From Pseudoalteromonas shioyasakiensis (GTDB lineage Bacteria > Pseudomonadota > Gammaproteobacteria > Enterobacterales > Alteromonadaceae): a stretch of 64,000 nucleotides of DNA. The notes beneath the pieces are model-generated. The model was not told the DNA's origin, did not search any database, and saw only the letters and a list, made by a program, of their open reading frames with translations. Location: assembly GCA_013391845.1 (NCBI GenBank), contig CP058414.1, positions 1,536,501 to 1,600,500 of the forward strand, read 5' to 3'. This document shows positions 1 through 64,000 of the stretch, one piece after another; position 1 is the stretch's first letter; the number at the start of each line of letters is the position of its first letter. Position numbers and translations under genes: made by a program.

Positions 1-1
1 C

Positions 2-115
2 GATGAAGTTATTAGGGAGATCCCAACTGAAGAGTTTCGTGAAGTAGCTAAAGCTTTGGAAGAATTTGCCGATAAATTAACCAATAAAGGTTTGTTGTTC
101 GATAGAACTGCATAA
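2..115 (+). CDS. flaG: FlaG family protein, C-terminal end (partial)
   Basis: The window opens inside this gene; only the last 37 codons before a TAA stop are present. The visible segment contains IREIPTEEF followed by a short amphipathic helix and LTNKGLLFD, which resembles the conserved C-terminus of FlaG proteins (small flagellar proteins that influence filament length). The position, 24 bases before fliD, is the usual one for flaG in polar flagellar clusters. The start and N-terminal half lie upstream of the window. The assignment rests mainly on context plus this short C-terminal match. Confidence 0.7.
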   Translation, partial: DEVIREIPTEEFREVAKALEEFADKLTNKGLLFDRTA

Positions 116-139
116 AGTTTAGTATTTAGGAGTATTAGA

Positions 140-1546
140 ATGGCATTAATTACATCAGCAGGAGTTGGCTCAGGGCTCGATCTCGAAAGCATTATCAGTG
201 CAACACTATCAGCTGAGAATACCCCTAAAATACAAGCATTTGCTGAAAAGCAAGAGTCGCTACAAGTGGAACTATCTTCGTTAGGCGAAGTTAAGTCTGC
301 AATGTCTAAGCTGCAGGATACAATAGAAAAACTAGCCGATATTGATAATTTCAATAAACGTATTGCAAACATCAAGCAGCCGGCAAGTGATGATGGCGAT
401 CTGATATCAGTGACACCAACATCTGATATTTCACCTGGGGACTTCAACATTGAAGTGGTTGAGCTTGCGCAGGGTAGCCGGGCGACATCTAATGCCGGGC
501 TATTTACCTCAACAGATGATGTTGTTACAGCTTCAGGTGGTACATTATCATTCGCTGCGGGTGATAAAAGCTTTGACTTAACTCTGGATGCAGGAGCTAC
601 GCTTGCTGACTTACGCGATGCAATCAATGATTCTGACGATAACTTTGGTGTAACAGCAAATATAATAAATACAGGTACCGAATCAAAATTAGTACTTACA
701 TCAAATGTGTCAGGTGAAGGTAATGACTTAGTTATTACTAATGACACTGCTGAACTAGATAATGTTTCGACACTTGCCAACGATGGTGTTAGTGCAGGTG
801 GTATTGCTATTGCTGCAGGTGATGAAGCCAAAAGTGCAGAAATCAAAGTTGATGGTATTTCTATTGTTAATGATACCAATACATTTAAAGATGCTGTTCA
901 AGATATGACTATTGTCGCTAAGCGTCAGAGTGTTGACAATGAAACAGCTAAACTTTCAGTTGAAGTAGATACTGCAAGTGTGACGAAATTGGTCGATGAG
1001 TTTATCTCTAATTATAACAATTTAATTGGTCAGATAGGCTTACAAACTAGGATCGGGAAGCCTTTAAATAGTGATGCGACCTTACGTTCATTTGATTCTC
1101 AATTAGTTAATGCTTTATCTACAGAGATAACTGATGCGGGCCCCTTCACGAGTATATTTGATATTGGTTTGGGTGTTAATAAGGAAGGCTATATTGAGAA
1201 ATCTAGCCTAGTTCGTAGTTTGAATGAGGCAATGGATGAGAATTACGATGATATTGGTAAAGCATTCGCGGGTGAGGGCGGAATAGCTAAGCAGTTAGAG
1301 TCACTTCTTGAAAATTATGTTGAGAATGATGGTATTATGAAGCAGCGAGAAAATAGCTTAAACTCTCAACTAGAAGATCTAGAGGATGATGTTGCAAACC
1401 ACGAATATAGAATGGAGTCTCTAGAGGCTCGATTAAGGCAGCAGTATGCAGGGCTAGATGTATTGCTAGCGCAAATGCAATCTACTCAAACTTATTTAAG
1501 TTCACAACTTTCAAGTTTACCTGGTTTCACGAAATCAAGTTCTTAA
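140..1546 (+). CDS. fliD: Flagellar filament cap protein FliD (HAP2)
   Basis: FliD forms the cap at the filament tip and helps each exported flagellin subunit fold into place. The 468-residue length is typical. The N-terminus has the family pattern of a hydrophobic start, then GVGSGLDLESII. The central region is a beta-rich variable domain, and the last roughly 80 residues form a long helical segment ending in YLSSQLSSLPGF, as expected for the D0 coiled region. A GGAG-type ribosome site lies just before the ATG. It follows flaG and precedes fliS by 19 bases, so the three are probably co-transcribed. Confidence 0.95.
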   Translation: MALITSAGVGSGLDLESIISATLSAENTPKIQAFAEKQESLQVELSSLGEVKSAMSKLQDTIEKLADIDNFNKRIANIKQPASDDGDLISVTPTSDISPGDFNIEVVELAQGSRATSNAGLFTSTDDVVTASGGTLSFAAGDKSFDLTLDAGATLADLRDAINDSDDNFGVTANIINTGTESKLVLTSNVSGEGNDLVITNDTAELDNVSTLANDGVSAGGIAIAAGDEAKSAEIKVDGISIVNDTNTFKDAVQDMTIVAKRQSVDNETAKLSVEVDTASVTKLVDEFISNYNNLIGQIGLQTRIGKPLNSDATLRSFDSQLVNALSTEITDAGPFTSIFDIGLGVNKEGYIEKSSLVRSLNEAMDENYDDIGKAFAGEGGIAKQLESLLENYVENDGIMKQRENSLNSQLEDLEDDVANHEYRMESLEARLRQQYAGLDVLLAQMQSTQTYLSSQLSSLPGFTKSSS

Positions 1547-1565
1547 CAAATTAATTAGGTGATTT

Positions 1566-1991
1566 ATGTATAACGCTAAAGTGAAAAATTATCAAAAGGA
1601 AGCACTTAAAACTCGATTGGCTGGTGCTGATCGATATGAAGTGATTCAAATGTTATTTGCTGGGGTACTCGAAAAGTTGGTGCATGCTAAAGTATCAATA
1701 GAATCTAAAAATTATGAAGCAAAAGCTGAGCACATATCAAAAGCTACCGCAATAATTGAAGCCCTACGAGGTTGTTTGGATTTTAAACAAGGTGGAGAAG
1801 TAACTGAAAATTTATATGCATTATATAGCTATATGATTGATCGCTTAGTTGACGCAACTATGAATAATGATGCATCAATTTTAGAAGAAGTTGGTAACCT
1901 GATAAAAGAGATTAAATCGGCTTGGGATGCAATTCCTGTTGATGTAAGAATGCAAGCCCTTGATGAGCAGAGAGAAAGTCAAGTTGGATAA
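1566..1991 (+). CDS. fliS: Flagellin export chaperone FliS
   Basis: FliS binds the C-terminus of flagellin in the cytoplasm and keeps it unfolded until export. The 141-residue, all-helical protein has the family hallmarks: an N-terminal YQKEAL helix, a VIQMLFAGVLEKL segment and a C-terminal helix containing IKSAWDAIP. The GTGATTT leader gives only a modest ribosome site. It sits between fliD and a FliT-like gene, the standard chaperone neighbourhood. Its last 32 bases overlap the next reading frame. Confidence 0.93.
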   Translation: MYNAKVKNYQKEALKTRLAGADRYEVIQMLFAGVLEKLVHAKVSIESKNYEAKAEHISKATAIIEALRGCLDFKQGGEVTENLYALYSYMIDRLVDATMNNDASILEEVGNLIKEIKSAWDAIPVDVRMQALDEQRESQVG

Positions 1992-2277
1992 AGTTTTAGA
2001 GCTCAACACTGCTCTTGTGGGTATCAAGGCTAAACTCGCAGATAAAAGTAATTTAGATTTTGAGCTACTAACTCTTAAGTTTAAACAATTAGATAGTTTA
2101 GTGAGAGAATTCTCAGATAAAGAGTTAATTGAGAATAAGATTCAAATAGAAAGCTCGCTAAACGAAATGATAGAACTTATTAACTTGTTAGAAAGCAATA
2201 AAGAAACCGTTAAAATTGAATTAGGTGAGTTTATGAGAAATAATAATAAGTTAAGAGCATACAAAACCCCTAAGTAG
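1960..2277 (+). CDS. FliT-like small helical protein
   Basis: A 105-residue, highly charged, helical protein directly after fliS. By position it is most likely the FliT-type chaperone or regulator that binds FliD or FlhDC-like partners in other bacteria, but primary sequence similarity to enteric FliT is weak and I infer the role from context. The ATG at 1960 overlaps fliS by 32 bases; a TTG at 1984 would shorten it by eight codons and reduce the overlap. There are no cysteines, membrane segments or signal peptide. The gene is followed by a 50-base gap containing the maf promoter. Confidence 0.6.
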   Translation: MMSREKVKLDKVLELNTALVGIKAKLADKSNLDFELLTLKFKQLDSLVREFSDKELIENKIQIESSLNEMIELINLLESNKETVKIELGEFMRNNNKLRAYKTPK

Positions 2278-2307
2278 AACTTAACATCTGACTAAGTTTT
2301 AGTACCT

Positions 2308-2323
2308 AGGCATAAAACTTGCT
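2308..2323 (+). promoter_or_regulatory. Sigma-54 (-24/-12) promoter of the glycosylation island
   Basis: The bases AGGCATAAAACTTGCT fit the sigma-54 pattern, with GG at 2309-2310 and GC at 2321-2322, exactly ten bases between them, and TTGC at the -12 element. Transcription would begin near 2334. It is the only recognisable promoter between the fliDS group and maf, and it would place the glycan genes under the FlrA/FlrC cascade encoded further along. Confidence 0.65.
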
Positions 2324-2359
2324 CTTTAAATGCTGATAGAGAAAATACTAGGTAATAAG

Positions 2360-4477
2360 ATGAAAAACTATAGTAGTGAAATTAAAGAGCTCGAAGAGCT
2401 CTTGGTAGAAAAAGAACTGTTATTAAAAAGAGAGAGGATATTAGCTGACAAAGCCAATATTTTATTTTCAAATAACAAATCTATGTTCGAAGAGTATTAC
2501 CCCGATATTGGAAAATTTATTTCGGGATACCAGCCTAGAGAAGATTTTTGTCTGCATGCAACAGCCGATGGTGCAGCTAACTTTGTACCATCAGGAAGTT
2601 CAATACCATTATATGGAAACACGCCTATAGAACAAGCCCAAAAACAGGTTGAATATTACACTAAAAATGCAAACTATAGCCGAAGAAATTATTTCTTGGG
2701 AAATGAAGTTAAAATTAATGACGAGCGTATTCATATTCAATACGTTGCCAAGTTATATAATAGTTTTTTAGAGTGTTCAGGGTTGGAAGTGCTTAAAGAG
2801 CTTCCTGAACATTATCCTACTTGTTTAGTTTTTGGGATTGGCCTTGGGTATCACTTACCAGCGCTTTTAGAAAAACATACGTTTGATTATTTATTTATTT
2901 GTGAACCAGATGAAGAGCTGTTTTATGCCAGTTTGTTTTGTATTGACTGGTCTAAAATAGTAAAAGATATTGATGATCAAGGTGGGTGTTTATTTTTAAA
3001 TATAGGTATTGGTTATAATGAATTTTTCAATAGTGTTTCCGCAATTAGTGAAGATATAGGCGCCTTTTCACTCATAAACAGTTTTTGCTATCAGCATTAT
3101 CCGTCTGATGAAATTAATAAAGCAATTAAAGAGTATTTTGATAATTACTACCATCTTCACCATGGCTATGGATTTTATAATGATGCAATTACAGGGTTGT
3201 CACACGCGATTCATAATATAGAAAATAATATTCCCTGCTTTATTCCTAATAGGCAAGGTCTACAATCAATGAAAAACGTTCCTATCTTTGTAATAGGGAA
3301 TGGTCCTTCACTTGATGAAAGTCTTACTATTTTAAAGAAGTACCAAGGTAAAGCGATAATTTTGGCTGGTGGTACGGCACTACAAACTTTGGAAAAAGCG
3401 GGTATTGATTGCGACTTTCATATTTTAGTTGAAAGAACAAAGTTAACGCTTGATATTCAAAAGGCGATAAAGCCAGAGTCAGGATATCAACAGAAAAATT
3501 TATTGGCTGTAGATGTGATGTACCCAGATGTTTATGATTTATATAACTGGGGAGGAATGGGTATGAAGGGCCCTGAAGCTGCATCTTCTTTTGTTCGCTT
3601 ACAAATTTTAAAGAATTTTAATGTGAATGTTCGCCCATTACCTGGAGCTGGACCCCTTGTTTGTAATACAGCACTATCTTATGCGTTAAATTTTGGCTCA
3701 AAGGATATTTATTTATTTGGTGTCGATAACGGAGCTGTCGACGTTAAGCAAAGTCATTCAAAGCTGAGCATATATAAAGATAAGAATTTTTCAGATAAGT
3801 TTAAACCATTAGAAGGTGCATCTATTAAGCTTAAAGGTAATTTAGACTCTGATGTTTACGCTACTACTTTTATGAGCACAGCAAAAAGAAATATGGATAT
3901 TTTATTGTCTAACTTAAAAGACGTAAATGTATACAATGTTGGAGAAGGTGCCGAAATTGAAAATGCTTATCCAACGAGAGAAAATGAGTTGTTGTTGTCC
4001 AATTTACCAGATTTAGATAAGACAAAGGTAATTGCAGATATCAAAAAGAACTTTTTTAAAGCGATACCGAAGAATGACTTAGAAGCAGATTTAGCTTTTG
4101 ATATGTTTGATGAGCTATGCGATCACCTTATTTCTATTGGTAAACGAGAGTTTAATTCTCGAAATGAAGCTCATGAACTTATGAAGGCACAGCAACGCGT
4201 TATTTATTCGTATCGCAAAACTAAATATGAACACCTTTTCCATATGCTTAAAGGATCTCTACTGTATATTCATTGTCCTTTAGTTACTTTGCTCTATTAT
4301 TACAAGGATGAGAAAGAAACTTTAAAAGTATTTAGAAAAGCTTTTGATGTTTGGTTAGATTTTTTAGAAACAGTAAAAGTAGATTTTAGACTTAATTTTA
4401 AAACGAAATGTAATTGGTCAAGACCTGAATTCCTCGAAGAACAATGTGAAAATAATGAAGTTACTACATCTGCTTAA
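2360..4477 (+). CDS. maf: Motility-associated (Maf) flagellin nonulosonate glycosyltransferase
   Basis: Maf proteins attach pseudaminic or legionaminic acid to serine/threonine of flagellin before export. The protein has an N-terminal coiled region (SSEIKELEELLVEKE), a long central part, and the DUF115/MptE-like core with the family motif GNGPSLDES near residue 313. About 705 residues is typical. An ATG at 2330 is in frame, but it lies upstream of the transcription start near 2334 predicted from the sigma-54 site. The ATG at 2360, preceded by a weak AGGT, is therefore preferred. It heads the nonulosonate operon, and its 3' end overlaps the next gene. The sugar transferred is inferred from the neighbours to be of the legionaminic type. 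Confidence 0.88.
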   Translation: MKNYSSEIKELEELLVEKELLLKRERILADKANILFSNNKSMFEEYYPDIGKFISGYQPREDFCLHATADGAANFVPSGSSIPLYGNTPIEQAQKQVEYYTKNANYSRRNYFLGNEVKINDERIHIQYVAKLYNSFLECSGLEVLKELPEHYPTCLVFGIGLGYHLPALLEKHTFDYLFICEPDEELFYASLFCIDWSKIVKDIDDQGGCLFLNIGIGYNEFFNSVSAISEDIGAFSLINSFCYQHYPSDEINKAIKEYFDNYYHLHHGYGFYNDAITGLSHAIHNIENNIPCFIPNRQGLQSMKNVPIFVIGNGPSLDESLTILKKYQGKAIILAGGTALQTLEKAGIDCDFHILVERTKLTLDIQKAIKPESGYQQKNLLAVDVMYPDVYDLYNWGGMGMKGPEAASSFVRLQILKNFNVNVRPLPGAGPLVCNTALSYALNFGSKDIYLFGVDNGAVDVKQSHSKLSIYKDKNFSDKFKPLEGASIKLKGNLDSDVYATTFMSTAKRNMDILLSNLKDVNVYNVGEGAEIENAYPTRENELLLSNLPDLDKTKVIADIKKNFFKAIPKNDLEADLAFDMFDELCDHLISIGKREFNSRNEAHELMKAQQRVIYSYRKTKYEHLFHMLKGSLLYIHCPLVTLLYYYKDEKETLKVFRKAFDVWLDFLETVKVDFRLNFKTKCNWSRPEFLEEQCENNEVTTSA

Positions 4478-5642
4478 TCGCAACGAAAATTTGTTTGATG
4501 ATGACCTGGCTAGTTTTGACGACTATTTAAGTGACTTAGTTTCACAGTCTCGTTTTTTAGTTTTAGGAGGTGCAGGAACTATTGGTCAATCTGTCACTAA
4601 AGAACTATTCAAAAGACGACCACAAGTTCTACACGTTGTAGATATAAGTGAAAACAACTTAGTTGAGTTGGTGCGAGATATTCGTTCTTCATATGGATAT
4701 ATAGGAGGAGAATTTAAAACATTTTCACTCGATATTGGTTCGCTTGAGTTTGAGTCATTTATGGCTTATCAATCTGGCTATGATTATGTTTTGAATCTCT
4801 CAGCACTTAAACATGTTCGCAGTGAAAAAGACCCATTTACGCTCATGCGTATGGTTGAGACCAATATTTTTAATACGCAAAAATCTCTCTTCCAAGCGAT
4901 AAATAAAAGCGCTAAGAAGTATTTCAGTGTATCAACAGATAAAGCAGCAAACCCGGTCAATATGATGGGGGCCAGTAAGCGTATTATGGAATTATTCTTA
5001 ATGCAGGAAAGCAGGAGATTGCCAGTTTCCATGGCCCGGTTTGCAAATGTTGCATTTAGTGATGGTTCTTTAATGCATAGTTTTGATATGCGTATAATGA
5101 AAGAACAGCCGCTAGTTGCCCCAACTGACGTGCTTCGTTACTTTGTTACTCCAGAAGAATCAGGACAGTTATGTTTGCTATCGTGTCTATTGGGTAATAA
5201 TTTAGAAATATTTTTTCCAAAACTAAACGATGCGTTACATTTACAAAGCTTTTCAAATTTAGCAAGCCGTTACTTAAAACTAAGGGGCTTTGAGCCTTAC
5301 TTATGTGAATCTGAAGAACAGGCTAGGCAACTATCAAAAACCCTTCCAAAAAAAGGTAAGTGGCCTTGCTTATTTTCAAGCTCAGATACTTCTGGAGAAA
5401 AGCCTCAAGAGGAGTTTTACACAGAGCAAGAGATAATTGATTGGCACCGCTTTTCAAATGTGGGAGTTATTAAGCAGAGCCCTGTTTATGATGAGGAGCA
5501 GTTGCGCATTTTTTCTGAAGGTATTTCCGATCTAAGGCATTCTGGAAAATGGACATCTCAAGATATAGTGTATTTGTTTGAGAGTTTATTGCCTGAGTTT
5601 CAGCATTTGAATCTAGGTAAGTCATTAGAGGAAAAAATGTAG
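4446..5642 (+). CDS. legB: Nucleotide-sugar 4,6-dehydratase, LegB-like
   Basis: An extended SDR of the CapD/FlaA1/LegB group that would convert an NDP-GlcNAc to its 4-keto-6-deoxy form, an early step of legionaminic acid synthesis. A Rossmann motif GGAGTIG lies at residues 41-47. The active-site stretch STDKAANPVNMMGASKR carries the M-x-x-x-K version of the SDR YxxxK signature that is normal for this dehydratase subgroup. At 398 residues it is slightly long because of a C-terminal extension. The GTG start overlaps maf by 32 bases; an ATG at 4455 is an alternative. Its one-base overlap with the LegC-type aminotransferase supports the pathway. Whether the carrier is UDP or GDP cannot be read from sequence. 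Confidence 0.75.
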   Translation: MKIMKLLHLLNRNENLFDDDLASFDDYLSDLVSQSRFLVLGGAGTIGQSVTKELFKRRPQVLHVVDISENNLVELVRDIRSSYGYIGGEFKTFSLDIGSLEFESFMAYQSGYDYVLNLSALKHVRSEKDPFTLMRMVETNIFNTQKSLFQAINKSAKKYFSVSTDKAANPVNMMGASKRIMELFLMQESRRLPVSMARFANVAFSDGSLMHSFDMRIMKEQPLVAPTDVLRYFVTPEESGQLCLLSCLLGNNLEIFFPKLNDALHLQSFSNLASRYLKLRGFEPYLCESEEQARQLSKTLPKKGKWPCLFSSSDTSGEKPQEEFYTEQEIIDWHRFSNVGVIKQSPVYDEEQLRIFSEGISDLRHSGKWTSQDIVYLFESLLPEFQHLNLGKSLEEKM

Positions 5643-6802
5643 TGTTTTCCAGCAATGATTTAATTTCTTTTATTCGTAGTTACTATAATGATGATTCGTT
5701 TATTCCTTTACATAGACCTACATTTGATCACCACGAGAAAGAAAATGTATTGGACACAATTGAAAGCAGTTTTGTTTCAAGCGTTGGAGGTTATGTTAAT
5801 GAGTTCGAAAAGCTTCTAGAGTCTTATACGGGAGCTACAAAGGCGGTTGCTATGGTTAATGGAACCGCTGCTTTACACTGTGCTCTGTATTCCGCAGGAG
5901 TAGAGCCAGGTGATATTGTAATTACTCAAGCTGTTACTTTTGTAGCTACATGTAATGTTATTCATTACTTGCATGCTACTCCTTTATTTATTGATGTGAA
6001 CAAGTATAGCTTAGGGTTATGTCCAGATGCTCTTTCTCAGTACCTTGAAGAGAATGCTTTAATTGACATTGATGGACAATGTAGGCACAGAAAAACGAGT
6101 CAAATTATTCGTGCAATTGTGCCCATGCATACATTTGGCCATCCTGTTCAACTTTTTGAGTTAAACAATGTTTGTCAAAAATGGAATATAGTATTAGTTG
6201 AGGATGCTGCAGAGAGTCTAGGTTCATTGTATAAAGGTAAACATACAGGTACATTTGGTAAACTTGCAGCTTTAAGCTTTAATGGCAACAAAATTATTAC
6301 GACTGGCGGAGGTGGGGCTACGTTATGCATGGACGAGAATTTAGGCAAACATGTAAAGCATTTATCTACAACAGCTAAAGTGCCACATCCTTTTGAATAC
6401 TATCATGATGAAATGGGCTTTAACTATAGAATGCCTAACCTAAACGCTGCGCTTGGATGTGCTCAAGTTGGTAAACTCGACCAGTTTGTATTATCGAAAA
6501 GAGAACTTGCTAGAAAGTATCAATGCTTTTTTGATGGTTCCAAATTTTCGTTTGTTACAGAGCCAGAGTATGCGCGTTCAAATTACTGGTTGAATGCAAT
6601 TATATGCCCATCTAAGATAGAAAAAGAACATCTATTAAAAGAAACAAACGCTAATGGTGTAATGACAAGGCCATTATGGCAATTGGCAAATACATTACCT
6701 ATGTTCGAAGGGGCATTACGTGGAGCTCTACCTAATAGTGAATGGTTGATAGATCGAGTAGTTAACTTGCCTAGCACACCATTAGAAAAGAGTTGTATTT
6801 AA
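5642..6802 (+). CDS. legC: LegC-type PLP aminotransferase
   Basis: A DegT/DnrJ/EryC1-family aminotransferase that would aminate C4 of the 4-keto-6-deoxy sugar made by the preceding dehydratase. The segment AALSFNGNKIITTGGGG contains the PLP-binding lysine in the form characteristic of LegC-family proteins, and VEDAAESLGS supplies the pyridine-binding aspartate. The N-terminal GGYVNEFEKLLESYTGA and MVNGTAALHCAL patterns are also typical. The GTG start overlaps the previous stop by one base. The length, 386 residues, is normal. An amino-sugar role is well supported; assignment to the legionaminic rather than another bacillosamine-type route depends on the neighbours. Confidence 0.83.
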   Translation: MFSSNDLISFIRSYYNDDSFIPLHRPTFDHHEKENVLDTIESSFVSSVGGYVNEFEKLLESYTGATKAVAMVNGTAALHCALYSAGVEPGDIVITQAVTFVATCNVIHYLHATPLFIDVNKYSLGLCPDALSQYLEENALIDIDGQCRHRKTSQIIRAIVPMHTFGHPVQLFELNNVCQKWNIVLVEDAAESLGSLYKGKHTGTFGKLAALSFNGNKIITTGGGGATLCMDENLGKHVKHLSTTAKVPHPFEYYHDEMGFNYRMPNLNAALGCAQVGKLDQFVLSKRELARKYQCFFDGSKFSFVTEPEYARSNYWLNAIICPSKIEKEHLLKETNANGVMTRPLWQLANTLPMFEGALRGALPNSEWLIDRVVNLPSTPLEKSCI

Positions 6803-7626
6803 TGTTTTGTAAATATGTCCTGATAGACGGTCATGTTGTCAGAAATGAAGATGCAAAGATAAATGTTACCGATATGGCTGTATTGTTTGGCTTTGGTGTC
6901 TTTGAATCAATACATGTTTCTAATCGACAACCAGTGTCAATTGTTAAGCATTTAGAAAGATTTACAAAAGCATTAGCTAAATGCAATTTTCAAAAATTGT
7001 TAAACCTACCTATTAGTGATTATGTTAGAGAATGTATCGAACATAATGATTTGGTTGATGGACAAATTTTAATTGTGGCTACAGCTGGTGTCGATGGTGA
7101 AGGGGGGAGAATTGTAATACTTGCTAAAGCATTTACGCTGCCAAAAAGTGAATTGAGGCTTGTAAAAGCGAAAGTGTTACCTGAATTTCGAAGTGCTCAT
7201 TCGGATATGAAACTCACTAGTTGTGCTTCTACCCTGCTTACAAGAAATGACTTATTGAAATCAGGCTTTGATGAAGCAATTGCTTACCGGGGAGATTGTA
7301 TTACAGAAGGTTTGTCATCTGCAATTTGTGTAGTATTCAAAGATAAAATTGTTGTGGTATCTAGCACACATCCTATTTTACCAAGTGTAAGTCTCAAAAA
7401 TCTTTGCCAAGTATTTGATAGAAATCAACTTAATTATGTTTCACATGAAGTAAAACTAGATGATCTTAAAGATTGCGAAGAGATTTGGATGGTCTCTTCA
7501 ACTTGGGGAATTCGTGCAGTAAAAATGTTTTTTTGGGATGGAATTGAACAAGAACTTCAATTCAATTTGGCCCAAAAAGTGCATGGTTACTATCAATTAA
7601 TGTTAAATAATCAAGAATTTGATTAA
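6802..7626 (+). CDS. Aminotransferase class IV (BCAT/ADC-lyase fold)
   Basis: A 274-residue fold-type IV PLP enzyme. FGFGVFESIHV near the N-terminus, a lysine in the DMKLTSCAS segment and EAIAYRGDCITEGLSSAI match the order of motifs in branched-chain aminotransferases, D-amino-acid aminotransferases and aminodeoxychorismate lyases. The usual EGxxSN asparagine is replaced by alanine (EGLSSA). The ATG overlaps the legC stop (TAATG), so the two are translationally coupled. A run of six G at 7102-7107 lies in the reading frame. A class IV enzyme is not part of the described legionaminic pathway, so it may supply an amino donor or modify the sugar, or belong to a separate side reaction with the FAD gene. 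Substrate unknown. Confidence 0.75.
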   Translation: MFCKYVLIDGHVVRNEDAKINVTDMAVLFGFGVFESIHVSNRQPVSIVKHLERFTKALAKCNFQKLLNLPISDYVRECIEHNDLVDGQILIVATAGVDGEGGRIVILAKAFTLPKSELRLVKAKVLPEFRSAHSDMKLTSCASTLLTRNDLLKSGFDEAIAYRGDCITEGLSSAICVVFKDKIVVVSSTHPILPSVSLKNLCQVFDRNQLNYVSHEVKLDDLKDCEEIWMVSSTWGIRAVKMFFWDGIEQELQFNLAQKVHGYYQLMLNNQEFD

Positions 7627-7653
7627 TAACATAATAAAGTTTTAGGTGAGTGT

Positions 7654-9003
7654 ATGAATAATAGTTTTGATGATGTAATCGTCGGTGCTGGCATTGCAGG
7701 TATTGTTGCAGGTTTAGTGAAAGCTAAACAGGGGCGAAGAGTTTTATTGGTTGATAGTGCACATGTTGCTGGTGGTCTGATGAAGTCGATGCATACTGAA
7801 GAGGGGTATGTGTTTGACTACGGGACTCACCTTCTTAGCGAGCTTGCGATAGACGAACTTGATGATTTATTGTTTAGTGAAGTTAGAAAAGGTGACTGGC
7901 TGCAGTTCGATTATTTAAAATCTGGGCATTACATTAAGGGGGTGCTCGGAGAAAAATCCCCAGTAGTTGATGCAGGTACTATGGATTTAGCCAACTATTA
8001 TAAGGGGCTTTATGAATTAGTAGAGACTGTTTCTCAACGCTCATCCAGTTACGAAAATCTTATCGAGCATCTTAACTGTACATTTGGTTCGACCATAACA
8101 AATCAGCTCATAGCACCTGCAGTAGAAAAGCTATTTTATGAACCTGCATCTAACTTAGCCCCCGACTCGCACCTACTCTTTGGATTGGCTAGAGTGCAGG
8201 GGTTTAGCGCTGAATCAGTTCGAATACTTAAACAATTTGAGCCATTAAATGAGGCTTTAGCGTTTCGATCGCATCATGAGGGAAAAACCGGGCAAACTCG
8301 TTTCTATCCAAGAACAGGTGGCATTGGTCAATGGGTGAATATTCTCCTTGAAAAACTTAGTGGTTTTGGAGCTCAGGTTTTACTTGGTACTCAAATTGAA
8401 AGTCTAGGCGTAGAAAATGGCATTGTTAACAAATTAACACTTTCAAATGGTGAACAAATTCAATGTAACTCTTTGACTTGGACTGTTCCTTTGTTTGGCT
8501 TGCTGCGATTACTCCCAATTGAGCTTACAAAACCCATTGAGCCACTAAAGTTCTTGGACTCTTATCTTGTACACCTGATTGTTGATAGAGCACCCATTAC
8601 AGATTTACACTATTACTGTAATTATGATCCCGCTTTTAGTCACTTCAGAACAACTTTGTATTCGAATATGCAGAGTAAAGGAGATGAATTAGGTTATCGT
8701 GCAACTGTGGAAGTGTTTCGACCTAATGATTCTGACTCTTCAAAACCAACTGGGGATAGAATATTAAAAGAGCTCATTGATTGCGGTGTTTTCCCTTCTA
8801 ATAGTAAAGTAGTGTATGAAAAAGCTGAACTACTTAAAAATAGTTTCCCTATACCGACGATTAACTTTAGAAAAATGCAAAGTGATCAGCTTTATATAGC
8901 TAAAAAGTACATCAAAAATATAGAGTTGTTTGGTAAAGCTAGGGGTGACATTTTCTTTATGAACGATGTAATTGTTGATGTATATGAAAATGCAACAAGA
9001 TAA
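7654..9003 (+). CDS. FAD-dependent oxidoreductase, amine-oxidase/UGM-like
   Basis: A 449-residue flavoprotein. The N-terminal VGAGIAGIVAGL and LVDSAHVAGG segments form the dinucleotide-binding fold, and DYGTHLL follows as in amine oxidases, protoporphyrinogen oxidases and UDP-galactopyranose mutases. The C-terminal end (KKYIKNIELFGKARGDIFFMND) replaces the usual second FAD-contacting motif of monoamine oxidases with a different sequence. A good ribosome site (AGGTGAG) precedes the ATG. Its place between two aminotransferases and the nonulosonate genes suggests redox chemistry on a sugar or its amine donor, but the substrate cannot be read from the sequence. Confidence 0.72.
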   Translation: MNNSFDDVIVGAGIAGIVAGLVKAKQGRRVLLVDSAHVAGGLMKSMHTEEGYVFDYGTHLLSELAIDELDDLLFSEVRKGDWLQFDYLKSGHYIKGVLGEKSPVVDAGTMDLANYYKGLYELVETVSQRSSSYENLIEHLNCTFGSTITNQLIAPAVEKLFYEPASNLAPDSHLLFGLARVQGFSAESVRILKQFEPLNEALAFRSHHEGKTGQTRFYPRTGGIGQWVNILLEKLSGFGAQVLLGTQIESLGVENGIVNKLTLSNGEQIQCNSLTWTVPLFGLLRLLPIELTKPIEPLKFLDSYLVHLIVDRAPITDLHYYCNYDPAFSHFRTTLYSNMQSKGDELGYRATVEVFRPNDSDSSKPTGDRILKELIDCGVFPSNSKVVYEKAELLKNSFPIPTINFRKMQSDQLYIAKKYIKNIELFGKARGDIFFMNDVIVDVYENATR

Positions 9004-9382
9004 TAAAAAATGTCCTGGTATGAAACGTTCATTTGAACGATGTGAGCGCTTTCTCGCTGATAATAATAAGTCAGCGGCATTCTTTGTCGCTGCACTTGCA
9101 TTTCGTGATAGGCTTGAAGCAGTTTATGCGGTTTACCTACTCCAATGTGGGCATGAACTTTGCCGTTCATTTGGAGTTAAAGCAAAACTTAATGAGTTAC
9201 AGCGATTGAATTTACTCTGCTCGCATGATTTAGAATTATTTTCTCGAGCATTAAGCGCCATAGAAAAATTTGAAAATGACGTTTTATGGACAGTTACGGA
9301 TGTTGATTGTTCTTCTTTAGATTTAGTACTGGAAGCTGCGAAAATCGCAGACAGGCTAAGAAAATCAAATCTTGAAGGTTAA
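8990..9382 (+). CDS. Small helical protein of unknown function
   Basis: About 130 residues with no family that I recognise. It is mostly helical with five cysteines in roughly 100 residues (a CP near the start, ERCERF, LLQCGHELC, LLCSHD and DVDCSS), spaced irregularly rather than as a zinc or iron-sulfur motif. The ATG at 8990 overlaps the FAD oxidoreductase by 14 bases. An upstream TTG at 8972 and a downstream ATG at 9020 are alternative starts. The stop is separated from the neuC start by one base. Such tight coupling on both sides suggests it is a subunit or partner of one of these enzymes. Confidence 0.6.
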   Translation: MQQDNKKCPGMKRSFERCERFLADNNKSAAFFVAALAFRDRLEAVYAVYLLQCGHELCRSFGVKAKLNELQRLNLLCSHDLELFSRALSAIEKFENDVLWTVTDVDCSSLDLVLEAAKIADRLRKSNLEG

Positions 9383-9383
9383 A

Positions 9384-10583
9384 ATGAGCCTTATGGAGAA
9401 CAAACAAATCCAGGCGCTACCCAAAGTTATGCTAGTGACGACTTCACGAGCTGAGTTTGGTCTGTTTTATTGGCTCATAAAAGAGCTAGAATCAAGTGAT
9501 TCAGTAGAATTTCAACTTGTCGTTACAGGTAATCATCTGGTACCGGAACAAGGTTATACAGTCGCTGAAATTGAGTCTGAAGGTTTACCAATCGCAGAAA
9601 AAATTGACATCATTATTGCTGGGAGCAGTGCTGCTGCTAAAGCTAAATCATCAGCTTTAGGGATGATGAGCTTTACTGATATATTTTCTCGTAGGCAGCC
9701 AGATTTGGTAATCGTAATGGGTGATAGATATGAGCTATTAGGAATAGTATCTGCTGCGGCATTGATGTCAATTCCTGTAGCGCACTTTTCTGGTGGTGAA
9801 ATTACAGCAGGTGTTGTTGATGATATTGTTAGGCACGCACTAACAAAGCTTTCGTACCTCCACTTTGTGACTCATGAAAGGCATCGGAAAAGAGTCATTC
9901 AACTAGGGGAGAGTCCAGAAAGAGTCTTTAACGTTGGTGAACCGGGGTTAGAGCACCTCTTTAAAACACCATTACTCAATAGAGAAGAATTATCGAAAAG
10001 TATAGGTTACTCATTAACTGAAAAGTTTATGCTCTTTACTTTTCATCCTGTTTCTTCAGATTGTTCTTTAAATCCTGCTGAGCAACTTCGAGAAGTTCTA
10101 AAAGCACTAGCACATCATGATAATTATCAAGTTTTGATGACATATCCTAATACGGATGAGGGAAGTGATTGCTTATTACCTCTACTTAGAGATTTTGAAT
10201 CAAAAAATGCTAATAGGGTTAAGCTTGTCCCATCGCTTGGCTTTAGGCGATACCTTTCGGCTCTAAAGCATTGTCAGCTTGTTATTGGTAATTCATCCAG
10301 TGGACTTGTTGAAGCCCCATGTTATGGAAAAGCTACAGTCAATATAGGTTCAAGACAGGATGGAAGGCTGAGAGGGGTAAACGTTATTGATTGTGATGTA
10401 TATTATAGAGAAATTGTTGACGCAGTTGCTAAAGCTTTGACTCCACAGCATCAATTAATCGCAAGAAATGGCAGTAACCCATATGGTGATGGTAAAACGG
10501 TTGGTAAAGTAATTGAAATAATTAATAAACTTAAGTTCCCATTGCCGAAAATTAAAAGTTTTTATGATCTTGAGGATTTATGA
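9384..10583 (+). CDS. neuC: Hydrolysing UDP-sugar 2-epimerase (NeuC/LegG)
   Basis: This enzyme removes the nucleotide and inverts C2 of an N-acetylated NDP-sugar; in the legionaminic route it releases 2,4-diacetamido-2,4,6-trideoxymannose. The N-terminal TTSRAEFGLF, TGNHLVPEQG, IVMGDRYELLG and HFSGGEITAG segments are the family landmarks, and GNSSSGLVEAP near the C-terminus forms the nucleotide pocket. ATG codons at 9384 and 9393 are both possible; 9384 is used here and gives 399 residues, a normal length. It overlaps neuB by four bases. The presence of a hydrolysing epimerase rather than PseG points to a legionaminic or neuraminic product. Confidence 0.88.
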   Translation: MSLMENKQIQALPKVMLVTTSRAEFGLFYWLIKELESSDSVEFQLVVTGNHLVPEQGYTVAEIESEGLPIAEKIDIIIAGSSAAAKAKSSALGMMSFTDIFSRRQPDLVIVMGDRYELLGIVSAAALMSIPVAHFSGGEITAGVVDDIVRHALTKLSYLHFVTHERHRKRVIQLGESPERVFNVGEPGLEHLFKTPLLNREELSKSIGYSLTEKFMLFTFHPVSSDCSLNPAEQLREVLKALAHHDNYQVLMTYPNTDEGSDCLLPLLRDFESKNANRVKLVPSLGFRRYLSALKHCQLVIGNSSSGLVEAPCYGKATVNIGSRQDGRLRGVNVIDCDVYYREIVDAVAKALTPQHQLIARNGSNPYGDGKTVGKVIEIINKLKFPLPKIKSFYDLEDL

Positions 10584-11602
10584 ATAGTGTCAAAATAATT
10601 GCAGAGATAGGTGTAAATCACAATGGTAGCTTGGAGCTAGCTAAACAATTGATTGATCTTGCAGTTGAAGCAAAAGTTGACTTTGTTAAGTTTCAAACTT
10701 TTAAATCAGAAGCCGTTATCTGTAAAAATGCAGAAAAAGCTGAATACCAGAAAAATAATACTGGGTGTGGAGATAGTCAGTTAGACATGGTGAAGAAGTT
10801 AGAGTTAACTTTTGAACAGCATAGAGAGCTCAAAAAGTATGCCGAATCTAAAGGAAGCCAATACCTAAGTACACCTTTTGATCTTGAAAGCTTGAGTTTT
10901 TTACTGGATCTTGGCCTTAAAACAATAAAGATTCCTTCAGGGGAAATCACGAATTATTTTTTATTGACGGAAGTTGCTAAGCATGAAGTTAATATTATTT
11001 TATCTACTGGGATGTCAACAATAGATGAGATATGTCATGCTGTTAGGATTCTGAAATTTAATAATAAAATAAAAGAAATTACAGTGTTGCATTGTAACAC
11101 TCAATACCCAACTCCTTATCATGATGTTAATCTAGCAGCAATGAAAACTATGGCAGATAAGCTTGGTTGTAAAGTGGGTTATTCTGACCATACTTTGGGC
11201 ACGGAAGTGTCAGTAGCAGCTGTCGCTCTTGGGGCTTGTGTTATAGAAAAGCATTTTACATTATCACGCTTGTTACCTGGGCCAGATCATTCTGCATCAA
11301 TTGAACCGTGCGAGTTAAGGAGTATGGTAAAGGAAATTCGAAATATCGAGAAGGCAATTGGTAAGCCTGAAAAAGTAATTACATCTAGCGAAGTGAATAA
11401 CATAAACATCGCACGCAAATTCCTTGTAGCGTCTAGGTCAATTTTAGCTGGACAAGAGTTTAGCTTAGAAGATTTTAGCGCTAAGCGTACTGGAGTTGGT
11501 GGTATATCCCCCATGTTGGTAAAAAATCTAGTGGGTAAGATAGCAAAACATAACTATAAAATTGATGATGTTATCCAACACTCTGAGAACGATTCAAAGT
11601 GA
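10580..11602 (+). CDS. neuB: Nonulosonic acid synthase (NeuB/LegI family)
   Basis: This enzyme condenses the free mannosamine-type sugar with phosphoenolpyruvate to give the nine-carbon acid. AEIGVNHNGSLELAKQLI at the N-terminus, KFQTFKSEAV, STPFDLESL, IPSGEITNY, STGMST, GYSDHTLG and IEKHFTL appear in the NeuB order, forming a TIM barrel. The C-terminal 60 residues (SRSILAGQEF to KIAKHNYKI) form the antifreeze-like SAF domain. The 340-residue length is normal. It overlaps neuC upstream and the DegT-like gene downstream by four bases each. I favour a LegI assignment because of the dehydratase and LegC-type genes nearby. Confidence 0.9.
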   Translation: MNSVKIIAEIGVNHNGSLELAKQLIDLAVEAKVDFVKFQTFKSEAVICKNAEKAEYQKNNTGCGDSQLDMVKKLELTFEQHRELKKYAESKGSQYLSTPFDLESLSFLLDLGLKTIKIPSGEITNYFLLTEVAKHEVNIILSTGMSTIDEICHAVRILKFNNKIKEITVLHCNTQYPTPYHDVNLAAMKTMADKLGCKVGYSDHTLGTEVSVAAVALGACVIEKHFTLSRLLPGPDHSASIEPCELRSMVKEIRNIEKAIGKPEKVITSSEVNNINIARKFLVASRSILAGQEFSLEDFSAKRTGVGGISPMLVKNLVGKIAKHNYKIDDVIQHSENDSK

Positions 11603-12579
11603 AAATATTTGGGGGAGAGATAGGCATTCCTGAGCAGCATACAGAGATTTTCGCTTCAGGACGGAGTTCTTTGAGGCGTATTTTAAGCTGTTTTGAACAA
11701 GGTAGGAAAATTTTACTACCAGATTTTTTGTGCCCTATCGTTTTTGATGAGTGCAATCGTTTTGCTGCTTCAATTGAGTTTTATTCAGTCTTACCTGAAT
11801 ATAAAGTCGATTGGCAAAACTTGCCCTTGGAGAATTTCGATATTTTGTATGTGGTGCACTATTTTGGGTTCGTTACAGAACTTCCCAGTGATTTACCAGA
11901 AGACTTAGTTATTATTCATGACTGTGTTTTTTTACCTTGGATTGATCCTGTATTTTCTTCATTACCAAACCACCAGATAGGATTTACTAGCTTTCGCAAA
12001 ATTCTCCCAATTGTAGAAGGGAGCTTATTAGTTTCGACAAGAGCTTTACCGGCTTTTGATAGTGATACGCGATTCTCAGTAAATGAGTTTAGTAAAGCCA
12101 AGTTTGAGGGAGCAAAGTATAAGGCACATTATCAAGCTTCAAAACAAAAAAATTCTGAGAGTGAGGAGCTATATTTAAGTCTACTAGCAGAAGGTGAGAG
12201 TCTGATTAATGGGGGAAGAGATATTGAGACTGTTTCAAAAAGTTATGTTGCAAATATCTCCAATTGTATGGGCTTAAGTCTAAAAGGTTTAAATGATAGG
12301 CAGCATAGATTTACAAAGGTTCAAACTATTCTAGAGCAAACTAAACAAAGCCCCATTTTTCCTAGCTTTTATCCTGTGAAAGTTCTTAATGCAGCGTCAG
12401 TCCGCATGAAATTAGCCTCTCAACGTATATATCTACCGCACTTTTGGCCATTAAATGATAGTTATTTAGGGGTTGGGATGAAACAATTTAATAATTTATT
12501 GTTTATTCCTCTCGCGCCGGAGCATGATATTGGCTTGTTTAATCAATTATTAGAGGTCGTCTCAGAGCATGTTTGTTAA
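11599..12579 (+). CDS. DegT-like PLP fold protein, function unknown
   Basis: A 326-residue protein with a degenerate fold-type I aminotransferase pattern: ASGRSSLRRIL (phosphate cup), LLPDFLCPIVFDE, FDILYVVHYFG, an aspartate in IIHDCVF (about residue 108, pyridine nitrogen contact) and SFRKILPIVEGS with a candidate PLP lysine near residue 134. It is shorter and more divergent than LegC or DegT sugar aminotransferases. GTG start with a four-base overlap to neuB. It could add a second amino group to a nonulosonate precursor or an acyl substituent, or be a non-catalytic relative. The fold is reasonably clear; the reaction is not. Confidence 0.6.
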   Translation: MKIFGGEIGIPEQHTEIFASGRSSLRRILSCFEQGRKILLPDFLCPIVFDECNRFAASIEFYSVLPEYKVDWQNLPLENFDILYVVHYFGFVTELPSDLPEDLVIIHDCVFLPWIDPVFSSLPNHQIGFTSFRKILPIVEGSLLVSTRALPAFDSDTRFSVNEFSKAKFEGAKYKAHYQASKQKNSESEELYLSLLAEGESLINGGRDIETVSKSYVANISNCMGLSLKGLNDRQHRFTKVQTILEQTKQSPIFPSFYPVKVLNAASVRMKLASQRIYLPHFWPLNDSYLGVGMKQFNNLLFIPLAPEHDIGLFNQLLEVVSEHVC

Positions 12580-13558
12580 TTTTTATGTCGCTAAAAATTG
12601 GTTTGAGGGGCTCTCAGGTGAATATAGGTATCCAACTATTGATCCTGAATATATCCAGCTAGAAACAATATTTAATCCCAAACGAGAAGCAATTTATTAT
12701 TTAGTTGAAAGCGGAGATAAGTTTTATTACGTCGCTGGATACTTGACTTACAGTGATAATGGAATTATTGATTTTGAGACCCCTAGAGGATATGGGGGGG
12801 TAGTAACAAACATTAAAGAGATGACTGAGCTTGAAAAGTTGCAAAGTAAGTGTGGGTTAAGCTTTAAAGAGCGAGGAGTGTTATGTGGTTTTATTAGAAA
12901 TATTCCTATCTTAAACAACCATACAAAAACGTCTCTCAGGAGTTGGCGCGATAGGTCTACACTTCTTATTGACCTTGAGAACCCTGATTTATTGCAAAGC
13001 TATAAAGTTAGAGCCAGAACTGCAGTAAAGAAAGCGAAAAAGTCAGGTGTTGTTATTCATGAAGCTAACAGCACAGCGCAATGGCAAGAATTTGCTTCTC
13101 TTTATGCAAATCGTATGGCAGAGCTAAATGCTAGCAGCGAATACTGTTATGACATAGATTATTTCTCGGAATTAGAAAAGCTTAGCAGTGCATCTTTAAT
13201 ATTAGCGTACCTTGACGGTAAACTGATAAGCGGCTGTGTAATACTCAAGTGTGGAAATTATTCAGAATATTATTTATCTGCATCGAGTAAATGTGGAATG
13301 AAATATGCTTCAACTCAGGCGTGTTTGCACTATTCGGCACAAATGAGCCGGGAGAATGGAGCTAAATTCATGCATTTAGGTGGCGGATTAAGTGATAGCG
13401 AAAATGATTCTCTCTATTTTTTTAAATCTGGGTTTACAGATAAGCATTTGGACTTTTTTGTGAGTAGTTGGATATTCGATGGTGAAAGCTATCGGGTTCT
13501 AAAAGAGAAGTATAAAGCGCAAGTAAAAACTGTTAACAGGGTAATTTTTTACAGGTGA
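12569..13558 (+). CDS. FemAB/GNAT-like acyltransferase
   Basis: A 329-residue protein of the FemAB/GNAT superfamily, which transfers amino-acyl or acyl groups to amines. The C-terminal half is the recognisable part: LEAYLDGKLISG-like segment (LAYLDGKLISGCVIL), YYLSASS, ACLHYSAQMSRENGAKFMHLGGG and FFKSGF. These are also found in FemAB-like proteins of polysaccharide and exosortase clusters. No dedicated LegH acetyltransferase is visible elsewhere in the island, so this gene is a candidate for N-acylation of the nonulosonate or its precursor. A tract of seven G at 12794-12800 encodes part of GYGGVV. It overlaps the preceding gene by 11 bases. Confidence 0.65.
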   Translation: MFVNFYVAKNWFEGLSGEYRYPTIDPEYIQLETIFNPKREAIYYLVESGDKFYYVAGYLTYSDNGIIDFETPRGYGGVVTNIKEMTELEKLQSKCGLSFKERGVLCGFIRNIPILNNHTKTSLRSWRDRSTLLIDLENPDLLQSYKVRARTAVKKAKKSGVVIHEANSTAQWQEFASLYANRMAELNASSEYCYDIDYFSELEKLSSASLILAYLDGKLISGCVILKCGNYSEYYLSASSKCGMKYASTQACLHYSAQMSRENGAKFMHLGGGLSDSENDSLYFFKSGFTDKHLDFFVSSWIFDGESYRVLKEKYKAQVKTVNRVIFYR

Positions 13559-13561
13559 TAT

Positions 13562-14222
13562 ATGGCTTGGAATAATGTTTGGGAGCAAGTGTTTTCTTCT
13601 CAAGAGTGGGGTAAATACCCAGGAGAAGATGTTATACGTTTTGTAGCGCGCAATTTTTATAATTTAAAAGATAGGCGAAGTGTTAAAATACTTGAAATTG
13701 GCAGCGGACCTGGTGCCAATTTATGGTTTTTGGCCCGAGAAGGGTTTAACGTATATGCAATAGAAGGCTCTGAAACTGCTGTAAAGCAATCTAAAAATCG
13801 TCTCAACAATGAGGTTCCTGGGTGGGCTGGAGAGATAACAGTTGGTGATTTCTCATCCCTACCGTATGAATCTGATTTTTTTGATGCAGTAATTGATATT
13901 GAAGCTGTAACCCACAACCCATTTATCGAGTCTAAGCAAATATACAAAGAAGTGCACCGAGTACTTAAAGCCGGCGGAAAGTTATATTCTCGTACATTTG
14001 CTAAGGGAACGATAGGTGATGGTTTCTGGTGAATTAATTAGTAAAGATTGTTATTTACCCGAGGAAGGTCCGATGGCAGGGAAAGGGCCAACTCGATTTA
14101 CCCATGAAGATGATATAAAAGTGTTATTAAGCCCTTTTTCTAATGTGAGTTATGGTGCAATAAGTCGCGAAGAGGAGGGAGTATTAATCACTAAAGAATG
14201 GTGTATTACAGCAATAAAGTAA
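13562..14222 (+). pseudogene. SAM-dependent methyltransferase interrupted by a +1 frameshift
   Basis: The first frame (13562-14032) encodes a class I methyltransferase N-terminus with ILEIGSGPGANLWFLAREG (SAM motif I), an acidic motif II and VHRVLKAGGKLYSRTF. It ends prematurely at TGA 14030. The rest, GELISKDCYLPEEGPMAGKG to TKEWCITAIK, continues in the next frame to 14222. Removing one T from the TTT at 14023-14025 restores GDGSGELISK and a full-length protein of about 219 residues with no other defect. This is a fresh inactivating mutation, a sequencing error or, less likely, a programmed shift. A methyltransferase fits O-methylation of a flagellin glycan, as reported for Shewanella. Confidence 0.78.
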
Positions 14223-14234
14223 GGGGTATCAATT

Positions 14235-15278
14235 ATGAATGATGGTTGGACCAAGTCTATTTTACCACTTCCAGCAACAATGCAAGATGCTATAAAAACA
14301 TTAAATGAATCGTCTATTAAGTTAGTTTGCTTGACGAATGCTCATGGAGAGTTGAAGGGAGTAATTACTGATGGTGATATCCGTCGTGCAATTGTTTCCG
14401 GTAAAGGGTTAAGTACACCAGTTGTTGAGTTTATGTGCGAAACACCTATCACAATAAGTCCACAAGACAGCAGAATGTCTAGGAAAAAGGCATTCGAACA
14501 CCACAAGTTACTATATATTCCAATAATCAGTTCACAAAATAAGGTGATCGATATTGAAATTTCTCAGTCAGTTACCACTTTAACACAAAGCAATACAGTG
14601 TTTTTGATGGCTGGGGGTTATGGTACTAGATTACGGCCGCTAACAGAAGAATGTCCTAAGCCGCTGCTCAAAGTTGGCTCTAAACCTATATTGGAAACGA
14701 TAATCGAAAGTTTTGTGAATTACGGTTTCCAAGAATTTAAAGTATCGGTCCACTACTTAGCTGACCAGATCAAAGATTATTTTCAGGATGGTCTTAAGTT
14801 TGGCGTGGATATTGGTTACGTTGAGGAATCTAAACCATTAGGTACTGCAGGTGCATTAAGTTTGTTGCCAACACAAACGGATCCATTAATTCTAATGAAT
14901 GGTGATTTGTTGACTAAAGTTGATTTCAAAGAACTGCTAACTTATCACCTAAATGAACAAGCTCAAATCACTATGTGTGTTCGAGAATATGAATATCAAG
15001 TGCCTTATGGTGTTATTAACGTAGAAAATAATCAGGTAAAAGAGATAATTGAAAAGCCTATTGAGAAGTACTTCGTAAACGCGGGGATATATGTGCTCTC
15101 TCCAGAGGTTGTCAATTCGTTAGAAAAAGGATTTTATAAGGATATGCCAGATCTTATTAATGAATACTTAGACAAGGGAGAAAAGGTAGCACTATTCCCT
15201 ATACATGAATACTGGCTTGATATTGGTCGAATGGCTGATTTTGAGCGAGCTCAAATTGATTTTTTACATAACTTCTAG
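14235..15278 (+). CDS. ptmE: CBS-domain sugar nucleotidyltransferase (PtmE-like)
   Basis: A two-part protein: a CBS pair at about residues 8-115 (with GVITDGDIRRAIVSG) followed by an NTP-transferase domain whose GGYGTRLRPLTEECPKP motif lies at about residues 127-152. This domain order is that of PtmE, which in Campylobacter jejuni supplies the GDP-activated glucosamine used for legionaminic acid. Later landmarks are LMNGDLLTK, YGVINVENNQVKEIIEKP and YWLDIGRM. The 347-residue length fits. It follows the broken methyltransferase by 12 bases with a GGGG ribosome site. Nucleotide specificity is inferred from the family and the co-occurrence with ptmF and ptmA-like genes. Confidence 0.83.
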   Translation: MNDGWTKSILPLPATMQDAIKTLNESSIKLVCLTNAHGELKGVITDGDIRRAIVSGKGLSTPVVEFMCETPITISPQDSRMSRKKAFEHHKLLYIPIISSQNKVIDIEISQSVTTLTQSNTVFLMAGGYGTRLRPLTEECPKPLLKVGSKPILETIIESFVNYGFQEFKVSVHYLADQIKDYFQDGLKFGVDIGYVEESKPLGTAGALSLLPTQTDPLILMNGDLLTKVDFKELLTYHLNEQAQITMCVREYEYQVPYGVINVENNQVKEIIEKPIEKYFVNAGIYVLSPEVVNSLEKGFYKDMPDLINEYLDKGEKVALFPIHEYWLDIGRMADFERAQIDFLHNF

Positions 15279-15286
15279 GGATTATT

Positions 15287-16276
15287 TTGAAAGTTTTAGT
15301 CTCTGGATATGGTGGTATAGCAAAACGTCATATCAAAAATTTAATGTCTCTAGTTAATGTTGAACTCATGGTAGTAGTTCGTCAAAGTGAAATGGATTTG
15401 GAACAAGAATACGGCGTCCCTATTTTTGTCTATCAAAGCTTTGAACAGGCATTGGAAGAACACATATTTGACCTTGCACTAATTTGTTCGCCAGCTTCAG
15501 AGCACTTTAAACAAGCCTGTATGCTTTTTCAGCTAGGTGTTCCTTGTTTTATTGAAAAACCTGTGTGTTTAAATTCAAAAGAAGCAAAAGAGCTATTGAA
15601 GTCATATAAATTGAACCCCGTTCCAGCATTGATTGGCTATGATTTGAGATACACTGAAGGTTATCTAAAGGTTAGCAAAATTTTGTCTGAATTGCGGCTA
15701 GGAACTATTTGGCGTTTATCAGTAGATGTGGGGCAATACTTACCTGATTGGCGACCCAATAAACCGTACCAAACTTGCGTATCTGCACAAAAAAAATTAG
15801 GCGGTGGTGTCTTAAGAGAGCTTAGTCATGAACTAGATTATTTAGTAGGTTTATTTGGATTAAAGCTAGATGATTTGAGTGTTCTTAAACGTAATCATTC
15901 TAATCTTGAGATGGATTGTGAGAATGAAGTAATAATTTTGAGTTTGGCATCAATCGAAAGTCAATTCCCTAAGGTTAGCTTAAACCTCAAAATGGACATG
16001 CTTTCCAGAAAACCTTTTCGTGTTTTGAAAGTAAGTGGAACTGAGGGGGAGTTAGTATGGGATTTGATAGCCCAGCAGATCATTGTTTTTCAGGCAGGAG
16101 TTGAGGAGACAATATCTACTTTTGATTCCACTGATCAGCCATATTTGCGTATGCTAAAAGACTTTATTGACAGAGTTGTTAACTCAAAATGTGATTCAGG
16201 TACCTTAAAACAAGGTATAAGAGTTATGGAATTGATTGAACAGGTTGAAAAAGAGGGAATACAGATCAGTGGCTAG
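15287..16276 (+). CDS. ptmF: Gfo/Idh/MocA oxidoreductase (PtmF-like)
   Basis: A 329-residue NAD(P)-dependent oxidoreductase. The N-terminal VSGYGGIAKRHIKNL is the Rossmann motif, ICSPASEH and FIEKPVCLN are family landmarks (the latter with the EKP lysine), and GGGVLRELSHELDYL carries the downstream catalytic-type histidine. In Campylobacter, PtmF and PtmA act together with PtmE in providing the glucosamine precursor for legionaminic acid, and all three occur here. The TTG start is supported by an AGGG ribosome site eight bases ahead. A run of eight A at 15789-15796 is within the frame. It overlaps the cytidylyltransferase gene by eight bases. Confidence 0.78.
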   Translation: MKVLVSGYGGIAKRHIKNLMSLVNVELMVVVRQSEMDLEQEYGVPIFVYQSFEQALEEHIFDLALICSPASEHFKQACMLFQLGVPCFIEKPVCLNSKEAKELLKSYKLNPVPALIGYDLRYTEGYLKVSKILSELRLGTIWRLSVDVGQYLPDWRPNKPYQTCVSAQKKLGGGVLRELSHELDYLVGLFGLKLDDLSVLKRNHSNLEMDCENEVIILSLASIESQFPKVSLNLKMDMLSRKPFRVLKVSGTEGELVWDLIAQQIIVFQAGVEETISTFDSTDQPYLRMLKDFIDRVVNSKCDSGTLKQGIRVMELIEQVEKEGIQISG

Positions 16277-16970
16277 AATCTTTGTAATAACATTTGCTAG
16301 AGAGGGATCAAAAGGCATAAAGGGAAAAAATATCAAGCACATGAATGGTAAACCATTACTTGCATATAGTATTGACTTGGCAAAAAAGATACCAACAGTA
16401 CACGATATTTTTGTTTCTACAGATGGTACGGAAATTGCTGAAATTGCACGTGAATATGGTGCTGAAGTTATAATCAGGCCTGCTGAATTAGCAAGTGATA
16501 GTGCTAACGAATGGGATGCATGGCAACATGCCATTAAATATTTGAAGGCGAACTTTGGCATGCATGATGATGATCTATTGTTAAGTTTACCATGTACGTC
16601 TCCTCTAAGAAGTTTGCCAGATATTAATAAATTAATAGAAGAGTTCAAAGATTCTTCTAGTGATCTTGCGTTGTGCATCACAGAATCTGCAAGAAACCCT
16701 TATTTTAACATGGTTAATGCTGATAATAATGGAATTGTTAACTTGGTTTGTGATGCAGGAAAGTTTCACCGCAGGCAAGATGTACCGAAAGTCTATGATA
16801 TTACAACCGTGGGTTATTTGACGACAGCTAGGTTTATATCATCAGCAAATGGAGTCCTTTCAGGTAAAACGCTGGGTGTCGTTGTTCCTCGAGCGAGCAG
16901 TATTGACATAGATGAACAATTGGACTTTGATTTTGCAGAATTATTGCTAAAAAAGCGGGAACAAATATGA
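16269..16970 (+). CDS. ptmB: CMP-nonulosonate synthetase (LegF/PtmB/NeuA family)
   Basis: This enzyme activates the nonulosonic acid with CTP, giving the donor used by the Maf transferase. ITFAREGSKGIKGKNIKHMNGKPLLAYSI is the diagnostic N-terminal motif, followed by DIFVSTDGTEIAEIA, LLSLPCTSPLR and FHRRQDVPKVYDIT. I place the start at GTG 16269, which has a GAGGG ribosome site and makes the protein begin RIFVITFAREGS after the initiator and alanine; the longer frame from 16236 adds an atypical N-terminus overlapping the previous gene. The resulting 233 residues are normal for the family. It overlaps the next gene by four bases. Confidence 0.88.
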   Translation: MARIFVITFAREGSKGIKGKNIKHMNGKPLLAYSIDLAKKIPTVHDIFVSTDGTEIAEIAREYGAEVIIRPAELASDSANEWDAWQHAIKYLKANFGMHDDDLLLSLPCTSPLRSLPDINKLIEEFKDSSSDLALCITESARNPYFNMVNADNNGIVNLVCDAGKFHRRQDVPKVYDITTVGYLTTARFISSANGVLSGKTLGVVVPRASSIDIDEQLDFDFAELLLKKREQI

Positions 16971-17785
16971 GAGCTATTTCACAGTTGTTAGATTTGCATA
17001 AAACTTGGACACTAATTACTGGCGGTGCGGGGCATGTAGGTAGAGCTTCGGCAGAAACTATTTTGGAGTTAGGTGGAAATGTTATTTTAGCAGATCGCGA
17101 TATAACTTCCTTAAATGAATTAGTTGAACATGAGTTCAACAAACCTTTTGCTACAGGTCGCTTATTTATATTACAAGTTGATCTAGCTGACCAAAATCAA
17201 ATCCGTCATATGATGGATGAGGTGTCGAAAATCACTGGTGGTATACTTAATGGTTTAATAAATAATGCTGCCTTTGTTGGTACCGATAGATTGGATGGTT
17301 GGTGTGTACCTTTTGAGGAACAATCTACCAATACATTTAATGATTGTTTAGGCGTTAATTTATCTGCTCCATTTTTGTTAAGTCAACAAGCTTATGAGTT
17401 GATGAAGAATCAAACTCATGGCCCAAAGAGTATTATAAATATTTCCTCTATCTATGGGGTGGTAGGACCGAAAATGGAACTTTACGAAGGTACAGAAATG
17501 GGGAATCCTGCAGCATATGCTGCAAGTAAAGCTGGTTTAATGCAATTGACGCGCTGGATGTCAGCGAATGTAGCACCTGCAGTTAGAGTTAACAATATTG
17601 TTTTAGGTGGTATTGAAAGAGGTCAGCCTGAGAGCTTTTTAGAGAAATACAATGCTAATGTTCCAATGGGAAGGATGGCAAAAGAAGAAGATATTAAAGG
17701 TGCTATTGCATATCTAAGCTCTGAGCTTTCAAATTATATGACAGGGCAAAGTTTATTTTTAGATGGTGGTTGGACTGCTGTATAA
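16967..17785 (+). CDS. ptmA: Short-chain dehydrogenase/reductase (PtmA-like)
   Basis: A classical SDR of 272 residues: TGGAGHVGRASAETIL (cofactor motif), NNAAFVG, INISSIYGV (catalytic serine region), YAASKAG (YxxxK) and the C-terminal LDGGWTAV. In Campylobacter, PtmA participates with PtmF in making the glucosamine precursor of legionaminic acid. The ATG overlaps the cytidylyltransferase stop by four bases. It is the last gene of the island; the next gene, 42 bases away, is a flagellin. The SDR class is certain; the specific PtmA role rests on the presence of the other ptm-type genes. Confidence 0.75.
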   Translation: MRAISQLLDLHKTWTLITGGAGHVGRASAETILELGGNVILADRDITSLNELVEHEFNKPFATGRLFILQVDLADQNQIRHMMDEVSKITGGILNGLINNAAFVGTDRLDGWCVPFEEQSTNTFNDCLGVNLSAPFLLSQQAYELMKNQTHGPKSIINISSIYGVVGPKMELYEGTEMGNPAAYAASKAGLMQLTRWMSANVAPAVRVNNIVLGGIERGQPESFLEKYNANVPMGRMAKEEDIKGAIAYLSSELSNYMTGQSLFLDGGWTAV

Positions 17786-17827
17786 ATAGTCTATACTTCA
17801 AAATGACTATAATTTTTGGAGTTAGAC

Positions 17828-18610
17828 ATGAAAATAGATAACTCAAATTCCTACCTTAACCAAACTCAGCAAACGGGCAATAAGCTTGCTGAGCAATTAG
17901 CGTCAGGTAAAAAAGTAAACTCAGCGGCAGATGATGCTGCTGCACTACAAATTATTGATAGATTAACATCACAGCAAGATGGCTACAGTCAAGCAATTAA
18001 CAATGCGTACGATGGCATCTCTTACTCGCAAGTAACGGAGTCAAACCTATCAGGTGTAAATGATGCCGTCTCGCGTATACGAGAGCTGTCCATTCAAGCG
18101 GGTAATGGTGCGCTTACAGACAGTGACAGGGCTGCACTTCAAGAAGAAGTGTCGCAATTGCAAACACAAGTTTCAGAAACATTCGAAAATGCCTCATTCG
18201 GTGGTAAACCTTTATTTGATGGTGAACAAGTGTCTTTTCAGGTTGGCCCAGATGCTAATACCACACAATCAGTGACGCCATCGGATGGTAGTATTGCTTC
18301 AGTTATTGCGGGAATCGATATTTCAACGCAAGCAGGGGCACAAGCTGCCATAGATATTAGCGACCAAGCAGCAGAGGAAATTAACGCTCAAAGAGCTGAG
18401 CTAGGCGCTTTTCAAAACACCTTAGCGAGTACGATAAAAGGTTTAGGTAACCAGCGAGAGAATATTGCTGCGAGCCAAAGCCGAATAGAAGATACTGACT
18501 ATGCAAAATCAGTGTCTGATCAAGTAGCTAATGATATTTTGTCACAAGCATCTGTTACTTTGCGTGGTCAAGCAAATCGTTCAGCTGAATCCATTTTAGG
18601 TTTACTTTAA
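17828..18610 (+). CDS. Short divergent flagellin
   Basis: A 260-residue flagellin with recognisable D0/D1 ends: LASGKKVNSAADDAAALQII, NAYDGISYSQ, IRELSIQAGNG and DRAALQEEVSQL at the N-terminal side, and AELGAFQNTL, NIAASQSRIEDTDYA and a terminal ILGLL. It departs from common polar flagellins: it starts MKIDNSNSYLNQTQQTG rather than with the usual SVNTNV-type beginning, and has SVTLRGQANRSAESILGLL where most have a QANQ-P-type ending. ATG 17828, with GGAG at 17817-17820, is preferred over an in-frame TTG at 17816. It could be a minor flagellin or the island's own acceptor. Main flagellin genes would lie upstream of the window. Confidence 0.87.
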   Translation: MKIDNSNSYLNQTQQTGNKLAEQLASGKKVNSAADDAAALQIIDRLTSQQDGYSQAINNAYDGISYSQVTESNLSGVNDAVSRIRELSIQAGNGALTDSDRAALQEEVSQLQTQVSETFENASFGGKPLFDGEQVSFQVGPDANTTQSVTPSDGSIASVIAGIDISTQAGAQAAIDISDQAAEEINAQRAELGAFQNTLASTIKGLGNQRENIAASQSRIEDTDYAKSVSDQVANDILSQASVTLRGQANRSAESILGLL

Positions 18611-18682
18611 TTCTTTAGTATTAAATTCAGGGGCTAAGTGACTATTTTTTGGCGTTGATGTCAATAAATTGCCGCTTAGCGC

Positions 18683-18710
18683 TTGCATCCCTCCTAAACT
18701 CGCTTACAAT
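18683..18710 (+). promoter_or_regulatory. Possible sigma-70 promoter of flrA
   Basis: TTGCAT at 18683-18688 and TACAAT at 18705-18710 are separated by 16 bases. The -10 is close to consensus; the -35 matches only in its first three bases. It lies 43 bases before the flrA ATG, in the 142-base gap after flagellin. FlrA is the top of the sigma-54 cascade, so a sigma-70 promoter is expected for it. Confidence 0.35.
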
Positions 18711-18752
18711 TTAGAAATTAACTAACCTCGTGGTAACTGTGGTTCGCCAATA

Positions 18753-20192
18753 ATGATCTTAATTTTAGACAATAATAATAATCGTGCGATAGGTTTACAT
18801 GCAGCACTTACCTTCATTGGTGAAACTGCACAATTAGTTGATGAGACTTCGTTACAGCCTTTTTGTGAAAAACATCAACAGCAAGAATGCATGGTCATTC
18901 TTGGTGCTTTACAGCAGCTAAATCACGAGGCTGTGATCAAACAGTTTCCTGCCATTCCGTTTTTATTAATTGGTGAAACACTCAAACCGTTACTAAGCAT
19001 TGCTAATGTTGTTGGTTTAATTTGTGAGCCGTTTAACCATGACGTAACTACTCAGCTATTGCATGATTGTCAGCAATATCAGCGCATGCTACCGGGTGAC
19101 CATAAACAAGCTAAATCCAATAAGTCATTTGATGGTTTAGTCGGTGAAACCGAAGCTGTAAAAGATGTGCGCTTTTTAATTGAGCAAGTAGCAAAAACCG
19201 ATGCAAATGTGTTGATCTTAGGTGAGTCAGGCACAGGTAAAGAAGTTGTTGCACGTAACGTTCATTTACTCTCTAAACGCAATACAGGGCCATTCGTGCC
19301 GGTAAACTGTGGTGCTATCCCTGGCGAGCTTCTAGAAAGTGAGCTATTTGGCCATGAAAAGGGTGCTTTTACGGGCGCTATTTCTGCACGAAAAGGGCGC
19401 TTTGAATTAGCGCAAGGCGGCACGCTGTTTTTAGATGAAATTGGTGATATGCCTTTGCAAATGCAGGTTAAACTACTACGTGTGTTGCAAGAGCGTAGCT
19501 ATGAGCGAGTAGGGGGTACTAAGCCTATTCAAGCTGACGTACGAATTATTGCTGCAACTCACCGTAACCTTGAAGAAATGATTGAAAAGGGCGACTTCCG
19601 TGAAGACCTTTTTTATCGCTTAAACGTGTTTCCAATTGAAAACCCTTCGCTAAGTGAGCGTGCTGACGATATTCCTCTACTTTTAAAAGAGTTAATGCGT
19701 CGTGTTAACGAGCAAAGTGGCACAACGGCCAAATTTACTGAGCGTGCGATTCAAAGCTTAAAAGAGCATGCGTGGCCGGGGAATATTCGTGAGCTTGCTA
19801 ATTTAGTTGAGCGTATGGTGATCATGTTTCCTGATAAAGTGGTTGATGTGCCAGACCTTCCAGCTAAATATCGTTATATCGAAGTTGAGGCTTATGAACC
19901 TGAGTACCCTGAAGAGTTGATGGAGCGAGATGCGTTCAACGATATTTTCAGCACTGGCTTTAGTGATTATGATGATGAAGAACCTGATGTACCAGCAACA
20001 ACGGTTGACTCAGGTTTACTCCCTGATGAAGGCATTGAGCTGAAAGAGTATCTTGCTGAGCTAGAAATCAGCTTAATCAGCCAAGCATTAGAGCGCTACG
20101 ATTATGTTGTTGCACGTGCAGCAGAAATTTTAGGTGTTCGCCGTACCACACTGGTCGAAAAAATGAAGAAATATAACCTAACGCGCGACTAA
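18753..20192 (+). CDS. flrA: Master flagellar sigma-54 activator FlrA (FleQ)
   Basis: FlrA turns on the early flagellar genes together with sigma-54. The 479 residues comprise an N-terminal FleQ-type receiver-like domain (about 1-115), a AAA+ domain with Walker A GESGTGKE at about 157-164 and the sigma-54 contact loop GAFTGA at about 204-209, and a C-terminal Fis-type helix-turn-helix ([20 protein letters not shown]). The receiver lacks the usual phosphorylation aspartate pattern, as in FleQ. Family members bind cyclic di-GMP to repress motility. No strong ribosome site is visible before the ATG. In many relatives flrBC follow directly; here a minus-strand gene intervenes. Confidence 0.94.
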
Positions 20193-20203
20193 GCCGCGTT
20201 AGG
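20177..20203. terminator. Hairpin between convergent flrA and tag
   Basis: CCTAACGCG at 20177-20185 pairs with CGCGTTAGG at 20195-20203, a nine-base perfect stem spanning the flrA stop codon. There is no clean T-run after it on the plus strand, so it is a weak intrinsic terminator candidate for either gene. Confidence 0.4.
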
Positions 20204-20221
20204 TGACTTCCTCGATTTTAT

Positions 20222-20812
20222 CTATTCGTACTCACTGATTATCTCAGCCTTTCTAAAGCAATCATTGCTATGATCATTTACCATGCCGCAGGCTTGCATA
20301 TGCGCATACACAGTGGTTGGACCTAAAAACTTAAAGCCGCGCTTTTTTAAATCTTTGGCAAATGCTCTTGAGGCTTCAGTAATAGCCGGATAGTCTTCTA
20401 ATTTATCAAGGTTGTTTACCAAAGGCTTGCCATCGACAAACTGCCATTGGTAGTTTGAGAAGCTGCCAAACTCTTTTTGAATTTCAATAAAACGTTGTGC
20501 GTTATTGATAGTCGCAGCTATTTTGGCGCGATTACGAATAATGCCTTCAAACTGCATTAACCGTTCGACGTCGTCTTCGGTCATTTGGGCAACCTCTTCA
20601 ACTACAAAGTTTTTGAAGGCACTGCGATAGCCATCACGCTTTTTAAGTATGGTATACCAACTCAGTCCCGCTTGTGCTGACTCTAGGGTTATAAACTCAA
20701 ATAAACGGTGATCATCATATAATGGCACCCCCCATTCTTGGTCATGATAGGCCACATAATCTTCTTTGCTGGTATCGAGCCATGGGCAACGACAATGGTG
20801 TTCTTTTTGCAT
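20222..20812 (-). CDS. tag: DNA-3-methyladenine glycosylase I
   Basis: Tag excises 3-methyladenine from alkylated DNA in base-excision repair. CPWLDTSKEDYVAYHDQEWG opens the protein, FEFITLESAQAGLSWYTIL contains the catalytic-pocket glutamate, and FEGIIRNRAKI and KFLGPTTVYAHMQACGMVNDH supply the helix-hairpin and zinc-binding histidine/cysteine residues. The 196-residue length is normal. It is the only non-flagellar gene between flrA and flrBC and runs against them. The sequence looks intact, so it is probably a functional gene. Confidence 0.93.
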   Translation of the reverse strand: MQKEHHCRCPWLDTSKEDYVAYHDQEWGVPLYDDHRLFEFITLESAQAGLSWYTILKKRDGYRSAFKNFVVEEVAQMTEDDVERLMQFEGIIRNRAKIAATINNAQRFIEIQKEFGSFSNYQWQFVDGKPLVNNLDKLEDYPAITEASRAFAKDLKKRGFKFLGPTTVYAHMQACGMVNDHSNDCFRKAEIISEYE

Positions 20813-20888
20813 TATTTCCTCGCGATTGTCATTTTTTTGTCAGTGTTGTTTTTGTCTTTAATTTATTGAAATAAAACAAAAATAAATT

Positions 20889-20904
20889 TGGTACGAATTG
20901 TGCA
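20889..20904 (+). promoter_or_regulatory. Sigma-54 promoter of flrBC
   Basis: TGGTACGAATTGTGCA has GG at 20890-20891 and GC at 20902-20903 with ten bases between, giving a start near 20915, 26 bases before the flrB ATG at 20941. FlrA-dependent sigma-54 control of flrBC is established in Vibrio cholerae. Confidence 0.75.
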
Positions 20905-20940
20905 TTTAGCTAGGTAGACACGATTTTTTGAGTATTGATT

Positions 20941-22053
20941 ATGGCCTTAGCAAATGTCCTAAAACCACAATTTATCACAGCCAAACAATATAACCCATGC
21001 TTACTACAAGAAGAGTATGTGGGTGAGTTGAGCGAGTTGCGCCAACAAGCCAGCTGGTTGGGTCATTTGGTGGATACTATGCCCGCAGGTGTAGTTGTTT
21101 TAGATGGCCGAGGTATGATCGCGAAAGCAAATCAAATTGCCATTGATATGCTAGGTGAGCCCCTTGAAGGTGAAAAGTGGTTTAGCGTTATTCAACGTTC
21201 ATTTCGACCACAACAAGATGATGGGCATGAAGTATCACTCAAAGATGGTCGTTTAATTAAGCTTGATATTACTGCGCTTGCCCCAGAGCCAGGACAGTTA
21301 ATTTTAATGACAGATTTAACTGAAACCAGACGTTTACAAAAGCGGATGGCACATATGCAGCGCTTAAGTGCGCTTGGCAAAATGGTTGCTTCGCTTGCTC
21401 ATCAAGTCAGGACGCCGCTATCTGCTGCCATGTTATATGCCGCAAATTTAGGCTCAAAGCGTCTCCCAGAAAGTTCTCGTGGTAATTTTCATACAAAGCT
21501 AATGTCGCGTTTAAAAGATTTAGAAACCCAAGTGAATGACATGCTGTTATTTGCCAAAAGTGGCGAGCAACAAGTGGTCGAAAGTGTGTCGATGCAGCAG
21601 TTACTTAATGAAGTAAAAGCGGGTGCTGATGCTATGGTTGCTCAAAATAACAGTGAACTTAGCGTGAACTTACCAGAGCCAGATATTGAAATTGTGGGTA
21701 ATAAAAGCGCTCTGGCGAGCGCTATTCAAAACCTGATCCATAACAGTATTCAAATCATTGGCTCTGAGGCTGTGGTAACACTGAGTGCTGAGCGTGACGA
21801 AACTAGCGAAAACTGTGTTCGCATCAGTGTCAGTGATAATGGCCCAGGTGTTGATTTACGCCATGCCAATAAATTATTCGAACCTTTTTACACTACCAAA
21901 AGCCAAGGCACGGGGCTTGGACTTGCAGTTGTAAGTTCAGTCGCCAATGCGCACCAAGGACGGGTTGAAGTGACTAATAATGCTCATGGGGGAGCATGTT
22001 TTAGTTTGATCTTGCCAATTAGTGCAGAACCAATGTCAGCGGAGGCAAAATGA
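20941..22053 (+). CDS. flrB: Flagellar sensor kinase FlrB (FleS)
   Basis: FlrB phosphorylates FlrC to activate middle flagellar genes. A PAS domain (about residues 35-125, with GVVVLDGRGMIAKAN) is followed by the phosphoacceptor helix MVASLAHQVRTPLSAA, with His near residue 154, and an HATPase domain with an N box (ALASAIQNLIHNSIQ), VSDNGPG and a G box GTGLGLAVV. There is no transmembrane segment, so it is a cytoplasmic kinase as in the family. Of two in-frame starts, ATG 20941 is chosen over TTG 20935. It overlaps flrC by four bases (ATGA). Confidence 0.93.
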   Translation: MALANVLKPQFITAKQYNPCLLQEEYVGELSELRQQASWLGHLVDTMPAGVVVLDGRGMIAKANQIAIDMLGEPLEGEKWFSVIQRSFRPQQDDGHEVSLKDGRLIKLDITALAPEPGQLILMTDLTETRRLQKRMAHMQRLSALGKMVASLAHQVRTPLSAAMLYAANLGSKRLPESSRGNFHTKLMSRLKDLETQVNDMLLFAKSGEQQVVESVSMQQLLNEVKAGADAMVAQNNSELSVNLPEPDIEIVGNKSALASAIQNLIHNSIQIIGSEAVVTLSAERDETSENCVRISVSDNGPGVDLRHANKLFEPFYTTKSQGTGLGLAVVSSVANAHQGRVEVTNNAHGGACFSLILPISAEPMSAEAK

Positions 22054-23453
22054 ATACTAACTCTATTTTAGTCGTTGAAGACGACGCAGGCTTACGAGAA
22101 GCGCTAATCGATACCCTTGAAATGTCGGGTATTGATTGCGTTGCTGCAGATAGCGCTGAACAAGCGATGATCTTGCTTAAGCAAAATAGCTATTCATTGG
22201 TTGTTAGCGACGTGCAAATGGGCGCTATGAGCGGCCTTGACCTACTACGTAGCATTAAACTTAATTATCCTGAGCTGCCGGTATTAATGATGACGGCCTA
22301 TGCCACCATTGATGATGCTGTAGAAGCAATGCGTCTAGGCGCGATTGATTACATGGCTAAACCGTTTGCCCCAGAAGTGCTTCTTAACATGGTGAGCCGT
22401 TATTTGCCTGAAAAGGAAAAAGAAACTGATGGCCCAATTGTTGCCGATCCATCGAGCATTAAGCTATTAGAACTTGCGAGTAAAGTTGCGCGCTCCGATG
22501 CCAGTGTTATGGTACTCGGCCCAAGTGGCTCGGGTAAAGAAGTGTTGGCTCGTTTTATCCACGACAAATCAAATCGTAGCGATGCCCCCTTTGTTGCTAT
22601 TAACTGCGCGGCTATTCCGGAAAATATGCTTGAAGCAACCTTATTTGGTTACGAAAAAGGGGCGTTTACCGGCGCTATTCAAGCCTGTCCTGGTAAATTT
22701 GAACAAGCTCAAGGTGGTACCATCTTACTTGATGAAATTACTGAGATGGATTTAGGCTTACAAGCTAAATTACTGCGTGTACTTCAAGAGCGCGAAGTAG
22801 AGCGCTTAGGCGGACGTAAAACTATTGAACTTGATGTTCGCGTACTCGCCACAAGTAACCGAGATTTAAAAGAAGCGGTGAGCGAAAATCTATTTAGAGA
22901 AGATTTATATTATCGCTTAAATGTGTTCCCGCTAATGTGGAAACCACTGGCTGAGCGTCCTGGCGATATTATTGTATTGGCTGAGCATTTGATAGAGCGT
23001 CATTGCCTTAAAAGTAAAGAGCCTATCGCTCAACTAAGTGAGAGTGCGAAACAAAAGCTACTATCGCATGCTTGGCCAGGTAACGTACGAGAGCTTGATA
23101 ACGTTATTCAACGGGCGTTGATATTATGTGATGGTAATAGTATTCATCAAGACGATGTTTTTATTGAAGAGTTGTTATCTGCCGATATCAAGCCAGTCGC
23201 TACGCCATCACACAATGCACCGGCTTATCAAGAGCAGCCTGTAGAGGTTAATATAGATACCGTGCCACAAGTAAGCGAGCAAGGTAATTACAAAGACGAG
23301 CTGAAAGATAAAGAGCATCGTATTATTTTAGAAACCTTAGCGCGCTGTAATGGTAAGCGTAAAGAGGTTGCAGAAACCTTAGGTATTAGTCCACGCACTT
23401 TACGTTATAAACTGGCGCAAATGCGAGACTTAGGTATAGCCTTACCTGCATAG
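22050..23453 (+). CDS. flrC: Flagellar response regulator FlrC (FleR), sigma-54 activator
   Basis: FlrC activates class III genes for hook, basal body and flagellin. It has a receiver domain (1-120) with the phosphorylation aspartate near residue 54 (VVSDVQMG), a AAA+ domain with Walker A GPSGSGKE and the GAFTGA loop, WPGNVRELDNV, and a C-terminal Fis-type HTH (RKEVAETLGISPRTLRYKL). The 467 residues match FleR/FlrC. It is coupled to flrB by a four-base overlap and is followed by a strong hairpin before the fliE promoter. Confidence 0.94.
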   Translation: MNTNSILVVEDDAGLREALIDTLEMSGIDCVAADSAEQAMILLKQNSYSLVVSDVQMGAMSGLDLLRSIKLNYPELPVLMMTAYATIDDAVEAMRLGAIDYMAKPFAPEVLLNMVSRYLPEKEKETDGPIVADPSSIKLLELASKVARSDASVMVLGPSGSGKEVLARFIHDKSNRSDAPFVAINCAAIPENMLEATLFGYEKGAFTGAIQACPGKFEQAQGGTILLDEITEMDLGLQAKLLRVLQEREVERLGGRKTIELDVRVLATSNRDLKEAVSENLFREDLYYRLNVFPLMWKPLAERPGDIIVLAEHLIERHCLKSKEPIAQLSESAKQKLLSHAWPGNVRELDNVIQRALILCDGNSIHQDDVFIEELLSADIKPVATPSHNAPAYQEQPVEVNIDTVPQVSEQGNYKDELKDKEHRIILETLARCNGKRKEVAETLGISPRTLRYKLAQMRDLGIALPA

Positions 23454-23472
23454 ATTCCTTCCAAAAAGTTAA

Positions 23473-23506
23473 GCAAACAAGCTCACATTTTTGTGAGCTT
23501 GTTTGC
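23473..23506 (+). terminator. Strong hairpin after flrC
   Basis: GCAAACAAGCTCAC at 23473-23486 pairs perfectly with GTGAGCTTGTTTGC at 23493-23506 around a six-base ATTTTT loop. A 14-base perfect stem 20 bases after the flrC stop is a good candidate terminator of flrBC transcription, although no T-tract follows. Two similar half-sites could alternatively bind a dimeric regulator. Confidence 0.6.
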
Positions 23507-23568
23507 TGTCAAAACTCTGACAAACCAAGATTGCTGCTTAAGCTATTGAAATTGCAGTTTTTATTTTG

Positions 23569-23584
23569 TGGCACGGTTTATGCT
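23569..23584 (+). promoter_or_regulatory. Sigma-54 promoter of the fliE operon
   Basis: TGGCACGGTTTATGCT is a near-consensus site: full TGGCAC at -24, GG at 23570-23571, GC at 23582-23583. Transcription would start near 23595, 29 bases before the fliE ATG at 23624. It is the best -24/-12 match in the window and would drive fliEFGHIJ. Confidence 0.85.
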
Positions 23585-23623
23585 TTATCAGTTCATAAGT
23601 AAACTGCATTGTCAGAGAGTATT

Positions 23624-23956
23624 ATGAAAGTTCAAAACAGCGCATTATTTCAAGAAATGCAATCTATGGCCTTAGAAGCAGGCCGTAGCAACTCAATTAA
23701 TAATTTACCAACACAAACTCAGCCAACATCGTCGGCACAGTTTGGTGATTTACTTACTAATGCACTTGATACAGTGAATGGCTTACAACAAGACGCTAAG
23801 CAAAAAGTAACGGCAATGGAAATGGGTGACCGCAGTGTTTCTTTAGCTGATGTGATGATTGCTTCGCAAAAGTCATCAGTGGCATTTGAAGCAACGGTTC
23901 AGGTTCGAAACAAACTTGTTGAAGCTTATAAAGAAATCATGAACATGCCTGTGTAA
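23624..23956 (+). CDS. fliE: Hook-basal body protein FliE
   Basis: FliE joins the MS ring to the proximal rod. The 110-residue protein shows the characteristic C-terminal half: FGDLLTNALDTVNGLQ, MEMGDRSVSLADVMIASQKSSVAFEATVQVRNKLVEAYKEIMNMPV. An in-frame TTG at 23609 would add five residues, but the ATG gives the usual length and lies closer to an AGAG ribosome site. It is the first gene of the sigma-54 transcription unit and precedes fliF by 20 bases. Confidence 0.95.
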   Translation: MKVQNSALFQEMQSMALEAGRSNSINNLPTQTQPTSSAQFGDLLTNALDTVNGLQQDAKQKVTAMEMGDRSVSLADVMIASQKSSVAFEATVQVRNKLVEAYKEIMNMPV

Positions 23957-23976
23957 CTAGGTAGTGGAGAATTATT

Positions 23977-25692
23977 GTGGCGCAATCTAATCAATCAACT
24001 GATCTAGCCTTAGCAGGCGGTGGTATCGATTCAACCGATACCGATGATCAACAAGAGCAAAAGTCAGGCTACCTAAGTGCCTTAAACGGAGTAGACGTTT
24101 TACGTCAGGTTACCTTAGTGATTGCTTTGGCAATCTGTTTGGCTATCGCAATTTTCATTATTATTTGGGCTCGTCAGCCAGATATGCGTCCGCTTGGTAA
24201 AATGCCAACGGAAGAGCTTATTCAAACGTTGGACTTTTTAGACGCTCAAAAGATTGATTACGAACTCGATGGTAACGTCATCTCTGTTGAAGAAGGTGAA
24301 TACCAAAACATAAAGCTATTGATGGCTCGTGAAGGCCTAGAGCAAGCGCCAAGCTCAGGTACTGACATCATCATGCAAGACATGGGATTTGGTGTAAGCC
24401 AACGCCTTGAACGTGAACGTTTAAAACATGGTCGTGAGCAACAGCTTGCGCGTACCATCGAAGAGCTAAAAAATGTTACTCGCGCCAAAGTACTTTTAGC
24501 TATTCCAAAAGAAAACGTATTCGCTCGTCGCGAAAAACAGCCCTCAGCTACAGTAGTGCTAACCTTAAAACGTGGCCGTTCGCTTGATGGTGAAGAAGTT
24601 GACTCAGTGGTTGATATTGTTGCCTCAGCGGTACAAGGTTTATCGCCAGAGCGTGTTACCGTGACTGATCAAAATGGTCGCTTACTTAATTCTGGTTCAC
24701 AAAACTCACTCGCGGCACGCTCTCGTAAAGAGTATGAAATTGAGCGTAAGCGTGAAGAAGAGTACTTAAATAAAATCGATAGTATTCTAATTCCTGTAGT
24801 GGGCCTAGGTAACTATACTGCACAAGTCGATTTAAACATGGATTTCAGCGCAGTCGAAGAAACACAAAAACGTTATAACCCAGATTTACCGGCAGTGCGC
24901 AGTGAAACAACTTTCGAAGAAAATAACATAGGTGGCCTCGCTGTCGGCATTCCTGGTGCGCTAACTAATCAGCCGCCAGTAAACTCTAATATTCCTGAAA
25001 TTGCTGGCCAAGGTAGTGCGGGTTCAGCAACGAATCCTAGCCGTTCGCATAAAGAAGCAACACGCAACTACGAGCTTGATACAACTATTTCGCATAAGCG
25101 TCAGCAAACCGGTGTTATCCGTCGCATAAGCGTTTCAGTTGCCGTTGATTATGTGCCGCAAGTGGGTGAAAACGGTGAAACAACCATGGTTCCTCGCTCT
25201 GTAGAAGCATTGTCAAATATTCGTCGCTTACTACAAGGTGGTGTTGGTTTTGATATGCAACGTGGTGATGCACTTGAAGTTGTAACAGTACCATTTGTTC
25301 GTGAAGATGTTGGGGAAGCAATTGAAGTTCCGCTTTGGGAGCAAGATTGGTTCATGAAGATGCTACGCTTAGCATTAGGTGCTCTGGTTATCATTGTATT
25401 GATTGTCTTTGTAGTAAGACCTATGTTGAAACGTCTAATTTACCCAGACGATACACTAGAGGAATATGATGAAGATGCATTAAGTGCTGGTGTAGATATT
25501 GGTGATAGCACGCTAGATATGCTAAATAAAGACTTTGACTCTGCTGCTGTAGGATTCTCAAGTGATGGTACACTACAGCTGCCAGACTTACATGGCGATG
25601 AAGATTTACTCAAAGCAGTTCGTGCATTGGTTGCAAATGAACCAGAACTGTCTTCTCAAGTAGTGAAAGCGTGGTTAACAGAAGATGACTGA
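23977..25692 (+). CDS. fliF: Flagellar MS-ring protein FliF
   Basis: FliF builds the MS ring in the inner membrane on which the rotor and export gate assemble. There are two membrane helices, one near residues 45-70 (LVIALAICLAIAIFIIIWA) and one near 463-485 (LALGALVIIVLIVFVV), flanking a large periplasmic region with the ring-building motifs. The C-terminal tail, rich in acidic residues and ending ELSSQVVKAWLTEDD, is the FliG-binding peptide. The GTG start has a good GTGGAG site. The 571 residues are normal. It overlaps fliG by eight bases. Confidence 0.96.
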   Translation: MAQSNQSTDLALAGGGIDSTDTDDQQEQKSGYLSALNGVDVLRQVTLVIALAICLAIAIFIIIWARQPDMRPLGKMPTEELIQTLDFLDAQKIDYELDGNVISVEEGEYQNIKLLMAREGLEQAPSSGTDIIMQDMGFGVSQRLERERLKHGREQQLARTIEELKNVTRAKVLLAIPKENVFARREKQPSATVVLTLKRGRSLDGEEVDSVVDIVASAVQGLSPERVTVTDQNGRLLNSGSQNSLAARSRKEYEIERKREEEYLNKIDSILIPVVGLGNYTAQVDLNMDFSAVEETQKRYNPDLPAVRSETTFEENNIGGLAVGIPGALTNQPPVNSNIPEIAGQGSAGSATNPSRSHKEATRNYELDTTISHKRQQTGVIRRISVSVAVDYVPQVGENGETTMVPRSVEALSNIRRLLQGGVGFDMQRGDALEVVTVPFVREDVGEAIEVPLWEQDWFMKMLRLALGALVIIVLIVFVVRPMLKRLIYPDDTLEEYDEDALSAGVDIGDSTLDMLNKDFDSAAVGFSSDGTLQLPDLHGDEDLLKAVRALVANEPELSSQVVKAWLTEDD

Positions 25693-26725
25693 TCAAGAAC
25701 AAAAACAATTACCACCGGCGTTTGATGTTGATAAATTAGACGGCGTTGATAAGGCGGCAATCTTATTGCTGAGCTTATCAGAAGAAGATGCTGCGCAAAT
25801 CCTTAAACACTTAGAGCCTAAGCAAGTGCAAAAAGTGGGGATGGCAATGGCTGCGCTTGATGATTTATCGCAAGCGAAAATTAGTGCAGTCCATAATTTG
25901 TTTATTGAGCAAATTCAAAGCTTCAGTACCATTGGCTTCCAGTCTGAAGACTTTATCAAAAAAGCGCTTACCGCAGCGCTTGGTGAAGATAAAGCCGCCA
26001 GCCTTATTGACCAAATTGTCATGGGGTCAGGTGCGAAAGGTCTTGATTCACTGAAGTGGATGGACTCAAAACAAGTGGCGAATATTATTCGCAATGAGCA
26101 CCCTCAGATTCAAACCATTGTTTTATCTTATTTAGAACCAGAGCAATCAGCAGAAATTTTGTCGCAATTCCCAGAGAAAGTGCGTTTAGATTTAACTATG
26201 CGTATTGCTAATCTTGAAGAAGTTCAACCGGCAGCATTACAAGAGTTGAATGAAATCATGGAGAAACAATTCGCCGGTCAAGCTGGTGCGCAAGCTGCGA
26301 AAATGGGCGGCTTGAAAGCTGCTGCTGATATCATGAACTACCTAGATACCAATGTTGAAGGTCAGTTAATGGATTCAATCCGTGAACACGATGAAGAGAT
26401 GTCGCAGCAAATCCAAGACCTTATGTTTGTCTTTGAGAACTTAATGGATGTTGAAGACCGTGGTATTCAAGCGATTCTTCGTGAAGTACAGCAAGATGTA
26501 TTAATGAAAGCAATTAAAGGCACAGATGAAGCATTGAAAGAGAAAATTTTAAGTAACATGTCAAAACGTGCCGCTGAATTACTCGCTGATGATCTTGAGG
26601 CGATGGGCCCTGTTCGTATTAGTGAAGTTGAAGCTGCACAGAAAGAAATTCTTTCTACGGCACGTCGTTTGGCTGACTCAGGCGAGATTATGCTTGGTGG
26701 CGGTGGTGGTGAGGAGTTCCTGTAA
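25685..26725 (+). CDS. fliG: Flagellar motor switch protein FliG
   Basis: FliG forms the upper C-ring layer and transmits torque from the stator. Three helical domains are evident: an N-terminal FliF-binding region (DGVDKAAILLLSLSEEDAAQIL), a middle domain with EHPQIQTIVLSYLEPEQSAEIL (the EHPQ motif contacts FliM), and a C-terminal domain with the charged torque helix around KEKILSNMSKRAAELLADDLEAMGPVRI. The C-terminus carries an unusual glycine run GGGGG before EEFL. The 346 residues fit the family. It overlaps fliF by eight bases. Confidence 0.96.
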   Translation: MTDQEQKQLPPAFDVDKLDGVDKAAILLLSLSEEDAAQILKHLEPKQVQKVGMAMAALDDLSQAKISAVHNLFIEQIQSFSTIGFQSEDFIKKALTAALGEDKAASLIDQIVMGSGAKGLDSLKWMDSKQVANIIRNEHPQIQTIVLSYLEPEQSAEILSQFPEKVRLDLTMRIANLEEVQPAALQELNEIMEKQFAGQAGAQAAKMGGLKAAADIMNYLDTNVEGQLMDSIREHDEEMSQQIQDLMFVFENLMDVEDRGIQAILREVQQDVLMKAIKGTDEALKEKILSNMSKRAAELLADDLEAMGPVRISEVEAAQKEILSTARRLADSGEIMLGGGGGEEFL

Positions 26726-26728
26726 GCC

Positions 26729-27547
26729 ATGAGTAAGTCTTCTTTTCATACCGGACGTCCAGTGCATGCCAGCGAAGCTGCTGATGAATTACTTGAAAAC
26801 TGGCCAATCCCTGAAGTTACGCAAGATACAAAAAAACTTGCTGGGCGCTCAACTGCATACGGCACGCCTCTAGCTGATTTATATCGTAAAGAACAGCAAA
26901 AACAACAAGCTGACGAACAACCAGAAGAGCCTGAAATCCCGTCATTGACTATGGCTGAACTTGAAAAAATCCGTCAAGATGCCTTTGAAGAGGGACTAAA
27001 GCAAGGCCATGAGCAAGGTTACATAGACGGTTTTGAAAAAGGCGCTCATGAAGGTAAAGAAGCGGGGTTTAAAGAAGGTGTTGAGCTTGGTAAGGAGCAA
27101 GGCCAAGAAGAAATTAAGCCTATTTTAGAAGAGCAGCTCACTAACTTGAGAAGCTTGCTCGATAGCCTTTCTCAGCCTTTATCTAAAGTAGATGAAAGTG
27201 CAGAAAAGCAGTTAGTGCAGCTAGCGGTCATGTTAACTGAAGTATTAGTTTATCAAGAAATTAAAACTTCACCAGAAGTCATTTTGCATGCTTTAAAGCA
27301 GGCTATTGACGCTTTGGGTGAAGAACAAGCGAAAGTACGTATTCACTTACACCCTGATGATATCGATTTAATTACCCAAAGTTATGGCGAGCAAACCATC
27401 GCAGATAATCATTGGCAGTTAATCGCAGAACCCACATTAGATCGTGGTGGCTGTGAAATTAAAACCCCACAATCATCCTTAGATATGACAATTAAGACCC
27501 GCGTCAAAGAAACGTTGGAAAACTTTTTGCATAGCAGTGGTATCTAA
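26729..27547 (+). CDS. fliH: Flagellar export ATPase regulator FliH
   Basis: FliH binds the export ATPase FliI and docks it at the C-ring. The protein has the diagnostic central run of small-xxx-small repeats ([29 protein letters not shown], about residues 85-130) forming a helix, and a C-terminal domain with [13 protein letters not shown] and [17 protein letters not shown]. Its 272 residues are typical. It starts three bases after fliG and is followed by fliI 17 bases on. Confidence 0.94.
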
Positions 27548-27564
27548 CACTTTTTAGGCTCATT

Positions 27565-28899
27565 ATGAGTGCTCAATCTATGACTCTAAGCGAACGCTTA
27601 CAGCGCTATGAAAAACATATCAAGGCTCCCAAACCTGCTGTTGCTGGTATTCTGACGCGTGTCGTTGGTTTAACACTTGAAGCAAAAGGGCTTAGAGCAC
27701 CGGTTGGCAGTCAATGTAAAATTGAGACCATCAATGGATTTGTTGATGCTGAAGTGGTTGGTTTTAATGACCAAACACTTTACTTGATGCCGAATGATCA
27801 TATCTCTGGTGTACTGCCAGGTGCGCGAGTTATTCCAAAAGTAAACGAAACAGGGTTGCCTGTAGGAATGAGCTTACTTGGCCGAGTGGTGGATGGTCTC
27901 GGTCGGCCGCTTGATGGCTTAGGTGCCATAAATGCTGAGCATCATCTAAAGTTTGCACAAAGTCCAATAAACCCGCTGGCAAGACGTCCTATTAGTCAGC
28001 CTATGGATGTAGGTGTTCGAGCCATCAACTCCGTTATTACTGTAGGTCAAGGCCAGCGTATGGGTCTGTTTGCAGGCTCAGGTGTCGGTAAATCAGTGCT
28101 ACTAGGTATGATGACTCGCGGCTCTGAAGCTGATGTAATCGTTGTTGGCCTTGTGGGGGAACGTGGTCGTGAGGTAAAAGAGTTCATTGAAGAAATTTTA
28201 GGTGTTGAAGGTCGCAAGCGCTCGGTGGTAGTTGCCGCTCCAGCCGATGCCTCGCCATTAATGCGTTTAAAAGGTTGTGAAAGTGCAGTGACCATTGCTG
28301 AATATTTTCGTGATCAAGGTCTTAACGTGTTGTTATTACTTGACTCTGTTACCCGTTATGCCATGGCGCAACGTGAAATTGCCTTAGCGGTTGGTGAGCC
28401 TCCAGCTACGAAGGGTTATCCGCCTTCAGTATTTGCTAAACTGCCTGCGCTGGTGGAGCGTGCCGGTAATGGTGGTGAAGGGCAAGGTGCGATCACCGCG
28501 TTTTTCACTGTGCTTAGTGAAGGGGATGATATGCAAGACCCAATTGCTGACTCTGCCCGTGCTATTTTAGACGGCCACATTGTTTTATCTCGAGATTTAG
28601 CCGACAGTGGTCATTATCCTGCTATTGATATTGAAAAATCGATTTCTCGTGTTATGCCACAGGTTGTATCTGAAGCGCATATGCAACAAGCTCGCGTGCT
28701 AAAACAAGTGTATTCAATGTATCAACAGAACAAAGATATGATCACACTCGGTGCGTATCAAAAAGGCACCGACCCTATGCTTGACCAAGCAATTAATATG
28801 ATGCCACGTGTGAATCAATTCCTTCAGCAAGGCATGAAAGATGTGATCAGTTATGATGATGGTCTACAAGGTCTTGCGCAGTTATTAGGACAAGGTTAA
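27565..28899 (+). CDS. fliI: Flagellum-specific export ATPase FliI
   Basis: FliI is the hexameric ATPase of the flagellar type III export machine. [15 protein letters not shown] is the Walker [36 protein letters not shown] the conserved catalytic and arginine-rich region, and the N-terminal beta domain (about 1-90) precedes them. The 444 residues match the family and all core motifs are intact. Its stop overlaps the fliJ start (TAATG), indicating coupled translation. Confidence 0.96.
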
Positions 28900-29354
28900 T
28901 GGCAAAAAGTAAACTTGATTTATTGTTAAAGCTTGAGAGCGATAAAGAAGAGTCTCTACGCATGGATTACTTAAAAGCGCAGCAGCACTTACAAAGTAAC
29001 CAACAAAAACTGCAAGGGCTGAATAACTTTCGCATGGAGTATTCTCAGCAGTTACATTTGAAAGGTCGCTCTGGTTTGTCTAGTGCCGGGTTTAGTCAAT
29101 ATCATGCCTTTATCGCAAAAATTGAAGAAGCGATACGTCAGCAAGCAAGCACTGTGAATACCGCAAAGCAAGTTGTTACGCAGCGAAAAGCACTGTGGTT
29201 AAAACAGCAAGTGAAAGCTAAAGCAGTTGCGAAGTTAATCGAAAAGCAAGCTGAAAAACAAGCGATGCAAGTGGCTAAAGCGGAGCAAAAAATGCTGGAT
29301 GAGTTCGCTTCAAATCAGTTTTATCAACGTCAACTTAAAAACGCACTTCTCTAA
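28899..29354 (+). CDS. fliJ: Flagellar export chaperone/stalk FliJ
   Basis: FliJ is the small coiled-coil stalk that links the FliI hexamer to the export gate. The 151 residues are almost entirely a long antiparallel coiled coil rich in Lys, Gln and Ala, with LLLKLESDKEESLRMDYLKAQQHL at the N-terminus and a lysine-rich second helix. FliJ is poorly conserved in sequence; the call rests on size, coiled-coil character and translational coupling to fliI. It ends the fliE transcription unit. Confidence 0.88.
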   Translation: MAKSKLDLLLKLESDKEESLRMDYLKAQQHLQSNQQKLQGLNNFRMEYSQQLHLKGRSGLSSAGFSQYHAFIAKIEEAIRQQASTVNTAKQVVTQRKALWLKQQVKAKAVAKLIEKQAEKQAMQVAKAEQKMLDEFASNQFYQRQLKNALL

Positions 29355-29369
29355 AATACGACCTTTTTT

Positions 29370-29385
29370 AGGCATGTTAATTGCA
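29370..29385 (+). promoter_or_regulatory. Sigma-54 promoter of the fliK operon
   Basis: AGGCATGTTAATTGCA has GG at 29371-29372, GC at 29383-29384 and a TTGCA -12 element. Transcription would start near 29396, 59 bases before fliK. It closely resembles the maf site (AGGCAT then TTGC). The fliK-L-M-N-O-P-Q group is a separate sigma-54-dependent unit in Vibrio cholerae. Confidence 0.65.
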
Positions 29386-29454
29386 TTTACCTAACCAGTA
29401 GCATTAATTTTGGCACTTGCGGCGGCAAATTGCCTCTTTAGTTTTAGGTGAATT

Positions 29455-31662
29455 ATGGCGATCAGTGATATCAATTTGCAGGTTAAAACTGAGCAAGGTA
29501 CTGGTTTTTCAGGCAAAGAATCAGAGTCTAGCGACAAAGCATCGGGCTTAAGTTTTTTAACTTCACTAACACAAGCAAGTGAAGCGGCAAACGCGCAAGC
29601 AAAAAGTGATGCAGGTGCTGACTCAGTTGATGAAACTAAAGCTATCAGTACTTCTGAAGAGCCTAAATCAGGTGCTAAACCTGGTGATGAAAGCACAGCT
29701 GCTGATGCTAAAGCTGCAACTGCTACCACCTCTTCAGAACAGCAATCTAAAACAAGTCCAGATGTTCGTAATGAAGCTGTAACTAAAGAACAAAGCGATG
29801 AACTTGCTCTTGTAGAAGATGAGGAAAACTCACTGCTTTCGCAAATTAATGCGGCTCAAGCTATGAGTACGCGTGTTAATAAATTGATTGAAAATAATGA
29901 TGTTAGCCCTGTAGTTGTTGATAAAAAACCATCCCCAATCGATACCATTACACCTGTTATACCTTCACCGATGACAGACGTTGCACAAACCGATGATTCA
30001 AAAGCCGACGCGGAAGGCGATAATTCAATAGCAAGCTTATTACATAAGTCTAAAGTTGCGACTGCGGTAGATAGCCAGCTAAAAGCGATGGGTGATTTAC
30101 CACCAAAAGATAGCATAACCCCAGTTATTGACAGCCCATTAACCGATAAAGGAAAGCAGGGTGTTTCAGCTGTTAATACCCCTGATACAAAACCTCAGGT
30201 AAGTAATCTTAATAATGCAACTGAACAAACAGGCGGTAAAAAGGCTGATGTTGAATTAGATGCTCTGTTGAAATCTACTCAAAAACAGCAGACTGCGGAT
30301 TTAGAAGGTAAAACGAGCGAAGTTAGTTCAAAACAAACTCAAAGCCACGTTGATAAATCTGCAGCAAGCATCATCGACAAGAAAGTGACAGATAACTCAA
30401 TTGTTGGCCTATTCGCTAAGGTACAAAGTGGTGATGGAGAGGCTGTGAGTGAGTTCGCTAAAGGTTTGTCGCTAACCTCTGAACAGCAAAAGCAACTTGA
30501 GCAACAAATAAATCAACTGAAAGCTGATAATAAACTCAGCGCTGATGAGGTGGCAACAATCAAGTCGCTATTGTCTGAATTAAGCAATAGCAAGTCAGCA
30601 GCACAAAGCCCTGTATCACAATTTGCTGTAGAACAAGACATTGCTAATGAAAATCAGGCAAAACAAGATACTAAATTAGCTGACAATAAGGCTCTAGATA
30701 ACAAGTTACCTACAGGCGTCGAAAAGCAAATCACGGCGTTGACTAAGGATGAACAGCAAGCGCTTTTAAATAAAGTGAATACTCAACTGCAAACGTTAAC
30801 GCCGGGCACTGCTCAGTACGAAAAGCTCTCTGCGGCACAAACCTTGCTCACAGAGGCTATTAATGCTCCAGCCAAAGTAAATACAGCCACAGCAATGCCT
30901 GTTCCCGCAGCAACAGTCACAGCTGAACATAGCAAGGCGAAACAAAATAGCTCAGCGCAAGTTACAGCTGATGCAAGCAAAGCAATGATTGGTGATGACG
31001 TCACAACAGAACTGGATACAAAACTCAATACCGAACGCACACAAGAAGCTGTTACCCCGCGCGTAGCTCAGTTATTTACTCAGATTACGGCTCAAGCAAA
31101 TGCAACAGTACAACCAGGTGCTTATGAAATGGCTCATCAACAATACGAGCAAGCGCTTGAAGTACAAACAATGCATACGCAAACAACAGCACAAACCCAG
31201 GCTCAATCTAAATCAGTGGCCCTTGACCCTGGAGTAATGCAAGCGATTAACATTATAAAAAGTGATGCAGCAAAAATGCTTCAAGAGCGTGTTAGTGCAT
31301 TATTAAATATCAATAATAAAGAAGCTGAAATTCGCTTAGACCCGCCAGAAATGGGCAGTATGCAAATTCGTATACGTAGCGATGCAGAGCAAGCTCAAAT
31401 TAATTTTGTTGTACAAAATCAGCAAGCAAAAGAAGCTTTAGAGCAGTCAATGCCACGTTTACGAGAGATGCTAGCGCAGCAAGGTATTGAACTTGGTGAG
31501 AGTAGTATTCAGCAGGGTAACCCTGAGCAACAACAAGAGCAGTCAGGGCAAGGGCAGTTCGCTGGAAAACAACAAACACAAGAGCAGCAACAAGAAGTAA
31601 CAGCGCAAAGCTCAGAAACTTCTCGACAACAATCTTCATCATCAATAGATTACTATGCATAA
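29455..31662 (+). CDS. fliK: Hook-length control protein FliK
   Basis: FliK is exported during hook growth and, on reaching the set length, switches FlhB from hook to filament substrates. The first 570 residues are low-complexity (Ala, Thr, Gln, Ser, Lys), consistent with an unfolded ruler region. The C-terminal switch domain is present: ERVSALLNINNKEAEIRLDPPEMGSMQIRI and MPRLREMLAQQGIEL. A Gln-rich tail follows. At 735 residues it is long for FliK. A 13-residue unit is duplicated at about 163-175 and 219-231. A GGTG ribosome site precedes the ATG. Confidence 0.93.
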   Translation: MAISDINLQVKTEQGTGFSGKESESSDKASGLSFLTSLTQASEAANAQAKSDAGADSVDETKAISTSEEPKSGAKPGDESTAADAKAATATTSSEQQSKTSPDVRNEAVTKEQSDELALVEDEENSLLSQINAAQAMSTRVNKLIENNDVSPVVVDKKPSPIDTITPVIPSPMTDVAQTDDSKADAEGDNSIASLLHKSKVATAVDSQLKAMGDLPPKDSITPVIDSPLTDKGKQGVSAVNTPDTKPQVSNLNNATEQTGGKKADVELDALLKSTQKQQTADLEGKTSEVSSKQTQSHVDKSAASIIDKKVTDNSIVGLFAKVQSGDGEAVSEFAKGLSLTSEQQKQLEQQINQLKADNKLSADEVATIKSLLSELSNSKSAAQSPVSQFAVEQDIANENQAKQDTKLADNKALDNKLPTGVEKQITALTKDEQQALLNKVNTQLQTLTPGTAQYEKLSAAQTLLTEAINAPAKVNTATAMPVPAATVTAEHSKAKQNSSAQVTADASKAMIGDDVTTELDTKLNTERTQEAVTPRVAQLFTQITAQANATVQPGAYEMAHQQYEQALEVQTMHTQTTAQTQAQSKSVALDPGVMQAINIIKSDAAKMLQERVSALLNINNKEAEIRLDPPEMGSMQIRIRSDAEQAQINFVVQNQQAKEALEQSMPRLREMLAQQGIELGESSIQQGNPEQQQEQSGQGQFAGKQQTQEQQQEVTAQSSETSRQQSSSSIDYYA

Positions 31663-31688
31663 GTCCTGCTATTATAAGAAATAAAATA

Positions 31689-31718
31689 GTTACAGCCTGA
31701 TGAACAGATTGCTGTAAC
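31689..31718 (+). repeat. Inverted repeat between fliK and fliL
   Basis: GTTACAGC at 31689-31696 and GCTGTAAC at 31711-31718 form an eight-base perfect stem with a 14-base loop, 26 bases after the fliK stop and just before the fliL ribosome site. It may be a partial terminator, an RNA-processing element or an operator. It ends 16 bases ahead of the fliL ATG. Confidence 0.4.
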
Positions 31719-31734
31719 TTTGAGGGAAGTGACA

Positions 31735-32256
31735 ATGGCCGAAGAAGCAAATTTAGAAATAGAAGATACGGGTAAAGGCAAAAAGAAACTAATAATCATC
31801 ATTGCTGCTGTAGTGTTGATAGTTGGTGCAGCTGCAGGGTACTTTTTATTTATGGGCGATGATGCCCCTGAAGAAAGCCTAGCAGATGAAACCACAGTGA
31901 CTGAGTCCGCTGCACCATCGAGCTCCGCACAAATTGGTTCGGCTTTATATGTCGCAATGCCACGTCCATTTGTATTTAATGTGCCCGGTGCTAGTCGAGA
32001 CCGTATCGTACAGATAAAAGTTCAGCTACTAGTGCGCGGTGAAGTAAACGAAGAAACTGCCAAAAAACACATTCCACTTATCGAAAGTACCTTACTTGGC
32101 GTTCTTTCAACAACGACCGCAGATGAATTAGGTACTAGCGAAGGTAAAGAGTCAGTGCGTGTCGCTGCACTTGAAAAAGTACAATCAGCATTAAGTGATG
32201 TTGAAGGTAGCAAAGTGATAGAGCGGGTATTATTTACCGGCTTTGTGATGCAATAA
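31735..32256 (+). CDS. fliL: Flagellar basal-body-associated protein FliL
   Basis: FliL surrounds the stator units and stabilises them under load. A short cytoplasmic start is followed by one membrane helix (KLIIIIAAVVLIVGAAAGYFLFM, about residues 18-42) and a periplasmic stomatin-like domain with FVFNVPG and a conserved C-terminal VIERVLFTGFVMQ. ATG 31735, with GAGGGAAG upstream, is preferred over an in-frame TTG at 31720. The 173 residues are normal. It is followed by fliM nine bases on. Confidence 0.93.
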   Translation: MAEEANLEIEDTGKGKKKLIIIIAAVVLIVGAAAGYFLFMGDDAPEESLADETTVTESAAPSSSAQIGSALYVAMPRPFVFNVPGASRDRIVQIKVQLLVRGEVNEETAKKHIPLIESTLLGVLSTTTADELGTSEGKESVRVAALEKVQSALSDVEGSKVIERVLFTGFVMQ

Positions 32257-32265
32257 GGGGTCAGC

Positions 32266-33357
32266 GTGAGCGATTTATTATCTCAAGACGAAATTGATGC
32301 GCTCTTACATGGCGTCGACGAAGTCGAAGAGGAAGATATTCACGAAGGTGATGACTTAGACAGTAATACCTTACAGTATGACTTCTCATCACAAGATCGT
32401 ATTGTCCGTGGTCGTATGCCGACCCTGGAGATCGTGAATGAACGTTTTGCCCGTCATATGCGAATTAGCTTATTTAACATGATGCGCCGCACCGCAGAGG
32501 TGTCGATTAACGGCGTGCAAATGATTAAATTTGGCGAATATATTCACACCTTATTCGTGCCAACCAGTTTGAACATGGTACGTTTTCGTCCTTTGAAGGG
32601 CACAGGCCTAATTACCATGGAAGCCCGATTAGTATTCATTTTAGTGGATAACTTTTTTGGTGGAGATGGTCGCTATCATGCAAAAATTGAAGGCCGAGAA
32701 TTTACCCCTACAGAGCGTCGTATCGTTCAAATGCTGCTTAAAATTATCTTTGAAGATTATAAAGAAGCATGGGCACCGGTAATGGATGTATCTTTTGAGT
32801 ACCTTGACTCAGAAGTTAACCCTGCGATGGCTAACATCGTAAGTCCAACTGAAGTCGTTGTTATTAGCTCTTTCCATATTGAGCTAGATGGTGGTGGTGG
32901 TGATTTCCATATTGCACTGCCGTACTCTATGCTTGAGCCTATTCGTGAATTACTCGATGCCGGTGTGCAATCAGACACCGAAGACACTGACCTACGTTGG
33001 AGTAAAGCATTGCGTGATGAGATCATGGATGTTGAAGTGGATTTGTCGACTCAATTACTTGAGGTCGATTTAACACTACAACAAATCATGGAGCTTAAAG
33101 CTGGCGATATTATCCCTGTGGAAATGCCAGAACATATCACCGTCTTTGTAGAAGAATTGCCGACCTTTAGAGCAAAAATGGGTCGTTCTCGTGACAATGT
33201 TGCACTACAAATTAGCGAAAAAATTAAACGCCCTGAATCAGTTAAGTCAGAACTACATGTGTTCACAAAAGGTGGCAAAAAACTGGATTCAGATGCAGAA
33301 TTAGCAGAACTAGAAGAAGATCTACATCTATCAGAAGGTGTGGATTTAGACTGGTAG
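32266..33357 (+). CDS. fliM: Flagellar motor switch protein FliM
   Basis: FliM forms the middle C-ring layer and binds phosphorylated CheY to reverse rotation. The N-terminal LLSQDEIDALLHG (residues 4-16) is the CheY-binding peptide. The middle domain includes SSQDRIVRGRMPTLEIVNERFARHMR and GTGLITMEARLVF, and the C-terminal SpoA domain starts near residue 250. The GTG start has an AAGGGG ribosome site. The 363 residues are typical. See the CheA entry for related peptide copies in this window. Confidence 0.96.
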   Translation: MSDLLSQDEIDALLHGVDEVEEEDIHEGDDLDSNTLQYDFSSQDRIVRGRMPTLEIVNERFARHMRISLFNMMRRTAEVSINGVQMIKFGEYIHTLFVPTSLNMVRFRPLKGTGLITMEARLVFILVDNFFGGDGRYHAKIEGREFTPTERRIVQMLLKIIFEDYKEAWAPVMDVSFEYLDSEVNPAMANIVSPTEVVVISSFHIELDGGGGDFHIALPYSMLEPIRELLDAGVQSDTEDTDLRWSKALRDEIMDVEVDLSTQLLEVDLTLQQIMELKAGDIIPVEMPEHITVFVEELPTFRAKMGRSRDNVALQISEKIKRPESVKSELHVFTKGGKKLDSDAELAELEEDLHLSEGVDLDW

Positions 33358-33379
33358 TCGATTTATAAGGTTAAACATA

Positions 33380-33781
33380 ATGAGTGATGATCAAGATACA
33401 ATGGACGAATGGGCTGCGGCATTGGCCGAAGCTGAAGAAGCCGAAGGTGGTTCAGGTGATGCGGCTGTGGCTGAACTTGATGAACTAAAAGATGAAAGAC
33501 ATGAGCTGTCTGGCGACGAAAAACGTAAACTTGATACTATCTTGGACATTCCTGTTACTATTTCGATGGAAGTGGGTCGTTCAAAAATCAACATTCGTAA
33601 TCTATTACAGCTCAACCAAGGTTCAGTGGTCGAACTAGATCGAGTAGCTGGTGAGCCACTTGATGTATTGGTTAATGGCACCCTGATTGCGCATGGTGAA
33701 GTAGTCGTAGTAAATGATAAGTTCGGTATTCGTTTAACTGACGTTATTAGCCAAGTTGAACGTATTAAAAAGTTACGATGA
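33380..33781 (+). CDS. fliN: Flagellar motor switch protein FliN
   Basis: FliN forms the base of the C-ring and helps localise the export apparatus. The C-terminal SpoA domain is unmistakable: ILDIPVTISMEVGRSKINIRNLLQLNQGSVVELDRVAGEPLDVLVNG to [11 protein letters not shown]. The first 50 residues are an acidic extension (DQDTMDEWAAALAEAEEAEGG) common in gammaproteobacterial FliN. The 133 residues fit. Its stop overlaps fliO by four bases. Confidence 0.96.
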   Translation: MSDDQDTMDEWAAALAEAEEAEGGSGDAAVAELDELKDERHELSGDEKRKLDTILDIPVTISMEVGRSKINIRNLLQLNQGSVVELDRVAGEPLDVLVNGTLIAHGEVVVVNDKFGIRLTDVISQVERIKKLR

Positions 33782-34161
33782 ATGCTTTAGTTGTTTTAAC
33801 AAGTGCGTCGAGCACTGTATTTCCCACGGCATCACCAACGGCAGATTTATTGTCTATGGTGATGTCTTTGCTTTTAGTGCTTGTGGTTATTATTGCCTTG
33901 GCTTTTTTGGTAAAAAAATTAAACCCAAACCTTGCCAACAGTGATGAGTTTAAAGTAGTGCGTAGCTTGCCCTTAGGCTCCCGTGAACGTTTGATGGTTA
34001 TTGAAATTGATAACGCTCAACACTTAATTGGTGTTACCCCGCATAGTATTAATTACTTGCATAAGCTAGAGACACCTTTACAAGAAAAAGAACTCCCAGA
34101 ACTTGCCAAGAAGTTTGGTAAGCTACTGAACCCACAATCACCTTCAAATAAAAAGAATTAA
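33778..34161 (+). CDS. fliO: Flagellar export protein FliO
   Basis: FliO is a scaffold for assembly of the FliP ring in the export gate. The 127-residue protein has an N-terminal periplasmic part, one membrane helix (about residues 22-43, [22 protein letters not shown]) and a cytoplasmic domain with [18 protein letters not shown] and [14 protein letters not shown], which are family landmarks. The ATG overlaps fliN by four bases and fliP follows four bases after the stop. Confidence 0.92.
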
Positions 34162-34165
34162 CGCT

Positions 34166-34906
34166 ATGATCAAGTGGATACTTATTTTAGCAAGTTTGCT
34201 GTTTTTGCCGTCGGTTAACGCTGAGGGTATAGAAGCCCTGACTATTACCACTAACCCTGATGGTTCTCAAGATTACTCTGTGACGCTACAAGTGTTAGCG
34301 ATCATGACTGCGCTGAGCTTCATTCCAGCGGCAGTGATTATGATGACCTCATTTACACGGATTATTGTGGTTTTGGCGATATTACGCCAAGCAATAGGCT
34401 TACAACAGACGCCATCGAATCAGATTTTGTTAGGTATGTCGCTGTTTTTAAGTATTTTTATTATGGCGCCAATTTATCAGCAGGTGAATGAGCGCGCTAT
34501 TGAGCCATACTTGAATGAGCAAGTTACCTCAGTACAAGCACTTGAGCTTGCCAAAGAGCCAATGAAAGCTTTTATGCTCTCGCAAGTTCGTATAAAAGAT
34601 TTAGAGACCTTTGCGAAAATAGCTGGTTATGAGCAATTAGACTCGCCAGAAGACACCCCACTGATTGTTTTAATCCCAGCCTTTGTTACCAGTGAACTGC
34701 AAACGGCCTTTATCATTGGTTTTATGTTTTTCATTCCCTTTTTGATTGTGGATTTGGTTGTGGCCTCCGTATTAATGGCCATGGGTATGATGATGCTTTC
34801 GCCGATGATTGTATCTTTACCATTTAAGATCATGCTATTCGTGTTAGTTGATGGCTGGGGTCTTGTTATGGGCACACTTGCTAAGAGTTTCGGGCTCGGG
34901 GTGTAA
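34166..34906 (+). CDS. fliP: Flagellar export gate protein FliP
   Basis: FliP forms the pentameric core of the export channel. A cleavable signal peptide is seen at the N-terminus ([17 protein letters not shown]), followed by [29 protein letters not shown], one of the best conserved FliP motifs, and four membrane helices. The 246 residues are normal. It is followed by fliQ 40 bases on with an AGGAG site. Confidence 0.96.
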
Positions 34907-34946
34907 CAATGCACTTCAAGGCACATAATTAGTTAGGAGAGACAAA

Positions 34947-35216
34947 ATGGAACCGGAAATTTTTGTCGATATTCTGAGTGATGCACTATTTTTAGTCATT
35001 AAATTGGTATCGGCAATTGTGGTGCCAGGCTTGTTAGTCGGTCTTGTGGTGGCAGTTTTTCAAGCGGCAACATCCATCAATGAGCAAACATTAAGCTTTT
35101 TACCCCGTTTGTTAATTACAATTAGTGCATTAATTTTAGGCGGTCACTGGTTCACTCAAGAGCTTATGGACTATTTTACTCGTTTAGTGATGTCGATACC
35201 GGAGATTGCAGGCTAA
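34947..35216 (+). CDS. fliQ: Flagellar export gate protein FliQ
   Basis: FliQ is the small two-helix subunit that wraps the FliPR channel. The 89 residues contain two membrane helices (about 16-40 and 52-72) and conserved VGLVVAVFQAATSINEQTLSFLPRL. An AGGAG ribosome site precedes the ATG. Its stop abuts the fliR ATG (TAA then ATG with no gap), so translation is likely coupled. Confidence 0.96.
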   Translation: MEPEIFVDILSDALFLVIKLVSAIVVPGLLVGLVVAVFQAATSINEQTLSFLPRLLITISALILGGHWFTQELMDYFTRLVMSIPEIAG

Positions 35217-35996
35217 ATGGAATTTCCATTTGCTGTCATTATTCAATGGCTCAGCGATTTTTTGCTACCATTGGTGCGTATTAGCTCCATGATCATGATT
35301 ATGGCAGGCCTTGGTGCGAAGAATGTACCCACTCGAATTAAACTTGGTTTAGCGGTAGTCGTTACCTTTGTTGCTGTGCCTATGCTGCCACAAGCGACCT
35401 TCAATAACCTATTCTCCTTTGAAATGATCCTTGTCGTTATTCAGCAAATGCTTATTGGTGTGGCGATAGGCTTTGCTTCAGTACTATTACTAAACACTTT
35501 TGTACTAGCTGGGCAAATACTTGCAATGCAAACTGGTCTTGGTTTTGCGTCAGTTGTTGATCCATCTAACGGCATGAATGTCCCCGCGGTTGGTCAGTTC
35601 TATTTAATTTTGGCTACCTTGCTATTCTTCGTATTTAACGGTCATTTAATGATGATTCAAATGGTCATTCATAGCTTTGAGGTACTACCAATCGATGGAA
35701 CTTGGTGGTCCGTTGATCATTACTGGGATATCGTCACATGGGGCGGTTGGATGTTTACTACTGCCTTGGTGCTTGCTTTAGCGCCACTGACGGCGATGCT
35801 TGTTATTAATATGTCATTTGGTGTAATGACCCGTGCGGCACCGCAATTAAATATTTTTTCGATAGGTTTTCCGTTTACCTTGGTGGCTGGTCTTGTGATT
35901 ATTTGGGCTACTCTAGGTAACTTTATGACTCAATTTGAGTTTCAGTGGTTAAAAATGGTTGAGTTAATGTGCAGCCTAGTTGGTTGTACACCTTAG
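35217..35996 (+). CDS. fliR: Flagellar export gate protein FliR
   Basis: FliR caps the FliP ring in the export gate. The 259 residues form about six membrane helices, with the family motifs MIMAGLGAKNVPTRIKLGLA, GVAIGFASVLLLNTFVLAGQILAMQTGLGFASVVDPSNG and FGVMTRAAPQLNIFSIGFPF. It is directly fused in reading order with fliQ and precedes flhB by nine bases. Confidence 0.95.
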   Translation: MEFPFAVIIQWLSDFLLPLVRISSMIMIMAGLGAKNVPTRIKLGLAVVVTFVAVPMLPQATFNNLFSFEMILVVIQQMLIGVAIGFASVLLLNTFVLAGQILAMQTGLGFASVVDPSNGMNVPAVGQFYLILATLLFFVFNGHLMMIQMVIHSFEVLPIDGTWWSVDHYWDIVTWGGWMFTTALVLALAPLTAMLVINMSFGVMTRAAPQLNIFSIGFPFTLVAGLVIIWATLGNFMTQFEFQWLKMVELMCSLVGCTP

Positions 35997-36005
35997 GAGC
36001 GCGCC

Positions 36006-37136
36006 ATGGCTGAAGATTCAGGTCAAGAAAAAACCGAAGAACCCACAGGAAAAAAAATAGAAGACGCCAAGAAAAAAGGCCAGGTTGCTCGCTCAAAAGA
36101 GTTAGGCACTATGTTTGTGCTTATCTTCTCGGCAATTTCTTTATTATTGTATGGTCCTGAAATTGGTAAGGGACTTTATAATGTCATGGGGCGCTTATTA
36201 AGTCTTAATCGAAATGAAACCTACGACACCACTAAAATGTTCTCTGTGTGGGGAATAGTTGCGGATGCTTTACTATTCCCTATGGCAATGTTTGTTTTTA
36301 TTATTGTAATTGCAGCTTTTATAGGCAATACACTATTAGGAGGATTTAACTTTAGTTGGCAAGCGGCGGCACCAAAAGCGAGTAAAATGTCACCAGCTAA
36401 AGGCATAAAACGTATGCTTGGCCCTCAAGCTGGGGTAGAGCTGGTCAAGTCTATTTTAAAGTTTGCTGTCGTTGCCGGTTTTGCGGTGTTTTTAATCAAT
36501 ACCTTCTTTGATGAAATACTACATTTAAGCCAAGAAAGCGCCCCTAGTAATTTTATTCATGCGCTTGAAATTTTATCTTGGATGTTCCTTGGGCTAACTT
36601 GTACATTAATTATTATTGCCGCCATTGACGCTCCTTACCAAAGTCATAAACACCATAAAGAGCTAAAAATGACCCTGCAAGAAGTGAAAGACGAATACAA
36701 AAACTCTGAGGGTGACCCGCAAATTAAAGCGCGTATTCGTCGAACCCAGCGGGAAATGTCGCAAAGGCGGATGATGCAAGATGTTCCTGATGCAGACGTT
36801 ATTGTAACCAACCCGACTCACTATTCTGTTGCACTAAAATACGACACAGCTAAAGCTGGTGCGCCTATTGTTCTTGCCAAAGGCGTGGACGAGCTTGCTA
36901 TGCAAATTCGTAAAGTGGGAAAGGGTAATGACGTGCCAATTGTCGAATCGCCAATGCTTACTCGTGCGTTGTATCACACTACCGATGTTGGTCAGCAAAT
37001 ACCTGATCAACTATTTACCGCAGTAGCGCAAGTGCTAGCTTATGTTTTCCAGTTAAAACGCTTCCAAAAAGGGCGCGGAAAACGTCCTGTTCCGCTCAAT
37101 AAAAAGCTACCAATACCAGATGCTTACAAATATTAA
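36006..37136 (+). CDS. flhB: Flagellar export switch protein FlhB
   Basis: FlhB controls substrate specificity of flagellar export and cleaves itself. The protein starts EDSGQEKTEEPTGKKIEDAKKKGQVARSKEL, has four membrane helices, and a cytoplasmic domain with the autocleavage site NPTH at residues 269-272 (VTNPTHYSVALKYD). The 376 residues are typical. A separate protein with only the C-terminal part of this domain is encoded near 51.4 kb. It is the last gene of the fliK unit; a 71-base gap with a sigma-54 promoter follows. Confidence 0.96.
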   Translation: MAEDSGQEKTEEPTGKKIEDAKKKGQVARSKELGTMFVLIFSAISLLLYGPEIGKGLYNVMGRLLSLNRNETYDTTKMFSVWGIVADALLFPMAMFVFIIVIAAFIGNTLLGGFNFSWQAAAPKASKMSPAKGIKRMLGPQAGVELVKSILKFAVVAGFAVFLINTFFDEILHLSQESAPSNFIHALEILSWMFLGLTCTLIIIAAIDAPYQSHKHHKELKMTLQEVKDEYKNSEGDPQIKARIRRTQREMSQRRMMQDVPDADVIVTNPTHYSVALKYDTAKAGAPIVLAKGVDELAMQIRKVGKGNDVPIVESPMLTRALYHTTDVGQQIPDQLFTAVAQVLAYVFQLKRFQKGRGKRPVPLNKKLPIPDAYKY

Positions 37137-37153
37137 TTAATACCTTTATAACT

Positions 37154-37169
37154 TGGAATAGTTATTGCA
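37154..37169 (+). promoter_or_regulatory. Sigma-54 promoter of flhA
   Basis: TGGAATAGTTATTGCA has GG at 37155-37156, GC at 37167-37168 and a TTGCA -12 element; the -24 element deviates from TGGCAC. Transcription would start near 37180, 28 bases before flhA. flhA begins an FlrA/sigma-54-dependent unit in Vibrio cholerae, which supports the call. Confidence 0.65.
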
Positions 37170-37207
37170 AATTCCGTGTAGTGTCAATTTTTTGAAATTG
37201 TTGAATT

Positions 37208-39319
37208 ATGGAATTTAAAGCGGTATTACAACAACTTAACAGAGATAAAAAAGAATATGCTAAGGGTATCGGTACGCCGTTAATGGTACTTGCTGCGCTG
37301 GGTATGGTGATATTACCTCTGCCTCCGTTTCTTTTAGATATTCTTTTTTCGTTTAATATTGCTTTAGCACTCGTGGTGTTACTGGTTACGGTTTATACCA
37401 TGAAGCCCCTTGAATTTGGTATGTTCCCGGCGGTTCTACTGATTGCAACTATCATGCGCTTAGCGCTGAATGTTGCCAGTACCCGTGTGGTATTGCTAGA
37501 AGGTCATAATGGTGGAGATGCAGCTGGTAAAGTTATCGAGGCCTTTGGCTCGGTTGTTATCGGCGGTAACTATGCTGTTGGTTTAGTGGTCTTCCTTATT
37601 TTAATCATTATTAACTTTGTGGTTATCACCAAAGGTGCTGGCCGTATTTCTGAAGTATCAGCTCGCTTTACTCTTGACGCAATGCCTGGTAAACAAATGG
37701 CGATTGATGCTGACTTAAACGCAGGTTTTATCAGTGCAGAGCAAGCCCGTGAACGCCGTGAAGAAGTCACCCGTGAAGCCGACTTCTATGGTTCAATGGA
37801 TGGTGCGAGTAAGTTCGTAAAAGGCGATGCAATAGCAGGTATCGTCATTCTAGTGATCAATATCGTTGGTGGTTTATTCGTCGGTATGATCCAACATGAC
37901 TTATCTTTCAGCCGTGCGATGGAAGTATACACCTTGCTAACCATTGGTGATGGTCTAGTTGCACAGCTGCCTTCACTATTACTGTCTATCGGTACCGCAA
38001 TCGTTGTTACTCGTCAGAATGAGTCGCACAATATGGGCGACCAAGTTAAGACACAGCTAGGTAACGAAAAGTCACTTTATATTGCATCAGGTATTCTGAT
38101 CATCATGGGTCTAGTACCAGGTATGCCGCACATCGCATTTTTAAGCTTAGGTGCTTTACTTGGTTACCTTGCTTATTTCACACAACAACAAAAAGCGAAA
38201 GCAGAAGCTGAAAAAGCCGAGCAAGAAGCAAATGGTGGCGCACCAGGTACAGGGGTTGCCAACAAACAAGAGCAAAAAGAACTGGGTTGGGATGACGTTC
38301 AGCAAGTTGATGTTATTGGCTTAGAAGTAGGTTATCGCTTAATTCCACTCGTTGACCAATCTCAAGGTGGTGAACTGTTAAATCGTATTAAAGGTGTGCG
38401 TAAGAAACTGTCTCAGGAGCTTGGTTTCTTGGTGCCTCCTGTGCATATTCGCGATAACTTAGAACTTGACCCTAATGCATACAGAATCACTATGATGGGT
38501 GTTTCAAGTGGTGAGGGTGAGCTTAAACATGGTGATGAGCTAGCGATTAATCCAGGCCAAGTATTTGGTCCAATCAAAGGGGTTGCCACAAAAGACCCTG
38601 CATTTGGATTAGATGCGGTTTGGATCAAACCTGACCAAAAAGATGAAGCACAATCACTTGGCTATACCGTCGTTGATTCAGCAACGGTAGTTGCAACTCA
38701 TATTAGTCAGTTACTCACGAACAGTGCTGCTTTACTACTTGGTCATGAAGAAGTACAAAACTTATTAGATATGTTAGCGAAGAGTCATCCTCGCCTTGTT
38801 GAAGGACTGGTTCCTGACGTATTACCACTTACTACTATCGTAAAAGTGCTACAAAACTTACTCAATGAAGGGGTGGCAATTCGCGATATGCGCTCGATTG
38901 TTCAAACCCTTGTTGAGTATGGTCCACGTAGCCAAGACCCTGATGTACTAACGGCTGCAGTGCGAATTTCACTTCGCAGACTTATCGTTCAAGACGCTGT
39001 TGGTATGTCTTCTGAGATCCCTGTCATTACCTTGGCGCCTGAGTTGGAACAGATGTTGCATCAGTCACTTCAGAATGCAGGTGACGAAGGTGCCGGAATA
39101 GAGCCAAGCCTTGCAGAGCGACTTCAACAATCATTGAATGAAGCGCATCAAAACCAAGAAATGGCCGGTGAACCTTCGATACTGTTAACGTCAGGAATGT
39201 TACGTACTGTGTTATCTCGTTTCGTTAAGTACACAATCCCAGGTTTAAGGGTGATGTCTTATCAAGAGGTACCAGACGAAAGACAGATTAAGATTGTCAG
39301 CTCAGTAGGCCAACAATAG
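37208..39319 (+). CDS. flhA: Flagellar export gate protein FlhA
   Basis: FlhA is the ring-forming export engine that takes up substrates and chaperones. The 703 residues divide into an N-terminal membrane part with about eight helices, a conserved FHIPEP-type loop (RISEVSARFTLDAMPGKQMAIDADLNAGFI, about 145-175) and a cytoplasmic domain from about residue 350. VLPLTTIVKVLQNLLNEGVAIRDMRSIVQTL is strongly conserved. There is little ribosome-site signal; the ATG is chosen because upstream in-frame starts are absent. Confidence 0.96.
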   Translation: MEFKAVLQQLNRDKKEYAKGIGTPLMVLAALGMVILPLPPFLLDILFSFNIALALVVLLVTVYTMKPLEFGMFPAVLLIATIMRLALNVASTRVVLLEGHNGGDAAGKVIEAFGSVVIGGNYAVGLVVFLILIIINFVVITKGAGRISEVSARFTLDAMPGKQMAIDADLNAGFISAEQARERREEVTREADFYGSMDGASKFVKGDAIAGIVILVINIVGGLFVGMIQHDLSFSRAMEVYTLLTIGDGLVAQLPSLLLSIGTAIVVTRQNESHNMGDQVKTQLGNEKSLYIASGILIIMGLVPGMPHIAFLSLGALLGYLAYFTQQQKAKAEAEKAEQEANGGAPGTGVANKQEQKELGWDDVQQVDVIGLEVGYRLIPLVDQSQGGELLNRIKGVRKKLSQELGFLVPPVHIRDNLELDPNAYRITMMGVSSGEGELKHGDELAINPGQVFGPIKGVATKDPAFGLDAVWIKPDQKDEAQSLGYTVVDSATVVATHISQLLTNSAALLLGHEEVQNLLDMLAKSHPRLVEGLVPDVLPLTTIVKVLQNLLNEGVAIRDMRSIVQTLVEYGPRSQDPDVLTAAVRISLRRLIVQDAVGMSSEIPVITLAPELEQMLHQSLQNAGDEGAGIEPSLAERLQQSLNEAHQNQEMAGEPSILLTSGMLRTVLSRFVKYTIPGLRVMSYQEVPDERQIKIVSSVGQQ

Positions 39320-39339
39320 GATAGTAAAGGGGTTGAACC

Positions 39340-40821
39340 ATGAAAATTAAACGTTTTTTTGCTAAAGATATGCGCACTGCACTGAAAGAAGTGAAAGATG
39401 AGTTAGGTGTTGATGCGGTTATTATGTCGAACAAAAAGCTTGCTAACGGCGTTGAAATCGTTGCAGCTGTTGATTACGACAAAGCAGCCCCGAAAGCCGA
39501 AGCTAAACCTGCAGTGGCACAATCAGCACCTGCACCACAGCATAATTTTGTTAAGCCTGAGCCAATGCGTGCTAAACCTGAGCCGCAAGCGAAAGTTGCT
39601 GATAGCCTACAAGCGTTACTTGAGCGTCAAGCCCCACGCCCTCGTTCGCCAGAGCTGGCGTCAATGTTTAGTCAATCTGGTATTGATACGAGTGAACATT
39701 ATCAACCAAAAGAACCAAGCTTTGAGCAGCAACAGCCTGAATATAAGCAAGCTCCTCGTTATCAGCAGCAAGCAGCACCTCGTGTACAAACTCAAGCTCA
39801 TAGCCTAGGGTTTGATGACGATTTAGACGCAGGTTTTGATGATTTAGACTCACCCGCTGAGCATAAAAACTCAGCCCCAGCTAATCAATCAGAAATGACG
39901 ACTATGCGCGAAGAAATGAATGCGATTCGTCAATTACTTGAACACCAAGTATCTGGATTAATGCAACAAGATATGGCGCGCCGTGATCCAACACGCGCTT
40001 GTATGATTGATCGTTTAGCTGGTATGGGGATTGAGCGTGATGTTGCTGAGCAAATGGCGTGTTTTATTCCTGATGATGTATCTCGCCAACAAGCATGGCA
40101 AGCGCTGCTGCAAATGGTTGAAAACCAAATGCATACAACTAACAACGAAATCCTACGCCAAGGTGGAGTTTTTGCACTAGTTGGTCCAACGGGCGTTGGT
40201 AAAACAACCACAGTTGCGAAATTAGCAGCACTTGGAGCACAAAAATATGGTGCTGATAAAGTTGCACTGATCACCACTGATACATACAGAATTGGTGCCT
40301 ACGAACAATTGGCTACTTATGGTCGTATTATTGGTTGTGGTGTAAAGCAAGTAAAAGATGCGAATGAATTAGCTGAAGTGTTATACCATTTACGTAATAA
40401 GCGTCTAGTATTAATAGACACTGCGGGTATGAGCCAACGAGATTTACGCTTAACTGAACAATTAAACACCTTAATGCGTAATCAGCGCGTTGATATTCGT
40501 AGTTATTTAGTATTAAGTGCTACAGCGCAGATAAATGTTTTGCAAGAAACCGTAAGACACTTTAAAAAGGTTCACCTAAGTGGCTGTATCTTCACTAAAT
40601 TGGATGAATCTTTAAGTTTAGGTGAGATTATTAGCATAGCGATTCAAAATCGTCTGCCAATAGGGTATCTTACTAACGGTCAGCGCGTTCCTGAGGATAT
40701 TCGCGTAGCGAATGCTGAAAAACTAGTGAAAAAAGCTGAACAATTGTATTTAAAACGAGCAAAAGCACAACATTCAAGACGTCAAGCAGTAGCGTCGAAC
40801 ACAGTAGGGATGTATGATTAA
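39340..40821 (+). CDS. flhF: Flagellar placement GTPase FlhF
   Basis: FlhF is an SRP-type GTPase that fixes the flagellum at the cell pole. The N-terminal MKIKRFFAKDMRTALKEVKDELG is the B domain, followed by a Pro/Gln-rich linker (about 55-185), an N domain, and the G domain with GPTGVGKTTTVAKLAALGAQKYG (G1), TDTYRIGAYEQL, LIDTAGMSQRD (G3) and FTKLDESLSLG (G4). The 493 residues fit. It overlaps flhG by eight bases; the two proteins act together on number and position. Confidence 0.95.
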   Translation: MKIKRFFAKDMRTALKEVKDELGVDAVIMSNKKLANGVEIVAAVDYDKAAPKAEAKPAVAQSAPAPQHNFVKPEPMRAKPEPQAKVADSLQALLERQAPRPRSPELASMFSQSGIDTSEHYQPKEPSFEQQQPEYKQAPRYQQQAAPRVQTQAHSLGFDDDLDAGFDDLDSPAEHKNSAPANQSEMTTMREEMNAIRQLLEHQVSGLMQQDMARRDPTRACMIDRLAGMGIERDVAEQMACFIPDDVSRQQAWQALLQMVENQMHTTNNEILRQGGVFALVGPTGVGKTTTVAKLAALGAQKYGADKVALITTDTYRIGAYEQLATYGRIIGCGVKQVKDANELAEVLYHLRNKRLVLIDTAGMSQRDLRLTEQLNTLMRNQRVDIRSYLVLSATAQINVLQETVRHFKKVHLSGCIFTKLDESLSLGEIISIAIQNRLPIGYLTNGQRVPEDIRVANAEKLVKKAEQLYLKRAKAQHSRRQAVASNTVGMYD

Positions 40822-41674
40822 CACAGTATTAGATCAAGCAAGCGGCCTGCGCAAAATGAATCAAAATAATAATAGTGGCGTTAAAGTTATCGCTGTTACT
40901 GGCGGTAAAGGTGGAGTGGGTAAAACCAACGTCTCACTCAACACCGCAATCGCATTAGGCCAGCAAGGAAATCGTGTATTAGTATTAGATGCCGATTTAG
41001 GTTTGGCAAACTGTGACGTGATGCTTGGCCTTCGTGTTGAACGTAACTTATCTCATGTTTTGTCGGGCGAGTGTGAGCTTGATGAAATTCTCGTCGAAGG
41101 CCCTGCAGGAATCAAAATTGTACCAGCAACGTCTGGTTCTCAAAGTATGGTTGAATTATCGCCATCTGAGCATGCAGGTCTTATACGTGCATTTAGCGAG
41201 TTAAACACTGAGTTTGATATTTTAATTGTTGATACCGCCGCAGGTATTTCAGACATGGTATTAAGCTTTTCTCGTGCAGCCCAAGACGTTGTTGTAGTTG
41301 TATGTGATGAACCCACCTCAATTACTGATGCTTACGCACTTATAAAAGTACTTAGCCGTGAGCATGGCGTATATAAATTTAAAATTGTTGCCAATATGGT
41401 GCGCAGTTTGCGTGAAGGGCAAGAATTATTTGCTAAACTTTCAAAAGTAACGGATCGTTTTTTAGATGTTTCGATGGAGTTAGTAGCAACCATTCCTTAT
41501 GACGAGAACATGCGTAAGTCTACGCGCCGTCAAAAAGTAATCGTTGAATTATTCCCGAATTCACCAGCAGCGGTGGCGTTTAAAACATTAGCAACAAAAG
41601 CAGTTAAATGGCCGATCCCTAATCAACCGTCTGGCCATTTAGAATTTTTTATTGAAAAACTAGTAAACGGCTAA
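40814..41674 (+). CDS. flhG: Flagellar number regulator FlhG (FleN), MinD-type ATPase
   Basis: FlhG limits the cell to one polar flagellum by antagonising FlhF and FlrA. A short N-terminal DQASGLRKMNQ motif, which activates FlhF GTPase in the family, precedes the deviant Walker A GGKGGVGKTNVSLN, DADLGLANCDVMLGL and LIVDTAAGISDMVLSF. The 286 residues are normal. Its ATG overlaps flhF, and fliA follows two bases after its stop. Confidence 0.95.
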   Translation: MINTVLDQASGLRKMNQNNNSGVKVIAVTGGKGGVGKTNVSLNTAIALGQQGNRVLVLDADLGLANCDVMLGLRVERNLSHVLSGECELDEILVEGPAGIKIVPATSGSQSMVELSPSEHAGLIRAFSELNTEFDILIVDTAAGISDMVLSFSRAAQDVVVVVCDEPTSITDAYALIKVLSREHGVYKFKIVANMVRSLREGQELFAKLSKVTDRFLDVSMELVATIPYDENMRKSTRRQKVIVELFPNSPAAVAFKTLATKAVKWPIPNQPSGHLEFFIEKLVNG

Positions 41675-41676
41675 CT

Positions 41677-42411
41677 ATGACAACATCGGTGAATAAAGCG
41701 ATGGGATATCAATCAGCACAAAATTTAAATGCGATTGTTGAAAAACATGCCTCTTTAGTGAAAAAAGTGGCGTGCCATCTAATTGCTCGTTTACCTGCCA
41801 GTGTGCAACTCGATGATTTAATTCAATCAGGCATGATAGGCCTGATTGAAGCGTCAAAAAACTTTGATGCTAGCAAAGGTGCTAGTTTTGAAACCTTCGC
41901 AGGTATTCGTATTCGTGGTGCTATGCTGGATGAAATTCGCCGAGGTGACTGGGCTCCACGTTCAGTTCACCGAAATGCCCGCCTAGTGGCAGAAACCATT
42001 GCCGAATTAGAGAGCACGTTAAATCGTGAACCAAAAGACACTGAAGTAGCTGAAAAACTTGATATTACACTGGATGAGTACCATCATATTCTACATGATG
42101 TAAATTCTAGTAAAGTATTAGGCATTGAAGACTTAGGCGTGGATGAAGATGTCATCACACCAGTAGGTCAGGATTTAGGACTAGACAAACCGTTTAATAA
42201 CGTTAAAAATGAGCGGTTTAACCAGTCTCTATTAACGGCTATCCAATCGTTACCAGAAAGAGATGCTCTCGTTTTGTCTTTGTACTACAACGACGAAATG
42301 AACTTAAAAGAAATAGGACACATACTCGATGTTAGCGAGTCGCGTGTGAGTCAAATACATGGTCAGGCGATGATTAAGCTCAAAGCAAAAATCAATGACT
42401 GGATTAATTAG
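41677..42411 (+). CDS. fliA: Flagellar sigma factor FliA (sigma-28)
   Basis: FliA directs RNA polymerase to late flagellar and chemotaxis promoters. Regions 2 (LDDLIQSGMIGLIEASKNFDASKGASFETFAGIRIRGAMLDEIRRGDW), 3 and 4 (LPERDALVLSLYYNDEMNLKEIGHILDVSESRVSQIHGQAMIKLK) are all intact in 244 residues. It is the last gene of the flhAFG-fliA group and leads into the chemotaxis genes 40 bases downstream. Confidence 0.96.
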   Translation: MTTSVNKAMGYQSAQNLNAIVEKHASLVKKVACHLIARLPASVQLDDLIQSGMIGLIEASKNFDASKGASFETFAGIRIRGAMLDEIRRGDWAPRSVHRNARLVAETIAELESTLNREPKDTEVAEKLDITLDEYHHILHDVNSSKVLGIEDLGVDEDVITPVGQDLGLDKPFNNVKNERFNQSLLTAIQSLPERDALVLSLYYNDEMNLKEIGHILDVSESRVSQIHGQAMIKLKAKINDWIN

Positions 42412-42451
42412 TAGTAAGTAAATAAAGGTTCAAACCTCACCGGAGGATGTT

Positions 42452-42835
42452 TTGGATAAAAACATGAAAATTCTTGTTGTTGATGATTTTTCTACAATGA
42501 GACGTATCATTAAAAATCTATTAAGGGATTTAGGTTTTACCAATGTGCAGGAAGCTGACGACGGTTCAACAGCATTGCCAATGCTACAAAATCAAGAATT
42601 TGATTTTGTTGTAACAGATTGGAACATGCCTGGTATGCAAGGTATTGATTTGTTACGCGCAATTCGTGCTGATGATAGCCTTAAGCATATTCCTGTGTTA
42701 ATGGTGACAGCTGAAGCGAAAAAAGAACAAATTGTTGCTGCTGCTCAAGCAGGTGTTAATGGCTATATCGTTAAACCATTCACTGCTGCGACACTTAAAA
42801 CCAAATTGGAAAAAGTGTTTGAACGTTTAGGTTAA
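42452..42835 (+). CDS. cheY: Chemotaxis response regulator CheY
   Basis: CheY, phosphorylated by CheA, binds FliM to change rotation direction. The single receiver domain shows the acidic pair DD at residues 11-12, the phosphorylation aspartate at about residue 56 (VTDWNMPG), T86 (VTAEAK) and K108 (IVKPF). A TTG start at 42452 with a GGAGG site gives MDKNMKIL, as in Vibrio CheY3; an ATG at 42464 would shorten it by four residues. The 127 residues are normal. Confidence 0.95.
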
Positions 42836-42852
42836 TCTAAGGGGAGAGGCTT

Positions 42853-43620
42853 ATGTCAGCACTTGCTGCGCCTCAAATAAGTTTAGAGCAAGCTCGTCAA
42901 CTTGTTGAGTATCTTGAAAATGGTGAACAAGAAAAAGCTGATAAGCTAATTCTTGATGCTGCGTCAAAAGAGCAATCAGAGTTGTTTGCTGAAGTCGGTA
43001 AATTGACGCGTCAACTTCATGAAGCGTTAAAAAACTTTGACCTAGATACTCGTCTCGCTGATTTAACTACCGACGCTATCCCAGATGCTAAGCAGCGCTT
43101 AAATTATGTTATGGAAATGACAGAAAGTGCCGCCAATAAAACTATGGATGCAGTTGAAGCAAGTTTACCGATAGCGCAACAACTTGCTGATGAAATTGCT
43201 GCAATTAAGCCTACTTGGGATCGTTTAATGAACCGAGAAATTGAACTCGGTGAATTTAAATCGTTATGTCATAGCCTAGATAAGTTCATGAATAACTCGC
43301 ACACAAAAACCGATGAGCTTCAAGGCTTGATGACCAATGTGCTGATGGCGCAGGATTATCAAGATTTAACTGGACAAGTTATTCGTCGTGTCATTGAACT
43401 AGTGCGAGAAGTAGAAGACAGTTTAATTAATCTCTTAACTGTGTTTGGCAGTCAAGAAGATGGTCATCAACAACAAGAAAAACAGGCCATAGAAAAAGCA
43501 CCTGCACCAAGTGACACACTAGCAGGTCCTGAAGGGCCGATTATTGATAAAGAGTCTCGCGATGATGTTGTTTCAGGACAAGATGAAGTCGATGATCTAT
43601 TATCAAGTCTGGGCTTCTAA
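42853..43620 (+). CDS. cheZ: CheY-P phosphatase CheZ
   Basis: CheZ dephosphorylates CheY-P. The long helical hairpin contains MAQDYQDLTGQVIRRVIELV, in which the D-x-x-x-Q pair is catalytic. The C-terminus SGQDEVDDLLSSLGF (residues 241-255) is the classic CheY-tethering peptide. It is 255 residues, slightly longer than the enteric protein. It has a GGGGAGAGG ribosome site and precedes cheA by 15 bases. Confidence 0.95.
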   Translation: MSALAAPQISLEQARQLVEYLENGEQEKADKLILDAASKEQSELFAEVGKLTRQLHEALKNFDLDTRLADLTTDAIPDAKQRLNYVMEMTESAANKTMDAVEASLPIAQQLADEIAAIKPTWDRLMNREIELGEFKSLCHSLDKFMNNSHTKTDELQGLMTNVLMAQDYQDLTGQVIRRVIELVREVEDSLINLLTVFGSQEDGHQQQEKQAIEKAPAPSDTLAGPEGPIIDKESRDDVVSGQDEVDDLLSSLGF

Positions 43621-43635
43621 GAGGAGAGTAGCTGC

Positions 43636-45927
43636 ATGAGCTTTGAAGTCGATGAAGATATATTACAGGATTTCCTTGTTGAAGCAGGAGAAATCTTAGA
43701 GCTATTGTCGGAGCAATTAGTTGAGCTTGAAAACAACCCAGAAGACAAAGATCTATTAAACGCCATTTTTAGGGGCTTCCACACTGTTAAAGGTGGTGCA
43801 GGTTTCTTAAGTATGACTGAACTTGTTGATGCTTGTCATGGCGCAGAGAATGTTTTCGATTTATTACGCCAAGGTGTACGCACTGTTACGCCTGAGTTAA
43901 TGGACGTAATATTACAAGCCCTTGATACTATTAATGAAATGTTCGCCACGATTCAAAATCGCGAACAACCAGAGCCTGCAGATCCAGCCCTATTAGAAGT
44001 CCTTCATAAATTAAGTCAGCCGCCTACTGCAGAAGAGCTTGCAGGTGAAGATTTATCTGTAGCAGAGGACGTTGCAGTTGCACCTGAAGAACCAGCAGTT
44101 GAAGAGGTTGTTGTTGATACGCCTGAAGTCACAGCAGATACAGCAACAGACAACATCGATGAAGATGACCCATTTGCGTTCGATATGTTATTTGATGGCG
44201 GCGGTCTTGCTGATAGCAGCGCTGAGTCTCAAAATATTGACGAAATCACTGAAGATGAATTCGAAAGCTTGTTAGATGAGCTGCATGGAAAAGGCCAAGG
44301 ACCAGCAGCATCTGCTCCTGAGTCAAATAGCAGTGACAGTGATGATATTACCGATGATGAATTTGATAGTTTATTAGATGAATTGCACGGTGTTGGTAAT
44401 TTTGGGGAAGTAAAACAAGATAATACTGCCAAGCCTGAAGCTACAAGTTCTATTGAGCCAGCCTCTGCCACCCCAACTGCGGAGGCAGCAAGCAGCGATT
44501 CAGACGATGAAATTAGTGATGATGAGTTTGAGGCACTTCTTGACGAGTTACATGGCAAAGGCACAGCTCCTCAATCATTGGAAAGTTCAACCGCGGAAAA
44601 AGCACCTGAGCCACCAAAAGCTGAACCAGCAAAACCTGCTCAGCCTGCAGCCTCTAAACCGGCACCTGCACCGAAACCTGCAGCTGCAGCTAGTAAACCT
44701 GCTCCAGCTCCTGCAAAAGCGCCAGCAGCTTCAGCGGCACCGAAAAAGGCTCCGCCTCCACAGGCAGAAACAACGGTTCGTGTTGATACCAAACGTCTTG
44801 ACGAAATCATGAACATGGTTGGTGAGCTTGTATTGGTTCGTAACCGCTTGGTAAGTCTTGCGAATAACAGCAACAGTGAGTCAATGGGTAAAGCCATCTC
44901 GAACCTAGACGTGGTAACCGCAGACTTACAAGGTGCGGTAATGAAAACCCGGATGCAGCCAATTAAGAAAGTATTTGGTCGTTTCCCACGCGTAGTTCGT
45001 GACTTAGCTCGTAGCTTGAAAAAAGACATTAATCTGCAGCTAGTAGGTGAAGAAACCGATTTAGATAAAAACCTTGTTGAAGCACTTGCTGATCCATTGG
45101 TGCACTTAGTGCGTAACTCTGTAGACCATGGTATTGAAATGCCAGATGTGCGTGAAGCTGCAGGTAAACCGCGTACAGGTACAGTCACGCTCTCAGCATC
45201 ACAAGAAGGTGATCATATTCTGCTTACCATTCGTGATGATGGTGCTGGTATGGATGCTGATAAGCTGAAAAAAATCGCAATCAGCAAGGGTGTAATTGAT
45301 CATGATCAAGCAAGCCGTTTGTCGGATACAGAAGCATACAACCTAATATTTGCTCCTGGTTTCTCAACGAAAGAAGAGATCTCTGATATTTCAGGGCGCG
45401 GTGTCGGCATGGATGTGGTTAAAACTAAAATAACCCAGTTAAATGGTTCGGTTAACATCCAGTCGGAATTGGGCGTAGGTACTGCACTAGAAATTAAGGT
45501 GCCATTAACGCTTGCTATCTTACCAACTCTAATGGTTGTTGTAGGTGAGCAAACCTTTGCTCTACCGCTTGCTGGCGTAAGCGAAATTTTCCACCTTGAT
45601 TTAACTAAAACTAACGTAGTTGATGGCCAACTGACAATAATAGTTCGTCAAAAAGCGATTCCGCTTTTCTATTTACAACATTGGTTAGTAAAAGGTGCCA
45701 ACCGCCAAGAGCGTAAAGCAGAAGGTCACGTGGTGATTGTACAAATAGGTACTAAACAAGTGGGCTTTGTTGTTGACTCATTAATTGGTCAAGAAGAGGT
45801 GGTTATCAAACCTTTAGATGCCTTATTACAAGGCACGCCAGGAATGGCAGGTGCGACAATTACTTCTGATGGTGGGATTGCATTGATCCTTGATGTACCT
45901 AGTATGCTTAAACATTACGTTGGCTAA
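43636..45927 (+). CDS. cheA: Chemotaxis histidine kinase CheA with repeated linker motif
   Basis: CheA phosphorylates CheY and CheB in response to receptors. P1 carries the phospho-His at residue 49 (FRGFHTVKGGAGFL). No globular P2 domain is seen; instead residues about 120-378 are an acidic, then Pro/Ala-rich linker holding three copies of an E/D-rich helix at 202-218, 236-252 and 291-307 (for example DDITDDEFDSLLDELHG). P3 starts near 380 (VDTKRLDEIMNMVGELVL), P4 has VHLVRNSVDHGIE and DDGAGM, and P5 is CheW-like. The linker may include the localisation region that ParP and ParC bind in Vibrio. It is 763 residues. Confidence 0.95.
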   Translation: MSFEVDEDILQDFLVEAGEILELLSEQLVELENNPEDKDLLNAIFRGFHTVKGGAGFLSMTELVDACHGAENVFDLLRQGVRTVTPELMDVILQALDTINEMFATIQNREQPEPADPALLEVLHKLSQPPTAEELAGEDLSVAEDVAVAPEEPAVEEVVVDTPEVTADTATDNIDEDDPFAFDMLFDGGGLADSSAESQNIDEITEDEFESLLDELHGKGQGPAASAPESNSSDSDDITDDEFDSLLDELHGVGNFGEVKQDNTAKPEATSSIEPASATPTAEAASSDSDDEISDDEFEALLDELHGKGTAPQSLESSTAEKAPEPPKAEPAKPAQPAASKPAPAPKPAAAASKPAPAPAKAPAASAAPKKAPPPQAETTVRVDTKRLDEIMNMVGELVLVRNRLVSLANNSNSESMGKAISNLDVVTADLQGAVMKTRMQPIKKVFGRFPRVVRDLARSLKKDINLQLVGEETDLDKNLVEALADPLVHLVRNSVDHGIEMPDVREAAGKPRTGTVTLSASQEGDHILLTIRDDGAGMDADKLKKIAISKGVIDHDQASRLSDTEAYNLIFAPGFSTKEEISDISGRGVGMDVVKTKITQLNGSVNIQSELGVGTALEIKVPLTLAILPTLMVVVGEQTFALPLAGVSEIFHLDLTKTNVVDGQLTIIVRQKAIPLFYLQHWLVKGANRQERKAEGHVVIVQIGTKQVGFVVDSLIGQEEVVIKPLDALLQGTPGMAGATITSDGGIALILDVPSMLKHYVG

Positions 45928-45938
45928 TAATAAATAAT

Positions 45939-45963
45939 AAAGTGCAGTGTTTAGCTGCACTTT
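45939..45963 (+). terminator. Hairpin between cheA and cheB
   Basis: AAAGTGCAG at 45939-45947 pairs with CTGCACTTT at 45955-45963, a nine-base perfect stem with a seven-base loop, 12 bases after the cheA stop. The short T-run at its end is compatible with partial termination or mRNA processing inside the chemotaxis operon. Confidence 0.5.
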
Positions 45964-45989
45964 AAATGATATAAAACAAGAGAGTGCCA

Positions 45990-47153
45990 ATGGCAGTCAA
46001 AGTATTAGTTGTTGATGATTCAAGCTTTTTTCGCCGCAGAGTAAGCGAAATTTTAGAGCAAGACAGCAATATTCAGGTAATTGGTTTTGCCGTTAATGGT
46101 CGTGAGGCGGTAGATAAAACCCGTGAATTAAGACCTGATGTAATTACTATGGATGTTGAGATGCCAGTTCTTGATGGCATTAGTGCTGTGAAAGAAATAA
46201 TGGCAGCAACACCGACTCCTATTTTAATGTTCTCATCACTCACCCGTGATGGTGCAACAGCAACCCTCGATGCACTTGATGCTGGTGCTTTAGATTTTTT
46301 ACCGAAAAAATTCGAAGACATTGCACGTAATAATGAAGATGCAATCGCGCTTTTACAAAATAAAGTAAAAGAAATTGGTCGTCGTCGCCTCTCTCGTTTT
46401 TCGCGCCCAGCACCTATTTCGAGACCAACTCCGGCTCCTGCACCAAGGGGCAGTAGCGCTACAAGTACTAGCAGCGGTATTGTTCAGCCTGATCGCAGCT
46501 TTAGCCGTTCAGCTCCTGCTAGTTCGCCTGCGGAATCGTCATCGAGTACAAGTAAAATTCGAGCTTCGGGCAAGCAATATCAGTTGGTTGCTATTGGTAC
46601 ATCAACTGGTGGGCCGGTTGCGCTACAGACCATTTTAACTCAGCTGCCTGCTAACTTTCCGCATCCTATTTTGCTTATTCAACATATGCCAGCTGCGTTT
46701 ACTCCTGCTTTTGCAGCACGCCTCAATGGTTTATGCAGAATCAATGTGAAAGAAGCGCAAAATGGTGACCGCTTAATGCCAGGTACAGCCTATTTAGCGC
46801 CAGGTGGTCAACAAATGTTGATTGAAGGGCGCAGCGGCTCTCGTACATTACGTGTGTTTGAAGATGATAGCCCACGTATTACTTATAAGCCAAGTGTTGA
46901 TGTCACCTTTGCGAGTGCAGCAAAAACCTATGGCGGTGATGTTCTAGCCGTGGTGTTAACGGGTATGGGTGCTGATGGTCGTGATGGAGCGCGTATGCTT
47001 AAGCAAGTCGGTGCAACCATTTGGGCGCAAGATGAAAAAACCAGTGTAGTGTATGGTATGCCACAAGCCGTTGCGAATGCTGGTTTGGCTAGTGAAAGCT
47101 TAGCGCTCACAGATGTTGCAGCCCGCCTAACGCGTGAGACTGGCTGTGGATAA
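45990..47153 (+). CDS. cheB: Chemoreceptor methylesterase CheB
   Basis: CheB removes methyl groups from chemoreceptors when phosphorylated. It has an N-terminal receiver domain ([24 protein letters not shown]), a Ser/Pro/Arg-rich linker at about residues 135-190, and the esterase domain with AIGTSTGGP (catalytic Ser), [15 protein letters not shown] (His) and [10 protein letters not shown] (Asp). ATG 45990 after GAGAG is preferred over an upstream GTG at 45984. It overlaps the motC start. It is 387 residues. No cheR is in this window. Confidence 0.95.
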
Positions 47154-47910
47154 GCTGTCTTTTCTCGGCTTAATTATCGCAATTAGTGCTATTGCATTTG
47201 GTTATGCATTAGAAGGCGGCGTTGTCACAGCTTTGTTCAATGGACCTGCGCTGATTATTGTTCTTGGCGGTACGCTTGGGGCTGTTATGCTCCAGACCCC
47301 TGGTAGTGTTTTTGCAAAAACACTCAAAATTAGTCATTGGGTGTTCTTTCCGCCATATCATGATATTGATGCAGCTATCGAACAAGTAAAGCGCTGGTCG
47401 CACAAAGCACGCCAAGAAGGTTACTTAGCGCTTGAATCTGAGGCACTTACTCATACAGACCCATACGCGGCAAAAGGGTTGAGTCTACTCGTTGATGGTA
47501 TCGATGAGCAAAAGCTTAGAGATACCCTTGAAATTGACTTAATGCTTGAACGAGAGCGCTTGTTAGAGGTTAGCCGAGTTTATGAAGCGATGGGGGGTTA
47601 TAGTCCAACAATTGGTATTTTAGGTGCGGTACTTGGTTTGATTCAGGCAATGCAATTTATAACAGATCCTGAAAAATTGGGTGCGGGTGTCGCCACCGCT
47701 TTTATCGCTACCATCTACGGTGTAGGTTTAGCTAATTTATTATTCTTACCTATGGCCAATAAGTTAAAGCAGCAAATTGAACAAAAGATGCTGTATCATG
47801 AATTACTTGCTGAAGGCATTATTGCTATCTCGCAAGGTGAAAGCCCACTGAATATAGAACTAAAACTTGAGGCGTACCGTGTTGAGCGTCCAAGCTTAGT
47901 TGAAGAGTAA
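47146..47910 (+). CDS. motC: Flagellar stator protein MotC (MotA family)
   Basis: The A subunit of a proton or sodium stator. The GTG at 47146 makes the protein begin [25 protein letters not shown], the usual MotC start; it overlaps cheB by eight bases. Four membrane helices, [49 protein letters not shown] and the charged cytoplasmic loop between helices 2 and 3 are present. The position, cheB-motC-motD-parC, is that of the second stator in Pseudomonas. Ion specificity cannot be decided from sequence alone. Confidence 0.92.
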
Positions 47911-47916
47911 TTTATT

Positions 47917-48876
47917 ATGATGCGCCGTCGTCTGCGTCATAACACGTCAAAAAACCAACATACCGAGCGTTGGCTTGTTTCTTATGCCGATTACATGACT
48001 ATCATGTTTGCTTTTTTTGTGGTCATGTATGCCATAGCAATTAATAAAAATGAAGACTTTCAAATTCTCTCCGATTCGCTTGAGCAGGTTTTCGAGAAAT
48101 CAGCTCGTGAGCAACAGCAAGTTGGAACCGGAGTGAACGGCACCGGAATTTTAACAGACAGAGTCAGTCCAGAAAAAGACATCCTTTACGGTGAAAGTAT
48201 CCGAAAGGATGAGCAAGGGCCTGAATTACTTGATGGGCAAAGTGAAACGAGTAATATTGATAAAAAGCATCTAGGCAAGCCCCTTGATAGTTTGCTAACT
48301 AAACTACAATCTGCACTAATTGATGAAATTCGTGATGGTGAAGCAAGTTTAGAGCTTCATCAAGACTGGCTTATTATTGAACTAAGCTCAGGTATGTTGT
48401 TTTCTTCGGGCAGTGCTGTTGCACAGCAACGTGCAAAGGAAGTTGTAGGTTTAGTTAGAGATATTATAGCGCCTGTTGATAACTATATCCGCGTGCGTGG
48501 TTATACTGATAACGAAGGTATTCGTAATGAAATGTTTCGCTCTAACTGGGAGTTATCGGTAGCCCGTGCAACATCAATACTTGTTGAACTTGAGAGTTTA
48601 GGTATTAATCCTGCTCGAATGGCTATTGAAGGTTATGGTGAATATTCACCTTTCGCTAGTAATGACACTGAGCAAGGTCGCGCGGAGAACCGTAAAGTGG
48701 TCGTAGCGTTATCGAAGTATGGTTTACCCCCCGAAGAGCCGCAAAGTACTGAACAAGAATCACAAAATCAACCGGAAAAGACGACAGAAATTGAGTTGCC
48801 AAGTGATGATAACAGCATTAAAGTGATTCAATTACCGCACGGTGGCATTAGGATTACCACGCGCAATGAACAATAA
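47917..48876 (+). CDS. motD: Flagellar stator protein MotD (MotB family)
   Basis: The B subunit of the stator, anchoring it to peptidoglycan. RWLVSYADYMTIMFAFFVVMYAI near residues 18-42 holds the ion-binding Asp (SYADYMT), followed by a plug/linker region and an OmpA-like domain (IRVRGYTDNEGIRNEMFRSNWELSVARA to NRKVVVAL). A C-terminal tail of about 60 residues rich in Glu, Gln and Ser extends beyond the OmpA domain. The 319 residues are typical of MotD-type proteins. Confidence 0.92.
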   Translation: MMRRRLRHNTSKNQHTERWLVSYADYMTIMFAFFVVMYAIAINKNEDFQILSDSLEQVFEKSAREQQQVGTGVNGTGILTDRVSPEKDILYGESIRKDEQGPELLDGQSETSNIDKKHLGKPLDSLLTKLQSALIDEIRDGEASLELHQDWLIIELSSGMLFSSGSAVAQQRAKEVVGLVRDIIAPVDNYIRVRGYTDNEGIRNEMFRSNWELSVARATSILVELESLGINPARMAIEGYGEYSPFASNDTEQGRAENRKVVVALSKYGLPPEEPQSTEQESQNQPEKTTEIELPSDDNSIKVIQLPHGGIRITTRNEQ

Positions 48877-48887
48877 TAAGGTGTGAT

Positions 48888-49658
48888 GTGAAAGTTTGGA
48901 CCGTAGCGAATCAAAAAGGTGGGGTAGGGAAAACAACAACAGCTGTTAGCCTTGCTGGCATTCTTGCTTTACAAGGAAAACGAGTGTTACTTATTGACAC
49001 TGATCCGCACGCATCATTAACTTATTATTTTGGCATTGATTCTGAAGAGCTTGAAGTCAGCGTGTATGATATCTTTGCACGCGGCAATAGTATGGCCAGT
49101 GAAGAAGTTTTACAGGCTCTGTGCCCATCTACGCTAGAGAATCTTGACATTTTACCGGCGACAATGGCAATTGCTACGCTAGATAGAAGCATGGGCAATA
49201 AAAATGGTATGGGTCTGATACTTAAAAAAGCACTAGCTAAAATTAGTGACCATTACGATTATGCAATTATTGATTGCCCACCTGTTTTAGGTGTTTTAAT
49301 GGTGAATGCACTTGCCGCGAGCGAACGGATATTAGTACCAGTACAAACAGAGTTTTTGGCCTTGAAAGGTCTTGACCGTATGATGCGTACGATGGAGCTA
49401 ATGCAAACATCGCAAGCAAAACAGTACCAATATACGATTATTCCAACAATGTACGACAAACGTACTAAAGCATCACTTGAAGCTTATAAGACTCTGCAGG
49501 ATAATTACAAAGATAAAGTATGGTCAGGCGTGGTGCCCGTCGATACAAAATTTCGAGATGCTAGTTTAGCACAACAGGTGCCGATTCAATTTTGCCCACG
49601 CTCACGTGGCGTGTTTGCATATCGCGCACTGCTTGATTACTTAATTGCACAGGGTTAA
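48888..49658 (+). CDS. parC: ParA-type ATPase ParC for polar chemotaxis arrays
   Basis: A ParA/MinD-family ATPase (256 residues) with the deviant Walker A ANQKGGVGKTTTAVSLAG, LLIDTDPHASLTYY and IIDCPPVLGVLM. In Vibrio a gene in this position (ParC) places chemotaxis arrays at the cell pole together with ParP. A GTG start is used, 11 bases after motD. It is followed by parP two bases after its stop. A plasmid-partition role is unlikely here given the context. Confidence 0.9.
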   Translation: MKVWTVANQKGGVGKTTTAVSLAGILALQGKRVLLIDTDPHASLTYYFGIDSEELEVSVYDIFARGNSMASEEVLQALCPSTLENLDILPATMAIATLDRSMGNKNGMGLILKKALAKISDHYDYAIIDCPPVLGVLMVNALAASERILVPVQTEFLALKGLDRMMRTMELMQTSQAKQYQYTIIPTMYDKRTKASLEAYKTLQDNYKDKVWSGVVPVDTKFRDASLAQQVPIQFCPRSRGVFAYRALLDYLIAQG

Positions 49659-49660
49659 AG

Positions 49661-50419
49661 ATGAGTAAGCATTTATTTGCCAATGAAAAAGTGATGACCC
49701 AATATTTGGGCGCTTTGTTGTGTGAAGATGAGCCTACTGAAGAAAATCTAGAGCCGGTTGCAAAGTTACTGGAGCAGGTTAAAGAGCCTGAAACTAAGAC
49801 AGAAGAAAAGCTGACAGAGGTTCAGCCTACCCCAAAATCTGCTTTACCGACCCCTGAACCGACTAAAGAGCTTGAGAAAACCGAGAACCAAGCTAATATC
49901 AAAGATATAGTTGCAGAACCTAAAGCTGGACTGGTTGCAAAAACTTCGTCTGATCGTCAAGAAGACTATTTTGATGGTGAGTTTCAGGCGTTGTTCTTTG
50001 AAGTGGCGGGTTTAACTCTTGCTGTACCTTTAAAAGCATTAGGGGGAATTCATCAGCTGGGAGAGGTTAATCAATTATTTGGCAAGCCTAAATGGTTTAA
50101 AGGTGTAATGCTTAACCGAGAAGAAAAGCTTAATGTTGTTGACACAGCACGCTGGGTAATGCCAGAAAAATATGATGAAAAATTAGAACAATCACTAAAT
50201 TATCAGTATTTAATCACCTTAGGCGACAGTCAATGGGGATTATTGGCTGAAAAGCTCGTAAATAATATTACGCTTCGTAAAGAAGATGTAAAATGGCGAG
50301 CGAAATCAGGTAAGCGGCCTTGGCTTGCAGGTGTCATCAAAGAGAAAATGTGCGCCTTGATTGACGTTGAAAATTTAAATCAATTGCTAGAGCAGGGCTT
50401 AGACAGCCGTGAGCAGTAA
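49661..50419 (+). CDS. parP: CheW-domain protein ParP
   Basis: A 252-residue protein with an acidic, Pro/Glu-rich N-terminal half and a CheW-like domain from about residue 105 (FQALFFEVAGLTLAVPLKALGGI). This architecture and position between parC and cheW is that of ParP, which ties CheA to the polar anchor ParC in Vibrio. The WRAKSGKRPWLAGVIKEKMCALIDVENL ending is family-like. It is probably translated together with parC. Confidence 0.88.
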   Translation: MSKHLFANEKVMTQYLGALLCEDEPTEENLEPVAKLLEQVKEPETKTEEKLTEVQPTPKSALPTPEPTKELEKTENQANIKDIVAEPKAGLVAKTSSDRQEDYFDGEFQALFFEVAGLTLAVPLKALGGIHQLGEVNQLFGKPKWFKGVMLNREEKLNVVDTARWVMPEKYDEKLEQSLNYQYLITLGDSQWGLLAEKLVNNITLRKEDVKWRAKSGKRPWLAGVIKEKMCALIDVENLNQLLEQGLDSREQ

Positions 50420-50440
50420 CTATTTTTACGGAGTAATAGC

Positions 50441-50938
50441 ATGAGTGAAGAAAGACTACTGTCAGCAAATAAAAACGCTGATAGCAACGATGAAGTGTTA
50501 CAGTGGGTAACCTTTAAACTTGAAGAAGAAACGTACGGCATTAACGTAATGCAAGTACAAGAAGTACTTCGCTATACAGAAATTGCTCCTGTGCCAGGTG
50601 CGCCTTCTTATGTGTTAGGTATCATCAACTTACGCGGTAATGTTGTTACTGTTATCGATACTCGTGCGCGTTTTGGTCTGATGGGCGCAGAGGTAACTGA
50701 TAATTCACGTATCGTCATCATCGAAGCAGAAAAGCAAGTGATCGGTATTTTAGTCGACAGTGTTGCTGAAGTGGTTTACCTACGTAGCTCTGAAATTGAT
50801 AGTGCGCCAAATATTGGCACTGAAGAGAGTGCTAAGTTTATCCAAGGCGTATCAAACCGTGATGGTGAGTTATTGATCTTGGTTGATCTTAATAAATTAT
50901 TAAATGACGATGAGTGGGACGAGCTAAGCGCACTATAA
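50441..50938 (+). CDS. cheW: Chemotaxis coupling protein CheW
   Basis: CheW links receptors to CheA. The 165-residue protein is a single CheW domain with WVTFKLEEETYGINVMQVQEVLRY, APSYVLGIINLRGNVVTVIDTRARFGL and GILVDSVAEVVYLRSSEI. An N-terminal extension of about 20 polar residues precedes it. It has a CGGAG ribosome site and is followed by a DUF2802 gene 15 bases on. Confidence 0.95.
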   Translation: MSEERLLSANKNADSNDEVLQWVTFKLEEETYGINVMQVQEVLRYTEIAPVPGAPSYVLGIINLRGNVVTVIDTRARFGLMGAEVTDNSRIVIIEAEKQVIGILVDSVAEVVYLRSSEIDSAPNIGTEESAKFIQGVSNRDGELLILVDLNKLLNDDEWDELSAL

Positions 50939-50953
50939 GCGTTTGGAAATTAT

Positions 50954-51358
50954 ATGCTGTTATACTCTTTGTTTGGTGCCTCAATCTTGCTTGTATTAGT
51001 GTGTTTGGGGCTTATTTTTGTCAATAACAATAAGCAAGCGCTGGCGATTCAAGCCAAGCAAAAACAGCTACAAGAAGCTCAGCAACAGTTGAGTATTTTG
51101 CGTAGCGAAGTGGCTGAAATGCGTGCCGGAATGCTTAGTATTGGCAAACGAGTTGTCGCTGTTGAAGAGAAAAGTAAAGAGCTTGAGCAGCTGCAAGATG
51201 CACAAAAATATGATGATCCGAATGCGAAAATTTATTCGCGAGCGGTAAAAATGGTTGAGCTAGGTGCTGATTTAGAAGAAATAATTCGTGAATGTGAATT
51301 ACCCAGAGCCGAAGCAGAGCTGCTCATGTCACTTCATAAACAAAAAGGCGCCCAATGA
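50954..51358 (+). CDS. DUF2802 family membrane-anchored coiled-coil protein
   Basis: A 134-residue protein with one N-terminal membrane helix (about residues 4-25, FGASILLVLVCLGLIFV), a coiled coil (about 30-85, LQEAQQQLSILRSEVAEM) and a C-terminal helical motif ARAVKMVELGADLEEIIRECELPRAEAELLMSLH-like, shared by DUF2802 proteins found next to cheW in Shewanella and Pseudomonas. The last part resembles DNA-binding helix pairs but no function is established. Its stop lies inside the terminator hairpin. Confidence 0.8.
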   Translation: MLLYSLFGASILLVLVCLGLIFVNNNKQALAIQAKQKQLQEAQQQLSILRSEVAEMRAGMLSIGKRVVAVEEKSKELEQLQDAQKYDDPNAKIYSRAVKMVELGADLEEIIRECELPRAEAELLMSLHKQKGAQ

Positions 51359-51369
51359 GGCGCTTTTTT
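51342..51369. terminator. Intrinsic terminator at the end of the chemotaxis operon
   Basis: AAAAAGGCGCC at 51342-51352 pairs (one G-U) with GGCGCTTTTTT at 51359-51369, giving a GC-rich stem flanked by A and T runs, as for a bidirectional terminator between convergent genes. The DUF2802 stop codon lies within its loop region. Confidence 0.8.
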
Positions 51370-51386
51370 ATTTGAGTTTTTGAACC

Positions 51387-51695
51387 CTAAGCTTGAATGT
51401 TGAGCTTACCCTGAAAATCTTGCCAACCCGGTGGAAATTTACCACGTAATACATATGAAAAAGCAATTAACTCAGCAATCACGTAGTAAAGCTCTTTTGG
51501 AATTTCTTCACCTAACTCAAGATGCGATAAGGTTTGTGCTAAGTCAGCATCTTGGTGTATCAAAATACCTTTTTGCTCAGCAAGTTTAACGATTTCTTCA
51601 GCCAATTCACCAAAGCCTTTACTGGTTACTCGTGGCGAGCTGCCTGCTTCATATAGTAGGCCAATTGCTGATTTATGCACCGATTGTTCACTCAT
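51387..51695 (-). CDS. Stand-alone FlhB C-terminal-like protein (FhlB/FlhX)
   Basis: A 102-residue soluble protein matching the part of the FlhB cytoplasmic domain after the NPTH loop: KSAIGLLYEAGSSPRVTSKGFGELAEEIVKLAEQKGILIHQDADLAQTLSHLELGEEIPKELYYVIAELIAFSYVLRG. It lacks the membrane domain and NPTH site. Such FhlB proteins can substitute for cleaved FlhB C-domain in Salmonella-type tests and are usual partners of the adjacent FliK-like gene in Shewanella and Pseudomonas. It is encoded six bases downstream of that gene on the same strand. Confidence 0.88.
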   Translation of the reverse strand: MSEQSVHKSAIGLLYEAGSSPRVTSKGFGELAEEIVKLAEQKGILIHQDADLAQTLSHLELGEEIPKELYYVIAELIAFSYVLRGKFPPGWQDFQGKLNIQA

Positions 51696-51700
51696 AAATA

Positions 51701-54328
51701 TTACACCTTAATATTAATAATCGCATGCGATTTATAAAAAGCTTGGTGGCTTGATGTACCTTGCTGCAAGTTTAGCTCGCCTACATTTAAGCCATGGCCA
51801 GCTAATTTATGACGCAGTGTTTCTAAGTGCGGATGAGCAAGTGCGGTTACTTCTTGTGAAGAAGCGAGTAACTGACAATCAACTGCTTTATCCATCACCT
51901 CTGCGGTAATTTGTAACTTGCCAAGCTGGGCATAATCAAAGTTCAACCGCACAAACCAGACATTCTTAGCTTCGAGTTTATTTTTACTTGGCTTTTTATA
52001 CTGCCCTAAGCTGATTTCTGTTTGCCCAGTATCAGGAGGTAACTTCATCGGCAAGAAAAACTGCGCCAAAGCACTGTTATCTTGTTGCTGATTGATGGGC
52101 GTTGTTTGCACCTGAGCCAAAGTGTTTTTTAGTTGTGAAGCTTCAGCTGCCATAGCTTGCATCGCAGGCTGCTGTAGCTGTTCTAGTAACTTACTGCCGT
52201 TAACGGCTTTAAAGTTGGGCACTAACACTTGCAGTAAGGCATCAAGACCTGTCTGATTATTAAAACTAAGGTTGGTTGGTGCTTGGTTAATAATTGGTGC
52301 GGCAAGTGTAGCCACTGCTAATTGTTCTAACCCTTGGCTAAAGCTTGCTTGCTGAGTTTGGCTAGGCAGCGCTGTTGGCCTGAGGATACTTAAAAGTTCT
52401 CGTTCAATCGTTGTAGGGTGCATGTTTTGACTCGAGATCATGCGATTAAATGCTTGATTAACGAGTCGATTTAAATCTACTGAAGATAATGTATTTTGTT
52501 CACTCAGTGCTACAAGTTTTTCTGTTAATTGCACCGGTAGAGGTATGCTTGCTATAGGCTTGCTTTCAGGGAGCGGTAATAGTTTCGAAATCAGTGCCGC
52601 TTCAATCGGTCTTATCGGCAATAATGGCTGACTCAAGTTCGGTTCTTTCAAAGCTAAAAAAGGGGCGTGTAATTGAGTTTGCTGCTGAGCAACTTTTTGT
52701 AACCCTGCGGTTTGCTCACTAAGTGCTCGAGTCGCTGAGTTTAATGTCGCTTGTTTAGTTTGTATAACCTGCTCACTGCTATTTTTAACTACTGAATTTG
52801 CAAGATTACTTTTAACTTGAGCAAGCTGTTCAGGTACAGGCTTACCAGAACTCAGTGTATTAACAGCTTTGTTGTCTGTAGGCGCTGTTTGCAAAGTATT
52901 ATCTGTGCTCAGCAAAGAAGGTTGTGTTTTGCTACTGTTTGTTGATGATTGACTCGCCTGAGTTTGTGCATTAACAAGCGGCTCTAAACTGACTTTTATT
53001 CGCTGCAATAGTTGTATTAAAGGTGCCGCCTTGTTATAGCTTACGGGTAAACTAACTTGCTTTGCAGACTGACTTTCGGTTAATGATTCTGTCTGTTTAG
53101 ACGTAGGTAATGGCGTATTAGCTGTAACTGGCCCACTGGCTTTTTGCGCTACTTGGAACGCAGCGTGTTGTGGCGCGGTTTGTTGAACAGCGGCAAACTT
53201 TATTATATTGATTTTATTAGCATTAAAGCCTAGCTGGCTAATCATGTTTTTGCTTTCAATCAGCTGATGCGTTGACTGGTTAACAGCAGCTTTTGTGGTA
53301 GCAGGGAGTTTTTCAAAATAGCGCACTGCATCACTAATACGCGTTTTTAAATCAGCAAAACTGTCTTTTAGCCAAGAGCTAATTGGTGAATTTGAGCTGC
53401 TCGATGGTGCTAACAACGTATTCTTAGGTTCAACAGCTTGGCTTTTTAATGCTTGGTTAAATGTTTCAGACAGCGAATTCTTTAACAGTATTTGTTGCAC
53501 AGGTGCTTTATTTATCAGTTCAACAGTATTTTTAACTTGCTGGGGGATTAGTTTTAATGCATGCGGGTGAAATTGCCACTGGGCTTGAATCTGTTTGGCT
53601 TGCTTTGGCGACATTCTTGAAAGAGGTAGAATTAATTCGTTTTGTTGTTTGTTAGCAACACTCAGTTGCACTTGCTGCCCAGCTAGTTTTAAGTTCATTT
53701 CAGGGGTTAGCTTAGCCACCAACTCGGCTACTTTTTGTTGGTTAACACTTTGTTGATGCAATGAATCGCCAAAGCGATTAATAATATTTAAGTTAAAGCT
53801 GTTTTGTTGATTGGTAGCAGGCAGCAAAATGGCTTTAAGTGGTGCTTCAGCTTTTAAAAGAGCAACGAGGCTATTGTTAAGAGTAAACTCTGTTTTTAAT
53901 GTCGGTAGTTGTAGTAAAGGTTTGCTTGGTGCAATCTGAGCTGGGTGTGGCAGATTTGTATTTGCACTCCCTTGCGTTAGCAAGTTCAGTAGTGCTTGTA
54001 ACTGCTGGCTTTTGCCAAGTGTAATCGTCAGCGGTGATGGTGTGATAGTCAGCTGTTTACCATCACTACTTAATTGAATGTTGGCCGCTAAAAAGCGCTC
54101 AGTTTTGAGATTCTCTTGCTCTGTTGATAAGCGTAATGTTTGCCATGAGTTATTGATTAGCACGTCCATTTGCACGCTGTGCTTACCAATCACAATATTA
54201 CGGGCAGTTAGGCTCTGCTCAGCCAGCATTTTTAAGGCATCATTTGGTGAGTGTTCTGATGCACTGCTGATTGCTTTTGGGTCTAGATTAAGCTGAGTGC
54301 TGAGAGTCAACTGGCTTTGTTTATTCAT
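51701..54328 (-). CDS. Second FliK-like hook-length control protein
   Basis: An 875-residue, mostly low-complexity protein (Gln, Ser, Leu, Asn, Thr, Lys) with a C-terminal FliK-type Flg_hook domain (about residues 775-870): VWFVRLNFDYAQLGKLQITAEVMDKAVDCQLL and HLETLRHKLAGHGLNVGELNLQQG. It is the second FliK-type protein in the window and longer than fliK. It is paired with the FlhB C-domain gene. Members of this group are annotated FliK but their role is not settled; a length- or export-switching role with FhlB is the natural inference. Confidence 0.78.
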   Translation of the reverse strand: MNKQSQLTLSTQLNLDPKAISSASEHSPNDALKMLAEQSLTARNIVIGKHSVQMDVLINNSWQTLRLSTEQENLKTERFLAANIQLSSDGKQLTITPSPLTITLGKSQQLQALLNLLTQGSANTNLPHPAQIAPSKPLLQLPTLKTEFTLNNSLVALLKAEAPLKAILLPATNQQNSFNLNIINRFGDSLHQQSVNQQKVAELVAKLTPEMNLKLAGQQVQLSVANKQQNELILPLSRMSPKQAKQIQAQWQFHPHALKLIPQQVKNTVELINKAPVQQILLKNSLSETFNQALKSQAVEPKNTLLAPSSSSNSPISSWLKDSFADLKTRISDAVRYFEKLPATTKAAVNQSTHQLIESKNMISQLGFNANKINIIKFAAVQQTAPQHAAFQVAQKASGPVTANTPLPTSKQTESLTESQSAKQVSLPVSYNKAAPLIQLLQRIKVSLEPLVNAQTQASQSSTNSSKTQPSLLSTDNTLQTAPTDNKAVNTLSSGKPVPEQLAQVKSNLANSVVKNSSEQVIQTKQATLNSATRALSEQTAGLQKVAQQQTQLHAPFLALKEPNLSQPLLPIRPIEAALISKLLPLPESKPIASIPLPVQLTEKLVALSEQNTLSSVDLNRLVNQAFNRMISSQNMHPTTIERELLSILRPTALPSQTQQASFSQGLEQLAVATLAAPIINQAPTNLSFNNQTGLDALLQVLVPNFKAVNGSKLLEQLQQPAMQAMAAEASQLKNTLAQVQTTPINQQQDNSALAQFFLPMKLPPDTGQTEISLGQYKKPSKNKLEAKNVWFVRLNFDYAQLGKLQITAEVMDKAVDCQLLASSQEVTALAHPHLETLRHKLAGHGLNVGELNLQQGTSSHQAFYKSHAIINIKV

Positions 54329-54430
54329 TATTTTAGATCAAATATAAGTTAATCGTTTTAAAGCAATATTCGTATTACCCTATCATTATGGTAGACTAAC
54401 GCCTAATTTTGGGTATAGAGAATCGTCATC

Positions 54431-55051
54431 TTGTTACACATTAAGGCCGTCACCTGCATCAAGCAAGATCGTTGTTTGTTTGCGGATCTTAATTTCAGCT
54501 TGAAATCGGGGCAAATTATGCAGTTAGCTGGTCCGAATGGGGCTGGTAAAACATCATTATTGCGCATTATCGCGGGTTTCGCTATGCCAGATGAAGGCGA
54601 TGTTTTTTACCAAGAGCGTTCGATTACAAAATACTATGATGAATATGCACAAGAGCTAATGTTCATCGGCCATAAAACCGGTGTAAATACGCAACTCACT
54701 GCCCTTGAGAATGTTGCATTTTGGCTAAAAATTAATGGTTATGATTGCAAGCAAGACTTATATCCGATCCTAGCAAAAATAGGTTTAGTTGGCCTTGAAG
54801 ATGTGCCTGTTCGCATGTTGTCAGCAGGACAGCAGCGCCGTGTAGCCTTAGTAAGGTTGTGGTTAAATAGTGCCAAGCTATGGATCCTTGATGAGCCATT
54901 TACGGCTCTTGATAAAAGCGGTGTAGCATTTTTGCAAGAACGCTTTGTTGAGCATTTAAATGCTGGCGGCGCAATTCTATTAACCACCCACCAAGATTTA
55001 ACGACACAATTTAGTGACCTAAAAACAGTGACTTTGGAGTATCGCCACTGA
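54431..55051 (+). CDS. ccmA: Haem exporter ATP-binding protein CcmA
   Basis: The ATPase of the CcmABCD complex, which releases holo-CcmE for cytochrome c maturation. GPNGAGKTSLLRIIAGF is the Walker A, LSAGQQRRVALVRLWL the signature, and LWILDEPFTALDKSG the Walker B. A TTG start at 54431 gives MLHIKAVTCIKQDR, matching the family's N-terminus; the ribosome site is a weak GAGA. It heads the ccm operon, 102 bases from the divergent FliK-like gene. The 206 residues are typical. Confidence 0.95.
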   Translation: MLHIKAVTCIKQDRCLFADLNFSLKSGQIMQLAGPNGAGKTSLLRIIAGFAMPDEGDVFYQERSITKYYDEYAQELMFIGHKTGVNTQLTALENVAFWLKINGYDCKQDLYPILAKIGLVGLEDVPVRMLSAGQQRRVALVRLWLNSAKLWILDEPFTALDKSGVAFLQERFVEHLNAGGAILLTTHQDLTTQFSDLKTVTLEYRH

Positions 55052-55737
55052 TGGTAAAGCAGCATTCGTATTGGCAATTATTCTCTGCGGTTTTTTCTAA
55101 AGATCTGAAATTAGCGTTTCGTCAGCGTGCTGAAATCGTTAACCCCATCTTGTTTTTTCTTATTGTTATTACACTTTTTCCGTTAGCAATTGGCCCTGAG
55201 CCTGGACTGCTAGCTCGCATGGCTCCGGGTATTATTTGGGTTGCTGCGTTACTATCGACAATGTTAGGCCTAGATAAACTATTTCGTGATGATTATCACG
55301 ACGGAACATTAGAGCAATTAATTGCCTCTTCGTATCCATTACCGTTGACAGTGCTTGCAAAAGTTGCGGCTCATTGGGTTATTACGGGGCTGCCTTTAGT
55401 GTTAATGACACCGGTATTTGCTTTGTTATTGAATTTAGAAAGTTCAGCGCTTTTAGCAACTGTTCTCACGTTATTGTTGGGGACACCATTGCTTAGCTTC
55501 ATTGGCGCAATTGGCGCTGGACTTACTGTGGGACTGCAAAAAGGCGGCATTCTAATGAGTTTGCTTGTTTTGCCTTTGTATATCCCTGTACTAATCTTTG
55601 CAACCTCTGCTATTGATACCAGCTCTATGGAGCTTGCCTATAGCGGACAGCTTGCAATTCTTGGTGCCATGCTAATCGTAGCGATTATAGCGGCGCCAAT
55701 TGCCATATCGTCAGCATTGAAAGTGAGTGTAAGTTAA
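55051..55737 (+). CDS. ccmB: Haem exporter membrane protein CcmB
   Basis: The membrane partner of CcmA, with six helices in 228 residues. FSKDLKLAFRQRAEIVNPILFFLIVITLFPL at the N-terminus and LDKLFRDDYHDGTLEQLIASSYPL are conserved family segments. Its ATG overlaps the ccmA stop by one base (TGATGG). No defects are visible. Confidence 0.95.
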   Translation: MVKQHSYWQLFSAVFSKDLKLAFRQRAEIVNPILFFLIVITLFPLAIGPEPGLLARMAPGIIWVAALLSTMLGLDKLFRDDYHDGTLEQLIASSYPLPLTVLAKVAAHWVITGLPLVLMTPVFALLLNLESSALLATVLTLLLGTPLLSFIGAIGAGLTVGLQKGGILMSLLVLPLYIPVLIFATSAIDTSSMELAYSGQLAILGAMLIVAIIAAPIAISSALKVSVS

Positions 55738-55738
55738 T

Positions 55739-56476
55739 ATGTGGAAGTGGTTACATCCCTACGCAAAAGCAGATCGTGCTTACCAATTGTGTAACACCTT
55801 ACTGCCTTATTTCGCCGTCGTTACGGTGGTCTGTATGATTGTTGGATGGGTCTGGGGGCTTGCTTATGCTCCAGCCGATTACCAACAAAAAGATAGCTAC
55901 CGAATTATTTTTATCCATGTGCCTTCAGCAATTTTATCAATGGGCGCTTATTCTTCTATGGCGATTGCAGCAGTGATCGCACTAGTATGGCAATTACGTA
56001 ATGCTGAACTTGCTGTAATTGCAATTGCACCAGTTGGGGCATGTGTGACAGCGATAGCACTAATTACCGGCGCAGCATGGGGTAAACCTATGTGGGGCGC
56101 ATGGTGGGTGTGGGATGCGCGTCTTACCTCTGAGCTCATTCTGTTATTTTTATACTTGGGTGTGTTATCGCTTTATCATGCTTTTGAAGATAAAAAAGCA
56201 GCGGGTCGTGCCGCCTGTATTTTAGCGATTGTTGGAGTTATCAACTTACCGATTATTCACTTCTCGGTAGAGTGGTGGAATACCTTGCACCAAGGTGCAA
56301 CCATTACAAAGTTTGATACTAAAGCCATTGATCCAAGCATGTTTTGGCCATTAATGGTGAACATAGTTGCGTTTGCAGGTTTTGTTGGGGTTGTGACTTT
56401 AATCCGCCTTAAAAACGAAATTTTACAACGTGAAAAGCACCGCCCTTGGGTGCGTGATATGCTTAAGCGAGGTTAA
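55739..56476 (+). CDS. ccmC: Haem transfer protein CcmC
   Basis: CcmC loads haem onto CcmE in the periplasm. The WWD (tryptophan-rich) domain is present as WGKPMWGAWWVWDARLTSELILLFLYLG, with flanking haem-ligand histidines in IFIHVPSAILSMG and FSVEWWNTLHQGATI. Six membrane helices fit. The 245 residues are normal. It begins one base after ccmB. Confidence 0.96.
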   Translation: MWKWLHPYAKADRAYQLCNTLLPYFAVVTVVCMIVGWVWGLAYAPADYQQKDSYRIIFIHVPSAILSMGAYSSMAIAAVIALVWQLRNAELAVIAIAPVGACVTAIALITGAAWGKPMWGAWWVWDARLTSELILLFLYLGVLSLYHAFEDKKAAGRAACILAIVGVINLPIIHFSVEWWNTLHQGATITKFDTKAIDPSMFWPLMVNIVAFAGFVGVVTLIRLKNEILQREKHRPWVRDMLKRG

Positions 56477-56478
56477 TC

Positions 56479-56682
56479 ATGCAGTTTGATTCTTTTTCAG
56501 ATTTTATTGCCATGGGTGGCTATGGCTTTTATGTGTGGTTGTCTTTTGGCAGCTGTGCATTGATTTTACTCGGTATTTTATTTAGTTCGTTAAACGATAC
56601 AAAGCGTATTTTCTCTTCAGTTAGGCAGCAAGCACAACGTGAAGAGCGCATTAAGAAAGCGAAGCAAGAGGCAGGGCAATGA
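56479..56682 (+). CDS. ccmD: Haem exporter small subunit CcmD
   Basis: CcmD is the small membrane protein of the CcmABCDE complex. The 67 residues contain the family motif [27 protein letters not shown] around a single membrane helix, then a basic, cytoplasmic tail rich in Arg, Lys and Gln. It overlaps ccmE by four bases and lies two bases after ccmC. Confidence 0.92.
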
Positions 56683-57158
56683 ATCCAAGACGTAAAAAAC
56701 GTTTATTAGCTGTTGTAGCCATTATTTTTGGTGTGGGTGCAACCATTGGTTTAGTGCTTTATGCACTGCAAGAAAACATCAATCTATTCTATACCCCAAG
56801 TGAACTTGTTGAGGGTAAAGGACCAAATAAAGAAAAACCGCACATCGGTCAGAAGCTACGTATAGGTGGCATGGTTGTTCCAGGCTCAGTTGTTCGAGAT
56901 GAATCAAGCTTAAAGGTAAGCTTTAAGTTAATAGATAAAGGCCCTATGGTGACCATTAATTATCAAGGGATTTTGCCAGACTTATTTCGTGAAGGCCAAG
57001 GGATTGTGGCGCAGGGCGTGTTAGTAAAAGCGAATGAAATTGATGCCTTTGAAGTTCTTGCAAAGCATGATGAAGAGTATATGCCAGCAGAAGTTGCAGA
57101 AGCAGTGAAAGGTATTAAACACGAAAAACCGACGTATAACTTAGAGAACGGTAATTAA
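56679..57158 (+). CDS. ccmE: Periplasmic haem chaperone CcmE
   Basis: CcmE binds haem covalently and hands it to apocytochrome c. An N-terminal membrane anchor (about residues 8-28) precedes an OB-fold; the haem-binding histidine is in [14 protein letters not shown], with the downstream tyrosine of the HxxxY motif. The 159 residues are normal. Its ATG overlaps ccmD by four bases and ccmF starts one base after its stop. Confidence 0.95.
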
Positions 57159-57159
57159 T

Positions 57160-59115
57160 ATGATCCCAGAACTCGGTTATTTTTCTTTAACACTGGCTAT
57201 GGTGCTCAGTGTTTTACTGTGTATTTTTCCTTTGTGGGGGGCGCATACCGGCAATTTACGTTTAATGCGCGCAGCTCCATCATTAGCAATTGGGCAGTTC
57301 GTATTTGTACTTTTATCATTTGCAGCACTTATTTATGCCAGTTTAACCGACGACTTTACCGTATCGTACGTTGCTTATCACTCAAGTAGCACCTTACCTT
57401 GGTACTACAAAATCACTTCGACATGGGGTGGTCATGAAGGAGCAATTTTACTTTGGTTAGTGATGCAAGCAGGTTGGACAGCCGTTGTTGCTATGCGCTC
57501 GCAATCATTGCCTTGGGTTTTACGTGCCCGAGTGCTTGGTGTGTTAGGCTTTTTAGGTGTCGGCTTTATGCTGTATACCTTGTTAATGTCGAGCCCATTT
57601 GAACGTCTATTGCCGTATTTCCCAGTTGAAGGTCGCGATTTAAATCCATTACTGCAAGACCCAGGTATGATTATTCACCCGCCATTGCTTTATATGGGTT
57701 ACGTAGGTCTATCAGTGTCTTTCTCATTCGCAATCGCTGCGCTACTTACTGGTAAACTCGATAATACTTGGGCCAAGTGGTCTCGTCCTTGGACTATGGC
57801 TGCATGGGGGTTTTTAACTTTAGGTATTACCATCGGTAGTTGGTGGGCATACTCAGAACTAGGCTGGGGCGGCTGGTGGTTCTGGGATCCCGTTGAAAAC
57901 GCTTCTTTAATGCCATGGCTTGTGGCAACAGCGCTATTACACTCACTCTCAACCACAGAAAAACGTGGTGTATTTAAGTCATGGACAGTGTTACTGGCTA
58001 TTGCGGCATTCTCTCTAAGCTTACTTGGTACTTTTATTGTTCGATCGGGCATTATTGTATCTGTGCATGCCTTTGCGTCAGATCCTAATCGCGGTATGTT
58101 CATTTTAGCTTTCTTAGCCATTGTTGTGGGTGGAGGTTTATCGCTGTATGCACTGCGTGTTTCACAGGTGAAAAGTGAGGGCCGTTATAAGTTTGCCTCA
58201 CGTGAAGTTGCCCTTTGGTTAAACAATATATTTTTAGTTGTGGCAACGCTGATTGTACTTCTAGGTACTTTACTGCCAATGATCCACAAAGAGCTTGGCT
58301 TAGGCAGTATTTCGATTGGTGAGCCTTTCTTCAACAAGATGTTTGCTATTCTACTAGTGCCATTTGCCATTTTAATGGGTATGGGTCCACTGTTACGTTG
58401 GAAACAAAACAAATGGTCAATGCTGCAGAACAAACTTGTTCTGTCGGCAGCAGTAAGTTTAGTTGCAACGGCGGCATGGTTGTATTCAAGCTACGACGTG
58501 ATTGCGCCAATTACTTTTATTGCAACAGCATTGGCGGTATGGATTTTTGTTACCACTCTTGTTGATTTAGCTGCAAAAGTGACTATTCATAGCTCTCTAG
58601 GCGAAGGCTTTAAACGACTAGGGCTAAGTTACTGGGCGATGGTTTTAGGTCACATTGGTTTAGCATTCGTGATTGCAGGTGTAACGTTAACTTCTGCTTA
58701 CTCAGTTGAGCGTGATGTATCAATGAAGCCTGGCGAAACCGTGGCTTTAAATGAATACCAGTACCGATTTGACGGTGTTAAAACAATTCGTGGCGCAAAC
58801 TATAGTGGTCATGCAGGTGTCGTCACTGTACTGAAAAATGATAAAAAAGTGACCGTTTTACATGCTGAAAAGCGTCGTTATGACATTGGTATGCAATTTA
58901 TGACAGAAGCGGCTGTTGATGCCGGTTTTACACGAGACTTATACCTAGCACTGGGTGAGCAATTAAGCCAAGGTGCTTGGTCGTTACGTATTTATCATAA
59001 ACCTTATGTTCGTTGGATGTGGCTCGGTGGTATCTTGATTTCACTGGCAGGCTTTTTAGTGCTTGGTGATAAACGCTATCGCCAGAAGTCGACTAAGCAG
59101 GAGGCTTTAGTATGA
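57160..59115 (+). CDS. ccmF: Cytochrome c haem lyase subunit CcmF
   Basis: CcmF works with CcmH/I to ligate haem to apocytochrome c. The 651-residue protein has about 15 membrane helices and the WWD domain GWGGWWFWDPVENASLMPWLVATALLHS, with conserved histidines in TSTWGGHEGAILLW and MIIHPPLLYMGYVG. It is followed by ccmG with a four-base overlap. Confidence 0.96.
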   Translation: MIPELGYFSLTLAMVLSVLLCIFPLWGAHTGNLRLMRAAPSLAIGQFVFVLLSFAALIYASLTDDFTVSYVAYHSSSTLPWYYKITSTWGGHEGAILLWLVMQAGWTAVVAMRSQSLPWVLRARVLGVLGFLGVGFMLYTLLMSSPFERLLPYFPVEGRDLNPLLQDPGMIIHPPLLYMGYVGLSVSFSFAIAALLTGKLDNTWAKWSRPWTMAAWGFLTLGITIGSWWAYSELGWGGWWFWDPVENASLMPWLVATALLHSLSTTEKRGVFKSWTVLLAIAAFSLSLLGTFIVRSGIIVSVHAFASDPNRGMFILAFLAIVVGGGLSLYALRVSQVKSEGRYKFASREVALWLNNIFLVVATLIVLLGTLLPMIHKELGLGSISIGEPFFNKMFAILLVPFAILMGMGPLLRWKQNKWSMLQNKLVLSAAVSLVATAAWLYSSYDVIAPITFIATALAVWIFVTTLVDLAAKVTIHSSLGEGFKRLGLSYWAMVLGHIGLAFVIAGVTLTSAYSVERDVSMKPGETVALNEYQYRFDGVKTIRGANYSGHAGVVTVLKNDKKVTVLHAEKRRYDIGMQFMTEAAVDAGFTRDLYLALGEQLSQGAWSLRIYHKPYVRWMWLGGILISLAGFLVLGDKRYRQKSTKQEALV

Positions 59116-59681
59116 ATCGCAAACTCATCGCACTAGCGCCTTTATTGGTGTTCGTTTTACTGTGTGTGTTTTTATATCAAGGTTTGTTTGCTAATCCTCG
59201 TGAGTTACAAACAGGGCGTATTGGGCAGGCTATGCCTACTTTTAACTTGCCAGATTTGATGGATGAGTCAAAGCGTTGGACTAACGCCGATTTAAAAGGT
59301 GAAGTTTACCTACTTAATGTATGGGGTACTTGGTGTCCGACTTGTTTAGCTGAGTTAGGTTACTTGACTGAGCTTAGAGAGCAGGGCGTTAAGATAGTTG
59401 GTTTATACTATGAACAAGGCTATGACCCTGATTTCGATGGTCAGTTTGATATTAACGCACTACGTGAAGACGTAACTAGCATGCTTAATCGTGCCGGCGA
59501 CCCGTATCAATTTAATATCTTAGATTTAAAGCGCACTTTAGCTCTTGATTTAGGGGTTTCTGGTGCGCCAGAAACCTTCTTAGTCGATAAGCAAGGCACT
59601 ATTTTGCTGCACCATACAGGCGATATTAATCCGCGTGTATGGCGTGCTAAATTCGCACCGTTAATGCAGGAGTTACAGTAA
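59112..59681 (+). CDS. ccmG: Thiol:disulfide oxidoreductase CcmG (DsbE)
   Basis: A membrane-anchored thioredoxin-like protein that keeps apocytochrome cysteines reduced. WGTWCPTCLAEL carries the CxxC active site, and SGAPETFLVDKQG holds the cis-proline loop. The N-terminal helix LIALAPLLVFVLLCVFLYQGLF is an uncleaved anchor. The 189 residues are typical. It overlaps ccmF by four bases and shares one base with ccmH. Confidence 0.95.
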   Translation: MNRKLIALAPLLVFVLLCVFLYQGLFANPRELQTGRIGQAMPTFNLPDLMDESKRWTNADLKGEVYLLNVWGTWCPTCLAELGYLTELREQGVKIVGLYYEQGYDPDFDGQFDINALREDVTSMLNRAGDPYQFNILDLKRTLALDLGVSGAPETFLVDKQGTILLHHTGDINPRVWRAKFAPLMQELQ

Positions 59682-60142
59682 TGAGACTCGTGATCTTTTT
59701 AGTAAGTTTGTTTATCACGTTTACAGCATTTGCAGAGCAAGACAAGTATCAATTTGATGATAAAGAACAAGCCGTTCGCTTTAGTGAGCTAACCAAAGAG
59801 CTGCGCTGTCCAAAATGTCAAAACCAAAATATAGCTGACTCAGACGCGGTTGTAGCCAAAGACTTACGCGATAAGGTGTTAGCGCTGGTAAAAGATGGCA
59901 AAAGCAAAGATGAAGTCATTGATTACATGATTGACCGTTATGGTTACTTCGTACACTACGATCCACCAGTCACACCAGCAACCTTGGTATTGTGGGTATT
60001 GCCTGTATTGATTGTGGTTCTTGGCTTTGGCTTTATTGTTTTACGCCAACGCAAGGCATCAGTGAAACAAACATGGACAGAGCAAGACGAAGCATTACTT
60101 GCAAAATTAATTGAACAAAATCAACGTCAGGAGCAAAGCTAG
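59681..60142 (+). CDS. ccmH: Cytochrome c maturation protein CcmH
   Basis: CcmH (CycL) is the thiol partner that reduces apocytochrome and joins the lyase. A signal peptide (LVIFLVSLFITFTAFAEQ) is followed by the LRCPKCQNQNIADSDAVVAKDLRDKV motif with its CxxC, and one membrane helix near residues 105-126. The 153 residues match the short CcmH type, with the TPR part encoded separately in ccmI. Confidence 0.95.
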   Translation: MRLVIFLVSLFITFTAFAEQDKYQFDDKEQAVRFSELTKELRCPKCQNQNIADSDAVVAKDLRDKVLALVKDGKSKDEVIDYMIDRYGYFVHYDPPVTPATLVLWVLPVLIVVLGFGFIVLRQRKASVKQTWTEQDEALLAKLIEQNQRQEQS

Positions 60143-61405
60143 ATGGCATTAATGTGGGCTTCTTTTGTTTTACTCACACTGATTGCATTGCTATTTGTTG
60201 TCGTACCGTTTTTTAAACGTGAGCGTATTCAACGTCTTGATCACAATGCAAACTCGGAGTTAATCCGAATTTATCATCAACGTTTAGATGAACTTAAAAC
60301 TGAACTCGATAACCAACGTATTGATGCACAAATGCACGATGAGTCAGTTATCGAACAAAAACGTCGTTTACTCAATGAGTTGTCGCCTGAAAAAGCGTTG
60401 AACAGTAAAGGTAATAACCGTATTTTTGCCCTTACTGGCGCAGGCTTTTTGATTGTTTTAACAGCTATCTTTTATGGTTATACCGGTAGTCAGCAGCAAA
60501 TTAAAGGCTGGCATGACGCGATGGCTAATCTTAAGTCATACGGTGAGCGTGCCGTTATGCAAGAAGGTGAGCCTTTAACACCGAATGAGCTACAAGCTTT
60601 TGCTTTAGCACTGCGTACTAAGCTTGATCAAAGTGGTGACGATGAAGTGGCGTGGATGCTACTAGGTCGTGTTGCTATGTCATTAAATGAATTTGATATG
60701 GCAATGCAGTCATTTGATAAAGTGCTTAAAATGAATCCTGATAACAAACAAGTGCTGATCAGCTACTCGCAAGTTTTGCTAATGGAAGGCAGTGATGCGA
60801 ATATGTCTCGAGCAGCGACTATGTTATCAAGAGTGCTAAAAGCAGAGCCAACTAATATTGATGCAATCTCATTATTAGCATTGATTGCTTATGAGCGTAA
60901 AGATTGGCTTCAAGCTAAAACAGCATTTGAAGTATTGCTTGCAAGTATGCAGCAAAGCGACCCGCGTTATAGCATGATTGCAGAGCGTATTGCCGAAATC
61001 GATGCCCATTTAAGTAATGATCAGCAAGTCAAAAAGACTGAATTAGCAGAGGCTACAAGCAGTGAAATTAGCATCACAGTTGATTTAGACCCTGCACTTG
61101 CCGATTCACAGCCGCAAAACGGTACATTGTTTATTTTTGCTAAAGCGGCAAGTGGCCCGCAAATGCCATTGGCTGTAGTTAAAATGACAGAGTATAGTTT
61201 TCCGTTAACAGTGATGTTAAGTGATACTAATGCGATGGTTGAAGGTCTGAATCTATCTAGTGTCGATAAAATTATTTTAACTGCGCGTTTATCAAAAGAT
61301 GCAACTGTGGTAACTTCAAGCGGCGAGTTGGAAGGCAAGTCGGATGTCTTAGAGCGTGCAAACGTTAAAGAATATTCACTGCTAATTAATGAGTTAATAC
61401 CGTAA
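60143..61405 (+). CDS. ccmI: Cytochrome c maturation protein CcmI
   Basis: CcmI delivers apocytochrome c to the haem lyase. It has two N-terminal membrane helices (about residues 3-23 and 95-115) separated by a basic coiled segment, TPR-type repeats at about 150-285, and a C-terminal domain with VDLDPALADSQPQNGTLFIFAKAASGPQMPLAVVK. The 420 residues are typical. It starts directly after ccmH. Confidence 0.93.
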   Translation: MALMWASFVLLTLIALLFVVVPFFKRERIQRLDHNANSELIRIYHQRLDELKTELDNQRIDAQMHDESVIEQKRRLLNELSPEKALNSKGNNRIFALTGAGFLIVLTAIFYGYTGSQQQIKGWHDAMANLKSYGERAVMQEGEPLTPNELQAFALALRTKLDQSGDDEVAWMLLGRVAMSLNEFDMAMQSFDKVLKMNPDNKQVLISYSQVLLMEGSDANMSRAATMLSRVLKAEPTNIDAISLLALIAYERKDWLQAKTAFEVLLASMQQSDPRYSMIAERIAEIDAHLSNDQQVKKTELAEATSSEISITVDLDPALADSQPQNGTLFIFAKAASGPQMPLAVVKMTEYSFPLTVMLSDTNAMVEGLNLSSVDKIILTARLSKDATVVTSSGELEGKSDVLERANVKEYSLLINELIP

Positions 61406-61414
61406 GGATAGCCG

Positions 61415-62146
61415 ATGTTTAGGCACAGTATATTTTTTATCTTTTTTTTAGTACTTGCAGGATGCGCACAGATACCTGAAGAAAAAGTGGATGAGCGAGA
61501 CCCATTACAGTCGTTTAACCGTCCTATGTATGATTTTAATATGGACGTGCTTGATGCCTATATTCTTCGTCCAGCAGCCGTTGGTTATGTTACAGTGACA
61601 CCAACCCCTGTTAGACGCAGTATTGTTAATTTTACTGATAACATTACAGCGCCGACAGATATGGTCAATGCTGGTCTGCAGGGTAAACCAGGTAATATGG
61701 GTATTAGTTTAGCGCGCTTTCTAGTGAACTCTACGGTAGGTCTACTTGGCTTATTTGATGTAGCCTCATCGCTTGGTTTAGAAATTGTCGATGAAGATTT
61801 TGGTCAAACCCTAGGTGTATGGGGAGTCGGTGATGGTGCTTATTTAATGATCCCAGGTATGGGGCCAAGTACAGCACGAAATCTAACTGGTGATGTGGTA
61901 GATAACTTCGTTCTACCTGAAATTACACTAACCACACCACAAACTATTCTGGTATTTGCGCTAAAAGCCGTTGAAGCACGTGCCTCGTTGATGCCGCAAG
62001 AGAGCTTATTAAATGAGTCGTTAGACCCTTACATTTTTATGAAGGATATCTACTTCCAGCGTCAATTATATGAGCTACATGATGGTAATCCACCAGTAGA
62101 AAAAGAACCCGATGATTTTGATGAAGATTTCCTAGAAAATCTCTAA
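61415..62146 (+). CDS. mlaA: Outer-membrane lipoprotein MlaA (VacJ)
   Basis: MlaA removes surface-exposed phospholipids from the outer membrane and passes them to MlaC. A lipoprotein signal ends in the lipobox LAGC at about residue 17, followed by ERDPLQSFNRPMYDFNMDVLDAYILRPAAVGY and FLVNSTVGLLGLFDVASSLGL, both conserved family segments. The 243 residues are normal. The acidic C-terminal tail DDFDEDFLENL is unremarkable. The rest of mla is not in the window. Confidence 0.94.
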   Translation: MFRHSIFFIFFLVLAGCAQIPEEKVDERDPLQSFNRPMYDFNMDVLDAYILRPAAVGYVTVTPTPVRRSIVNFTDNITAPTDMVNAGLQGKPGNMGISLARFLVNSTVGLLGLFDVASSLGLEIVDEDFGQTLGVWGVGDGAYLMIPGMGPSTARNLTGDVVDNFVLPEITLTTPQTILVFALKAVEARASLMPQESLLNESLDPYIFMKDIYFQRQLYELHDGNPPVEKEPDDFDEDFLENL

Positions 62147-62165
62147 CCTAAAAAATCAAACCAAT

Positions 62166-62193
62166 AAAAATGCCAGCAATTGCTGGCATTTTT
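62166..62193. terminator. Bidirectional intrinsic terminator
   Basis: The segment reads AAAAATGCCAGCA, AT, TGCTGGCATTTTT: a perfect, self-complementary hairpin with A and T runs on the two sides. It sits between mlaA and the convergent EAL-HDOD gene and should stop transcription in both directions. Confidence 0.9.
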
Positions 62194-62211
62194 ATGTTTA
62201 TATGGGGGAAG

Positions 62212-63435
62212 TTAATCTCCAAATACACCCATTTGTTCATTAGACCAGCTTAATGCATCGTGGTAAGCATCAGGTACTTCTTCGGGTTTAAGACCCAGTT
62301 CTTCTTGAATATCCTTTGCTTTATCCCACTCAGCTTGTTCATAAAATTTTACTAAGCGTAAATAAGTCGCTAGTAATCCTTCACCATGAAGCAAAGCACC
62401 CTTGATTTCATTTGTAAGAGGAAGTTTACCCATTACGCTTGGCATATCTTCATCGAGGATAGCGTCCATTAACGACATCATACCAGTTAAAAATGCCATA
62501 CCCGTATCACGTAACTTGCCATGGCTTATTGCTAATAACTCAGCAAAACGGGCGCGGGTTAGTGATAAACGTATCAGCTCTGCAGGTTTATCTGCCGCAA
62601 CTTGTGCTGCAAATAAAAGTGATAAGAAACGTTTGATTTCTTCACTGCCTAAAACAATCAGCGCTTGTTTTATCGTGCTAATTTCAGCTCTGCGTTTGAA
62701 AGCTGCTGAGTTTGAATAGCGTAATAACTTGTAAGATAAGTTAACGTCTCGTTCAAACACCTCGGTGATTTTTCTGAGATTTAAATCAATACTTGAGGTT
62801 TCGTATAAAAGCTCGGCAAGAGCCATCTCAGAAGGAGGTAAAGTTTTACTTTGCACCATTTCAGGCTTTGAAAAGAAAAAGCCTTGAAAATAGCTAAACC
62901 CCATGTCCAAAGCAAGTTGGTATTTTTCGTATGTTTCAACTTTCTCGGCGAGTAACTTGATGTGCGGGTGAGGTTTGATTGCCTCAACGACGGATTCAAT
63001 AGACTCTTTATCACAGGTTAAAAAGTCAATTTTGATAATATCGATATACGGATAAAAATGGCGCCAAACAGGTTGGTGTATGTAATCATCAAGGGCAAGC
63101 GTATATCCGCGCTCTTTTAAATCTTGAACCATTGCTAGTAAACGTTTACCCGGTTGAATCGTTTCAAGAATTTCGACAACTACTTGCTCTTTACCCAGTA
63201 AAAGTGGGTAGCCTTTTTGGAGTGTCTCTAAAGTGAAATTAATGTAGGCTGGTTTGTTATCCGTTAAATCTTCTAAACCAAAATTGAACTGACTACCTTC
63301 AATGAGTCGAGATGTCGCTTCATCACCGTCAATATCAGGAAAAACGTTATCTACGCCATCCCTAAACAAGAGTTCGTAGCCGACAAGTTTCTTTTCCTTA
63401 TCTAAAATAGGTTGGCGTGCAGCGTAAAAATACAT
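62212..63435 (-). CDS. EAL-HDOD signalling protein
   Basis: A two-domain protein of 407 residues: an N-terminal EAL-type domain (about 1-200) and a HDOD domain (about 205-400). The EAL core is present in modified form: GYELLFRD, INFTLETL, VVEILE, ALDDYIH, IIKIDFL, LLAEKVE and YFQGFFFSKPE. Most metal and substrate positions seem kept, but the EAL and DDFG motifs are altered (ELL, DDYI). It resembles YuxH and Vibrio CdgJ, a phosphodiesterase affecting motility. Activity cannot be decided from sequence alone. Confidence 0.88.
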   Translation of the reverse strand: MYFYAARQPILDKEKKLVGYELLFRDGVDNVFPDIDGDEATSRLIEGSQFNFGLEDLTDNKPAYINFTLETLQKGYPLLLGKEQVVVEILETIQPGKRLLAMVQDLKERGYTLALDDYIHQPVWRHFYPYIDIIKIDFLTCDKESIESVVEAIKPHPHIKLLAEKVETYEKYQLALDMGFSYFQGFFFSKPEMVQSKTLPPSEMALAELLYETSSIDLNLRKITEVFERDVNLSYKLLRYSNSAAFKRRAEISTIKQALIVLGSEEIKRFLSLLFAAQVAADKPAELIRLSLTRARFAELLAISHGKLRDTGMAFLTGMMSLMDAILDEDMPSVMGKLPLTNEIKGALLHGEGLLATYLRLVKFYEQAEWDKAKDIQEELGLKPEEVPDAYHDALSWSNEQMGVFGD

Positions 63436-63793
63436 AGTCCTAGCAAGTCCACTTCGGTTAATTCATTTATCCATGAGCAATATAAGTCATCGTGCCTAAA
63501 ATAGCATTAATTAAATATTCATTTTTGAGGATAAATACTGATTTTCTGTGATCCTAAGACTAGGATAAATTGTAATGAAATTCTATAACTAGCGATTAAA
63601 TATCACATTTTTGTTATGAAAAGGTTGTAATTGTAAACCCTGCCACTGAACGGCTTGATTGGAGTTGTAGGGTAGAAGCATGTTATAGTCATGAGTGATA
63701 TCGGTTTTTACCCCAATAATGTCTTAAAATTAAGTAACTTGCGAGTCATTATTCGGATTAAAAGCCAACATTAAACAATTATTGGAGGCTAAT
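63436..63793. other. Intergenic region between divergent EAL-HDOD and putP genes
   Basis: This 358-base AT-rich gap must hold the promoters of both divergent genes. I see a perfect short inverted repeat (ATCCTA-AGAC-TAGGAT) at 63552-63567 and a GGAGG ribosome site at 63784-63788 for putP. A TTGGAG...TTATAG pair around 63659-63690 is a weak promoter candidate for putP. No open frame, RNA gene or longer repeat is apparent. Confidence 0.5.
63552..63567. repeat. Short perfect inverted repeat upstream of putP
   Basis: ATCCTA at 63552-63557 and TAGGAT at 63562-63567 flank four bases. The size suits a dimeric repressor site or a small hairpin. It is about 115 bases from the EAL-HDOD start and 225 from putP. 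No regulator can be named. Confidence 0.3.
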
Positions 63794-64000
63794 TTGGAAA
63801 CAGGAATGATAATTTCGTTAGCATTGTACTTCATCGTAATGTTGGGGATTGGGCTATACGCTTATAAGCAATCCACAGACGATGTATCAGGTTATATGCT
63901 AGGTGGTCGTAATTTATCACCAAGTGTTGCTGCGCTTTCAGCAGGTGCATCAGATATGAGTGGTTGGCTGCTAATGGGCTTACCAGGTGCAATGTATCTG
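63794..64000 (+). CDS. putP: Sodium/proline symporter PutP, N-terminal part (partial)
   Basis: The window ends inside this gene; 69 codons are visible. They encode one and a half membrane helices with YMLGGRNLSPSVAALSAGASDMSGWLLMGLPGAMYL, a segment characteristic of PutP among SSS-family sodium symporters. The TTG at 63794 sits five bases after a GGAGG site; the ATG at 63806 is an alternative with wider spacing. The remainder lies beyond the window. Confidence 0.9.
   Translation, partial: METGMIISLALYFIVMLGIGLYAYKQSTDDVSGYMLGGRNLSPSVAALSAGASDMSGWLLMGLPGAMYL

Follow-up and report, generated by a model that had tools for sequence, protein, structure and literature searches.

The chemotaxis kinase CheA encoded in the window (the whole stretch of DNA analysed, 64,000 nucleotides of a 3.63-Mb chromosome, G000:C1:1536501-1600500) carries a tandem array of short, near-identical peptides in the linker between its P1 and P3 domains. 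The bacterium is marine. The array, its conservation in related CheAs, the lack of a detectable P2 domain, the persistence of the motif without ParC and its resemblance to the peptides by which FliM and CheZ bind CheY together suggest, without proving it, that these peptides recruit CheY to the kinase. In our reading of the sequences, which we hold with about even confidence, the motifs of F6-type CheAs most likely dock CheY and take the role of P2.

Domain organization of CheA and the repeat copies

The window contains flagellar genes and a chemosensory operon (from Pfam and a reading of the open reading frames, with some names assigned by eye), which comprises cheY, cheZ, cheA, cheB, two genes resembling stator subunits, parC, parP and cheW (again in part by eye). 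From this gene content and the literature, the CheA would belong to class F6, the type of the flagellar operons of Vibrio, Shewanella and Pseudomonas; chemosensory cluster II of Vibrio is placed in F6 in a review of these systems (PMC7534058). The best-matching CheAs that bear a name are nearly all from Pseudoalteromonas. In the window CheA, Pfam places Hpt at residues 8-99, H-kinase_dim at 379-438, HATPase_c at 486-625 and CheW at 632-760, an architecture of P1, P3, P4 and P5, with 260 residues of linker between the first two. The features that bear on the argument are as follows:

32281..32313, + strand: N-terminal peptide of FliM, SQDEIDALLHG, of a known CheY-binding type (from sequence; profile rank 5 of 4,191)
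42452..42835, + strand: cheY, the proposed partner of the motifs (Pfam Response_reg)
43576..43617, + strand: C-terminal peptide of CheZ, GQDEVDDLLSSLGF, of a known CheY-binding type (from sequence; profile rank 7 of 4,191)
43636..45927, + strand: cheA, 763 amino acids (open reading frame; Hpt, H-kinase_dim, HATPase_c and CheW by Pfam, no P2 detected)
43990..44769, + strand: P1-P3 linker of CheA, residues 119-378, low-complexity and rich in Ala, Glu, Pro and Asp
44167..44196, + strand: possible degenerate upstream copy of the motif, DPFAFDMLFD, residues 178-187 (from sequence and analogy with orthologues)
44239..44289, + strand: motif copy 1, DEITEDEFESLLDELHG, residues 202-218 (translation of the open reading frame)
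44341..44391, + strand: motif copy 2, DDITDDEFDSLLDELHG, residues 236-252 (translation of the open reading frame)
44506..44556, + strand: motif copy 3, DEISDDEFEALLDELHG, residues 291-307, carrying F298 and L302 (translation)
48888..49658, + strand: parC-like ATPase gene (family A1, 414 bits), part of a rival partner system
49661..50419, + strand: parP-like gene with a C-terminal CheW-like domain (Pfam CheW; family A2, 250 bits), a rival partner

The three copies, already singled out at these residues in the initial annotation, are indeed near-identical as peptides, with 13-14 of 17 residues the same in each pair; they have only 5 of 17 third codon positions in common. Since the residues have stayed alike while the third codon positions have diverged, the repeat appears to be maintained by selection rather than to stem from a recent duplication. 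The upstream segment DPFAFDMLFD is perhaps a further, degenerate copy, as a degenerate first copy is common in orthologues.

The core that the initial annotation had seen as common to CheA, FliM and CheZ, here slightly loosened to [DEQ]E[FIV][DE]xLL, has exactly five matches in the window (64 non-nested open reading frames, 20,526 amino acids), and these lie in the same three proteins only: three in CheA, one at residue 8 of FliM and one at residue 244 of CheZ. Shuffling of the CheA linker yields 0.0008 matches, against the three observed. A search of the repeat region against PDB sequences returned no match at E <= 10, and a search of plasmids returned none either.

Conservation of the motif in related CheAs

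The search for relatives covered 140 genomes of the class, of which at least 105 gave CheA-like matches; from these, 60 loci were retrieved: the 49 best-scoring CheA places and 11 lower-scoring ones of other classes. The window and the 49 places provide 50 CheAs of this type; three were left out, one because the gene is split by a frame break (L040) and two because contig ends cut the linker (L063, L081), leaving 47 from 46 families. The L040 fragment itself does bear the motif. All 47 CheAs with a complete linker carry one to four copies, in total 123 (126 regular-expression matches minus three spurious ones, L050:159, L066:123 and L053:213); as the 47 were picked by likeness to the window CheA, this completeness tells nothing of CheAs in general. 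The copies in L053 are degenerate.

The conserved unit has the consensus [DE]-I-[TS]-[DE]-[DE]-E-F-[DE]-A-L-L-D-x-L-H-G-x-G and is thus longer than the core it has in common with FliM and CheZ; successive copies are spaced by a median of 39 residues (range 23-57). The core itself occurs 91 times in the orthologous linkers, in 44 of the 47, against a mean of 0.02 after shuffling. An alignment of the 47 CheAs shows just two linker columns without variation, F298 and L302, both in copy 3. When the copies were masked, a search for four-residue patterns recovered no other recurrent motif in the linker apart from the last part of the P1 helix and a composition rich in Ala, Pro and Lys.

A second set, of named organisms, takes the top 80 out of at least 592 relatives; it shares at least one genome with the first set (L144 and L073). 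Here the motif is present in all 47 linker-bearing CheAs from gammaproteobacteria as NCBI delimits them (betaproteobacteria apart), among them those of Vibrio, Photobacterium, Shewanella, Aeromonas, Alteromonas, Pseudomonas, Marinobacter, Dyella and Acidithiobacillus; it was not found in the other 33, comprising 32 from other taxa (including betaproteobacteria) and the truncated L155. Both sets show the motif to be a shared trait of this CheA type.

The motif and the P2 domain

The Pfam families for P2, which we take to be PF07194 and PF09078, match neither the window CheA nor any of the 47. They equally fail to match 12 CheAs of other classes (0/12), including six with a P2-like segment, so that the Pfam result is by itself a weak negative. 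A profile was built from these six, and in leave-one-out runs it recovered each of them with 100-136 bits; the 47 linkers give it no match (E >= 2.7), nor do the motif-bearing CheAs of the named set below E = 2. By either search, no P2 is detected in this CheA.

The six CheAs with a P2-like domain, one of them the paralogue encoded in the home genome (L005), lack the motif in their linkers. Among the other CheAs of the 12, five were left unclassed (L084, L085, L086, L091, L092), and one, L087, has a single motif copy and no P2-like pattern; loose matches in L084, L088 and L089, which lie in or beside P1, were excluded from the motif count. By eye, L091 looks P2-like. Motif and P2-like domain are never found together in the CheAs checked. 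Some CheAs without a P2 match (for example L187 and L194 from Nitrospirota) are also without the motif, a point against the docking reading.

The array lies in the same place as P2, between P1 and P3, and the job proposed for it, the recruitment of CheY, is also the same; P2, however, is one globular domain, whereas the array consists of one to four short peptides in a low-complexity linker. A survey of domains finds over half of CheAs to be without a CheY-binding domain and describes P2-less CheAs as having an unstructured stretch in AlphaFold models; the word "motif" is absent from its main text (PMC10782961). A P2 domain is mentioned for CheAs of the present type in Vibrio (PMC7534058) and in Pseudomonas putida (PMC11978298), with no sequence evidence in the passages concerned.

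Relationship to the CheY-binding peptides of FliM and CheZ

When superposed at their anchor position, the three peptides are in one register: [TS]-x-x-E-F-[DE]-A-L-L in CheA, S-Q-D-E-I-D-A-L-L in FliM and Q-D-E-V-D-D-L-L in CheZ, and all three copies of the window CheA contain the FliM/CheZ-type core [DE]E-hydrophobic-[DE]-x-L-L. The FliM peptide follows the pattern [ST]-x-[DE]-E-hydrophobic-[DE]-x-L-L, as the CheA motif does, but has Ile as its anchor and continues as LLHG, where CheA has Phe, a further Ile ahead of the [ST] position, and LLDxLHGxG; it is also a single copy, located at the motor, whereas the CheA motif occurs in one to four copies in the linker of the kinase. Similarly, DE-V-D-D-LL-x-x-L of CheZ aligns with DE-F-E-A-LL-D-x-L of CheA, but the CheZ peptide is a single C-terminal copy ending in GF. 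The Phe anchor and the LHGxG tail belong to the CheA unit only.

A position-specific matrix from a single sequence of the CheA motif, which ranked FliM only 40th of 985 non-CheA proteins, was set aside; in many CheZs its best window lay outside the C-terminus. The matrix is dominated by Phe; a profile-profile comparison was run as well. The 4,191 windows compared come from 14 families; the FliM peptide is placed fifth among them and the C-terminal CheZ peptide seventh, which puts both among the closest conserved matches of the motif; the ranks around them are taken by other segments of CheZ (1 and 3), FlhF (2), FlhA (4) and ParP (6).

Across the 1,029 open reading frames of the loci, the core is found in 39 of 44 CheAs, 13 of 34 CheZs, both FliMs and two of 949 others; when inspected, these two turned out to be a fragment of CheA and a protein resembling CheZ. 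In the home genome, 11 sites match a looser DNA pattern and seven match DE[FIV][DE]xLL; five of the seven lie in CheA (three), FliM and CheZ, and the remaining two in a MurB-like and a DEAD-box-helicase-like frame (names by eye). The picture is less clear-cut in six further genomes, where CheA, CheZ and FliM account for only 16-17 of 53 looser sites: 10 of 33 in four of them (by coordinates); three of 10 in Vibrio, which are CheA by translation, with one more probably FliM by position; and three of 10 in Dyella, which match its own CheA and CheZ peptides. Judged by sequence, the likeness of the CheA motif to the FliM and CheZ peptides is real but short.

That the conserved unit extends beyond this core, with a Phe and an LHGxG foreign to FliM and CheZ, is in keeping with a different target: the motifs could bind another partner or CheA itself (the receiver domain of CheB, CheW or P5, P4, P1, or an array protein) and so regulate the kinase activity or the assembly of the array. 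We think this unlikely, if by no means negligible. Both known CheY ligands are among the nearest conserved peptides of the neighbourhood, which argues against it, and for CheB in particular no match is present in the motif-bearing loci L050, L052 and L060 (loci of 18-19 kb). The motif is kept where the locus has no CheZ match (L051, L054, L060). One genome, G031, has no FliM match and a CheA with three motifs; it was left out of the argument, as it has a split CheB and the surrounding genes look rearranged.

Structure predictions

In L060, cheY and cheA are in frame and about 180 bases apart, so that a read-through CheY-CheA chain could be folded with AF2. For CheA alone, the two 10-residue blocks of the four successive copies have pLDDT values of 58/77, 75/75, 63/83 and 62/66, and all four copies are helical; with CheY in the chain, the values are 55/72, 58/69, 77/55 and 46/47, and the helix of the fourth copy is absent. 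Judged by pLDDT alone, the presence of CheY does not raise confidence in the motifs and if anything lowers it; this lack of any sign of docking on CheY is the second point in favour of a different target for the motifs.

The L060 linker, from an orthologue rather than the window protein, is predicted at low confidence apart from a short isolated helix at each copy, and shows no compact domain. Such helices would also be expected if the repeats were amphipathic or spacer helices of the SHOCT type, tuning linker length or oligomerizing with no specific partner, and Pfam does report SHOCT at E <= 0.01 in 22 of the 47 CheAs (best E 1e-6). In the window CheA, however, SHOCT (PF09851) scores 15.0 bits against a cut-off of 27, below the gathering threshold; the invariant Phe and Leu, held in fixed register, exceed what a spacer needs, and copies that number one to four at spacings of 23 to 57 residues also speak against it. 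We consider this explanation very unlikely.

The L060 CheY is 82% identical to CheY3 of Vibrio cholerae, and the nearest PDB chain to the window CheY by sequence, 3to5, is titled Vibrio cholerae CheY3. This protein, the CheY of an F6 cluster, offers indirect support for the docking reading: it binds FliM, a model puts the dock at alpha4-beta5-alpha5, and the same paper has CheZ using this face in common with FliM (PMC3774744). A further indirect point is that, when an F6-type CheY shifted to a P2-bearing F7 CheA, three of the changed residues were ones facing P2, five faced P1 and one lay in the FliM-binding helix (PMC7184735); the study used a P1-P2 structure, and the passages concerned make no remark on the P2-less F6 CheA.

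Relationship to ParC, ParP and the LID

The initial annotation had offered, as an alternative to CheY docking, that the repeats are the ParP/ParC-binding localization region of Vibrio CheA. This region, the LID, binds ParP and is described as occurring only alongside ParC and ParP (PMC7534058, PMC5706961); a review sites it between P2 and P3 (PMC7534058). If the repeats were the LID, they would bind the AIF (CheW-like) domain of ParP and fix the array at the ParC-marked pole, with CheY uninvolved. The setting fits, with parC and parP 3-5 kb downstream of cheA in the window, and the masked linker offers no other recurrent motif able to be the LID. Linker region and CheA type are common to the LID and the repeats.

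The genomic distribution of the motif does not fit. Orthologues of ParC score 360-414 bits against family A1, as seen in five control genomes; in five motif-bearing genomes (G001, G008, G020, G023, G137; 91-100% complete, with G001 at 91%), the best match reaches only 185-207 bits, as ParA-type proteins do, and no ParC orthologue is present. Throughout these five genomes, ParP likewise finds only scores of 36-42 bits, at the level of CheW (the window's own CheW scores 37 bits against the ParP family). A ParC orthologue is also absent from Dyella acidisoli, D. monticola, Allochromatium palmeri, Acidithiobacillus sp. YTS05 and Hydrocarboniphaga sp., with 179-203 bits against 371-386 in the Vibrio and Stutzerimonas controls; here ParP was looked for within the locus only. 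Some of the ten genomes are drafts. G010, which encodes a ParC/ParP-like pair at a different site, next to another of its CheAs, was not counted among the ten. Copy number in the genomes without ParC is one to four, as in the rest.

The motif, unlike the LID as described, is thus not confined to genomes with ParC and ParP; it is independent of ParC, and binding of ParP/ParC is not its sole role. As the whole explanation, the localization region fails in these ten genomes, and we regard it as quite unlikely; as a role that the motif has in addition, it may stand. Since no other conserved element was found in the linker, the motif may be what ParP grips where ParP exists, so that ParP, where present, may share the CheA motifs, and the published LID may coincide with the motif copies.

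Discussion

The P1-P3 linker holds a tandem array of linear motifs, predicted to form helices and about 40 residues apart; on the CheY-docking reading, each would dock CheY at alpha4-beta5-alpha5, the face also used by the FliM and CheZ peptides. This docking would raise the local concentration of CheY beside the phospho-histidine domain: tethered weak sites in a flexible linker would hold CheY near P1 and then hand it over, several weak copies substituting for the single P2 domain. What we infer here is that CheY is the partner, that it is docked by this face and that phosphotransfer is affected. Peptides of the FliM/CheZ type prefer phosphorylated CheY, which is a difficulty for docking, as a dock on the kinase should hold CheY in its unphosphorylated form. 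The array might alternatively hold the product, CheY-P, near the kinase; or, more speculatively, the Phe anchor and the LHG tail may relax the preference for CheY-P.

A broader possibility, which we put forward tentatively and with low confidence, is that P2-less kinases, which make up over half of CheAs, recruit CheY by lineage-specific short linear motifs in the P1-P3 linker, and that ParP of polar flagellates grips these same motifs as the LID. The motifs would then be DEFEALLDxLHG in one to four copies in gammaproteobacteria, [PV]DWxx[LM][HYF]xx[VL] in one copy in betaproteobacteria and VEAEI[EQ]RL[LI] in one or two copies in Campylobacterota, and CheY docking and polar tethering would compete for one motif array.

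Full-text literature searches, with the LID-defining paper outside their scope, found no description of the CheA motif; a partial earlier description under the name of LID is possible. What would be new is a putative docking of CheY by a short peptide of a known kind, moved to the kinase.

In Vibrio, Shewanella, Pseudomonas, Aeromonas and their relatives, the analysis found no conserved element of the CheA linker other than this motif. If it docks CheY, then kinase, phosphatase and motor would share a single short code read on CheY, and both the strength of binding and the number of copies could easily be measured and varied; if it binds ParP instead or as well, the LID would gain a precise sequence.

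Linker motifs within and beyond the gammaproteobacterial CheAs

The home genome encodes a second CheA, in the fetched locus L005, which is adjoined by a CheY-like gene; having a P2-like segment and lacking the repeated linker motif (DEFEALLDxLHG-like), it is a natural internal control. The divergent CheA of L087 carries the motif in a single copy.

G000:C1:228870-230858 (L005:2799-5258), second CheA of the home genome; P2-like segment present, motif absent
L087:6858-9364, divergent CheA; one motif copy, DEITDEEFERYLDELYG

Immediately preceding the L087 CheA is a small CheZ-like protein, whose C-terminal end, NQDEVDALLSELGL, lies between FliM and CheZ peptides in character.

Pfam SHOCT weakly matches copy 3 of the window CheA (residues 292-305, 44509-44550) and 22 of the 47 window-type CheAs with a complete linker; these matches are probably due to a common IT[DE]EEF helix start, that of the SHOCT consensus.

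In the operon of L060 (genome G086), cheY is followed by cheA in the same frame; matches to CheZ and CheB were sought in this locus and neither was found. In L067 (G031, a single-contig genome), cheY-cheZ-cheA-parC-parP-cheW adjoin flagellar rod/hook-like genes and cheB is seemingly split; a search of this genome for FliM gave no match.

About 22 kb from cheA in L224 (Vibrio sp. HA2012) lies a long acidic ORF, resembling the polar landmark HubP by eye, which contains the FliM-like short motifs LDEIDSFLSEF and FDEDFMAALDEH.

The linkers of four Campylobacterota CheAs (L168, L172, L175, L179) carry VEAEI(E/Q)RL(L/I), twice in both Sulfuricurvum loci and once in both Helicobacter loci. Betaproteobacterial CheAs without a P2 match (L182, L186, L192, L199, L201, L203; L190 is truncated) have a single conserved linker peptide, [PV]DWxx[LM][HYF], whose regular expression matches five of the six, the remaining one reading VDWDALYSALTG; this peptide is possibly the counterpart of the gammaproteobacterial CheA motif.
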